Shown here one piece after another: positions 1 to 42,874 of a stretch of DNA of 42,874 nt. Positions within the stretch are counted from its first letter, which is position 1; every line of letters starts with the position of its first letter. The stretch is from NCBI GenBank assembly GCA_945877505.1, contig CAMDWT010000011.1, positions 1 through 42,874 on the forward strand, read 5' to 3'. Both the position numbers and the translations under genes were made by a program. The notes under the pieces are model-generated. The model ran no database searches, was not told where the DNA came from, and worked only from the letters and a program-made list of their open reading frames with translations. The stretch comes from Crenothrix polyspora (GTDB lineage Bacteria; Pseudomonadota; Gammaproteobacteria; Methylococcales; Methylomonadaceae).

Positions 1-1
1 T

Positions 2-250
2 GAGGGTGAGCCTTATGTGGCGGTCGGTATGGAAAGAGCGGATGCCGTTGAGCTGATTTCATTGGCCGATCCCTCGCACCCTAAAGTAGTCTCTTTAGGC
101 AAGATTGCGGGAGATGACAGCAAAGCGCCAGAAGGGATTGCTTATTTTACAGTGGCAGGTGAACATTATCTGCTGACGGCAAATGAAATGAATGGCACGG
201 TGGAGTGTTTTAAAATCACGAAACAAGCGCTAGCAACAGTTAATCATTAA
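2..250 (+). CDS. C-terminal end of a secreted repeat (choice-of-anchor I-like) protein, partial
   Basis: The gene enters from the left edge, open in frame from base 2, and ends with TAA at 248-250. About 82 residues are visible. The segment around EGIAYF and YLLTANEMNGTVECFKI resembles the last blades of the choice-of-anchor I / esterase-like beta-propeller proteins, in which a 'YLLxANE.xGT' strand is typical. These are exported proteins, sometimes annotated as alkaline phosphatase-like. The catalytic or signal regions lie outside the window, so family membership rests on this tail only. A GTG at 17 is internal and not a credible start. Confidence 0.5.
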   Translation, partial: EGEPYVAVGMERADAVELISLADPSHPKVVSLGKIAGDDSKAPEGIAYFTVAGEHYLLTANEMNGTVECFKITKQALATVNH

Positions 251-458
251 TTCACTCTTTGTGTGTTAGTGGGTTATGCCAAGATAATCTTATGGTCGCA
301 TTGTTTGACAATAGTCGATCTTGCGTCGTAAAGTGGCCAGCACTAAAGGGTAAAGTGTAGGCGTACATTGCTAATGTTTTAGTGCCATTGACGTATACAA
401 AGTATGCCTGAAGCTTTTTGCTAAGGGTTAATTAGCCACTATTGAGTGAGTAAAAATC

Positions 459-1037
459 ATGAATAATTTAGATAGCACAGCGATGGACGTTAAACAAATT
501 CAACATAAAATGCAGGCGTATTTTCAAGCACATTGGAAATTATTTTTGGCGGAAGGGGTTTTACTGATTATTTTAGGGATTATCGCCATTATTGTGCCTC
601 AGTTTTTTACCGTGGCCATTGTGGTTGCTTTAGGGTGGATACTTTTATTTGGCGGGGTCTTTCTGCTTAGTCGGGCTTTGTTTTTTTTCCGTATGCCAGG
701 GTTTAGCTTGTGGATCTTTATGGGTTTTTTACAAGCGTTGGTGGGTTATCTGTTTTTGACGGAACCTTTAGATGGTATTTTAACTTTGACTGTTCTAATG
801 GCGTTGTTTTTTGCTTTGGAAGGCGTTGCTAAAATTGCCTTTGCATTGATGATGCGGCCTTTAGCGCATTGGGGCTTTGTGCTTTTTAGTGGTGTAACCG
901 CGGTGGCGTTAGCCGGTGTGGTTTGGATGGGTTGGCCAGGCACTGCCGATTGGTTATTAGGTTTGTTTTTTGGCATTAATCTATTTTTTGGCGGCTGGTC
1001 ATTGGTTAATATTAGTTTGCGTCATAAAAGTAGTTAA
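459..1037 (+). CDS. HdeD-family (DUF308) membrane protein
   Basis: A 192-residue inner-membrane protein with a short hydrophilic N-terminus (about 30 residues) followed by six hydrophobic segments arranged as three pairs. This is the DUF308/HdeD layout, and the 'LAEGVLLIILGIIAIIVP' opening is characteristic of the family. HdeD in E. coli is linked to acid resistance, but in most bacteria the role is unknown, so no function beyond membrane stress association is claimed. The ATG at 459 follows a GAGTGAG stretch that could serve as a weak ribosome binding site. The gene stands alone, with about 200 bases upstream. Confidence 0.8.
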   Translation: MNNLDSTAMDVKQIQHKMQAYFQAHWKLFLAEGVLLIILGIIAIIVPQFFTVAIVVALGWILLFGGVFLLSRALFFFRMPGFSLWIFMGFLQALVGYLFLTEPLDGILTLTVLMALFFALEGVAKIAFALMMRPLAHWGFVLFSGVTAVALAGVVWMGWPGTADWLLGLFFGINLFFGGWSLVNISLRHKSS

Positions 1038-1129
1038 TAAAAATAACGATGCCACGTTTTTTGTCAGTGAGCGTTGATTTAACGAAGGTTTGTTATAATC
1101 GATTTTAATTAATATTGAGTGTGACCACT

Positions 1130-1423
1130 ATGAATGTTGTTTTTGGTGCGCCAGAAAAAATAAATCGTCAGCGTAAAGATTTACTTGTTGAGAAACTAAA
1201 TTTATCATTTCCTTATGACTGGTCTAATCCATTTATTTCTGATAAGGCATTAATTATTAATGTCTTGAAGCGTGGTATCTTTGAAGATATCACTCGGATT
1301 TGCGTGTATTTTGGAGTTGATGTTGTGGATGAATTGGCTTTTATCGCGTTTAAAGATGAGCCTTCGTTGATCTATCCGAGAATGATTAAAAACATCAAAA
1401 AAGGACTTGAAATAAATGAGTGA
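1130..1423 (+). CDS. putative antitoxin of an AbiE-like two-gene module
   Basis: A 97-residue protein starting at ATG 1130 (VFGAPEKINRQRKDLLVEKL). TTG 1115 and GTG 1121 are upstream in-frame alternatives, none with a strong ribosome binding site. It is hydrophilic with no membrane segment and reads like the small partner proteins found directly upstream of AbiEii-type nucleotidyltransferases. Its TGA (1421-1423) overlaps the next gene's ATG (1416) by 8 bases, a coupling normal for toxin-antitoxin pairs. It is shorter than the classical AbiEi antitoxin (about 200 residues) and I see no winged-helix signature. The antitoxin role is therefore inferred from position and resemblance. Confidence 0.5.
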   Translation: MNVVFGAPEKINRQRKDLLVEKLNLSFPYDWSNPFISDKALIINVLKRGIFEDITRICVYFGVDVVDELAFIAFKDEPSLIYPRMIKNIKKGLEINE

Positions 1424-1652
1424 TATAGGCTTAAAAAAAGATTGTTTGCCTGAAAACACTCGAAAAGTATTTGAATGGTTAGCGGCTGAGCCATTACTAA
1501 AAGATTTTATATTAATGGGTGGTACAGCCTTAGCTAATGGAGTAACGTTATCTATGACGGATATGTATGATTTTTTTAAACAGGCGGTTGATGATCACGA
1601 AGTTGCTATGACAGGACAACTAAAAACGATTTTAAAAAATGCATTTGATTGA
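1416..1652 (+). pseudogene. AbiEii-type nucleotidyltransferase toxin, internally deleted and truncated
   Basis: Seventy-eight residues are readable. 'PLLKDFILMGGTALA' matches the start of the nucleotidyltransferase fold of AbiEii toxins (the GGTAL loop). The following DLDFF-like catalytic Asp motif is absent; the frame passes straight to 'TLSMTDMYDFFKQAVDD', which looks like a late part of the family. AbiEii proteins are normally 200-300 residues, so roughly the middle two thirds appear to be missing. After the TGA at 1650 another frame stays open to a TAA at 1702-1704 (ending TFPPIYLEL), which suggests an additional frameshift. The protein should be catalytically dead. The frame used upstream of the deletion is coupled to the antitoxin-like gene. 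Confidence 0.55.
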
Positions 1653-1703
1653 CCCTCTATTGGACGTTATCCGAACTTTCCCTCCTATTTATCTTGAACT
1701 GTA

Positions 1704-3587
1704 ATGCTAAATTTTAAAAATATAGCGCTGCGCCGTGGCGTGCGAGTGCTGTTTTCCCATTCTTCTTTCACGATTCATAAAGGTCAAAAAGTCGGTTTTA
1801 CCGGTGCTAATGGCGCGGGTAAATCGAGTTTATTTGCGCTTGTTAAAAATGAATTACAGTTAGATGAGGGCGATTTTTCTATGCCGCCTCATCTTGAAAT
1901 TGCGCATGTTGCTCAAGAAACACCGGCGGTAGCCAGCTCAGCTATTGATTATGTTATTGATGGCGATCAGGAACTAAGGCGCTTACAAACGCAGTTAGCA
2001 CTAGCCGAACAAGCGGATAACGGTTTAAAGCAGGCGGAGCTTCATGGCGCTTTGGAGACGATTGGCGGTTACACGGCGCAAGCGAGAGCGTCTCGTTTAA
2101 TGAATGGTTTGGGTTTTACGGCGGATCAAGAACATAATGCGGTGAGTTCTTTTTCCGGCGGCTGGCGGATGCGTCTTAACTTGGCGCAAGCGTTGATGTG
2201 TCGTTCCGATGTATTGCTTCTAGACGAACCGACTAACCATTTGGATTTGGATGCTGTTATTTGGTTGCAAGATTGGTTGTGTAAATATCCGGGTACTTTA
2301 TTATTGATTTCTCATGATAGGGATTTTTTGGATACGATCACCGACCACATTGTGCATATCGAACAGAGTAAAGCCGAAATTTATACGGGTAATTATTCTG
2401 CGTTTGAAAAAATGCGCGCCGAAAAGTTAGCGCAGCAACAATCTGCTTACCAAAAGCAACAACGCGAAATTGCCCATATTCAAAGTTTTGTTGATCGTTT
2501 TAAAGCGCAAGCCACAAAAGCACGGCAAGCTCAAAGTCGTATTAAGGCGCTTGAACGGATGGAGTTGATTGCCATGGCGCATGTGGATTCGCCATTCGAT
2601 TTTAGTTTTGCTAAGCCGGAGAAGATGCCAAATCCGTTATTATCATTGGATAAAGTGGATATTGGTTACGGAACTAGTTGTGTGATTAAGCAGGCGAGTC
2701 TCTCTATTTCACCGGGTGATCGCATTGGTTTGTTAGGCCCCAATGGCGCGGGAAAGTCGAGTTTAATTAAGGTGTTGGCGGGTGATATGCTGCCGATGTC
2801 GGGTAAAAGGCATGAAGCAGAAGCCTTAAAGATTGGTTATTTTGCACAACATCAATTGGAGCAGTTGCAGCTTGACGAAAGTCCTTTATGGCATCTGCAA
2901 AAGCTTGATAAACAAGCAACGGAAAAGGATTTACGTAATTTTTTAGGCGGTTTTGATTTTCAAGGTGATAAGGTTTTAGACGCGGTCAGGCCTTTTTCTG
3001 GCGGTGAAAAAGCACGTTTAGTTTTGGCGTTACTGGTTTATCAAAATCCTAATGTATTGTTATTAGATGAGCCCACCAACCATTTGGATTTGGAAATGCG
3101 ACATGCTTTAAGCGTGGCGTTACAAGATTATCAAGGGGCTATTGTCGTGGTGTCACATGATCGACACTTATTGCGCTCAGTGACGGATCAGTTATTATTG
3201 GTGGCCGGTGGTAAAGTGCAGCCTTTTGATGGTGATCTTGATGATTATCGCTTATGGTTAACTGAGCAGAAAAGAGTTGAAGACAAGACAGTCCCTGAGC
3301 TTGCGCCGGTAGTCTCACGTAAAGATCAAAGAAAATTGGATGCAGAGCGGCGGCAAAAACATAAGCCGTTGTTTGACGCATTGAAAAAAGCTGAAATGGC
3401 GGTTGAAAAATATCATAATGAACAGCGCGAATTAGAGCATCAATTGGCAAATCCTGATATTTATATCGATACAGAAAAAGCACGCTTAAAGCAAACGCTG
3501 GAACGAAAAATTCAGGTTGATAAGGCGCTGGACGACGCTGAAACGGCGTGGATGGAAGCGGAAGAAAAGATTGAAAGTGCTGAATAA
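1704..3587 (+). CDS. yheS: ABC-F family ATPase YheS
   Basis: A 627-residue soluble protein with two ABC ATPase domains in tandem. The first has Walker A GANGAGKSS near residue 35, signature FSGGWRMRLN and Walker B LLLDEPTNHLDLDAVIW. The second has GPNGAGKSS, FSGGEKARL and LLLDEPTNHLDLEMR. The linker is rich in Gln/Lys/Arg (ABC-F P-site tRNA interaction motif), and a charged coiled-coil tail covers the last 70 residues. Length, linker and the 'VIDGDQE' segment match E. coli YheS. ABC-F proteins act on ribosomes; there are no membrane domains. The ATG at 1704 shares its A with the TAA of an open frame running out of the toxin remnant. Confidence 0.93.
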   Translation: MLNFKNIALRRGVRVLFSHSSFTIHKGQKVGFTGANGAGKSSLFALVKNELQLDEGDFSMPPHLEIAHVAQETPAVASSAIDYVIDGDQELRRLQTQLALAEQADNGLKQAELHGALETIGGYTAQARASRLMNGLGFTADQEHNAVSSFSGGWRMRLNLAQALMCRSDVLLLDEPTNHLDLDAVIWLQDWLCKYPGTLLLISHDRDFLDTITDHIVHIEQSKAEIYTGNYSAFEKMRAEKLAQQQSAYQKQQREIAHIQSFVDRFKAQATKARQAQSRIKALERMELIAMAHVDSPFDFSFAKPEKMPNPLLSLDKVDIGYGTSCVIKQASLSISPGDRIGLLGPNGAGKSSLIKVLAGDMLPMSGKRHEAEALKIGYFAQHQLEQLQLDESPLWHLQKLDKQATEKDLRNFLGGFDFQGDKVLDAVRPFSGGEKARLVLALLVYQNPNVLLLDEPTNHLDLEMRHALSVALQDYQGAIVVVSHDRHLLRSVTDQLLLVAGGKVQPFDGDLDDYRLWLTEQKRVEDKTVPELAPVVSRKDQRKLDAERRQKHKPLFDALKKAEMAVEKYHNEQRELEHQLANPDIYIDTEKARLKQTLERKIQVDKALDDAETAWMEAEEKIESAE

Positions 3588-3607
3588 CTTACCCTTATTA
3601 CTATAAA

Positions 3608-3629
3608 GCGCTAACATTGGCGTTAGCGA
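3608..3629 (+). other. short hairpin beside the ribosome binding site of the next gene
   Basis: CGCTAAC at 3609-3615 is the complement of GTTAGCG at 3622-3628 with a six-base loop. The right arm runs into the GAGG that precedes ATG 3640. It could be the tail of yheS transcript termination (no T-run follows) or could affect access to the ribosome binding site. This is seen in the sequence only; function unknown. Confidence 0.3.
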
Positions 3630-3639
3630 GGTCATCGTT

Positions 3640-4152
3640 ATGTACGCAATCCTAAAGCTATTATTTGATATTTGTCTTTTTAAGAAAAGTCCTCAGGATT
3701 TGCCTTATTCTTGGTGGCTGTTACGGATACTCTTTATTATTTACGTGCTTGTTCGGGTGTTAATGTTAAGTATCCATTACGACCGTTTCGAGATGTTGCA
3801 GCAACTTGTCGTTGATCTTTTTATGGTCATCTTTTTTGTGTGGATGATGGTGTATCTGTCAGGAAAGCAAGGCCGCTTCTGTCAAACGCTCGCTGCGATT
3901 TTGGGCACAGATGCTGTGATTAGTTTTTTTGCGTTGCCAGGTTTGGCTTCAATGGAGATCGAGCAGGGCGGTTCGCTGGTATTTTTGATTATGTTGGTTT
4001 TAATTATCTGGCATTGGGCAGTGACGGGTTATATTCTTAGTAAGGCACTTGAAAAAACGTTAAGTTTTAGTTTGGGTATAGCTTTTTTATATTTATTAGG
4101 ATCTTATCAGGTGATGGCGTTATTATTTCCTGAAGTGGCTAGTGTTAAATAG
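3640..4152 (+). CDS. inner-membrane protein of unknown function
   Basis: A 170-residue protein with four to five hydrophobic segments (about residues 24-45, 56-73, 78-97, 109-130 and 140-160) and short loops. It has a loose resemblance to Yip1/YIP-type small membrane proteins, but I do not recognise a specific family. The stop (TAG 4150-4152) is nine bases before the universal stress protein start, with AGGAGT in between, so the two are probably cotranscribed. A membrane partner beside a UspA-type protein is common but does not define a function. Confidence 0.7.
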   Translation: MYAILKLLFDICLFKKSPQDLPYSWWLLRILFIIYVLVRVLMLSIHYDRFEMLQQLVVDLFMVIFFVWMMVYLSGKQGRFCQTLAAILGTDAVISFFALPGLASMEIEQGGSLVFLIMLVLIIWHWAVTGYILSKALEKTLSFSLGIAFLYLLGSYQVMALLFPEVASVK

Positions 4153-4161
4153 GAGTAGAGC

Positions 4162-4605
4162 ATGGATAAGTATCAGCATATTTTAGTCGCGGTCGACTTT
4201 TTCGAAAAGTGTGACGCAGTGGTTAAAAGAGCAAAAGATGTAGCGACTAACTATCAGGCAAAACTTAGTATTATCCATGTTGTGGATAGTTTGCCGATGA
4301 TAACGGCGGGTTACGGTGCAGATATTCCCTTGAATATTGATTTAACCACCGAGTTAATGGCGGAGGCTAAAAAAAGACTGCATAAATTGGCGGTTGAGTT
4401 AAGCGTATCTGAAGATAATGTATGGTTGGAAATGGGGAGTCCTAAGACAGAAATAGTCAGGGTTGCCGAGGAAAATAAGGTTGATTTAATTGTGGTTGGC
4501 TCCCATGGTCGACATGGTTTGGCTTTGCTACTGGGCTCAACGGCTAATGGCGTTTTACATCATACGCGCTGTGATGTCTTGGCTGTCCGTTTACAAGATG
4601 ATTGA
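4162..4605 (+). CDS. universal stress protein, UspA family
   Basis: A 147-residue single Usp domain. The N-terminal strand HILVAVDF places the nucleotide-binding Asp. The C-terminal motif VVGSHGRHG...LGSTANGVLHH is the ATP-binding GxxG..GS loop, followed by the CDVLAVR strand that ends the fold. It is likely a soluble ATP-binding dimer involved in stress survival. AGGAG lies eight bases before the ATG. It is probably cotranscribed with the upstream membrane protein. Confidence 0.92.
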   Translation: MDKYQHILVAVDFFEKCDAVVKRAKDVATNYQAKLSIIHVVDSLPMITAGYGADIPLNIDLTTELMAEAKKRLHKLAVELSVSEDNVWLEMGSPKTEIVRVAEENKVDLIVVGSHGRHGLALLLGSTANGVLHHTRCDVLAVRLQDD

Positions 4606-4617
4606 TGGGCTTAACTT

Positions 4618-4639
4618 AGCACTTATTAAATTAAGTGTT
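4618..4639. terminator. candidate bidirectional terminator between convergent genes
   Basis: AGCACTTA (4618-4625) faces TAAGTGTT (4632-4639) with one G-U type mismatch and a six-base A/T loop, in the 37-base gap between two convergent genes. The stem is AT-rich and there is no long T-run, so it is a moderate candidate. Confidence 0.4.
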
Positions 4640-4642
4640 GGC

Positions 4643-5155
4643 TTATAGGCAGTCGCCAAACTCCATAATCAGCAGTCGACAGTCAAAAAAAGTGCTTGGG
4701 TATTGTGTGCTGATGATAAAACGTAAGACATACTCTAAAAATAAATAAACAGTAATAGTGCGTGCCGCGCTGCTAAAAATTTTATGCGAGGTATGTTGAG
4801 AGCAACGCCAAACGGAGACAGTCCACCAGATGATGGGTAAAAACAGCATGCCGTGCACTGTTTTCCAACTGGCTATGGTGTAAGTGACATTCATTACGCG
4901 GTAGTCAATATAGTAAAGAATGATATTGACCAGTAAAAAAAATGGCCAAAATGCGCGCCATAAAGTCGCTTGACCTTCCCAGCTAGATTGTAACGATTTG
5001 TAAATGCTGTTATTTGGTTTTTCTATTCCGTTTTTATTACTCGCCGGCGTGTAAAAGTAAATCAGCAAGAAAATGGCCGTTAAAAATATCAGCGCCTCAG
5101 TCAGTGAAAACAACTGGGTATAAGTAAAAATAATCGGTAACGTATTAATAAACAT
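4643..5155 (-). CDS. membrane protein of unknown function
   Basis: A 170-residue protein with about four hydrophobic segments: an N-terminal one (residues 8-34), the 'WPFFLLVNIILYYIDY' segment around residue 70, 'VHGMLFLPIIWWTVSVW' around 100 and a weaker one near 135-150. There are many aromatic residues and the C-terminus holds Cys residues (FFDC, FGDCL). I do not recognise the family. The ATG follows AAAGAG at normal spacing on the minus strand. It is divergent from the phosphorylase gene with about 77 bases between them. Confidence 0.65.
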   Translation of the reverse strand: MFINTLPIIFTYTQLFSLTEALIFLTAIFLLIYFYTPASNKNGIEKPNNSIYKSLQSSWEGQATLWRAFWPFFLLVNIILYYIDYRVMNVTYTIASWKTVHGMLFLPIIWWTVSVWRCSQHTSHKIFSSAARTITVYLFLEYVLRFIISTQYPSTFFDCRLLIMEFGDCL

Positions 5156-5232
5156 AGTAATGCTCTTTAGGTTAGTTAATCGTCTATGAAAGCCTATAAA
5201 AACTTTAATATAAGCTGTAAAGCTTCTAAATA

Positions 5233-6054
5233 ATGCGCCAATACACTCATAAACTTTTTATATATATAGCTTTGCCTTGCGAGGCAAAACCTTTAGTTGA
5301 GCATTTTAAATTAAAAAAAGAAGTGGCTGTTCAGCCCTTTGCCGTTTATTTAAATAAGGATATTTGCTTAACGGTAACGGGCGTAGGCAAAAGTGCAATG
5401 GCTGCTGGCGTGGCTTATACGCAAGCCTTATTTGCCTCAACTGAGCCTGCCATTATTCTTAATTTGGGTATCGCCGGCCATCAGGATCATCCCTTAGGCA
5501 GTTTGTTTCTAATCGATAAAATTACCGATGCGGATAGTCAGCGTCGTTATTATCCCTCTTTAATTTTTACTTCGACTTTCGCTACCGCTAGTCTTCAAAC
5601 CGTATCAAGGCCCCAATTGACTTATGATCAAGTCAATCTCTGTGATATGGAGGCCTCTGCCTTTTATGAAACTGCTGTGCGTTTCTCATCAAATGAATAC
5701 CTTTATTGTCTAAAAATTATTTCTGACAATCAATACGCCCCTGCTGAAAACATTCAAGCTAAACAAGTGTCATCGTTAATAGCGGGCCATGTTTCTGCGG
5801 TTGAGTGTTTGCTGGCCAGAGCCCTTGCTGAGGCTTTGTCGGCAACTCAGCCTGAATCCAGTATGTTTGATCAGTTGATAGGGCAGTATCATTTTACGGT
5901 TAATGAGCAAATGCAATTAAAAAATCAGTTGTCACGTTGGGCTGTCGTTACAAATTCTGGCCCTCTTGAGTTTGAGGCTGACGCCTTAAAGAATGCAAAA
6001 GAGGTGCTTCGCTGCTTAGAGCTAAAGATTGCAGAGACGGCTTTTTATTTATAA
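5233..6054 (+). CDS. nucleoside phosphorylase-like (MTA/SAH nucleosidase superfamily) protein
   Basis: A 273-residue protein. The first half follows the purine-nucleoside-phosphorylase fold: 'IALPCEAKPL' at the start, 'LTVTGVGKSAMAAGVAY' and 'IILNLGIAGHQ'. Next comes 'LCDMEASAFYETA', which corresponds to the MEA/MEG substrate-binding motif, then an ISDN segment with the catalytic-type Asp. The C-terminal 80 residues, including the VNEQMQLKNQLSRW helix, extend beyond the common domain and have no recognisable assignment. The substrate is unclear; it is not a close match to Mtn. It is separated from convergent SirB2 by 16 bases. No good ribosome binding site precedes ATG 5233. Confidence 0.75.
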   Translation: MRQYTHKLFIYIALPCEAKPLVEHFKLKKEVAVQPFAVYLNKDICLTVTGVGKSAMAAGVAYTQALFASTEPAIILNLGIAGHQDHPLGSLFLIDKITDADSQRRYYPSLIFTSTFATASLQTVSRPQLTYDQVNLCDMEASAFYETAVRFSSNEYLYCLKIISDNQYAPAENIQAKQVSSLIAGHVSAVECLLARALAEALSATQPESSMFDQLIGQYHFTVNEQMQLKNQLSRWAVVTNSGPLEFEADALKNAKEVLRCLELKIAETAFYL

Positions 6055-6070
6055 AAAAGTGACGCTAACT

Positions 6071-6433
6071 TTAAATAAAGAAAAAGGCTTGTTTAGTGAC
6101 GGCGACTATACCGATATAAACAAAGCAGGCCATTGCCGCAACAAAAGCTAGCCATCTCGTTTTTCCTTTATTACGCATAACAATAACACCTAGGCCAATA
6201 TAGGCAATTAAGGCTATTATTTTGGCAATAATCCAACCATAGTCTGTTGACAGCCAACCACCTTGAAAAATAAGAGTGAGTCCGCTTAGCAGCAATAGGC
6301 TGTCAATAACATGCGGGGCAATTTTGAGGGCTTTTTGTTTAAGAATGGCTGGATGCGTTTCCGCTAAGATAACGCGTCCAACAAAACTACTGATGGATAG
6401 CAAAATAAAGGTAAGGTGAAATATTTTAATCAT
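6071..6433 (-). CDS. SirB2 family membrane protein
   Basis: A 120-residue protein with four transmembrane helices. The pattern 'IAPHVIDSLLLLSGLTLIF' corresponds to the family's conserved PHxxDTxLLxSGI segment between helices 1 and 2. SirB2 proteins are named after Salmonella sirB; their biochemical role is not established. GAGA upstream of the ATG is a weak ribosome binding site. It faces the phosphorylase gene. Confidence 0.85.
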   Translation of the reverse strand: MIKIFHLTFILLSISSFVGRVILAETHPAILKQKALKIAPHVIDSLLLLSGLTLIFQGGWLSTDYGWIIAKIIALIAYIGLGVIVMRNKGKTRWLAFVAAMACFVYIGIVAVTKQAFFFI

Positions 6434-6680
6434 TTTTTTCTCTGGATTTTAGGGGTAAATTTGACGTTGTGATCATACAAATTCAATAACTGTTAAAGCA
6501 TAATGTTAGAACATAACAGAGATAATTGATAACACAATAAAAGATTTGTGGTATATTGGACAAAATTGTGGATATTAAGCTACTATGTTTCAGGCGAGAT
6601 AATTGGGACTAAGAGGCGAGCTTTGATAGGTCACCATTTTGCCTTGTATCGTTTGTTTTAAAATTTATTTGGAGAGATTT

Positions 6681-7751
6681 ATGTTAAATAAGAATTTATT
6701 GCTGGTAGCCGCTTTGTCTGGCTTAGGCTTTATGGCAATCGCTCAAGCTGATGATCTAGTTGATAAAAGATGGTATGTGGCTCCTTTTGGTACTTTTGTA
6801 CAACCCGGCGGCGATCGTAATTCTGATAACGGTTGGGGCGGTGGTTTAGGTTTTGGTAAAATGCTTGATGAGCATTTTAACGTTGAAGTAAAAGGTTTCT
6901 ACCAAGGTTTAGATGCGCATAGTGGAAATGGCCGTTGGGACATGACTGGCGGAACAGCTGATGTGCAATATTTCATCTCTAGAGGCACTTTTTCACCTTA
7001 TACCGTTATCGGTTTAGGTGCTATGAACTCTAGTCACAACGGTGACAGCGGTGTTGGCTTCATTGGTGAAGCAGGCGCCGGTCTTACTTATGAAGTGAGC
7101 GATAACTTTTTGTTACGTAGTGATGTTCGTTATCGTTACAATCAAAACTTTAATGCTAATTTACAAGATGGCACGAATGAATTTAGTGACATGGTTGTTA
7201 ATTTAGGCTTTGTTGTGCCATTAGGCGCAAAACCAACTGCTCCAGTTGTTGCAGCGGTTGAGCCTCAGCCTCTTCCAGCGCCATTACCTGTAGTCAGTGG
7301 TTGTTCTGTGCTGGATAGTGATCATGATGGCGTCAATGATTGTGTTGATAAATGCCCAACTACCTTACCAGGTGTTCAGGTCAGTATCGCGGGTTGCTGG
7401 ATTGTTGATGTGAAGTTTGATAATGACAAAGATATTATTAAACCTGAATATTTCCCTAACCTTGATAATGCCGCTAAAGCTATTAAAGAAAATCCTGGTG
7501 TTGTTATTGAAGTTCAAGGACACACAAGTAAAACGGGTGGCTTTAAACATAATATGACGTTGTCTGATCGTCGTGCAGTAGCTGTTAAAAAGTACCTTGC
7601 AAATGGCTCAGGCTCAACTAATCTGACAGCACATGGCTATGGTTGGACTCGTCCTATTGCTAGCAATGATACTGAAGAAGGTCGTGCTAACAATCGTAGA
7701 GTTGAACTATCAGTTGATGGTGAGCCACAACAACCTTTAAACAGTAAATAA
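6681..7751 (+). CDS. OmpA family outer-membrane protein
   Basis: A 356-residue protein starting at ATG 6681, with GGAGAG at 6671-6676. An in-frame TTG at 6639 lacks a ribosome binding site and would spoil the signal peptide. The signal peptide ends AIAQA|DD around residue 23. Residues 24-175 form an eight-strand type beta-barrel rich in alternating Gly and aromatic residues. Next come a Pro/Ala linker and a calcium-binding thrombospondin-3-like repeat (DSDHDGVNDCVDKCP). A C-terminal OmpA peptidoglycan-binding domain follows (VEVQGHTS, LSDRRAVAVKKYL, NNRRVEL), so it anchors the outer membrane to peptidoglycan. A strong terminator lies 60 bases downstream; the gene is monocistronic with a 247-base upstream region. 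Confidence 0.95.
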   Translation: MLNKNLLLVAALSGLGFMAIAQADDLVDKRWYVAPFGTFVQPGGDRNSDNGWGGGLGFGKMLDEHFNVEVKGFYQGLDAHSGNGRWDMTGGTADVQYFISRGTFSPYTVIGLGAMNSSHNGDSGVGFIGEAGAGLTYEVSDNFLLRSDVRYRYNQNFNANLQDGTNEFSDMVVNLGFVVPLGAKPTAPVVAAVEPQPLPAPLPVVSGCSVLDSDHDGVNDCVDKCPTTLPGVQVSIAGCWIVDVKFDNDKDIIKPEYFPNLDNAAKAIKENPGVVIEVQGHTSKTGGFKHNMTLSDRRAVAVKKYLANGSGSTNLTAHGYGWTRPIASNDTEEGRANNRRVELSVDGEPQQPLNSK

Positions 7752-7810
7752 GTTTTTAAACTTATTATATTGAAGCGCTTCTTGATGATTTAGGAAGCGT
7801 TAAAATAAAA

Positions 7811-7839
7811 AAAACCCGTTTTATAGCGGGTTTTTTTTT
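7811..7839 (+). terminator. rho-independent terminator of the OmpA-family gene
   Basis: A perfect eight-base stem AAAACCCG (7811-7818) / CGGGTTTT (7827-7834) with an eight-base loop is followed by a T-run continuing to 7839. It sits about 60 bases after the OmpA stop. Confidence 0.92.
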
Positions 7840-7933
7840 GCCTAAATTTTGGCTTTATCAATCGTCTCATAAGTTTGTGCACTTTTCCGATACTAAGAGC
7901 TCACTGCTCACAGTTAGTGGGGTTCAGTATTTA

Positions 7934-7979
7934 GTAGGAGTGGCTTTAGCCACGAACTCGAGGCTAAAGCCACTCCTAC
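7934..7979. repeat. REP/BIME-like inverted repeat
   Basis: An 18-base arm beginning GTAGGAGTGGCTTTAGC (7934-7951) is repeated inverted at 7962-7979. Within the left arm and its continuation, GTGGC-TTTA-GCCAC is itself a small hairpin. The GTAGGAG..GGCTTTAGCC head is typical of REP elements mobilised by RAYT (TnpA-REP) transposases, and the pair in opposite orientation is BIME-like. Only this copy was noticed in the window. It lies in the 436-base gene-free stretch 7752-8187, which otherwise holds only the OmpA terminator and nothing else I can recognise. Confidence 0.75.
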
Positions 7980-8187
7980 AATTCATTCTTATATCATTTC
8001 ATGCAATGACTTATGCAACGATTAATCTAGGTGTTTGAGTTAAGCAAAAAGCATGACTGAGCGAGAGTTAATAATGTGTTCAGCGTTTATTAATATTATG
8101 AGTTTTAGAATTTAAGCGTTGTTTATGTTTTATTCAACTATATTTTAGGATTGATATCATTATTAACTTTTTTATTAGGCTGCCATC

Positions 8188-10344
8188 ATGAGTGCTCGAC
8201 CTACCTTTAGATTAATGTCATTGACTTTGGTCATGGTCCTTTTTATGTTTAGTTTACTGGCTGTTCGTGAGGCTCAGGCTAATTCTGGCGTTAATGTGGA
8301 TGTCAGTGTTTTTCATGATGCTATGGCACCTTACGGAAACTGGGTGTATCACCGAACTTATGGACGTGTTTGGTATCCCCATAATGTGGGGAGCCAATGG
8401 CGGCCTTATACTGACGGTTACTGGGCGCATACCGATGATTATGGATGGTTATGGGTGTCCAATGAGCCGTGGGGTTGGGCGCCTTATCATTATGGGCGTT
8501 GGGCTTGGGATAATTGGTATGGCTGGCTTTGGGTGCCGGGCCGAACATGGGCGCCTGCTTGGGTGTTTTGGCGTTCAGGAGGTGGTTATGCAGCCTGGGC
8601 ACCTATGCCCCCCAATGTTATGTGGCAATCGGGTGTGGGTTTAAACATAAGTTATTTTAATTATGATCGTGATTTGCGCTGGGATTCTTGGGTGGCTGTG
8701 CGTGAGCGTGAGGTCACTAATCGAAATATTAGTCGACACATCAGGCCGCGTAGTAACAATCGAGAGGTTATTAATGCGACCCATTACACTAATAACGTCA
8801 CCTTAATGAATAAGAGGATTGTTAACCAGGGAATACCCGTTTCTCAAATTGAAGCGGTGACACATCAGCCGGTAATGTCTGTTAAGCCTAAAGTCTACGA
8901 TAGCGTTGAGAGTAATAAAGTGGATCGTCATCATGGCCAGCCCGATATTATTCAGCTTCCTTTGGCGGGAGCTACGCACGCCGAAATACATCAAAATGAA
9001 GAGTTGGCAAGGCGCTTGGATGGGAAAAATGAGGATGGAACTAGAACGGAGTTGCCTTTAGCTGAGTCGGGGTTGTCTGGGCATCATGAGCCTAGAGTGG
9101 CAGGGCGGCTGAAGGATACGGCTAATCATATTCAAGGCCCTTATGTGCCAGTTGAGTCAGCAAGTTTACCTGCAGCGGACGCTATAGTTCAGGAATTACC
9201 ACTAGCAATGAGGCCTGAAAAAAAATTATCAGGACTGGAATTGGATCCGCAACCTATAGTGTCTAAAAGAATTGATGAGCCACAGGGTCTTGGTGTGCTT
9301 GATAAAAACCAGGCCTTGTTACCTATTTCACCTTTAATAACTACCGTCCCTACGCCTATTGAAAATAATCAATCCCCCTTGCTTGTAAACAGTCCGGAAG
9401 TCGATACAACAGTATTGATGCCAGTTAATAAATCGCCAATAGTTACTACTCAACAAGCCTTTGATGGTCAGCCAGTGGAGCAGGTTCAGCGTGAGGTTCA
9501 GCAAAGGCAACAACAGGAAATGGCTGGTCAGCAGGCTTTACAGGCTCAACACCAAGTAGAGCAACAAGCACAGCAAGCGGAGCAGGTTCAACGTGAGGCT
9601 CAACAACAAGTAGAGCAACAACAGGATATGGCCAGTCAGCAGGCGTTACAGGCTCAACAACAAGTAGAGCAACAAGCACAGCAAGCGGAACAGGTTCAGC
9701 ATGAGGTTCAGCAAAGGCAACAACAGGAAATGGCCGGTCAGCAGGCTTTACAGGCTCAACAACAAGTAGAGCAACAAGCGCAGCAAGCGGAACAGGCGCA
9801 ACGTGAGGTTCAGCAAAGGCAACAACAGGAAATGGCTAGTCAGCAGGCGTTTCAGGCTCAGCAACAAGTAGAGCAACAAGCGCAGCAAGCAGAACAGGTG
9901 CAACGTGAGGCTCAGCAAAGGCAACAACAGGAAATGGCTAGTCAGCAAGCGTTACAGGCTCAGCAACAAGTAGAGCAACAAGCGCAGCAAGCGGAGCAGG
10001 CGCAACGTGAGGCTCAGCAAAGGCAACAACAGGAAATGGCTAGTCAGCAGGCGTTTCAGGCTCAGCAACAAGCACAGCAAGCGGAGCAGGCGCAACGTGA
10101 GGCTCAGCAAAGACAACAACAGGAAATGGCTAGTCAGCAGGCGTTTCAGGCTCAGCAACAAGCGCAACAAGCGGAGCAGGCGGAACGTCAGTCTCAGCAA
10201 AGACAACAACAGGAAATGGCTAGTCAGCAGGCGTTTCAGGCTCAGCAGCAAGCACAGCAAGCAGAGCAGGCACAACGTCAGGCTAAGCAAAGACAACAAC
10301 AGGAAATGGCTAGTCAGCAAACGATACAAGCACAACCTCAATAG
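8188..10344 (+). CDS. secreted DUF6600-domain protein with Gln-rich C-terminal tandem repeats
   Basis: A 718-residue protein. The signal peptide covers about the first 32 residues, ending AREAQA-type (VREAQA|N). Residues 40-165 are a Trp/Tyr/Gly/Pro-rich DUF6600 domain: 'LxPYGxWV', 'WRPYTDGYWAHTDDYGW', 'SNEPWGWAPYHYGRW', 'WAPAWVFWRSGGGY' and 'WAPMPP'. Residues 165-430 are low-complexity linker. Residues 431-718 are nine tandem Gln/Ala/Glu repeats of 34-36, then 30 residues. The family is exported and of unknown function, probably envelope-associated. The ATG at 8188 lies after a weak ribosome binding site (the preceding 'TTAGGCTGCC' holds only AGG). The frame appears to continue past the TAG (see separate entry). 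Confidence 0.85.
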   Translation: MSARPTFRLMSLTLVMVLFMFSLLAVREAQANSGVNVDVSVFHDAMAPYGNWVYHRTYGRVWYPHNVGSQWRPYTDGYWAHTDDYGWLWVSNEPWGWAPYHYGRWAWDNWYGWLWVPGRTWAPAWVFWRSGGGYAAWAPMPPNVMWQSGVGLNISYFNYDRDLRWDSWVAVREREVTNRNISRHIRPRSNNREVINATHYTNNVTLMNKRIVNQGIPVSQIEAVTHQPVMSVKPKVYDSVESNKVDRHHGQPDIIQLPLAGATHAEIHQNEELARRLDGKNEDGTRTELPLAESGLSGHHEPRVAGRLKDTANHIQGPYVPVESASLPAADAIVQELPLAMRPEKKLSGLELDPQPIVSKRIDEPQGLGVLDKNQALLPISPLITTVPTPIENNQSPLLVNSPEVDTTVLMPVNKSPIVTTQQAFDGQPVEQVQREVQQRQQQEMAGQQALQAQHQVEQQAQQAEQVQREAQQQVEQQQDMASQQALQAQQQVEQQAQQAEQVQHEVQQRQQQEMAGQQALQAQQQVEQQAQQAEQAQREVQQRQQQEMASQQAFQAQQQVEQQAQQAEQVQREAQQRQQQEMASQQALQAQQQVEQQAQQAEQAQREAQQRQQQEMASQQAFQAQQQAQQAEQAQREAQQRQQQEMASQQAFQAQQQAQQAEQAERQSQQRQQQEMASQQAFQAQQQAQQAEQAQRQAKQRQQQEMASQQTIQAQPQ
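9478..10341 (+). repeat. tandem repeat coding for Gln-rich coiled coil
   Basis: Nine in-frame units start with codons for EQ(V/A)QRE. Unit lengths in residues are 34, 36, 34, 34, 34, 30, 30, 30 and 26. Units 6 to 8 lack the VEQQ block (12 bases), so the array shows a shift from a 102-base to a 90-base unit. Unit 2 carries an aberrant QQQVEQQQD segment. The near-identity of neighbouring units indicates recent expansion by slippage or unequal recombination, and unit number is likely variable between strains. The DNA is CAG/CAA-rich, which produces long antisense Leu-rich open frames that are not genes. Confidence 0.95.
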
Positions 10345-10500
10345 GGTATGCAAGTACAGTAAAACCAGCAACAGGATCCGACACGTCAGCATGGCCGTCA
10401 AAATCAGTAGTAAGTTGCTGAGTTTGACGAGCGATAACGTGAAATAATAGAGCACGCAAAGAAGCGTTAGCAGAAAAGGCTTGTCGGATATGAAGGGCTT
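10342..10500 (+). pseudogene. eroded in-frame continuation of the Gln-rich protein
   Basis: Reading on in the same frame after the TAG at 10342 gives GMQVQ, then NQQQDPTRQHGRQNQ, then VAEFDER, REIIEHAKKR and QKRLVGYEG. These blocks are separated by TAA 10360, TAG 10408, TAA 10411, TAA 10435 and TAG 10468. All stops are TAA or TAG, each one transition from CAA or CAG, and none is TGA. The composition matches the repeat and a charged helix. I infer a former longer C-terminus lost through C-to-T changes. Other genes in the window end with TAG and TAA normally, so recoding is unlikely. The 211-base gap 10345-10555 holds this and the ribosome binding site of the next gene. Confidence 0.45.
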
Positions 10501-10555
10501 AACTGCAATAGATATAGTGTTATAGTATGTAAAAAAATTGTATTGAGGGGGAGCA

Positions 10556-11863
10556 GTGACTAACGATAATAATAAAAAACATAAAATAGTGATTGTGGGT
10601 GGTGGTGCAGCTGGGCTTGAATTAGCAACTAGTTTGGGTTGTAAATTAGGTAAAAAAGGCTTAGCCGACATTACTTTAATTGACGCGGCATCAACACATA
10701 TTTGGAAGCCCTTATTACATGAAGTAGCCGCTGGAACATTGGATGAATCTGAGCAGGTTGAATATCTGCCACAAGGACATCGGAATCATTTTTCTTTTAG
10801 ATTGGGGCGAATGGAAGGTCTCGATAGAAAGAAGAAAGAAATCTATGTGAGCCCTACCTTAAGTGATAGTGGTGAAGAGCTTATACCTAGCCGCGTGTTT
10901 AGTTATGATACGTTGGTTATGTCTGTTGGTAGTGTGAGTAACACGTTTAATATTAAAGGGGTGGCAGAGCAGTGTTTGTTTTTGGATACGACGGTTCAAG
11001 CCTTTAAGTTTCAAAAACAATTGTTTGAGTCCTATTTAAAAAGTTATATAGGGAAAAATAGTGCTACTGTTAAGCCGCTGTCTATTGTCATTATAGGCGC
11101 GGGGGCTACGGGTGTTGAATTGGCCGCACAGTTATATGAGGTGACTAATGTTCTGGCTATTTATGGCTTGAATGAAAAGAGTACCGTTAAATTGACCATT
11201 ATTGAAGCCGCGACCCAATTGTTACCGGCGTTGCCACTTAAGTTGGCAACGGCGACTCAGCAGCAGTTGGTGAGTTTGGGCGTAGATCTTAGAATGGGCC
11301 GGCGGGTAACTGAAGTCACTAAAGAAGGTGTAAAGACGCATGATGGTGAGTTTATTGAAGCGGGATTGAAAGTTTGGGCGGCAGGTATTAAAGGCCCCGA
11401 TTGGATGAAAGATATGGATGGTTTGGAAATCAATCATATTAATCAATTGATCGTCGATAGTTACTTAAAAACAAATGATGATGCTGTTTTTGCAATGGGT
11501 GATTGTGCGGCGTGTATTTGGGAAGGGCATAATGGCAATGTGCCACCTAGGGCTCAAGCGGCGCATCAACAAGCATCTGTTTTAGCTAAATCCATTATTA
11601 ATAGAATAAATGGTCGCGGTCTGGAGAAATTTGTTTATTATGATTACGGTTCCTTGGTTTCATTAGGTAAATACACCACGGTGGGTAATTTAATGGGAAA
11701 TTTGATGGGCACGGTAAGTATTGGTGGATTTATTGCGAAAGTAGTTTATCTGTCACTTTACAAAATGCATCAAGTAGCAATTCATGGCTATTTTAGAACA
11801 GCAATGTTGACGCTTTCTAATGCCTTTAGACGTAGTGTTTATAATAAAATAAAAATGCACTAG
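10556..11863 (+). CDS. ndh: type II NADH dehydrogenase (NDH-2 like)
   Basis: A 435-residue flavoprotein starting at GTG 10556 with a strong AGGGGG ribosome binding site at 10546-10551. It has an FAD-binding Rossmann motif IVIVGGGAAGLELA near residue 12, NAD-binding IVIIGAGATGVELAAQ in the middle and 'VFAMGDCAAC', the conserved FAD-contact strand of NDH-2. The C-terminal 60 residues are hydrophobic and basic and would form the membrane-anchoring helix pair. It oxidises NADH and passes electrons to quinone without proton pumping. 'HEVAAGTLD' is also typical of the family. Confidence 0.9.
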   Translation: MTNDNNKKHKIVIVGGGAAGLELATSLGCKLGKKGLADITLIDAASTHIWKPLLHEVAAGTLDESEQVEYLPQGHRNHFSFRLGRMEGLDRKKKEIYVSPTLSDSGEELIPSRVFSYDTLVMSVGSVSNTFNIKGVAEQCLFLDTTVQAFKFQKQLFESYLKSYIGKNSATVKPLSIVIIGAGATGVELAAQLYEVTNVLAIYGLNEKSTVKLTIIEAATQLLPALPLKLATATQQQLVSLGVDLRMGRRVTEVTKEGVKTHDGEFIEAGLKVWAAGIKGPDWMKDMDGLEINHINQLIVDSYLKTNDDAVFAMGDCAACIWEGHNGNVPPRAQAAHQQASVLAKSIINRINGRGLEKFVYYDYGSLVSLGKYTTVGNLMGNLMGTVSIGGFIAKVVYLSLYKMHQVAIHGYFRTAMLTLSNAFRRSVYNKIKMH

Positions 11864-11891
11864 ATTTTTAAACTTCAAAAAGATTAAGGTT

Positions 11892-12422
11892 ATGTTTGAA
11901 ATAGAATACGAGTTTGGCGAAGAAGATTTAATCCATTTTAATGAAATACAATTCATGAGAAATGATGAAATACAATACAACATTAAGAAAAATCGTTGGA
12001 TAGTACCGGGTGTCATGGGGGTTATCGGTGCGTTTTATTATTTTTATTATGGTGATATGAATTCATCGGGTTATATCGTTGCAATGGCGGCGCTATGGGC
12101 CGTCTTATCACCCAGAATAATGATGTTGGATTTACGCCGACAGATTTTAAAAAATTACACGGCTAAAGAAAAAAGTAATTTGTTTGGCAGTTATACCTTA
12201 AGTATAGATCCTACAAACCCCAACTATCTTTTGGAAAAATCCCCTAGCGGTAAAAATAAAATGGCTTGGGCTGATTTGGTTAGGGTGGAGTATGGTAAAC
12301 GTTATGTTTATATTTACATCGATTTAAGTACCGCGCTGGTTATTCCGGTAGATAAGGTAACAAAAGGTAATCTTGAAGAGTTTGCTGAGCAGGCAGATAA
12401 AATGATTGAGAGATTTGCTTAA
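11892..12422 (+). CDS. YcxB-like membrane protein
   Basis: A 176-residue protein. A charged N-terminal segment (FEIEYEFGEEDLIHFN) is followed by two closely spaced transmembrane helices (about residues 38-52 and 58-76). A soluble C-terminal domain then carries 'KMAWADLVRVEYGKRYVYIYID' and 'ALVIPVDK', the pattern of the YcxB C-terminal domain. The function of the family is unknown. AAGG lies close before the ATG. It is 28 bases after ndh and may be cotranscribed. Confidence 0.75.
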   Translation: MFEIEYEFGEEDLIHFNEIQFMRNDEIQYNIKKNRWIVPGVMGVIGAFYYFYYGDMNSSGYIVAMAALWAVLSPRIMMLDLRRQILKNYTAKEKSNLFGSYTLSIDPTNPNYLLEKSPSGKNKMAWADLVRVEYGKRYVYIYIDLSTALVIPVDKVTKGNLEEFAEQADKMIERFA

Positions 12423-12502
12423 GCACCTACAAATTTTCAGGTCAAATAGTTAGTGTTACTCGCTATAGAAATTGAGTAAAGAAAGAGGAATTTAAAGTAA
12501 TA

Positions 12503-12542
12503 AAATTTACATGCCAACCTGTCGTTTTTGGCGTGTAAATTT
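12503..12542 (+). promoter_or_regulatory. leader inverted repeat upstream of the VTT-domain gene
   Basis: AAATTTACATGCCA (12503-12516) pairs with TGGCGTGTAAATTT (12529-12542) with one G-U type mismatch and a 12-base loop. It ends 21 bases before ATG 12564 and just before the AAAAGG ribosome binding site. No T-run follows, so it is not an obvious terminator. It could be an RNA regulatory hairpin or a protein-binding operator. Confidence 0.4.
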
Positions 12543-12563
12543 CTTGAAAAGGAATCGTCGCTA

Positions 12564-13274
12564 ATGCAACTTAATAATCGGTCTATTAGCAAGAAAATAG
12601 TCGTCATTTTGGCAGTGGCTTTTGTTATAGCCGCTATCGGCCATGAGCTTAAAATTTATCTTCCTGATATAGAATTATGGATAGAGAAATTAGGCGTTTA
12701 TGCGCCTTTGGGTTTTATTACCTTATTCGTAGCCTTAACCCCCGTTTTTGTCTCAGTTGATACGCTCTGTTTTGTGGCGGGGTTGTTGTTTTCAATCGGT
12801 GCTGCAGAACTTTACATGGTCATAGCCACTTACATAGCATCGGCGCTTATTTTTATTCTGGGCCGCTACTTAATTAAGAACAAGGTTATTGCTTTTATTG
12901 CCAAGCATAAATATTTAGCGGCTCTCGATGCCGCGATTGACAACCAGCCAACCAAGTTAATGTTTCTATTGAGGTTAACGCCATTGCCTTTTGCAATGCT
13001 TAGCTATGCATTGTCAGTAACACGCGTTAGTTTTTGGCCTTATCTTGGCGCAACTACGGGTATTTTGATCTATAACGCTAGTTTGGTTTATATGGGGTAT
13101 ACCACGAAACATTTTGCGGGTTTAGTGAGTGGTTCAACGAAACAGAGTGGCGTTTCTTTTCCTTTATTGGTGTTAGGTATCTTGATTTTATTGGCAGTAT
13201 TGTTTTACATTACTAAAAAAGCCCGTGAAACGATCGATAACTTGAATTTGCAAGTCTCAGGACCATTAAGTTGA
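12564..13274 (+). CDS. TVP38/TMEM64 (VTT domain) membrane protein
   Basis: A 236-residue protein starting at ATG 12564; an upstream TTG at 12528 would put the start inside the leader hairpin. The VTT core is 'VALTPVFVSVDTLCFVAGLLFSIGAA' followed by 'YIASALIFILGRYLIK'. Then comes the conserved 'LLRLTPLPFAMLSYALSVTRVSFWPYLGATTG', corresponding to the family's RxxPxxP...N/S region. Five to six membrane helices are visible. VTT proteins (DedA superfamily) are linked to lipid flipping and envelope integrity. Its TGA overlaps the next ATG by one base (TGATG), implying cotranslation with the MgtC/DUF4010 gene. Confidence 0.85.
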   Translation: MQLNNRSISKKIVVILAVAFVIAAIGHELKIYLPDIELWIEKLGVYAPLGFITLFVALTPVFVSVDTLCFVAGLLFSIGAAELYMVIATYIASALIFILGRYLIKNKVIAFIAKHKYLAALDAAIDNQPTKLMFLLRLTPLPFAMLSYALSVTRVSFWPYLGATTGILIYNASLVYMGYTTKHFAGLVSGSTKQSGVSFPLLVLGILILLAVLFYITKKARETIDNLNLQVSGPLS

Positions 13275-14539
13275 TGGAGTTATACAACGCCATCCCCCCG
13301 TTAATGATTCAATTTATGATGACGGTGGCTTTTTCTTTTGTGGTGGGTCTTGAGTTTCGTAATTATCATCAAATTAATGACTATAAATTAAATTTTGGTA
13401 GCACACGCACCTTTGTTTTAGTGGGTGTATTGGGTTTTATGCTGTACCTTTTGGATCCTAGTAAGCTATTGTTTGCTCTCGGTTTGTTCTTGTTGGGATT
13501 GTTGCTGCTGGTTTTTTATTGGAGACTTTCTGCAACCAATAAGTTTTCACTTTTTAGTACCATTTTTTTATTCTTGATTTATTTAATAGGGCCTATTGCA
13601 AGCTTGTTTCCCAGTTGGTTTTTAGTGCTTTTTATTGTTGTATTAATTTTGGTCTTGAGTGAAAAAACCCTCATTCATCGCTTTTCTGATCAACTGGCTA
13701 ATGAAGAAATAGCAACATTGGCCAAGTTTTTAATTATTTCAGGCGTTATTCTTCCGTTATTACCGGATCAATTGATCGCGCCAATGCTGCCGGTGACCTA
13801 TTATAGAGTGTGGCTTGCGGTTATCATTGTGTCGGGCTTTTCTTATCTGAGTTATCTGGTAAATAGTTATTTCTTTAAAAGTAGAAACTTATTGATTACG
13901 GGATTATTGGGTGGCCTATATTCTAGTACCGTGGCAACGGTTGTCATTGGGCGTAGAGCTCATGAATTAACTGGCGCATCAGGGCGAAATGTCTCTTCAG
14001 CGCTTATTATGGCGACTACCATGATGTATATTCGCTTATTGGCGATTATTGTTGCTTTTGATCAAGCGATAGTGGCTCAGTTATGGCTGCCTTTTCTTAG
14101 TATTATTGTGGCGTCGTTAGTCGTGATTATGGCGTTGTTTATGGTTAAAAACCATGAAACGCAATTACATGATAATAGTATTGTGCGGCATCCATTAGAA
14201 TTATCAACGGCTGTTTTATTTGCTGTATCATTCATGTTGTTTGCATTTTTGACTAATTATGTAACGACTCAATATGGTGGGCATGGCCTTAAATCCTTAG
14301 CTATTGTGGTTGGTTTTACCGATATTGATCCTTTTATCCTGTCATTACTTAGCGGTAAATTTACAGTATCCAATTCTGCGATTGTCTCAGCTGTTATATT
14401 GGCGAGTGGTAGCAATAATGTGCTAAAAGCAATTTATGCGGTTGCTTTGGCCAGAAACCGTTCGGTTTTGTTTGCTGCAGGGTGGTTAATATTTTTATTC
14501 TTAGTTTCGCTTTTATATACCTATCATTATGTTTGGTGA
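13274..14539 (+). CDS. MgtC/SapB family protein with DUF4010 domain
   Basis: A 421-residue polytopic membrane protein with about eleven hydrophobic segments. The N-terminal third, with 'SFVVGLEFRNYH' and 'GSTRTFVLVGVLGFM', matches the MgtC N-terminus (GLERE..K..GLRT). The rest matches DUF4010 ('TLAKFLIISGVILPLLPD', 'GLLGGLYSSTVATVVIGRRA', 'GFTDIDPFILSL'). ATG 13274 is chosen over the TTG at 13271 because of the TGATG junction. Its role in ion transport or magnesium homeostasis is assumed from the family; the true substrate is unknown. Confidence 0.85.
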   Translation: MELYNAIPPLMIQFMMTVAFSFVVGLEFRNYHQINDYKLNFGSTRTFVLVGVLGFMLYLLDPSKLLFALGLFLLGLLLLVFYWRLSATNKFSLFSTIFLFLIYLIGPIASLFPSWFLVLFIVVLILVLSEKTLIHRFSDQLANEEIATLAKFLIISGVILPLLPDQLIAPMLPVTYYRVWLAVIIVSGFSYLSYLVNSYFFKSRNLLITGLLGGLYSSTVATVVIGRRAHELTGASGRNVSSALIMATTMMYIRLLAIIVAFDQAIVAQLWLPFLSIIVASLVVIMALFMVKNHETQLHDNSIVRHPLELSTAVLFAVSFMLFAFLTNYVTTQYGGHGLKSLAIVVGFTDIDPFILSLLSGKFTVSNSAIVSAVILASGSNNVLKAIYAVALARNRSVLFAAGWLIFLFLVSLLYTYHYVW

Positions 14540-14589
14540 TAGATTCTATTTAAGTTTTAGCGCATTTTAATTTTTTATAAAGGTGATTT

Positions 14590-14946
14590 ATGGCGTCTCA
14601 AGGTAAAACGAAGTTACTGACCAAAGTGTTTATAGTGGGTTTTATTGTCGCAGTTTTGAGCTTTTTATTTCATCCTGATGTCGGGCAGTTTAGCCTTATG
14701 TTGAATGGTGTTCCTGTTGCAGAACCCTTAATTCGTTTAGCCGCTATTCCCTCTTTTTTAATTATTATGTTAATGACGGGTATATTGATGGTCATGCTTT
14801 TTTTAGGCGTGGGCGTATTTATATTTGTGATGGCGTTGGTTCTGGTGGGGCTCTGTGTGGCAATTTTGGCGCCATTTTTTTGGCCTATCTTATTGATTAT
14901 ATTTATAATGATTGCTTTGATGTCCTTTAATCATAATGACACATAG
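14590..14946 (+). CDS. small membrane protein of unknown function
   Basis: A 118-residue protein with a basic N-terminus and three or four strongly hydrophobic segments (about residues 11-27, 50-75 and 76-113). The ATG has AAAGGTG at 14579-14585. It lies 50 bases after the DUF4010 gene in the same direction and may be the last member of that transcript. No family recognised. Confidence 0.6.
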   Translation: MASQGKTKLLTKVFIVGFIVAVLSFLFHPDVGQFSLMLNGVPVAEPLIRLAAIPSFLIIMLMTGILMVMLFLGVGVFIFVMALVLVGLCVAILAPFFWPILLIIFIMIALMSFNHNDT

Positions 14947-14954
14947 TCTGTTAA

Positions 14955-15656
14955 TTAAATATCTAACGTAACACCGTTTGTTTTTAACCAAGCGCCACAC
15001 TCACGGTAATCAGGGCAGTGTTTTTTAACTTCTTGCCAATAAGTAGGTGAGTGATTGTGGTGGAGTATATGGCATAACTCATGCACGACTAGATAGTTAA
15101 TAATAGATTCAGGTGCCATAATAATTTTCCAGTTATATTGAATGGCTTTAGTAATACTGCAACTTCCCCATCGTGCTTTAAATGTTTTGATGGTAATGGA
15201 CGATGGCGTTACCCCAATTATTTTTGAATAATGATCCGTTTTTTCTTTTAACTGAACCTCTGCTTGCTGTTTAAACCATTTAATCAGTAATTGCTTGATG
15301 GCTTTACTGTTGTCGGCCGATACGTCTCTAACAAAAATGACCAATTGATCTTGGGACAACTTTATGGCTGGATAAAGACCGGCTTCAATTTTTAACAGGT
15401 GAGGGTTGCCTCGGTAAGAAAAGCTTTCACCACAAGTAAATGTTTTTGGTTTTATGGCGAGAACTTGATTCTGAATATTCAGTTTTTCATTAATCCAGCG
15501 ATTTTTTTTAAGCACTAACGATTCTATGACTGCATAGCTTAAGCTTTCAGGCACAATAACAAAAACTTTGCCTTTTTGTATTTTAATGGCTGAAGATTTT
15601 CTCTTGGACGATCGGATAATCTCGGCAACAAAGCCGTTTCCTTGTATGACATTCAT
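14955..15656 (-). CDS. YgjP/SprT-like zinc metallopeptidase (M48-related)
   Basis: A 233-residue protein from ATG 15656. A TTG 36 bases further upstream extends the frame, but neither has a clear ribosome binding site. The C-terminal zinc motif is 'VVHELCHILHHNHSPTYW' (HExxH plus downstream acidic residues). It is preceded by 'FKARWGSCS', the conserved block of the YgjP/DUF45 family. The protein is soluble with no signal peptide. Its substrate is unknown; some annotations call the family UTP pyrophosphatase, which I would not adopt here. It is convergent with the small membrane protein, eight bases apart. Confidence 0.85.
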   Translation of the reverse strand: MNVIQGNGFVAEIIRSSKRKSSAIKIQKGKVFVIVPESLSYAVIESLVLKKNRWINEKLNIQNQVLAIKPKTFTCGESFSYRGNPHLLKIEAGLYPAIKLSQDQLVIFVRDVSADNSKAIKQLLIKWFKQQAEVQLKEKTDHYSKIIGVTPSSITIKTFKARWGSCSITKAIQYNWKIIMAPESIINYLVVHELCHILHHNHSPTYWQEVKKHCPDYRECGAWLKTNGVTLDI

Positions 15657-15801
15657 GCTATGGCTTAAAATAATAAAATGGGTAATAGGCAAAGATGATA
15701 ATTATCAGGTAGCTTAAACTTTTTTAGCAGACACTAAAAAAATATTTGCTATCAATGTCATACTTATTTTTATAGCTGATTTAAAATTAAGGAAGTGAAA
15801 G

Positions 15802-16335
15802 GTGTCGATTAGAAGGTTTAATGAAAAGCAGCCTATCCTTGGAGAAGCGGTTTTTATAGATGATAGTGCTGTTGTCATTGGTGATGTAACAATAGGAAAT
15901 GATGTGTCGATATGGCCAATGACGGTTATTAGAGGCGACGTTGAAAGCATAACCATAGGTGAGGGCACAAATGTTCAGGACGGTTCTGTGCTGCACGTGT
16001 CGCATGCGGGAAAATTTTCCACACAAGGCCATCCTTTGCGTATCGGTAATTATGTCACTATTGGTCATAAAGCAGTCGTTCACGCCTGTACTATCGGTGA
16101 TTATTGCCTGATTGGCATTGGTGCCATTATTATGGACGATGCCGTCATCGAGGATTTTGTCATGTTAGGTGCGGGCTCATTGGTGGCGCCGGGAAAAAGA
16201 CTGGAAAGTGGTTATTTATATGTTGGCTCACCCGCAAAACAAGTCAGACCGTTAAAAGAGGCTGAAAAAGAATTTTTGCAATACTCTGCCGAACATTATA
16301 TTCATTTGAAAAATGAGCATTTAAAACAAGCTTAA
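15802..16335 (+). CDS. gamma-class carbonic anhydrase family protein (YrdA-like)
   Basis: A 177-residue left-handed beta-helix protein built of hexapeptide repeats. The zinc ligands fit H65 (VLHV), H89 and H94 (IGHKAVVHACTIGD). R44, Gln59 and D60 are at the positions conserved in the family (VIRGDV; NVQDGSVLH). The start is GTG 15802, eight bases after AAGGA (15789-15793); there is no suitable ATG. Several YrdA-like proteins bind metal with little measured carbonic anhydrase activity, so catalysis should not be assumed. Confidence 0.9.
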   Translation: MSIRRFNEKQPILGEAVFIDDSAVVIGDVTIGNDVSIWPMTVIRGDVESITIGEGTNVQDGSVLHVSHAGKFSTQGHPLRIGNYVTIGHKAVVHACTIGDYCLIGIGAIIMDDAVIEDFVMLGAGSLVAPGKRLESGYLYVGSPAKQVRPLKEAEKEFLQYSAEHYIHLKNEHLKQA

Positions 16336-16339
16336 AAAT

Positions 16340-16354
16340 GTGAGGCAAAGCGCC

Positions 16355-16358
<4 letters not shown>
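16340..16358. terminator. bidirectional hairpin between convergent genes
   Basis: GTGAGGC (16340-16346) / GCCTCAC (16352-16358) with a five-base loop lies in the 19-base gap between the carbonic anhydrase-like gene and aroE and slightly overlaps the aroE stop. AAAAA precedes it on the plus strand (a T-run for the minus-strand transcript). Confidence 0.65.
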
Positions 16359-18201
<1,843 letters not shown>

Positions 18202-18334
18202 TCATGGTTACGAAAAAAGTTTGGTTATTTAAGCATTTTATTAGCTAATACAGCGAGTGATTGTATCAGGGAATTTATCTGCTGATATTTGAAAAATATG
18301 AAAACCCTACCCTAGATTGAATTGAGAGAATTTT

Positions 18335-18970
18335 ATGAACGTTAATCGCTACACATTGTTTGGTTTTTTTGCGGTATTAATGGCTTTAATGCCTATTACT
18401 CAAGTTATAGCGGATGATTTATTGCCTCCACAACAAGCTATTGAGACGGCGTCGGCAAAATTACAGAAAAAAATGCAGGATAAAGCTTTTATTAAGGATT
18501 TTTCAAAGGTTAATCAATTTGTTAATGAAGCTATTTTACCAAGCACTGATTTTGAAAAAATTTCGGCTCTAGTCTTGGGTAAGCTTTGGAAAACAGCGAC
18601 ACCTGAGGAACGTGAGCGTTTTAAGCAAGAGTTTCAAACTTTATTAGTAAGAACTTATTCCCGTGCATTTGTCGAGTTTAAAGATTGGTCGATCCGTTAT
18701 CTGCCAATTGAAATGGAAGCCGATGCGACAAAAGTGATCGTGAAAACAGAAGTTCTACAGCCTAGTCTCCAGCCTGTCGCAGTGGATTACCGTATGCTGT
18801 TGAGTAACGGAGAATGGAAAGCGTACGATATTATGATCGAAGGCGTGAGTTTGGTAACTAACTATCGCACAACATTTACCTCTGAAGTTCAAACCAAAGG
18901 CTCTTTAAATGCGGTGATTGATAGTTTGGCAAAACGTAATTCAGAAGCACTTGCAGCAAAAAATTCCTAA
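18335..18970 (+). CDS. mlaC: MlaC-family phospholipid-binding periplasmic protein
   Basis: A 211-residue protein. The signal peptide ends 'TQVIA|DD' at residue 26. The body is typical MlaC: 'LGKLWKTATPEERERFKQEFQTLLVRTYSRAF', then beta strands 'VIVKTEV' and 'VDYRMLLSNGEWKAYDIMIEGVSLVTNYR'. MlaC carries phospholipid between the outer-membrane MlaA and the inner-membrane MlaFEDB complex. Here it stands alone; no mlaFEDB genes are adjacent, so it may be a hopanoid- or lipid-related paralogue. GAGAGA precedes the ATG. Confidence 0.88.
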   Translation: MNVNRYTLFGFFAVLMALMPITQVIADDLLPPQQAIETASAKLQKKMQDKAFIKDFSKVNQFVNEAILPSTDFEKISALVLGKLWKTATPEERERFKQEFQTLLVRTYSRAFVEFKDWSIRYLPIEMEADATKVIVKTEVLQPSLQPVAVDYRMLLSNGEWKAYDIMIEGVSLVTNYRTTFTSEVQTKGSLNAVIDSLAKRNSEALAAKNS

Positions 18971-18983
18971 GTTTGGTTTACAT

Positions 18984-19016
18984 CGCTAACCCCGTTATTA
19001 AACGACTGGGTTAGCG
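18984..19016 (+). terminator. hairpin after mlaC
   Basis: CGCTAACCC (18984-18992) is the complement of GGGTTAGCG (19008-19016) with a 15-base loop. The sequence TATGATTTTT follows. It is 14 bases after the mlaC stop and likely terminates its transcript. Confidence 0.6.
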
Positions 19017-19132
19017 TATGATTTTTAGCTAGACTCCCCCCTTTTATTTCCTCGAACACCTTTGAGAAATATGGCATCTACCGCCATGAAGCTTTTTAAA
19101 AAGCCGCACTCAGACTAATCATTACCCAATAA

Positions 19133-20110
19133 ATGATCGATTATCAACCGTTATATAAACTACTTCTTGAAACAAAGGCAGATGATTGGGTCAGTAAATT
19201 ACCCCAACAAATAGCGAGTGCGTTTGATTTAAGCAAGCACGGCACCCTTGCGCATTGGCAGTCCGTTATTGACTCTATGCCCCTACCAAGCACCCAACAT
19301 CGTTTACTAGATAGTGATGCTGTTCAGATTGGTGTGTCGAGTGATCTGCTTGAGCAAGCTAGGCTGGAACTTGAGAGTCAGCTTAAGGCATTGCATCCTT
19401 GGCGCAAAGGTCCTTATAACTTATTTGATATCCATATTGATACTGAATGGCGCTCAGATTGGAAATGGGAGCGTCTAAAAAATCATATCTCACCGCTTAA
19501 TCATCGGCTAGTTTTAGATGTAGGTTGTGGAAATGGGTATCATTGTTGGCGTATGTTGGGTGCTGGTGCGAAAATGGTGGTAGGTATAGATCCCTTGCTG
19601 CTTAATGTTCTTCAGTTTCAGTTAGTTAAAAGACTTTATGGCGAAGCGCCTATTTATGTGCTGCCATTAGGGATAGAAGATTTGCCTTATGGCTTAAAGA
19701 TTTTTGATACTGTTTTTTCAATGGGGGTACTTTATCATCGCCGTTCACCTATTGATCATCTTATGGAGTTAAGAGATTGTCTCAAACCGGGTGGTGAATT
19801 AGTATTGGAAACATTAGTCATTGATGGTGGACTCGGTGAGGTATTATTACCTGAGGGGCGCTATGCAAAAATGCGTAATGTATGGTTTTTACCTAGTTGC
19901 GAAACGTTGATTAGTTGGTTAAAGCGCTGTGGTTTTCTAAATATTCGTTTAATTGATGTCACTTCAACAACGGTTGAAGAACAACGTAGTACTGAATGGA
20001 TGCAGTTTCATTCGCTCAAAGATTTTCTTAGCGTCGAAAACCCTCAGTTAACCTGTGAAGGACTGCCCGCACCCAAGCGAGCTATTATTATTGCTAATGT
20101 TCCCCTATAG
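19133..20110 (+). CDS. cmoB: tRNA U34 carboxymethyltransferase
   Basis: A 325-residue protein close to the usual CmoB length (about 323). The SAM-type motif is 'LVLDVGCGNGYHCWRMLGAGA', followed by 'GIDPLLLNVLQFQ'. The segment 'HPWRKGPYNLFDIHIDTEWRSDWKWER' is diagnostic of CmoB. The enzyme transfers a carboxymethyl group from carboxy-SAM to 5-hydroxyuridine at the wobble position of tRNAs. It needs CmoA, which is not adjacent here. No clear ribosome binding site precedes ATG 19133. TAG stop. Confidence 0.95.
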   Translation: MIDYQPLYKLLLETKADDWVSKLPQQIASAFDLSKHGTLAHWQSVIDSMPLPSTQHRLLDSDAVQIGVSSDLLEQARLELESQLKALHPWRKGPYNLFDIHIDTEWRSDWKWERLKNHISPLNHRLVLDVGCGNGYHCWRMLGAGAKMVVGIDPLLLNVLQFQLVKRLYGEAPIYVLPLGIEDLPYGLKIFDTVFSMGVLYHRRSPIDHLMELRDCLKPGGELVLETLVIDGGLGEVLLPEGRYAKMRNVWFLPSCETLISWLKRCGFLNIRLIDVTSTTVEEQRSTEWMQFHSLKDFLSVENPQLTCEGLPAPKRAIIIANVPL

Positions 20111-20276
20111 ATCAATTGCTTGATGCCAATAGTTATCTTGTGTAACAGATGATAAATAAAGTTAAACCTTCATTGTATTCCCCTAATAACCAACTAGACT
20201 GAACTTTGATAGTTTTTGTTATCTGACCCGATAGCAAGGATATCACTGGTATTTTATTTATATATTAGGAGGTTTT

Positions 20277-20612
20277 ATGAAAAAACTTATACTGCTATTG
20301 TTATCGTTATTTGCTTTTAATGTATTAGCGGCGCCGGTTAATATTAATACGGCTGACGCTAAAACTATCTCTGATGCCTTGCTAGGAATAGGTCAACAAA
20401 AAGCGGAAGCTATCGTAAAATATAGAACAGAGAAGGGCTTATTTAAAACAGCCGAAGACTTAACGAGTGTTAAAGGAATAGGTCAAAAAACCTTAGACAA
20501 AAATAAAAAAGATATTTTAGTTGGTGATATTCCGGTTGTTGAGCCTGCAGCAGTAGTGGTTGAACCTGCAGCAGTAGTGGTTGAACCCAGTAAAGATAAG
20601 AAGGCGAAGTAG
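20277..20612 (+). CDS. secreted ComEA-like helix-hairpin-helix protein
   Basis: A 111-residue protein with an excellent AGGAGG ribosome binding site. The signal peptide is about 18 residues (MKKLILLLLSLFAFNVLA|AP). One ComEA-type HhH pair follows: 'VNINTADAKTISDALLGIGQQKA' and 'LTSVKGIGQKTL'. ComEA proteins bind double-stranded DNA in the periplasm during uptake, and such short single-domain forms are common in gammaproteobacteria. The C-terminus holds repeated VEPAAVV units and a Lys tail. Confidence 0.88.
   Translation: MKKLILLLLSLFAFNVLAAPVNINTADAKTISDALLGIGQQKAEAIVKYRTEKGLFKTAEDLTSVKGIGQKTLDKNKKDILVGDIPVVEPAAVVVEPAAVVVEPSKDKKAK
20538..20588 (+). repeat. 21-base in-frame tandem repeat in the ComEA-like gene
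   Basis: Two and a half copies of a 21-base unit encoding VEPAAVV (GTTGAGCCTGCAGCAGTAGTG type) differ by one base. They form an extended Pro/Val/Ala tail after the HhH domain and could vary in copy number. Confidence 0.85.
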
Positions 20613-20731
20613 ATAAGTATAAGGCATCCAAAATGGAGTGGATGGGCATCAATTTTTTCTCTGTTATGGGTGCAAAAACAGATAATGCTTAAAGACCCCA
20701 AAGTCGTTTGAGGTTTGTCAGTATTTTACTG

Positions 20732-20756
20732 AGCCCTCCTTATTTTAAGGAGGGCT
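20732..20756. terminator. strong bidirectional terminator
   Basis: AGCCCTCCTTA (20732-20742) / TAAGGAGGGCT (20746-20756) form a perfect 11-base stem with a TTT loop. It is followed on the plus strand by ATTTTAT and on the minus strand by CAGTAAAAT. It separates the ComEA-like gene from convergent ubiH. Confidence 0.85.
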
Positions 20757-20759
20757 ATT

Positions 20760-21959
20760 TTATAAACTAGGTTTTTTTTCAGCAAGGCCCATGGCATGGC
20801 GAGTTAGTAATTTTTTTACCGCAGGAATGTGGTCTAGCAAGGTTAAACCCATGTTTCTAACTAGCGCCAGTGATAACCATTCATTAGAAAAAATCTTGAC
20901 CACAGTATCAGTAAAGCCAATTGTTAAATCATGATCTTTTTTTCGAGATGCGGCATAAGCCTGTAAGAGTTTGGTCTCGCCAATATCCCTATTTAGCTCA
21001 GATTGCTCCGTTAATATTTCGGCTAATTTGACAACATCTCGTAAACCTAAATTAAAACCTTGGCCAGCAACAGGATGAAGTTGGTGGGCTGCATTACCTA
21101 TAATCACGGCTCTACCAGAAACCATGGCTTCTGCTCGGATGAGTGATAGCGGGAAGGCACGTCTAGGTGCTGATAAACTAAGTTCACCCAATTTAAAACC
21201 AAAACAGAGCTGCAAAGTAGCGAGAAAATCGCTATCGCTACTGGTCATCAGTTCTTCAGCATCCTGAGTCGTACGTGTCCAGACCACGGCACATTGGTTT
21301 TTAGCAACAGGTAATAAGGCCAAAGGACCTGAGGATGTAAAGCGTTCGAAGGCCGTGTTATTATTTGTAAGAGTTGATTTTACGGTAGTCACTATTGCAG
21401 TTTGACCATATTCCGTTATTTGTTGAGGTATATCCAATAATTGTCGGACTGAAGATAAGCCACCGTCAGCACCTACTAACAAGTGGGCTGAGACGGTTAA
21501 TGACTCATTACCTTGTTTTAAGCTGACGCAGACTTCATTATCCCCCGACATTAAGCCAACCACTCGAGCCGGAATAATAAGAGTTATACCGGCTTCAGTA
21601 ACAAGGTTGGCAACATACGTTTCAATATCGCGTGCCGTTATGACATAACCTAAGGCATCAACATGTTCTTTTTCTGCCGACAATCGTGTTTTTCCAAAAT
21701 GACCACGATCAGAAATGTGAATATGTTTTATTGGTGTGGCGGCATGACTAATACCTTGCCAAATATTTAATTGCTCTAGCATCATCACCGTGCCAGATGC
21801 CAGTGCTAAGGCTCTATCACCTGCGGGAGATTGATGCAGGTGCTCACGAGAATTGGCTTCTATTATGGCAATACGAAGTCCGCTGTTTTTTAGCGCTAGC
21901 GCTAAACAGTTGCCAGCCAATCCGCCACCAACAATTAATAAGTCATAGTTTTGTTGCAT
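20760..21959 (-). CDS. ubiH: UbiH-family ubiquinone biosynthesis monooxygenase
   Basis: A 399-residue FAD monooxygenase. The N-terminal 'LLIVGGGLAGNCLALAL' binds ADP of FAD, 'GDRALALASG' is the Ubi-hydroxylase signature near residue 47, and 'GNAAHQLHPVAGQGFNLGLRD' is the second FAD motif. It hydroxylates the ring of 2-octaprenyl-6-methoxyphenol or a related intermediate in ubiquinone synthesis. The position after pepP and ygfB supports UbiH rather than UbiF or UbiI. Its ATG shares one base with the pepP TAA (TAATG). Confidence 0.93.
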   Translation of the reverse strand: MQQNYDLLIVGGGLAGNCLALALKNSGLRIAIIEANSREHLHQSPAGDRALALASGTVMMLEQLNIWQGISHAATPIKHIHISDRGHFGKTRLSAEKEHVDALGYVITARDIETYVANLVTEAGITLIIPARVVGLMSGDNEVCVSLKQGNESLTVSAHLLVGADGGLSSVRQLLDIPQQITEYGQTAIVTTVKSTLTNNNTAFERFTSSGPLALLPVAKNQCAVVWTRTTQDAEELMTSSDSDFLATLQLCFGFKLGELSLSAPRRAFPLSLIRAEAMVSGRAVIIGNAAHQLHPVAGQGFNLGLRDVVKLAEILTEQSELNRDIGETKLLQAYAASRKKDHDLTIGFTDTVVKIFSNEWLSLALVRNMGLTLLDHIPAVKKLLTRHAMGLAEKKPSL

Positions 21960-23269
21960 TAGCTTGCCTGCATTAAGGCTTCAATATCGACTATCGATTT
22001 AGGTACGTCAGAGGTTAAGACTTCGTGGCCATCAGACGTGACCAAAATATCATCTTCAATCCGAATACCTATACCACGCCATTTCTCATCTACGGACTTG
22101 CAGTCTGAGGGGATATATAAACCGGGTTCTACTGTCAGCACCATGCCCGCTTCCAATAGTCGCCATTCTTGATTTACTTTATAGTCGCCCACATCATGCA
22201 CGTCCATACCTAACCAATGCCCAATACGGTGCATGTAAAACTGTTTATATTTCTCGTCTTTAATGAGTTTTTTGACCTTACCCGTAAGCAGGCCTAAAGC
22301 CACTAATCCGCTAGTAAGAACTTCAACAGAAGCATCATGAGCTAGATTCCAAGGCACGCCGGGTTTGATTTGTTCAAGTGCAGCGGCTTGCGCATCTAAG
22401 ACCAGTTGGTAGAGTTGTTTTTGCGGCGTACTAAATTTTCCAGAAATTGGGAAAGTTCGGGTAATGTCGGCAGCATAATGTTCACATTCAGCACCCGCAT
22501 CAATAAGCAGTAAATCACCACTTTTCAATTTAGATGTATTTTCAGTGTAATGTAAAGTGCAAGCATTTTTACCGCCTGCAACAATCGATGGATAAGCCAC
22601 TGCGCGTAGGCCATTTTGAAAAAAATGGTAGATAAGTTCTGCTTCTATTTGATATTCATAGAGGCCTGGCTTGCAAGTTTGCATGGCTTTAATATGGGCT
22701 TTTGCAGAAACCTCAGCCGCTCGACGCATCATTTTAATTTCTTCAGGACTTTTAAATAGACGCATTTCATGCAATATAAGCTCTAAAGAAACCAATTCAC
22801 CCGGCGCAACAACCCCTGATCTTGATTGGCTGCGGATATGATTGATCCATTCGAGCAAGCTATGATCTAGTTCTGAATTACGGCCCATTGGATAAAAAAC
22901 CTTGGTCTTATTTTCCATAAGGCCGGGCAAAATATCATCTAAATCATCGATTGGAAAGGCATCATCAGCATGATAATGAGTGGTAGCACCCTCAAGCCCC
23001 GAGTGAGCACCTTCCCATAAAGCTTTTTTCTCGTCATATTCGCGGCAGAATAAAATATATTCTCCTTGTTCACGACCCGGGACAAAAACAGCTAAAGCAT
23101 CCGGTTCATTAAAACCCGTTAAATAAAAAAAATCACTATCTTGTCGGAAGGGATAATCTACGTCTTTGTTTCGCGTTCGGATGGACGCACTGGCTATCAG
23201 GGCAATATTACCTTCGCCAATGTTTTTTAATAAGAGTTTGCGGCGTTTTTTAAATTCACTTTGTTTCAT
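21959..23269 (-). CDS. pepP: Xaa-Pro aminopeptidase (aminopeptidase P)
   Basis: A 436-residue enzyme. ATG 23269 gives 'MKQSEFKKRRKLLL', matching the normal N-terminus; an ATG at 23290 would overlap ygfB and adds seven residues. It has pita-bread-fold metal ligands: the two Asp in 'LLIDAGAECEHYAADITRTFP', the His in 'HRIGHWLGMDVHDVG', Glu in 'TVEPGLYIP' and Glu in 'IGIRIEDDILV'. It binds two manganese ions and removes N-terminal residues before proline. It starts one base beyond the ygfB stop in the ygfB-pepP-ubiH operon. Confidence 0.95.
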   Translation of the reverse strand: MKQSEFKKRRKLLLKNIGEGNIALIASASIRTRNKDVDYPFRQDSDFFYLTGFNEPDALAVFVPGREQGEYILFCREYDEKKALWEGAHSGLEGATTHYHADDAFPIDDLDDILPGLMENKTKVFYPMGRNSELDHSLLEWINHIRSQSRSGVVAPGELVSLELILHEMRLFKSPEEIKMMRRAAEVSAKAHIKAMQTCKPGLYEYQIEAELIYHFFQNGLRAVAYPSIVAGGKNACTLHYTENTSKLKSGDLLLIDAGAECEHYAADITRTFPISGKFSTPQKQLYQLVLDAQAAALEQIKPGVPWNLAHDASVEVLTSGLVALGLLTGKVKKLIKDEKYKQFYMHRIGHWLGMDVHDVGDYKVNQEWRLLEAGMVLTVEPGLYIPSDCKSVDEKWRGIGIRIEDDILVTSDGHEVLTSDVPKSIVDIEALMQAS

Positions 23270-23270
23270 A

Positions 23271-23804
23271 TTATTCTTGCCAAAGTTCATTGATATCGTC
23301 GTTATTGCTACCTAATTCCTCCCGGAGCAATAGTACGGCTGATCTTAAGTATTCAGTGATTTCTACTAAGGCGCGTTCATCATCTTCGCCTTCTGCATAA
23401 GCATCCAGTTTGGTAAACTCAGCAATATCTTTCAATATTTCAGTGACATCTTTTGAATATTTTGCCGATGAAGTTCGTGCACCCACGCCAAACAAGAAAC
23501 CTCTGCACCAGTTTCTTAGAGCCTCGACCTGCTCGGTCAAAGGCGCATCATCGTCGGGTAGAAATAAGTCAAATTCAAACTCATCACTGCCAAGCAAGCG
23601 CCGTGTCTCTTCAAAAAGCCTTATCAGTACATATTCATTGTCATTTTTGACTGGCTGACTGTTTTGTAATAATTCTGCTAACCAAAATTCCGATTCTGTT
23701 TGTTCATTAATACATAACACCCCAGTGGCCATGCCGTGGGCTTCAGCAGCCGACAGGTCTTCATCAAGTTGTTTAATTATTGCGTTACATGCGTTATAAG
23801 CCAT
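23271..23804 (-). CDS. ygfB: YecA/YgfB (UPF0149) family protein
   Basis: A 177-residue acidic, helical protein. ATG 23804 gives 'MAYNACNAIIKQLDEDLSAAEAHGMATGVLC'. A GTG six codons upstream is possible. 'AHGMATGVLC' and 'WCRGFLFGVG' are the conserved blocks of UPF0149. Its function is not settled; YgfB has been described as a regulator in Pseudomonas. It is first gene of the minus-strand operon with pepP and ubiH and divergent from zapB (170 bases between, without other recognisable features). Confidence 0.92.
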   Translation of the reverse strand: MAYNACNAIIKQLDEDLSAAEAHGMATGVLCINEQTESEFWLAELLQNSQPVKNDNEYVLIRLFEETRRLLGSDEFEFDLFLPDDDAPLTEQVEALRNWCRGFLFGVGARTSSAKYSKDVTEILKDIAEFTKLDAYAEGEDDERALVEITEYLRSAVLLLREELGSNNDDINELWQE

Positions 23805-23974
23805 AATAATTTTTACTATCACTAAAAGAAAAATATCGCTTATGCTACCATTAAAATATACTCAGTTAATATTTGTTCACTCTAACGTGATCAGTAGAAT
23901 ACTACTGTATTATGGAAGTCTATCATTACTAACGAAAAACATTTGATTCTTAGCGACCATTTTTAGTTACAACT

Positions 23975-24196
23975 ATGACAGAAACTTATCTAACATTTGA
24001 AATAAAAGACTTCGAAAATAAACTGGATCACTTAATCGATCAATTTCATCGCGTGGAAAATGAAAATAGATCTTTAAAGTTAAAACAAGATACATTGATT
24101 CAGGAAAAAACCGAGTTACTGGAAAAGGTTGCCTTAGCCAGAACTCAAGTAGAAGCAATGATGAATCGATTAAAAGCAATGGAGGACGGCTCGTGA
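23975..24196 (+). CDS. ZapB-like coiled-coil cell-division protein (TIGR02449)
   Basis: A 73-residue protein, almost entirely a single coiled coil ('FENKLDHLIDQFHRVENENRSL...'), directly before zapA, as expected for the TIGR02449/ZapB-like protein of gammaproteobacteria. It is expected to bind ZapA and help organise the FtsZ ring. Its TGA overlaps the zapA GTG in a GTGA junction, so the two are translationally coupled. Confidence 0.85.
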   Translation: MTETYLTFEIKDFENKLDHLIDQFHRVENENRSLKLKQDTLIQEKTELLEKVALARTQVEAMMNRLKAMEDGS

Positions 24197-24492
24197 TTAA
24201 GAAAACACAACCAGTTTGTCTAACTATTATGGGCAAAGAGTACAAAATCGTTTGTGATGAAGAAGAACAGGACGATTTGATTCAGTCTGCTCAGCAGATT
24301 GATGTGCAAATGCGCAAAATGCGAGACTCGGGAAAAATAGCGGGTCCGGATAGAATTGCTGTGATGGCCGCACTGAACTTGGCTCATGAGTTGCAGGTGA
24401 TGAAAAATCAGAATACCCAACTTACTCAAAAACTGAGTGAGAGTTTGGCTAAATTGAGCTCTAAAATAGAAAACGTTTTAGAAAATCATTAA
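24193..24492 (+). CDS. zapA: cell division protein ZapA
   Basis: A 99-residue protein with a GTG start at 24193 overlapping the upstream TGA. The N-terminal domain 'PVCLTIMGKEYKIVCDEEEQDDLIQSAQQIDVQMRKMR' is the ZapA globular head. 'RIAVMAALNLAHELQ' is the conserved hinge before the C-terminal coiled coil. It bundles FtsZ protofilaments. 6S RNA follows within 20 bases, as in E. coli. Confidence 0.95.
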   Translation: MIKKTQPVCLTIMGKEYKIVCDEEEQDDLIQSAQQIDVQMRKMRDSGKIAGPDRIAVMAALNLAHELQVMKNQNTQLTQKLSESLAKLSSKIENVLENH

Positions 24493-24498
24493 ACAAGC

Positions 24499-24504
24499 TA
24501 GAAT
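24499..24504 (+). promoter_or_regulatory. -10 box of the 6S RNA promoter
   Basis: TAGAAT sits about seven bases before the expected 5' end of 6S RNA, inside the zapA-6S gap. The -35 region would fall in the last codons of zapA, and only a weak TTTTAG-like hexamer is visible at 24476-24481. Confidence 0.45.
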
Positions 24505-24511
24505 GTCGCAC

Positions 24512-24696
24512 TGTATCTCCTGTGGTGTTCGATAGTGTGCTGGGTGTTTCCTGAACCTGTATTAACCCCGGGGACGAAATCCGTTACTGGTGTGCATGCC
24601 CGTTTTATATGGGAAGCCTTATTTAACGGTTACGTCTCCACTTGAACCTCCGGTTCAAGGACGAAAGCACATAACGGCACAGGCGGGAGATGCCTT
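24512..24696 (+). ncRNA. ssrS: 6S RNA
   Basis: About 185 bases directly after zapA, the syntenic place of ssrS. The closing stem ATCTCCTG (24515-24522) pairs with CGGGAGAT (24684-24691). The 3' half contains the typical hairpin CTTGAACCTCCGGTTCAAGG (24641-24660), and 'TGTGCATGCCCG...GGGAAGCCTT' resembles the central E. coli segment (GAGCATGCTCGG..AGAAGCCTTA). 6S RNA mimics an open promoter and binds RNA polymerase sigma-70 holoenzyme in stationary phase. Ends are estimated to within about five bases. An ORF over this region is not coding. Confidence 0.92.
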
Positions 24697-24743
24697 TAGT
24701 TATTTCAATACGTCCTCTGTTATTCTCATTCCTATCCTTTCGC

Positions 24744-26102
24744 ATGAATACACCCCCACAATTACCTGCTCACGTCACTTTAGGACACGCTTTTTGGTAT
24801 TGGTTAAAACTGGGTTTTATAAGTTTTGGCGGTCCTGCTGGACAAATTTCTATCATGCATCAGGATTTGGTTGAACGGAAACATTGGATTTCTGAGCGTC
24901 GTTTTTTGCATGCACTCAATTATTGTATGGTATTGCCTGGGCCGGAAGCGCAACAACTGGCGATTTATATTGGCTGGTTGATGCATCGTACCTGGGGTGG
25001 TGTTATTGCAGGTCTCTTATTTATTGTGCCTTCATTCTTTTTATTGATGCTCTTAAGTTGGATTTATATTCGCTTTGGTCAGCTACCGGAAGTGGCTGCA
25101 ATACTTTATGGTATCAAACCCGCAATTATGGCCATCGTAGTAGTCGCGGCTCATCGGATGGGTACACGAGCGTTAAAAAACGGATTAATGTGGATCATTG
25201 CCGCGATGTCTTTTTTTGCTATTTTTGCGCTGTCGACGCCTTTTCCTTTGATTGTGTTGTGTGCGGCTTTACTAGGCATTATTGGTGGGCGCATTGCACC
25301 CAACAAGTTTGTTTTAGGTGGCACTCACGGTTCGCCCCAACATTGTTATGGCCCTGCTCTCATTGATGATGAAACCCCTATACCAGAGCATGCGCGCTTT
25401 AGTTACTTGCGATTGTTTAAAATTGTCGGCGTAGGATTAGTTTTGTGGAGTGGCATGATGGGTTTTTTATGCTGGCAATTGGGTTGGAGTAACGCTTTAA
25501 CACAAATGGGGTGGTTCTTTACTAAGGCAGCATTACTAACTTTTGGCGGGGCTTATGCCGTATTGCCTTATGTTTATCAAGGTGCTGTAGAACACTTTCA
25601 TTGGTTATCAGCGACACAAATGATGGATGGTTTAGCACTAGGCGAATCGACACCTGGCCCGTTAATTATGATCGTGACCTTTGTTGGTTTTTTGGGAGGC
25701 TGGAGTCAGTTGCCACTGGGACCTGATTCTGCCTTAATGGCGGCAGTTGTTGCTGCAGGGGTCGTCACTTACTTTACTTTTTTACCTAGTTTTTTGTTTA
25801 TCTTGGCGGGCGGGCCTTTAGTAGAATCCACGCAGGGTAATTTGAAGTTTACAGCGCCGTTATTAGCGATAACGGCCGCCGTGGTTGGCGTCATACTCAA
25901 TCTTGCTGTTTTTTTTGCGGTGCAGGTATTCTGGCCACAAGGTTTCGCTGGCAGCTTTGATGTTATTGCTGCGATGATTGGGATGTTGGCTTTGTTAGCG
26001 CTGTTTCGTTATAAGGTAGGAGTTATTCCCGTTATCACGGTTGCTGGTGTTCTGGGGTTGTTATGTTTGTTTGTTAAGCCACTGATTGAATTAACATTAT
26101 AA
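24744..26102 (+). CDS. chrA: chromate transporter ChrA
   Basis: A 452-residue membrane protein with two homologous CHR halves. The first is 'FISFGGPAGQISIMH', 'RRFLHALNYCMVLPGPEAQQLAIYIGW'. The second is 'ALLTFGGAYAVLPYVYQGAV' and 'GLALGESTPGPLIMIVTFVGF'. The long form exports chromate. ATG 24744 is chosen; the open frame extends 18 codons upstream into 6S RNA and is not used. It occupies the place after 6S RNA where E. coli has ygfA. Transcription may continue from the 6S promoter, as no terminator is obvious between them. Confidence 0.92.
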   Translation: MNTPPQLPAHVTLGHAFWYWLKLGFISFGGPAGQISIMHQDLVERKHWISERRFLHALNYCMVLPGPEAQQLAIYIGWLMHRTWGGVIAGLLFIVPSFFLLMLLSWIYIRFGQLPEVAAILYGIKPAIMAIVVVAAHRMGTRALKNGLMWIIAAMSFFAIFALSTPFPLIVLCAALLGIIGGRIAPNKFVLGGTHGSPQHCYGPALIDDETPIPEHARFSYLRLFKIVGVGLVLWSGMMGFLCWQLGWSNALTQMGWFFTKAALLTFGGAYAVLPYVYQGAVEHFHWLSATQMMDGLALGESTPGPLIMIVTFVGFLGGWSQLPLGPDSALMAAVVAAGVVTYFTFLPSFLFILAGGPLVESTQGNLKFTAPLLAITAAVVGVILNLAVFFAVQVFWPQGFAGSFDVIAAMIGMLALLALFRYKVGVIPVITVAGVLGLLCLFVKPLIELTL

Positions 26103-26115
26103 TTTTAAGCGTTTT

Positions 26116-26379
26116 TTAAAACTCAAAGTGTACTCTGGCGCCATAAATATTTACGGGGCCACGATCTGAGTTGTAGGCTGGATTGGCTAAATGTTGATAA
26201 TCAAAAGAGAGCCAACTGGCGCTAAAGACATGCCATTTGTAGAAAATATTGATAAGTTGTTCTGGTTTGACATTGATTTTTCCATCACCCATAAAGCCAT
26301 CAATACCCCCCATGTTTAGATAGTTAGCGTGTTTATTAAAACCTTTTCTAGGGGACGGGAAGGTGTGAAAGCTGATCAA
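26116..26379 (-). pseudogene. C-terminal fragment of an OprB-like carbohydrate porin
   Basis: An 87-residue frame ending 'YQHLANPAYNSDRGPVNIYGARVHFEF'. This is the characteristic closing strands of OprB/alginate-export type porins (ANPxYNxDRGPV, terminal aromatic Phe). 'GGIDGFMGDG' upstream is also family-like. Porins of this type have 400 or more residues and a signal peptide, and neither is present upstream. The first residues appear unrelated, with no recognisable ribosome binding site. It is best read as the remnant of a decayed gene with its 5' part deleted. Confidence 0.7.
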
Positions 26380-26405
26380 TAGTAATTAATGATCAGCTGG
26401 TTTTT
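26370..26405 (+). terminator. plus-strand terminator hairpin behind the porin remnant
   Basis: AGCTGATCA (26370-26378) and TGATCAGCT (26390-26398) form a perfect nine-base stem with an 11-base loop. GGTTTTT follows on the plus strand. The only upstream plus-strand gene is chrA, so its transcript probably runs antisense through the porin fragment before stopping here. Confidence 0.6.
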
Positions 26406-26446
26406 GAGAATTAAGGTTAGGCGCAATCGATTTTCAAGAGGAAACT

Positions 26447-27376
26447 TTAATCTTCGAGTTGTTGAATGCCATCTAAAAGCCATTTTGGTTGGAGGCTGTT
26501 TTTGGGTTTAACAAAATGCCATATTTCTTTGACCTGTTCAGTTTGTGCATTAATATCTTCGCGCATGATTGAGTCAAAAAGTACTGTTGCTTCAAGGTCT
26601 GAACCCATTTCTCTTATTTCTAAAAGTTCTGCGTCAAGTTTAAGTATATCGGTACGATTTTCTGAAGTGGATGCTTTAAGTTGGTCTTGAATTTCAGCGA
26701 AAACTTTATCGGTTGATAGCCCTCTTATTTCAGCGAGATCACGGTTATCCCACGCTTTTTGTAAGAGGGTAAAGGCGATTTTAGCGCCAGCTAGAAAGGC
26801 TTGTTGATCAAAGCCCGCTGGAACAGATATAGAGCCAGTAGCGTGAGTATTAAGAGGCGTATTTTGTTCAGGTGCAGTATTGTTGTTTTTCTTAAAAAGA
26901 ATGTCCGTGTTGAAACTGGCTGGGTTGTTATCAGCTTTTTGTGGTTCCTGATAGTTAGGCGTGCTTTGGTTGTAAGCTGTTCTTTGATAAGCGTTGGTCT
27001 TTGCGGAAAATAATTTGTAGAGTAAAAAGGCGATCCCTCCAAAAATTAAAATATCCATAAAATTAATATTCTCAAAAGCACCACCAAAGAACATAGAACC
27101 TAGTAAACCACCCAAGGCCAAACCTCCCAGCATCCCCATTAAGCCGCCGCGATTGGCCATGCCTTGTCTAGCTGTTTGGTTTTGTGACGTAGCCTGTTGT
27201 TGATTAGCTGAGCGTGTCGGTGGTGTTACTGAACGATTATAGGGCGCGCTATAAGAGGATCGGCCGCCAAAAGAGCTGCCGCCACCAAAACGTTTGGCAT
27301 CGGCTTCGCCTATAACACTGAGGTTGATAGATAACACGACTAAAAATAAAGCAATAATACGGGGGTATTTATTCAT
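26447..27376 (-). CDS. Tim44-domain membrane-anchored protein
   Basis: A 309-residue protein. The N-terminal signal sequence or anchor is followed by 'KRFGGGSSFGGRSS', a Gly/Ser-rich motif that opens many bacterial Tim44-like proteins. Next are a Gln/Asn-rich linker, a Gly-rich hydrophobic segment (residues 76-105), and a second hydrophobic segment 'MDILIFGGIAFLLYKLF'. The C-terminal 120 residues form the Tim44 domain ('FDQQAFLAGAKIAFTLLQKAWDNRDL', 'EIWHFVKP', 'WLLDGIQQLED'). It is of unknown role in bacteria, at the inner membrane. Confidence 0.88.
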   Translation of the reverse strand: MNKYPRIIALFLVVLSINLSVIGEADAKRFGGGSSFGGRSSYSAPYNRSVTPPTRSANQQQATSQNQTARQGMANRGGLMGMLGGLALGGLLGSMFFGGAFENINFMDILIFGGIAFLLYKLFSAKTNAYQRTAYNQSTPNYQEPQKADNNPASFNTDILFKKNNNTAPEQNTPLNTHATGSISVPAGFDQQAFLAGAKIAFTLLQKAWDNRDLAEIRGLSTDKVFAEIQDQLKASTSENRTDILKLDAELLEIREMGSDLEATVLFDSIMREDINAQTEQVKEIWHFVKPKNSLQPKWLLDGIQQLED

Positions 27377-27549
27377 AATAATTAATGGTTAAATTAGGAT
27401 GGTTATTGAATTGTTAGGTTACTATAAGTTAAAAAATAAGTAGCAAGCAAAATTTTTCAGGTTCAATAGACTTTTGAGCTTATAATTAAGCCATAATCAA
27501 AAAATGATAGCCAAGTTGTTAATTCTTTTATTAATATAACATTGTCCTT

Positions 27550-27954
27550 ATGTTTTTAACACCGCGCAGATTTCTCGTTGTTTTTCTTACAATCTTGCAA
27601 TTCTTTATGCCTTTTGTTCATGCGCATGAGGGTGGGCAATTTTTAAAGCAGGGCCTGCATGTTCCAGGACTTGAAAATTATAGTGCGTTGCAAGATGATT
27701 TAGTCGCTCAGATTAAAGTACTACAAAACAACCCATCTGCCGAGGGCATGATTGTCGCTGTTGATGTGGGTGTTAAGCAGAAGTATGTCCATCATGAGAA
27801 CACGGTTGATAGTGACTATTTTATTCTTCAAGGTCTACGATCATTAAATACGGCCGTCTTTAGCGTTGATGATTATCGCTCTCCCCAGCTAAAACCGTAT
27901 TCTTATCCAGTATTAATCGAAGAAAACTCTCCACGAGCACCGCCTGCATTATAA
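27550..27954 (+). CDS. secreted protein of unknown function at head of the metal-efflux operon
   Basis: A 134-residue protein. The signal peptide ends 'PFVHA|HEGG' near residue 25, and the mature chain begins His-Glu-Gly-Gly. The rest is a small domain with 'GMIVAVDVGVKQKYVHHENTVD' and a Pro-rich tail. I do not recognise a family. The HAHEGG start and a HHEN motif suggest metal binding. It precedes the CzcCBA-like genes by 95 bases and is probably a periplasmic metal-handling partner. A TATAAT lies at 27481-27486 upstream. Confidence 0.6.
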   Translation: MFLTPRRFLVVFLTILQFFMPFVHAHEGGQFLKQGLHVPGLENYSALQDDLVAQIKVLQNNPSAEGMIVAVDVGVKQKYVHHENTVDSDYFILQGLRSLNTAVFSVDDYRSPQLKPYSYPVLIEENSPRAPPAL

Positions 27955-27991
27955 GTTTTATCCCGTTTTGTAGAGGTTCAAAGGAGCTTCT

Positions 27992-28036
27992 TTCAATTTA
28001 TACCTTCTCCATGATTATAAAGCGGATCAATCCGCA
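27992..28036 (+). promoter_or_regulatory. candidate promoter and operator of the efflux operon
   Basis: A -10-like TATAAA (28016-28021) follows a TTCAAT (27992-27997) at 18 bases. Directly after it, GCGGAT-CA-ATCCGC (28023-28036) is a perfect inverted repeat with a two-base spacer, lying where transcription would start and 13 bases before ATG 28050. This is the usual position for a repressor site. No regulator gene was seen nearby. Confidence 0.4.
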
Positions 28037-28049
28037 TTGAGTTTACGTT

Positions 28050-29357
28050 ATGTTGTTTTTGAATAACATCAGGTTATATGTGCGCAGACTTAAACTGGAA
28101 TATGTTTGTTGTTTAGTTATCGTTCAGTTTATGGCCAATTCCGCGTCTGCCCAAGTGCTTACTTTGGGGTTGGAGACAACCACCTCTATGGTTAATCATC
28201 ATGATCCTCTTGAAATAGATAAGTCCTTAACGTTATCTAAAGTCGTGGATTTAACGATGGATACGCACCCAGATATTGCCTTGATTACGTCTATGGAAGA
28301 AGAGGCAGCGGCTATCTCAGCGCGCAGTAAGAGTTGGACAGCGGGGGCCTCACAAATAGCAGTCGGGTATCAGTCCATCGCGTCTTTTAGGTTGAATTAT
28401 GGAACGGCCAACTTAATGGTGCCTTTGTGGAATTTGGGTCAACGAGATGCCCAAGAAAATCTGGCTAAAGAAGCTGAAAAATATGTTGGATTACAAGCGG
28501 TCTCGATTAGGTTAAGAGTTGCCGGTTTGGTGAGAGAAGCATTGTGGAATATGACATTGGCAAAAATTCGTTTTGAGCAGGCAAGAGACGAAAGGGAGAC
28601 CTCTAAACAATTATTAAGTGCGATTAAACGCCGTGTTGAACTGGGTGATTTACCGTTAGCCGATCAATTATTGGCACACACTGAATTTTTGCAAAAACAA
28701 TCTGCTTTTATAATGGCGGAGGCAGAATTGATGCATACCAGAAAGCGATATACCTCAATTACTAGAATGGTCAAAGTACCTCTTCTTCATGAAGAGGCGT
28801 TGGTGGGCACAAAAGAGTTAGGGCAAAATCATCCGACGCTTATTGCAATTAATAGTGAGATTGACCGTAAACAGGCAGAAATTAACACCATTAAAGCAAT
28901 AGGTTCAGGTCAAACCAATGTTGTTGCAGGAATATTAAGTGATGAAGGGATTGATAGTCGAAGTAATCATGCTGAGTTTTTTAATGTGGGTGTGGTTGTG
29001 CCTTTTGGGGGCGGCGTGCATGCACAACCCCAAATAGCGGCTCTAAATGTGGAATTAACTACTTTAACGTCTCAACGAGAAATGTTGTATCGAGAGCTAG
29101 AACAGGCACACCATGAAGCGGAACATAATATGGAAGTGAATACTGTTGAATTGGATAATGCTAATGAGCGTCAAAAAGTGTCTGAAGAACTTTTAAGAAT
29201 GACTCAACTTGCTTTCTCTGTAGGGGAAATTGATCTGATAGATTTATTGAAAATTCAGTCACAAGCGCAACAAGCCATCCTTTATGCCAAAGAGCGTGCT
29301 GTCATAATGAAGCGAGATATTGCTTTTTATAATCATGCTGTCGGAGTTGTGCCATGA
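28050..29357 (+). CDS. outer-membrane efflux protein, TolC/CzcC-like
   Basis: A 435-residue protein with a signal peptide ending around residue 34 (NSASA|Q). The body is two TolC-type repeats with long helical hairpins: 'LVREALWNMTLAKIRFEQARDE', 'IKRRVELGDLPLADQLLAHTEFLQ' and, in the second half, 'LRMTQLAFSVGEIDLIDLLKIQSQAQQA', the typical repeat motif. It is the outer-membrane channel of the tripartite pump. The stop overlaps the next ATG in an ATGA junction at 29354. Confidence 0.9.
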   Translation: MLFLNNIRLYVRRLKLEYVCCLVIVQFMANSASAQVLTLGLETTTSMVNHHDPLEIDKSLTLSKVVDLTMDTHPDIALITSMEEEAAAISARSKSWTAGASQIAVGYQSIASFRLNYGTANLMVPLWNLGQRDAQENLAKEAEKYVGLQAVSIRLRVAGLVREALWNMTLAKIRFEQARDERETSKQLLSAIKRRVELGDLPLADQLLAHTEFLQKQSAFIMAEAELMHTRKRYTSITRMVKVPLLHEEALVGTKELGQNHPTLIAINSEIDRKQAEINTIKAIGSGQTNVVAGILSDEGIDSRSNHAEFFNVGVVVPFGGGVHAQPQIAALNVELTTLTSQREMLYRELEQAHHEAEHNMEVNTVELDNANERQKVSEELLRMTQLAFSVGEIDLIDLLKIQSQAQQAILYAKERAVIMKRDIAFYNHAVGVVP

Positions 29358-30457
29358 AATCAAATCATTATTTCTTGATAGTAAGTTTTATAGGGTTGGT
29401 GTTTTGTTGTCCTACGATTATTGCAGCAGAAGCGCTTCAAATATCAAGTGCTCAATTGAGCAACTTAGCCATAACTCTTAGTAAGTTTGAAGCTGTTACG
29501 CAAATCCCAGTGCTAACTGCTTCGGCTAAAGTAGTGATCCCCCCCAATCATGAATATATTGTTAGTGCCTCTCAGGCGGGTATCATCAATAAATTGATCG
29601 CTGTAATAGGTGATAAAGTTAAAAAAGGTGAAGTATTGAGTCAGCTCAATAGTCCTGATCTATTATCGATGCAACGCTTATATATTAAGGCACTTAATGA
29701 ATTGCAATTAGGCACTTTTAGTTATCAACGGGATAAGAAATTGAGTGCGGAAGGGATTATAGCGGACAGGCGTTGGCAGGAAACACAAAGTCAATATAAT
29801 GCTTTCATGTCAGCCGTTAATGAGCAGAAACAATTATTAGAATTGGCCGGAGTCACCAGTAGCGAAATCGATCATTTGAGTAAAACGAGGGAATTAAGTG
29901 GACTGTTAAATATTCATGCTCCTATTTCTGGTGTTGTGATAGATCGAATGGTCGCAGCGGGTGAACGTGTTGATATGTTGTCGCCCTTATACCGTATCGC
30001 TAATCTTGATACACTTTGGATAGAAATTAACGTCCCTCCTGAGCGATTAGGTAGCATTAAAGTGGGTGATCAGGTCTTAGCTGAAAATAGCCCGATTAGT
30101 GCTGAAATCATCTTAGTGGGTCAAAGTATCAATTTAGTTAATCAAACGGTGCAGGTGCGAGCCTTAATCAGTGGCAATCAATCTTATGTGCGTCCAGGAC
30201 AGACGATTAATGCTCAGATCATTAAACGGATAGAGGGCGGTTATAAAGTACCTAATACAGCTATTATTCAAAATGAAGGAAACTTCTTTGTTTTTATTCG
30301 CACTTTAGAGGGTTTTAACGTAAGCCCCGTTACCATTGTTGCTAAGCAAGGAGAGGAATCAATTATTAGTGGCCGTTTTTCTGGTAATGAAGAGTTTGCT
30401 AGTAAAGGGACTGTTGCACTCAAGGCTAAATGGTTGGGTTTAGGGGGGGCTGAGTAA
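29354..30457 (+). CDS. periplasmic adaptor (membrane fusion) protein, CzcB/CusB-like
   Basis: A 367-residue protein. The signal peptide is about residues 1-24 (TIIAA|E). The lipoyl half-domains are 'VIPPNHEYIVSASQAGIINKLIAVIGDKVKKGEVLSQLNSPDLL' and 'LNIHAPISGVVIDRMVAAGERVDMLSPLYRIANLDTLWIEINVPPERLG'. They flank a helical hairpin, and beta-barrel and membrane-proximal domains follow. It links the channel to the RND pump. No metal-binding Met or His N-terminal tail as in CusB is evident. The junction to the pump is TAATG (one base). Confidence 0.9.
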   Translation: MKSNHYFLIVSFIGLVFCCPTIIAAEALQISSAQLSNLAITLSKFEAVTQIPVLTASAKVVIPPNHEYIVSASQAGIINKLIAVIGDKVKKGEVLSQLNSPDLLSMQRLYIKALNELQLGTFSYQRDKKLSAEGIIADRRWQETQSQYNAFMSAVNEQKQLLELAGVTSSEIDHLSKTRELSGLLNIHAPISGVVIDRMVAAGERVDMLSPLYRIANLDTLWIEINVPPERLGSIKVGDQVLAENSPISAEIILVGQSINLVNQTVQVRALISGNQSYVRPGQTINAQIIKRIEGGYKVPNTAIIQNEGNFFVFIRTLEGFNVSPVTIVAKQGEESIISGRFSGNEEFASKGTVALKAKWLGLGGAE

Positions 30458-33400
30458 TGGCTGGCTTGATTCGTTTTGCGCTGAGCCAGCGCTTACTGAT
30501 GATGATAGTCGTTTTACTATTGTCTTTCGGGGGGTATTACGCATTTAAGAGCATTCCCATTGATGCTTTTCCCGAAGTTTCACCCACACAGGTAAAAGTG
30601 ATCGTTAAAGCAGCCGGTATGACGCCTGAAGAGGTTGAGGCTAGAATTACCGCGCGTATAGAAGTTGAGTTGCTGGGCATTCCTCATCAAGTGATGTTAC
30701 GTTCTATTGCTAAATATGCCTTAACCGATATTACGATTGATTTTGCAGAGGGCACTGATATTTATTGGGCGAGGCAACAGGTTGCTGAGCGCTTAACCAC
30801 GATGTGGGGCAATTTACCGCCTGGTGTCGAAGGTGGAATGGCGCCCATGACAACCCCTTTAGGTGAACTGTTTATGTTTACGATAGAAGGGGGTGATTTA
30901 AATTTAATGGAACGTAGAGATTTACTCGATTGGGTAGTTCGACCTGCACTTCGAACGGTTCCTGGTGTTGCCGATGTGAATTCTTTAGGGGGTGTCGTTA
31001 GAAGCTTCGAAGTGATGCCCGATAATACTCGTTTATCTGCTAGGGGCATCAGTATAGATAAGCTCATCCAAGCGCTAGAAAGAAATAATCGTAATGATGG
31101 CGCGGGGCGTATGACAGATGGCGAAGAAGCCTTGATTGTTAGAGCGGAAGGTCGAATTAAGACCTTAGCGGATGTTAGTACGATTGTTGTAGAAACTAAA
31201 AATGACACACCCATTACGGTAGGTGATGTCGCAGAAGTTAGAATTGGTGCGTTAACTCGTTATGGCGCAGTGAGTAAAAATGGTGAAGGCGAGGCGGTTA
31301 CAGGGTTGGTGCTCAGTTTGCGTGGCGCTAATGCTCGACAAACTATTGATGGTATTGAGGAGAAATTAGCTCAAATTAGCTTAGGTTTTCCTGCGGGTGT
31401 TAAGGCTAAAGTATTTTACAATCGCGGTAATCTTGTCGATAAGGCGGTAGAAACCGTTTTACATGCGTTATTAGAAGCGATTGTTTTAGTGGTCGTTTTG
31501 TTGATTTTATTTCTCGGTAATTTACGAGCCGCCTTAGTCGTGGCGTTGGCTTTGCCATTGGCGGCCTTGTTTACCTTTATTCTAATGAAATATATGGGCA
31601 TGTCTGCAAACCTGATGAGTTTAGGTGGCTTGGCTATTGCCATTGGAATGTTAGTAGATGCTGCAGTCGTGGTCGTTGAAAATTTAATTACGCATTTAGC
31701 GCATGTCGAAAAAGCTCAGCGATTGCCCCGTTTACATGTGATTTATAGGGCAACTTGTGAAGTGGCGGGGCCAGTAACATCGGGTATTTTAATTATTATC
31801 ATTGTTTTTTTGCCTTTACTAACCTTGCAAGGATTGGAAGGAAAATTATTTACGCCCGTAGCCTTAACTATCGTTTTTGCACTCAGCGGCTCTCTTGTTT
31901 TGTCACTAACGGCTATTCCCGTCATTGCCTCTTATTTACTAAAAGAAGTGTCACATGAAGAACCCTGGTTACCTCGGCAATTACAAAAATTATATCAACC
32001 GTCTTTGTTATGGTGTTTAGCGAATAGTAAAAAAGTTTTTATAGGTGCAGGTGTTTTATTGGCCGTAACCGTTGTCGTATTCACTCAAATTGGTAGCACT
32101 TTTATGCCCACCATGGATGAAGGGGACATTATTATTCAATTGGAAAAATTACCGTCAATAACGCTTGAGCAGTCAGTGGTTTTAGATGGTCAGGTTCAAA
32201 AAAACCTACTTAAAAATATCCCTGAAATTGCGACTATTGTCTCTCGTGTTGGGTCTGATGAGCTTGGGCTTGATCCTATGGGACTCAATGAAACGGATAC
32301 ATTTTTAGTGCTTAAGCCTAAAGATCAGTGGCGTATGAATAGCAAAGAGGCGCTCATTGAAGAAATTCGAAAAGTAATGGCAGAAACACCGGGTATAGCT
32401 TTTGGGTTTACCCAGCCCATTGAGATGAGAGTTTCAGAGATGCTGACGGGAACACGAGGTGACGTGGCGGTTAAATTATTTGGCTCTGATCTTGCTGTGT
32501 TAAATGACAAAGCAACTGAAATTGCCGAAATTTTGAAGCATATAACAGGCTCAACTGATGTGTTTGCCAAGCAAAATAATGGCATGCAGTTTTTACAGCT
32601 AACGATAGACAAATTAGCTGCAGGGCGATTTGGCTTAGATAGCGATAGTATTGAAACATTATTGCGCGCCCAGATTGAAGGCTTAAATTTGGGTATTGTT
32701 CAGGAAGGGATTAAACGTACACCTTTAATATTAAGAGGTTCAAGTAATACGGCTAATTTTGATAATTTGCAAATCACGCTACCCAACGGCGGTCATGTGC
32801 CGGTCACGGCGATTGCTAAAATTCAAAAAGTGGAAGGAGTCGTCTCTGTGGGTAGGGAGCGGGGCCAACGATTTGTGGTAGTGCGTAGTAATGTAAAAGA
32901 GCGTGATCTGGTTGGTTTTGTTGATGAAGCGCGTCAAGCGGTTGCTGAAAAAGTTAAATTACCGACAGGTTACACCGTTGAATTTGGTGGGCAATTTGAA
33001 AATCAACAACGGGCAGCAGCAACGCTGTCATTGGTGGTACCGATTTCGTTAGGTTTGATTTTTTTATTATTATTTTCAACCTTTGGTTCAGTGCGTCAGG
33101 CCATTTTGGTTTTATCCAATATTCCGCTGGCAATGGTGGGTGGTGTTTTTGCTTTATGGCTTTCTGGCGAATATTTATCGGTACCGGCTTCAGTGGGTTT
33201 TATTGCTTTACTGGGTATTGCCGTATTGAATGGGGTGGTAATGGTCAGTTATTTTAATCAGCTTAAAGCAACCGGCATGGACTTATTTAAAGTGGTAACG
33301 CTGGGCTCTTCTCGGCGCTTAAGACCGGTATTGATGACAGCCAGTATTGCTGCTTTTGGCTTGATTCCTTTATTGTTCGCAACCGGGCCAGGTTCTGAAA

Positions 33401-33519
33401 TTCAAAGACCTTTAGCTATTGTTGTTATTGGTGGCCTCGTATCCTCTACCTTTTTAACTTTATTTTTATTACCGATATTGTTTCAATTATTCGGGATGCC
33501 TAAGGAGTATAAATCATGA
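30457..33519 (+). CDS. heavy-metal efflux RND pump, CusA/CzcA family
   Basis: A 1020-residue inner-membrane pump with twelve helices and two large periplasmic loops. TM4 reads 'GMLVDAAVVVVEN', giving D401 and E408 as proton-relay residues. CzcA has a second Asp six residues earlier; here it is Ala, as in CusA. The loop segment 'QPIEMR....LTGTRGDVAVKLFG' looks CzcA-like, and I do not see the Met of the CusA substrate site (a 'DEGDIIIQLEKLP' replaces it). The ion (Zn/Co/Cd, Ni or Cu/Ag) is thus undecided. The stop overlaps the DUF3240 gene by four bases. Confidence 0.93.
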   Translation: MAGLIRFALSQRLLMMIVVLLLSFGGYYAFKSIPIDAFPEVSPTQVKVIVKAAGMTPEEVEARITARIEVELLGIPHQVMLRSIAKYALTDITIDFAEGTDIYWARQQVAERLTTMWGNLPPGVEGGMAPMTTPLGELFMFTIEGGDLNLMERRDLLDWVVRPALRTVPGVADVNSLGGVVRSFEVMPDNTRLSARGISIDKLIQALERNNRNDGAGRMTDGEEALIVRAEGRIKTLADVSTIVVETKNDTPITVGDVAEVRIGALTRYGAVSKNGEGEAVTGLVLSLRGANARQTIDGIEEKLAQISLGFPAGVKAKVFYNRGNLVDKAVETVLHALLEAIVLVVVLLILFLGNLRAALVVALALPLAALFTFILMKYMGMSANLMSLGGLAIAIGMLVDAAVVVVENLITHLAHVEKAQRLPRLHVIYRATCEVAGPVTSGILIIIIVFLPLLTLQGLEGKLFTPVALTIVFALSGSLVLSLTAIPVIASYLLKEVSHEEPWLPRQLQKLYQPSLLWCLANSKKVFIGAGVLLAVTVVVFTQIGSTFMPTMDEGDIIIQLEKLPSITLEQSVVLDGQVQKNLLKNIPEIATIVSRVGSDELGLDPMGLNETDTFLVLKPKDQWRMNSKEALIEEIRKVMAETPGIAFGFTQPIEMRVSEMLTGTRGDVAVKLFGSDLAVLNDKATEIAEILKHITGSTDVFAKQNNGMQFLQLTIDKLAAGRFGLDSDSIETLLRAQIEGLNLGIVQEGIKRTPLILRGSSNTANFDNLQITLPNGGHVPVTAIAKIQKVEGVVSVGRERGQRFVVVRSNVKERDLVGFVDEARQAVAEKVKLPTGYTVEFGGQFENQQRAAATLSLVVPISLGLIFLLLFSTFGSVRQAILVLSNIPLAMVGGVFALWLSGEYLSVPASVGFIALLGIAVLNGVVMVSYFNQLKATGMDLFKVVTLGSSRRLRPVLMTASIAAFGLIPLLFATGPGSEIQRPLAIVVIGGLVSSTFLTLFLLPILFQLFGMPKEYKS

Positions 33520-33821
33520 AGGATACAGAATATTTAGTTACGATCAATATTACGCCCAGTCTTGAAGAAATGATGGTTGATAGTCTGTTATTGCTGGAAT
33601 CAGATCATGGTTTTACCAGTTTTCCCGTTAATGCGCATCATCATGATAATAAAGGCTTATCGCTAGCAGAGCAGGTAACAGGACGTCAGAAACGTATTCG
33701 CTTCCAGATGTATGTCTCGGCTGATGAATTGAAGCCTCTATTAAAGCAGTTACAGCAAGAGTTTTCCGGTTCAGGGATTCAATATTGGGTTTTACCCGTT
33801 ATTGAAAATGGCGTTTTTTGA
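33516..33821 (+). CDS. DUF3240 family protein
   Basis: A 101-residue protein with an ATGA overlap with the pump gene. It has a ferredoxin-like / PII-related fold pattern ('YLVTINITPSLEEMMVDSLLLLE', 'FQMYVSADELKPLLKQLQQEF') and an internal His cluster (HHHD) that could bind metal. DUF3240 genes commonly end czcCBA-type operons, consistent with a regulatory or accessory role. Function not known experimentally to me. Confidence 0.85.
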   Translation: MKDTEYLVTINITPSLEEMMVDSLLLLESDHGFTSFPVNAHHHDNKGLSLAEQVTGRQKRIRFQMYVSADELKPLLKQLQQEFSGSGIQYWVLPVIENGVF

Positions 33822-33901
33822 AAACAAAAGACACCTGAGTTGTCAGTCATGACGGTCATTTAGGCGAGCTATAGAACAGTTAATAAACGAGGGAAGAAGT
33901 G

Positions 33902-34243
33902 ATGCTTAATTTAAATTACAATCGAAATTCAGAAGTTGACCGGCTCTTTGTCGTATTGACGCATTTGGGAGGTGTGTTTTTTGGGCTAGTGCCTGCCTTG
34001 TTGGTCTATTTGATTAAGAATGATGGCTGGGTAAAAGAGAATGCAAGAAATGCGTTAAATTGGCAGTTAACGCTCTTACTTTATTACGGTATTTGCTGGC
34101 TTTTAGTGTTGATTATTATTGGTTTGTTTTTGCCTTGGCTTATCGTGGTTTTAAACATAATTTTCTGTGTTATTGCGGCGGTTAGGTCAAGTAAAGGCGA
34201 GTTATACAAATATCCAATCACCCTTGAATTTATTAAGCGGTAA
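33902..34243 (+). CDS. DUF4870 family membrane protein
   Basis: A 113-residue protein with three transmembrane helices. 'EVDRLFVVLTHLGGVFFGLVPALLVYLIK', 'VKENARNALNWQLT' and the closing 'KGELYKYPITLEFI' are conserved features of DUF4870. ATG 33902 follows GAGGGAAGAAG; the GTG at 33899 adds one codon. Function unknown. Confidence 0.85.
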   Translation: MLNLNYNRNSEVDRLFVVLTHLGGVFFGLVPALLVYLIKNDGWVKENARNALNWQLTLLLYYGICWLLVLIIIGLFLPWLIVVLNIIFCVIAAVRSSKGELYKYPITLEFIKR

Positions 34244-34321
34244 TGGCTTTTGTAGGTCTCGTTATAAAATTATTCTAGTCGAGTAAATGGCGGCTAAAGG
34301 CTGATTAAAAGCTATTTTTCC

Positions 34322-34369
34322 AGTAAGGTCTGGGTAAGTATTTGCGTGTATTAAAAAGTTTACCTTACT
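34322..34369 (+). promoter_or_regulatory. inverted repeat in the leader of the PEPCK-like gene
   Basis: AGTAAGGT (34322-34329) is the complement of ACCTTACT (34362-34369), with 32 bases between. It lies in the 213-base gap before ATG 34457, just upstream of a possible promoter. Short arms make this tentative. Confidence 0.25.
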
Positions 34370-34382
34370 CGCTGTTTAAGTT

Positions 34383-34410
34383 TTGAATTAAAATGAAAGT
34401 AATCTTTAAT
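34383..34410 (+). promoter_or_regulatory. possible sigma-70 promoter of the PEPCK-like gene
   Basis: TTGAAT (34383-34388), 16 bases, TTTAAT (34405-34410). Spacing and hexamers are acceptable, in an otherwise AT-rich region, so chance matches are likely. Confidence 0.3.
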
Positions 34411-34456
34411 CAGAGTTTACTGAATAATCTTAACTAACACTTGCTGGAGTCACTTC

Positions 34457-37400
34457 ATGAATTTAACGGACATTTCGACTGGGCTTGGGAGTCAAAAGCA
34501 ATCGGAAGAATTGCAACACATCAATCTGCAATTAGCGGCCTTAGGCCAACCTACTTGTGAAGTTGAAGGCGATCAACACTATCTCAAGTTTGCCGATAGT
34601 TTATTAAAGAATTATTCTCAGCAACGTCGTTTATTGGCTAAGTATCGTTGCCCATCTGATGAACGTATTCAAAATTTCCTAAACACATATCTGCTCGATA
34701 ACGGCTTAGATACTGTTATCAGTTTGCCCGGAGAAACCTTTGTATTAGAACGTAAGGGCTTGGCTAGAGAGTTGTCACTACCTTTTCAAGAGAATGAATT
34801 TCATTCTGCCTACATTGATTCTTATCGGATGCATCAGGGCGTCTTACATAATCCACAAAATGATCGTCGCACGACTAAAGGCGTATTTCATATAGCGGCG
34901 GGTGGACTTCCTGTCCCTGCCGATAAGAATGAAGTGCCTGTTAAGGCTTATGCTGAATTATTACGTATCGCACTGTCACCGCCTGACGATTTATTATGCC
35001 TACCTTTTACCAGTAAACAAGACAGCTCTGCAAAGCTTTGGTTGTCGTTATCGCTGAGTCCCATTGTCGCTCCAGAAGTTAAAGGCTTAAGTGCTAAAAA
35101 AATCATGGAAACGCGATTTTTTGCGCCAGGCGGTTTAGTGGCTAATTTGGATTTTGTAGAGTCTATTTTTGGTAATGCGGGTGACCCGTATTTACCTGAA
35201 AATGATGCCGCGTTAGATATTGATCACTGGACGGGACATACCGGTTGTATCATTCTGGCGCCCCATTTGGTGTTATGTCGAAAAAAGGCTATCGGCCTCC
35301 CACACTATGACGATGCCACGATACGTGAACGCAAAGATGGCATGTGCTGGCATAATGAAGACGATCTTTATAATGACGGCAAACCTTTCAAATTAGTCTG
35401 CCGTAATATGCAGGGTGTGATTGTTACATTGATTGCTGACAATTATTTTGGTTATAGTAAAAAAGAAATTAAGTCTCAGATTAGTTACTCGGCTAATTTA
35501 TTTGGTGGTTGTGAAGAAGAACATTCAGGTGGCGCGCTGGCTTTTTCAAGAGCCATTCTGGGGGAAATTTATTTGCCACAGGATGTTGATAATGATGTAT
35601 CCGTTTCTTTTGATAAAGTTAACCAGTTGCTAGCTTCAGCCATAGACGTTAAAGAGGAAGGGTATGCGCTTGATAAAAAATACCCGACTATTGTGTTTAT
35701 TCCAGATACGGCTCAAATTAATATCCAGCAGCTACAGATTAGTTGGTTTTTGGAAGGTAAGCTACAAACCAAAAAACTGTTGATTGATCATTCTTATGTC
35801 TATCCTAATGGCTTTATCGTTAATATGGAACGACATCCTAATGCCCCCAGTTGGCGGTTGGTAGGGACTTATCCTGAAGGCACTTTTTGCCATAAACCCA
35901 GTACAGTCTCGGGCGGTGGTAAATCTGAAATTTCAAAATCAATTGCTGGCGCTGTTATTTATGGCGCTGATTTTGTCGATAATTTTGATAAAGATATGGC
36001 GATGGTTGCCGATATTTTTGAACATGACTATTCAAGTCGTTTTCGAGATTCTGTTCGTAATGGTACAGATCAACGCAGTTTACTCAGCAATAAACGCACC
36101 TTAGGTTCAGTTATTAAGTTGTTAACACCCTCTGTTACCGAATATTCTCATGATTATAATGACTGGTTGAAGAAAATCCCTCAGCATATTTTGGCGCTGG
36201 TGTTAATGATAAAGCGCTTTTACAAAGCGGAGTGGAAGCAAAATTGGCGAGAACATTTCTCGGTTGATTTAGTCAATGGTTATCCGGGTAATGAATTAAA
36301 ATTTGATGGCCGTAAATTGATGGCTAGTTATCTTAGAGTAGGCTTTGATACTAATGGCGCTTGGCGTGTTTTCAAGTTAAGGCAGGACTTTATGGCGTCG
36401 GCTAAAGTTCAATTGGAAGATGATATAACGGCCTCTATTGTTGTACCGGTAAAATCATTAACAGGACTTAACCCTGATTATAATAATTTTAGTGTTAAGT
36501 TAGTTGATAACTGTGAACAAAGTTTCTTTCAACGTCCAGATGACGCCGTGAATAGGGGCTCTGATTTACAAACAGAGCTTGATTTATCGGGCACTGATAA
36601 TTTTATTTCTAACTTTGAGCCGCTTACCCCCAAAGATGCTCGAGAGTTGATGGAAGATGTTATTCATTTTGATGAATTTAGTAAGCCGATGCGAGATGTT
36701 ATTCGGCGAGCGGCGCTAGGTAAGGACGGTGAGTATTTTGTGTCTTCCGCGCATCCACGCTTAGTTGATGATAAACCTAGTTTAAATGTGCGTTATCTGC
36801 AACTTCGGCCAGATATTGTCAATCCCGTTATGCGGTATTTATCTGAAGTGTCAACACGTCTTGCTAGAGGACTTAGGGCTGATCAAGAAGTTCATTTTCC
36901 CGTTAATGCGGTATTAACGGGGCGTCGAAATAATCCCCGTGATAGCAGTGCAGGGATTAGATCATTGGCTATTTATAATCCCATCCATTATCAAGAGTTA
37001 CCAGAACTGTTTATGGATTTTATCTGCAGTTTGACGGGAAAATCACCCTCAACAACGGGTGCGGGCTCTGAAGGAGCCTTGACGAAAGGGCCTTTCAATG
37101 CGCTTTCAACGACTGCGGATTTAAATACGGCGTTAGTCTCTTTTATATTGTGTGGGTATGACGGCTATTCAACGGCGGCTGGTTATATAGGGTCTCAGCG
37201 CAAGATTGATCATGATATTAGTCTGTTGATTCCTGAAATTTGGTCACGCTTACCGGTAAATCAGCGTGATCCACAGTACCTTATCGAGCAGGGACAGTTA
37301 GAGAAACTAGAGGACTTTGAATATAAAGGTAAAACTGTTCATGCGAGTCGCTTGGGATATCGAATTACTGAACGGTTTGTGCATACTAATTTTGGTAAAG

Positions 37401-37897
37401 TCTTTGATTATCCCACGGCTGTATTTGATGAGGCGATGTTGAAGCCGGAAACACAAGACTTGGACAGTTTTGTGGATGGTGTTAACAATGTTTATGAAGC
37501 TCAACAACGGGTTGCTCAGCTTTATTTTCAGGACGGTTCTATTAATGATGCCTGCCCACCGTTAAAAGCCTTGATTCATATTATGGCTGATGGAAGCTTT
37601 GAAGGTAACGTCATTACTGATTCAGCGATTAGGGCTATGTTTACCCGTGAGTATTTGCTTGAAAGTGACTGGTATCATGAGCGTTTACAGATAAAGCAAC
37701 AAAGGGATAGCTTACTTTGGCAACAACACCGTGATTATGTTTTGAAACGGATGAGCGAAATAGAGGAGGCTGATTTACTCAGTCAGGTTCTTGCTGATAA
37801 GTTGGCTAGCGCTAACCGAATGATTGCTGAAGTATCCCAGCCCTCCTATCTTGAAAGTCTAAAAGGAACATTAGGGGCGGATTGGATACATCAGTGA
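34457..37897 (+). CDS. large protein resembling PPi-type phosphoenolpyruvate carboxykinase
   Basis: A 1146-residue cytoplasmic protein (about 130 kDa) with no signal or membrane segment. GGAG precedes ATG 34457. The size matches PPi-dependent PEPCK, which interconverts PEP, CO2 and phosphate with oxaloacetate and pyrophosphate and is about twice as long as GTP/ATP PEPCK. 'TVSGGGKSEISKS' (S485-GGGK489-S) sits like the PEPCK P-loop (SGTGKT). 'HFPVNAVLTGRRNNPR' and 'TTGAGSEGALTKGPFNA' (G868-E872) are the most conserved-looking blocks of the second half. Identification is from memory of the family, without a search; a diverged paralogue is possible. Confidence 0.55.
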   Translation: MNLTDISTGLGSQKQSEELQHINLQLAALGQPTCEVEGDQHYLKFADSLLKNYSQQRRLLAKYRCPSDERIQNFLNTYLLDNGLDTVISLPGETFVLERKGLARELSLPFQENEFHSAYIDSYRMHQGVLHNPQNDRRTTKGVFHIAAGGLPVPADKNEVPVKAYAELLRIALSPPDDLLCLPFTSKQDSSAKLWLSLSLSPIVAPEVKGLSAKKIMETRFFAPGGLVANLDFVESIFGNAGDPYLPENDAALDIDHWTGHTGCIILAPHLVLCRKKAIGLPHYDDATIRERKDGMCWHNEDDLYNDGKPFKLVCRNMQGVIVTLIADNYFGYSKKEIKSQISYSANLFGGCEEEHSGGALAFSRAILGEIYLPQDVDNDVSVSFDKVNQLLASAIDVKEEGYALDKKYPTIVFIPDTAQINIQQLQISWFLEGKLQTKKLLIDHSYVYPNGFIVNMERHPNAPSWRLVGTYPEGTFCHKPSTVSGGGKSEISKSIAGAVIYGADFVDNFDKDMAMVADIFEHDYSSRFRDSVRNGTDQRSLLSNKRTLGSVIKLLTPSVTEYSHDYNDWLKKIPQHILALVLMIKRFYKAEWKQNWREHFSVDLVNGYPGNELKFDGRKLMASYLRVGFDTNGAWRVFKLRQDFMASAKVQLEDDITASIVVPVKSLTGLNPDYNNFSVKLVDNCEQSFFQRPDDAVNRGSDLQTELDLSGTDNFISNFEPLTPKDARELMEDVIHFDEFSKPMRDVIRRAALGKDGEYFVSSAHPRLVDDKPSLNVRYLQLRPDIVNPVMRYLSEVSTRLARGLRADQEVHFPVNAVLTGRRNNPRDSSAGIRSLAIYNPIHYQELPELFMDFICSLTGKSPSTTGAGSEGALTKGPFNALSTTADLNTALVSFILCGYDGYSTAAGYIGSQRKIDHDISLLIPEIWSRLPVNQRDPQYLIEQGQLEKLEDFEYKGKTVHASRLGYRITERFVHTNFGKVFDYPTAVFDEAMLKPETQDLDSFVDGVNNVYEAQQRVAQLYFQDGSINDACPPLKALIHIMADGSFEGNVITDSAIRAMFTREYLLESDWYHERLQIKQQRDSLLWQQHRDYVLKRMSEIEEADLLSQVLADKLASANRMIAEVSQPSYLESLKGTLGADWIHQ

Positions 37898-37912
37898 GAA
37901 AATAATTGCCAT

Positions 37913-37943
37913 GGAGAAAATGCTTTAAACAGAAATTTTCTCC
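37913..37943 (+). terminator. intercistronic hairpin
   Basis: GGAGAAAAT (37913-37921) pairs with ATTTTCTCC (37935-37943), with a 13-base loop. ATTTTTTAA follows nine bases later, then AAGGA and the methyltransferase ATG. It may be a partial terminator or processing site between the two genes. Confidence 0.4.
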
Positions 37944-37970
37944 GGTAGCCCATTTTTTAAAAGGAAAATA

Positions 37971-38636
37971 ATGCCTGCTTTACAATCGCCTACTGTTTTA
38001 AATCCAGCCATTGAAAATTATATGGGAGGACTTTTAAATCATTTTGATAACACGGTTCTGATAGAGATGGAATTGTTGGCGCAAAAGAATAATTTCCCTA
38101 TTGTCGGCCGTTTGGTGGGTGTTTTTTTAGAAACACTGGCAAAAATGATTAATGCCAAACGTGTTTTTGAGTTTGGTAGCGGTTATGGATATTCTGCTTA
38201 TTGGTTTGCTAGAGCGGTAGGGCCTTCGGGGCAAGTGCATTGCAGTGAAGCCGATTTTCTTAATAAAGATAGGGCTGAGGGATACTTAAGCGCAGTCGAT
38301 TTATGGGACAGAATTGATTTTAAAGCGGGTATGGCCCAAGCTATTTTTAACCAAACGGACGGCTTATTTGATATTTGTTATAACGATGTTGATAAAGGAG
38401 ATTATCCAGAGATATGGTTATTGGCTAAAGATCGAATTCGTCCTGGAGGGCTTTATATTGCCGATAATGTACTGTGGCGTGGAAGGGTTGCGGCTAAACA
38501 GTCTGCTGATGTATTTCCAGGGTGGACAGAGGCAATCCGAGAGCATAACCAATTGATTTTTAATGATCCTGACTTTGACACTTTTATTAATCCAACACGT
38601 GATGGGGTAATAGTGGCGCGCAGGAAAACAGACTAA
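37971..38636 (+). CDS. O-methyltransferase family 3 (SAM-dependent)
   Basis: A 221-residue protein with a strong AAGGA ribosome binding site. The family pattern is: N-terminal cap helices ending in 'LVGVFLETLAKMINAKRVFEFGSGYGYSAYWFARA' (SAM-binding G-S-G-Y-G), acidic 'CSEAD', metal-binding type 'CYNDVDKGDYPEIW', and 'RPGGLYIADNVLWRGRVA'. The last motif is diagnostic for COMT-like, divalent-cation-dependent O-methyltransferases. The substrate is unknown. It lies 26 bases before the RelA-like gene and is probably cotranscribed with it. Confidence 0.88.
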   Translation: MPALQSPTVLNPAIENYMGGLLNHFDNTVLIEMELLAQKNNFPIVGRLVGVFLETLAKMINAKRVFEFGSGYGYSAYWFARAVGPSGQVHCSEADFLNKDRAEGYLSAVDLWDRIDFKAGMAQAIFNQTDGLFDICYNDVDKGDYPEIWLLAKDRIRPGGLYIADNVLWRGRVAAKQSADVFPGWTEAIREHNQLIFNDPDFDTFINPTRDGVIVARRKTD

Positions 38637-38662
38637 AAAACAGCCAAATAGGTAAATTGAAG

Positions 38663-40159
38663 ATGCCATTAAACTCATCAAGTCAGGAATTACATCATCA
38701 GATTTTCGGTTCAATTCTCGATAGGGCAGAAATAAGTCCATATTTATTATTGTCAGCCAATGACTATCAAACAGCCCTTAAACAGGCGACGAAAATGATG
38801 AATAATCGGGGTTTTGATGTTGTTGATGAGGGTAGTGAGCTGCAAGAAAGCGAACAAGAAAGAGCGAAAAATTACGTCAACCGAACTTATCGTTATTTCT
38901 TTAATTGGCTTTTCCCGTTTGTTAAAACCCAACTTGAAGGGTTGCGAACTCTAAACTCTAATAATAGTGATCTTTACCAGCTCAGTTTGGAAGCAATTCG
39001 ACACGTTGAGTTAATCTTGAATAATCCCACGTTTCAAACGATAGTCTGTCAAGATCCACGACACCTTTTTTTACTGGCCTCTTCAGGAAAATATCCAACT
39101 GTTTTTCATGGCTACCAAGATAAGAATTGGGAGGTTCCTGTGGCATGGCAGCAAACCGCTTGTTCTATGCTAAAGATGGGTTATTTAATAAAATCCATTG
39201 AGGAAGAAAGCCAAGATATTAATGATTATGCTCAATTGGGTCATTTTTTGGAAACCAAAAATCAAAATCTTGATGATCTCTTTAATTATGATTGGCAAAA
39301 TCCAAAATACATTCCGTCCAGTGAGTCGGCTCAAAATGCCTTTGTTAAAATATCCTCTTTTTTTCATAAACTTAAAGAGTCTATAACAGTCGATAAGCAA
39401 AATAACTGGTTTGTTTTTGATAGTGGTGATGGTGTTAAGGTTAACATTAGTGAAATAAAAGCTAGATTAAAAAGTCCTGAAAGTATGGTCACTAAGTTAG
39501 GGAAAGATTTAGAGGGTGAGGCTTATGACATTAGGGATATTCTCGCGATTACTTTTATATTGAAAGACAAGGATGATACCTTAAAGCTGTTTCATGCTTT
39601 GCAAAAGAAAGGCGTTATTCTTCAAGAAAACACCAACTCTCAATCGATAACACAAACACTTTTCGATGCGCCAGAAAGTATGATTGAAGCCGTTAGACGA
39701 TTAATGGTTAGTCTCTCAAAAAGTGCCGGACAGGAAGAAATATCGACCGAGCAAGAGCTGCTTGCAAATGCCAGAACTTTCTATGAAGCACTGAGTATGA
39801 ACGCAGAAAAGAACCAGTATTCGTCACTTGGGCATCGAAAGTTTCAATGTAAAATAAGCTTTTCCTTGCCCATCCACAGAGACGCTAAAACGCATAAGAT
39901 TATGATTCCGGGCACGCCTGTCTATGCACGCAGAAATGAGATCGATAAGAAAACACAGGAACATACCTTAGGCGTGGAATTACGTATTTCTGATGAAGAA
40001 AGTTGGTGTGCCTCTGAGTATAAAGGAGATTCCCACCATGACGCTTATAAGTTTAGGCAATTAGTCTCGGTGATGAACCGCGTTTTCAAAAATGTATTTA
40101 ACATGCCTAAAGACACTATTGTGCAATTAAAAAAAGATCAGTCGATACTTTTCTCATAG
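38663..40159 (+). CDS. divergent RelA/SpoT-type synthetase-domain protein
   Basis: A 498-residue soluble protein (ATG 38663; a TTG two codons upstream is possible). Residues 1-245 are helical, without a recognisable HD hydrolase motif. From about 265 the spacing of the RelA/SpoT synthetase is kept. 'ARLKSPESMVTK' matches R.K...S...K of GRPKHIYSIYRK, and 'YDIRDILAITF' places D292 like the Mg-binding Asp. 'YSSLGH' (Y386) matches the G-loop Y.S.H, 'GVELRI' (E439, R441) matches EVQIRT, and 'SEYKGDSHHDAYKFRQ' matches AEYG.AAHW.YK. Deviations: T at the IR arginine. It resembles the TIGR04552/TIGR04562 hypothetical families. Activity untested; nucleotide pyrophosphokinase is inferred. It ends 12 bases from convergent nasA. 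Confidence 0.65.
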   Translation: MPLNSSSQELHHQIFGSILDRAEISPYLLLSANDYQTALKQATKMMNNRGFDVVDEGSELQESEQERAKNYVNRTYRYFFNWLFPFVKTQLEGLRTLNSNNSDLYQLSLEAIRHVELILNNPTFQTIVCQDPRHLFLLASSGKYPTVFHGYQDKNWEVPVAWQQTACSMLKMGYLIKSIEEESQDINDYAQLGHFLETKNQNLDDLFNYDWQNPKYIPSSESAQNAFVKISSFFHKLKESITVDKQNNWFVFDSGDGVKVNISEIKARLKSPESMVTKLGKDLEGEAYDIRDILAITFILKDKDDTLKLFHALQKKGVILQENTNSQSITQTLFDAPESMIEAVRRLMVSLSKSAGQEEISTEQELLANARTFYEALSMNAEKNQYSSLGHRKFQCKISFSLPIHRDAKTHKIMIPGTPVYARRNEIDKKTQEHTLGVELRISDEESWCASEYKGDSHHDAYKFRQLVSVMNRVFKNVFNMPKDTIVQLKKDQSILFS

Positions 40160-40171
40160 TGCTAGTGATTT

Positions 40172-42835
40172 TTAACACATTAACAGGGCTTTTATTTCAG
40201 ATATACATGATCCACAATTAGTGCCTGCTTTAAGATGGGATCCCACTTCGTGATGCGTTTTTAAATTTTTTTCTTTGATCGCTGTTCGTAGGGTTTTTTC
40301 GCCTACATTGAAACAAGCACAGATAATATCGCCAACATCAATAACACCAATGGGAGGCAATCCCAATAGTAATGTCTTACGTTCATTTATATCGGGTGTC
40401 ATTTCAAAAAGACTGCTTAACCAAGCGCGTCCACGAAGCGTGTTATCGGCACTGATAAAAATGACGGTTTCTAATTGATTTTTAATAAATTGTGCGGCTC
40501 TGTAGTTACCTTTTCGAGGATCTTTATAGTCTTGCCATTCTGAGTTTTCGAAAACTGCATTGCAGAAATTTTCTTGGATATAGTCGGACCAATCTTCAGG
40601 ATTTGTCTCTCCGGCCAGTTCATAGCGATAAAATTGTTCACCCTTTATTTTAACGTGATATTCAGGACCCTTAATCGTCAGTTCGTGGCGTGATAAGATA
40701 AAACCTTGCCAAATAGGTGTATAGGCTTTTATTTGAACCGGCGTGTGTTTACTTTCTGGTTGCTTAGAGAGTGGATCAACCACGGGATTGATTAAGGCGC
40801 CCATGCGCCCTTGGCTGGCGAATTGTTCGGTCCAATGCATCGGTACAAACAGGTTACCTTGTTGCTGGCTATCAGTAATTTGTATGCGAGCCATCATTGA
40901 GCCCCATGGGCTTTCGATAACAGCTAAGGTGTTGGGGGACAATGCGTAGTGCTGAGCATCAAAAGGATGGACTTCGACAAAAGGTTCAGGTCTATGTTGA
41001 TTTAATTTGGTAGCGAGAGCAGTCCGGGTCATGGTATGCCACTGATCCCGATAGCGACCGGTATTTAGAATCAAGGGATAGTTTGTATCGGGAAGATTAA
41101 CCGGTTGTCGAGGTTCTATCGCAATAAATTGAGCTTTGCCGGATTTAGTGAAAAATTGACCATCCTCAAAAAAACGGGCTCTGCCTTGAGGGTAAGCTTT
41201 ATTAACGGGCCATTGAATGGGTTGTAGACGATCATAATCATGCTGGCTGATTTCAGCGAGTGCCGAGATGTCAAAATCACGAAGTCCTTGTTGGTGATTA
41301 TTTTCAAAACCTGAAAGGGCGGCATGTTCACGAAAAATGTCACAGGGATGTTGGTAATTAAAGGCCTGCTTATAGCCCATGTATTGAGCCACTTGGCTAA
41401 TAATCCACCAGTCTGGTTTAGCGTCGCCGGCTTGACTGAATAGTGCGCGTTGACGTGAGATACGTCGTTCAGAATTAGTGACAGTGCCATTTTTTTCGCT
41501 CCAACCTTGTGCAGGTAGCAAAACATGCGCAAAGGCCGTTGTATCCGTCTTAGCAATGCAATCTGAAACGACCACAAACTCGCAATGCTGTAAAGCATCC
41601 TTTATTTTGTTGGCATTAGGCATGCTAACGACGGGGTTTGTGCCCATAATCCAAACGGCTTTTACTTTTCCGTCAGCAAGGGCGTCAAATAAATCGACAG
41701 CGGTAAGCCCCGGTTTTTTAGCTAGGGTTTCTGTTTTCCAAAAACGTGCGACTCGCTCTACGTCGGCACTATTCGAAAAATCCATATGTGCAGCTAATTG
41801 ATTAGCTAAACCGCCAACTTCTCTGCCGCCCATCGCATTGGGCTGGCCGGTTAATGAGAAAGGTCCCATGCCCGGTTTCCCCAATTTTCCAGTAGCTAGA
41901 TGGCAATTAATAATGGCATTGACTTTATCGGTGCCCGATGAGGATTGATTAATCCCCTGACTGTAAAGGCTCATCACTTTTTCTTTACTGGCAAAGGCTT
42001 CATAAAACCCCAGTACGTCTTTTAAGGCTAGATTACATAATCTTGCAACCTGTTCAATAGCGTAGCTACTGGCAGTCTTAAGCGCTTCGGAAACGCCTTC
42101 AGTATGGGCGTTGATATAGGTATTATTGAGCACATTATTCTGACTTAGAAAGTGTAGGAGCCCATTAAATAAAACGGCATCACTCCCACTAGCTAGGGGT
42201 AAATGGAGGTCGGCAATATCGCAAGTAGCTGTTTTTCGGGGATCAATAACCACCACTTTTAAATCGGGGTTAGCTTCTTTTGCTGCCCGGATACGCTGAA
42301 AAATGACGGGGTGACACCAAGCAGCATTAGAGCCGATTAGAATAATGAGTTCAGCGTGTTCAAAATCATCATAACAACCCGGAACGGTATCGGAGCCAAA
42401 AGCGCGTTTGTGACCCACCACAGAAGAAGCCATACATAAACGACTATTAGTGTCTATATTACCGCTGCCGATAAAGCCTTTCATTAGCTTATTGGCGACA
42501 TAATAATCTTCTGTTAACAATTGCCCAGACCCATAAATTGCGACAGCATCAGGACCATGGTCCTTAATGATTTTAATAAAGGTATCAGCAACAAGGCGCA
42601 GGGCTTCAGGCCACGAACTGTCAAGGCCATAGATTTTAGGATGGAGTAGGCGGCCGTTTAATTCAAGAGTGTCAGCGAGTGCAGAGCCTTTTGAGCAAAG
42701 ACGACCCAAGTTAGCAGGATGGGAGGTATCACCCTTAATGCTGACCTGGTGATTTTTATCACTGGCAGTTGCGGTAATACCGCATCCGACACCGCAGTAG
42801 GGGCAAGTGGTTTGTATGATCGTTTGGTCAGTCAT
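40172..42835 (-). CDS. nasA: assimilatory nitrate reductase catalytic subunit
   Basis: An 887-residue molybdoenzyme. The N-terminal [4Fe-4S] ligands are C11, C14, C18 and C47 (CPYCGVGC ... CSKG). 'SRLCMASSVVG' gives C134 as the probable Mo ligand. 'NPVVSMPNANKI' belongs to the molybdopterin domain, and a molydopterin dinucleotide-binding domain follows at roughly residues 590-705. The C-terminal BFD-like [2Fe-2S] domain holds C839, C841, C874 and C877. It has no Tat or Sec signal, so it is cytoplasmic and reduces nitrate to nitrite for nitrogen assimilation. Electron donor genes would lie to the right, beyond the window. There is no clear ribosome binding site in the 39 bases upstream. Confidence 0.93.
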   Translation of the reverse strand: MTDQTIIQTTCPYCGVGCGITATASDKNHQVSIKGDTSHPANLGRLCSKGSALADTLELNGRLLHPKIYGLDSSWPEALRLVADTFIKIIKDHGPDAVAIYGSGQLLTEDYYVANKLMKGFIGSGNIDTNSRLCMASSVVGHKRAFGSDTVPGCYDDFEHAELIILIGSNAAWCHPVIFQRIRAAKEANPDLKVVVIDPRKTATCDIADLHLPLASGSDAVLFNGLLHFLSQNNVLNNTYINAHTEGVSEALKTASSYAIEQVARLCNLALKDVLGFYEAFASKEKVMSLYSQGINQSSSGTDKVNAIINCHLATGKLGKPGMGPFSLTGQPNAMGGREVGGLANQLAAHMDFSNSADVERVARFWKTETLAKKPGLTAVDLFDALADGKVKAVWIMGTNPVVSMPNANKIKDALQHCEFVVVSDCIAKTDTTAFAHVLLPAQGWSEKNGTVTNSERRISRQRALFSQAGDAKPDWWIISQVAQYMGYKQAFNYQHPCDIFREHAALSGFENNHQQGLRDFDISALAEISQHDYDRLQPIQWPVNKAYPQGRARFFEDGQFFTKSGKAQFIAIEPRQPVNLPDTNYPLILNTGRYRDQWHTMTRTALATKLNQHRPEPFVEVHPFDAQHYALSPNTLAVIESPWGSMMARIQITDSQQQGNLFVPMHWTEQFASQGRMGALINPVVDPLSKQPESKHTPVQIKAYTPIWQGFILSRHELTIKGPEYHVKIKGEQFYRYELAGETNPEDWSDYIQENFCNAVFENSEWQDYKDPRKGNYRAAQFIKNQLETVIFISADNTLRGRAWLSSLFEMTPDINERKTLLLGLPPIGVIDVGDIICACFNVGEKTLRTAIKEKNLKTHHEVGSHLKAGTNCGSCISEIKALLMC

Positions 42836-42874
42836 TGCGAAAGGTTTTTAAAACACAGTGTCGAAGGGAGATGA

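Follow-up and report, generated by a model that had tools for sequence, protein, structure and literature searches.

The gene at positions 38663-40159 of the analysed stretch of Crenothrix polyspora DNA (hereafter the window, 42,874 nucleotides in all) is real, conserved and under selection, and the conserved protein, as read from alignments, is a divergent relative of the RelA/SpoT-type synthetases (SYNTH) with altered base sites. Its homology to SYNTH domains is well supported through TIGR04562 as a stepping stone, because the window protein matches TIGR04562, TIGR04562 in turn matches PF04607, and a deep Pfam model adds to this bridge. With slightly more confidence than doubt, we presume that the protein is an active SYNTH nucleotide pyrophosphokinase with re-tooled base sites and a non-assigned acceptor and, jointly with this, that it represents a branch related to, yet outside, TIGR04552/TIGR04562. 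The gene and its main parts are as follows.

38663-40159, forward strand: open reading frame of the 498-aa protein with the divergent RelA/SpoT-type synthetase domain (ORF call, homologues, dN/dS).
38663-39382, forward strand: N-terminal part (residues 1-240), for which chiefly helices are predicted (AlphaFold2 blocks; no family match).
39353-40090, forward strand: SYNTH-like region, residues 231-476 (TIGR04562, E 1.8e-19, model positions 128-356 of 356).

The reading frame begins with ATG at 38663 and stops at 40159 (the mechanical start, TTG at 38657, would add two residues), and an AGG lies 10 bases 5' of the ATG. Met occupies this position in 24 of the 30 distinct sequences, window included, some of the non-Met sequences having been trimmed to where the BLAST match begins. 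Besides its host genome G000 (2.46 Mb, 126 contigs), the gene was present in 30 of the 199 other genomes searched with 64-85% identity (31/200 with its own), and the carriers belong to 4 of 55 genera, 24 of the 35 genomes of its own genus being positive, own included. Nine related loci among genome contigs, found by a scan that reaches close relatives only, were from Methylobacter, Methylococcaceae or Methylococcales. Alignment A1 comprised 15 sequences, window included, picked from 43 frames with many duplicates, and the key residues were checked in all 30 distinct sequences, drawn from 59 frames. Against the nearest A1 member, dN was 0.091 and dS 1.519 (NG86, whole gene), with dN of 0.117 in the N-terminal half and 0.066 in the C-terminal half. 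Among 14 pairs, dN was far below dS in the 3 with computable whole-gene dS, the other 11 being saturated, and dN of the C-terminal half was lower than that of the N-terminal half in 14/14. Invariant A1 columns made up 72% of residues 258-300, 77% of residues 301-335 and 67% of residues 434-466, and lower fractions of residues 31-130 (30%), 336-383 (38%) and 467-498 (28%).

The window protein passes no curated profile cut-off. Its nearest named relatives are, as the initial annotation had supposed, TIGR families of unknown function: NCBIfam TIGR04562 (70.2 bits, E 1.8e-19, curated cut-off of 140 not reached) and TIGR04552 (67.6 bits, E 1.2e-18, curated cut-off of 125 not reached, positions 130-352 of 352), both models being aligned to their last position and both matching 15/15 A1 members. 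The top Pfam family was RelA_SpoT (PF04607) with 18.4-18.5 bits, below the 27-bit gathering score (E 0.0025-0.0026); the match spans residues 268-321, corresponding to the first half of the model, and the family was matched at E<=1 by 15/15 A1 members (best 3.6e-4). Residues 385-498 alone gave no Pfam match. Five TIGR04562 proteins (L040, L060-L063), all encoded in genomes of the same class as the window, formed profile A2 and were the only TIGR04552/TIGR04562 members in the alignments. All five matched RelA_SpoT at E<=1; L040 covered model positions 3-112 of 113 and, at 28.2 bits, exceeded the cut-off of 27, with 30.8 bits in the genome search, neighbours in frame included. The sole PDB match below 0.01 for the profile of these five was 3l9d, a 'putative GTP pyrophosphokinase' (E 0.0016), and hhalign joined A1 with A2 at a probability of 93.1 (E 3.2e-7, A1 columns 259-476).

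The failed small-profile tests count against a direct SYNTH claim. Indeed, hhalign against seven RelA/SpoT-type proteins (A4) gave no link for A1 nor for A2, and with a HMMER profile built from the SYNTH part of A4 the window obtained 1.3 bits, under the best window shuffle (5.5 bits, 500 shuffles), and L040 6.8 bits, under the best L040 shuffle (7.7 bits), with L030 at 7.6 bits; of 500 shuffles each, HMMER reported 316 (window) and 388 (L040). The assignment to RelA/SpoT-type synthetases made in the initial annotation was upheld transitively, via TIGR04562, and not by the direct PF04607 score, the A4 profile or hhalign. In a search of 398 genomes of the phylum, TIGR04562 turned up in 2, the window's own among them; it was also found in 5 of 118 relatives of genome G567 and in 1 of 148 relatives of G667 (G667 itself), and the joint profile A5 found only the own genome among 369 genomes of the class. 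In PDB, A5 placed RTT109 chains first (E 0.011) and 3l9d seventh (E 0.084); the weak matches to RTT109 and a GAPDH in PDB and to DUF6175 were taken as chance, as was baeRF_family6, which was matched by 1/15 members only.

For both AlphaFold2 models the input was 10 close sequences (the window and the nine related loci), and both models are too poor to read, with mean pLDDT of 54.1 for the whole protein and 44.3 for the domain (residues 216-498). Foldseek on the whole-protein model returned 92 matches at E<=10 and none at E<=0.001, as expected of a poor model. Blocks within residues 31-140 reached 71-88 pLDDT and were chiefly helices. No Pfam match above cut-off was found in the first 248 residues, and HD, TGS and ACT domains had no Pfam match at E<=10, which agrees with the earlier statements that the first 250 residues resemble nothing familiar and that there is no HD hydrolase. 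MAFFT aligns 'GFD' and 'D.R...L.AS' blocks of the N-terminus with TIGR04562, and the similarity of the two N-termini was not significant (4.5 bits; 4/500 shuffles higher, best 8.1), the best relative's N-terminus giving 6.5 bits. Poor models and negative small-profile tests would suit a protein without any SYNTH domain, whose blocks arose by chance or from another fold; we consider this very unlikely in view of the TIGR04562 match at E 1.8e-19, the one TIGR04562 member above the RelA_SpoT cut-off and the invariant motifs at the right spacing.

Four of the synthetase motifs could be placed in the domain.

39464-39505, forward strand: syn1, R268.K270...S274...K278..K281, putative triphosphate-binding pattern, spaced as R78, K80, S84, K88 and R91 of RelP (PMC5794853, in excerpt).
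39527-39553, forward strand: syn2, D289-I-R-D292-I-L-A-I-T297, with D292 aligned as the Mg aspartate and T297 at the position of the GIR/AVR arginine.
39977-39991, forward strand: syn4, E439-L-R441-I-S443, with Glu kept, Gln changed to Arg and Arg changed to Ser in the alignment.
40025-40051, forward strand: syn5, G455...H459..Y462-K463, putative ribose His and YK, placed by invariance and kept in the five TIGR04562 proteins.

Five RelA/SpoT blocks had been proposed; four of them, R.K...S...K (268-278), DIRDI (289-293), VELR (438-441) and HHDAYK (458-463), were recovered, and the fifth, YSSLGH, was not. R268, K270, S274, K278, K281, D289, D292, A295, T297, E439, R441, S443, H459, Y462 and K463 are invariant in 30/30 distinct sequences, and G455 in 29/30. 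Taken in this order, the blocks R.K...S...K / D..[AG] / E / G...H..YK are present in the protein and occurred in 0 of 200,000 composition shuffles, a count that is illustrative since the pattern was fixed after inspection of the protein; R.K...S...K by itself occurred in 200 of 20,000.

In RelP, R78 and R112 stack on the adenine, K80, K88, R91 and S84 hold the phosphates, H190 binds the ATP ribose, D107 and E174 are the Mg2+ ligands and Y151 is the G-loop Tyr (PMC5794853, in excerpt), and in FaRel2 the adenine is held by R64, R95 and Q147 (PMC11782079, in excerpt). In our mapping, which is based on spacing and the A5 alignment (MAFFT) rather than on structure, R268 would be equivalent to R78, K270 to K80, S274 to S84, K278 to K88, K281 to R91, D292 to D107, T297 to R112, E439 to E174, R441 to Q147 of FaRel2 and H459 to H190. 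Because the mapped residues are invariant in 30/30, the predicted metal, phosphate and ribose ligands are kept while the base-recognition side is changed. The IR arginine had correctly been described as replaced (T297 in 30/30), and the second IR (EVQIR) is changed too (S443 in 30/30). We suggest that Arg441 may substitute for the lost syn2 Arg.

R268, K270, K278, D289, D292, Q395, E439, D444, S447, G455, H459, Y462 and K463 are common to the five aligned TIGR04562 proteins, which differ from the window protein in having Arg for T297, Tyr for H391 and Gln for R441. The window protein has about half the cut-off scores of TIGR04562 and TIGR04552 and 498 residues against 356 and 352 in the models. 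Three residues are kept in TIGR04562, the Arg of syn2, a Tyr and the Gln of syn4 (R192, Y277 and Q307 of L040), so that of the families compared only that of the methanotrophs shows the change. With RelA/SpoT/Rel and the small alarmone synthetases RelP and RelQ the protein shares the syn1 pattern, the putative Mg Asp and Glu, the ribose His and YK, and differs from them in the changed syn2 Arg and syn4 Gln/Arg and in being without Y.S.H; unlike the long RSHs (RelA/SpoT/Rel), it has no HD, TGS or ACT match and its N-terminus has no family match.

The acceptor side falls in two further segments.

39668-39811, forward strand: poorly conserved segment, residues 336-383 (limits ours), in or before the acceptor loop, with 38% invariant columns against 72-77% just before.
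39812-39847, forward strand: proposed part of the acceptor loop, N384-Q395, with H391.K393.Q395 aligned to Y.[SA].Q of TIGR04562.

The YSSLGH block had been read as Y.S.H of Rel. At residue 386, 3/30 sequences have Tyr and 27/30 have His, and Y.S.H occurs in 0/30 sequences of the window family; it is present in 6/7 A4 proteins, the seventh having YRGLH. H391, K393 and Q395 are invariant in 30/30 distinct sequences. The five TIGR04562 proteins carry Y.[SA].Q, on whose Tyr MAFFT sets H391 of the window, and in the alignment TIGR04562 likewise has extra residues at segment 336-383. On the MAFFT reading, the Tyr of TIGR04562 aligned with H391 would be the G-loop Tyr, now His in the window family. 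The one alignment of TIGR04562 with a solved synthetase, 3l9d, instead pairs the G-loop KPSGYRSYH of 3l9d with a TIGR04562 block some 50 residues earlier, KPSRSRN, whose lysine is not kept in the window family (N, A, R or H at residue 325 in the 30 sequences). The acceptor loop thus appears remodelled under either mapping, the exact residue mapping is the least certain part, and our confidence in an active pyrophosphokinase was lowered by a small step because the two mappings conflict. The invariant H391.K393.Q395, with about 48 variable residues before it, would be the likeliest counterpart of Y.S.H, and this loop, the absence of Y.S.H and the variable segment together suggest that the acceptor need not be GDP/GTP.

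These changes bear on two other explanations. The main rival is a catalytically dead SYNTH relative that would bind ATP-Mg or an alarmone without transfer and act as a sensor for the N-terminal half; the loss of the stacking Arg (T297), the absence of Y.S.H and the changed syn4 speak for it. Activity could indeed be lost, because the syn2 Arg, the syn4 Gln/Arg and the KPS lysine are changed and Y.S.H is absent, and the earlier suggestion of a catalytically changed relative is plausible. Dead enzyme relatives, however, usually lose the metal acids and triphosphate ligands first, and here D292, E439 and the residues for the triphosphate do not vary across 30/30 sequences, so that we regard a dead enzyme as unlikely, though worth serious attention. 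The second explanation is an ordinary extra (p)ppGpp synthetase, which would form ppGpp from GDP/GTP and add to RelA and SpoT. It is consistent with the SYNTH homology and with the two long RelA/SpoT-type proteins that the own genome also encodes (L046 and L049, presumably RelA and SpoT by their motifs), whose network the protein could join. The SxH at syn3, described as recognising guanosine (PMC12226406, in excerpt), is missing, Y.S.H being found in 0/30 and K393.Q395 being the best aligned counterpart, and we hold this explanation to be quite improbable.

According to the same excerpted source (PMC12226406), RSHs have AVR at syn2, SxH at syn3 and IR at syn4, and Apk2, the adenosine 3'-pyrophosphokinases of MuF toxins, have RYT, GxN and YH. 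Apk2 resembles the window protein in that Thr replaces the last syn2 Arg (RYT in Apk2, AIT in the window), and this shared Thr hints, by analogy, at a non-guanine acceptor. Apk2 differs in having Arg two residues before this Thr, where the window has Ala295, and in GxN and YH against KxQ (by our alignment) and IS in the window; moreover, the window protein has no match in the phage records searched. Since the Apk2 Arg before the Thr is absent, the window protein fits neither the Apk2 nor the RSH pattern. Swapping syn motifs did not convert a ppApp synthetase into a ppGpp synthetase (PMC12226406, in excerpt). In the literature searched, TIGR04552 occurs in one paper, where it labels a row of a table of mutations (PMC9888234, in excerpt), and no mention of TIGR04562 was found. 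Atkinson et al. 2011 sort RSHs into 30 subgroups (PMC3153485), and the window family was not seen named among these in the part of that paper available to us; among the matches listed by the literature search, no title concerns this protein.

Elsewhere in G000, near the end of contig C8 (L059:1402-2100, reverse strand), a 233-aa frame has a match to phrog_241 (phage head morphogenesis, E 5.4e-7) and a weak one to RelA_SpoT, which at 17.1 bits stays below the cut-off. This frame, whose D-I-L-R-A-T resembles the Apk2 syn2, has the look of a MuF-type prophage toxin's end that carries a domain akin to ppApp synthetases. A 718-aa protein at window positions 8188-10344 has only DUF6600 recognised at E<=1e-5.

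Upstream of the SYNTH gene, two genes on the same strand complete a triplet.

34457-37897, forward strand: PPi-dependent phosphoenolpyruvate carboxykinase (PEPCK), first gene of the triplet (solved structures).
37971-38636, forward strand: O-methyltransferase (PF01596, E 5.9e-23), with its stop 26 bases before the ATG.

Downstream, at 40172-42835 on the reverse strand, lies a convergent molybdopterin oxidoreductase with Fer2_BFD, 12 bases away and nearest to the formate dehydrogenase alpha and assimilatory nitrate reductase models, below their cut-offs. In some relatives whose SYNTH gene is not next to PEPCK, a molybdopterin oxidoreductase also adjoins that gene.

A toxSAS-type toxin of a toxin-antitoxin or secretion system, pyrophosphorylating tRNA or ATP, would be a SYNTH protein without hydrolase, as here, and other SYNTH toxins exist (PMC11782079 and PMC12691689, in excerpt). 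The predicted ATP donor site is a likeness to FaRel2 and other toxSAS proteins; the FaRel2 adenine residues R64, R95 and Q147 (PMC11782079, in excerpt), however, would correspond to R268, T297 and R441 of the window, and no antitoxin gene adjoins in the window. The window leaves no room for one, because the neighbours are 26 bases upstream and 12 bases downstream (the convergent oxidoreductase). In addition, the protein has no PADLOC match and the gene has no match in the phage, plasmid and viral-contig collections, and we judge a toxin to be extremely improbable.

The PEPCK matches the PPi-dependent PEPCK 8e1u (residues 21-1141 of 1146) and AiPEPCK 6k31 (23-1141). It was identified via these solved structures, having no Pfam (E<=10) nor NCBIfam (E<=1) match, and a 51% identical copy is on a Persicobacter plasmid. 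Among the 35 genomes of the own genus, 21 have both PEPCK and the SYNTH gene, 3 the SYNTH gene only, 2 PEPCK only and 9 neither (Fisher p 1.4e-4, a value that overstates the link, given the kinship of the genomes and the incomplete state of several of them). Of the 21 double carriers, 11 have the two genes within 1 kb of each other on a single contig; the remaining 10 have them widely separated or on different contigs, and some neighbours among these may be concealed by breaks between contigs. In other genera, the loci looked at have different neighbours, e.g. a GH57 branching-enzyme gene (L069). In genome G107, a gene for an HD-domain phosphohydrolase (PF01966), which we take to be dGTPase-like, lies just downstream of the SYNTH relative (L073:2153-3532, forward strand).

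For the active pyrophosphokinase that we favour, we propose that the domain takes up ATP-Mg and transfers its beta,gamma-pyrophosphate onto an acceptor hydroxyl, with both base-recognition sites re-tooled. On the donor side the guanidinium may have shifted from strand beta2 (T297) to beta5 (R441), given that the stacking Arg is gone and the Gln position nearby is taken by an Arg. The helical N-terminal half would sense a signal and gate the domain, and product removal may be left to other enzymes, e.g. SpoT. The physiological input could be carbon/PPi status, a guess prompted by the linkage to the PPi-PEPCK. A bolder proposal, which we put forward tentatively and think unlikely to hold in full, is a separate SYNTH lineage with the Arg moved from beta2 to beta5, an invariant H.K.Q in place of Y.S.H in the acceptor loop, next to an inserted variable segment, and a non-(p)ppGpp product (ppApp, or a pyrophosphorylated non-nucleotide or RNA end), linked to the PPi-carbon metabolism of methanotrophs.

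If active, the protein would add a further SYNTH enzyme, with other base-binding residues, to a genome that already encodes two long RelA/SpoT-type proteins. It would then offer a lead to the role of the TIGR04552/TIGR04562 proteins, and its natural variants may show how SYNTH enzymes switch acceptor.
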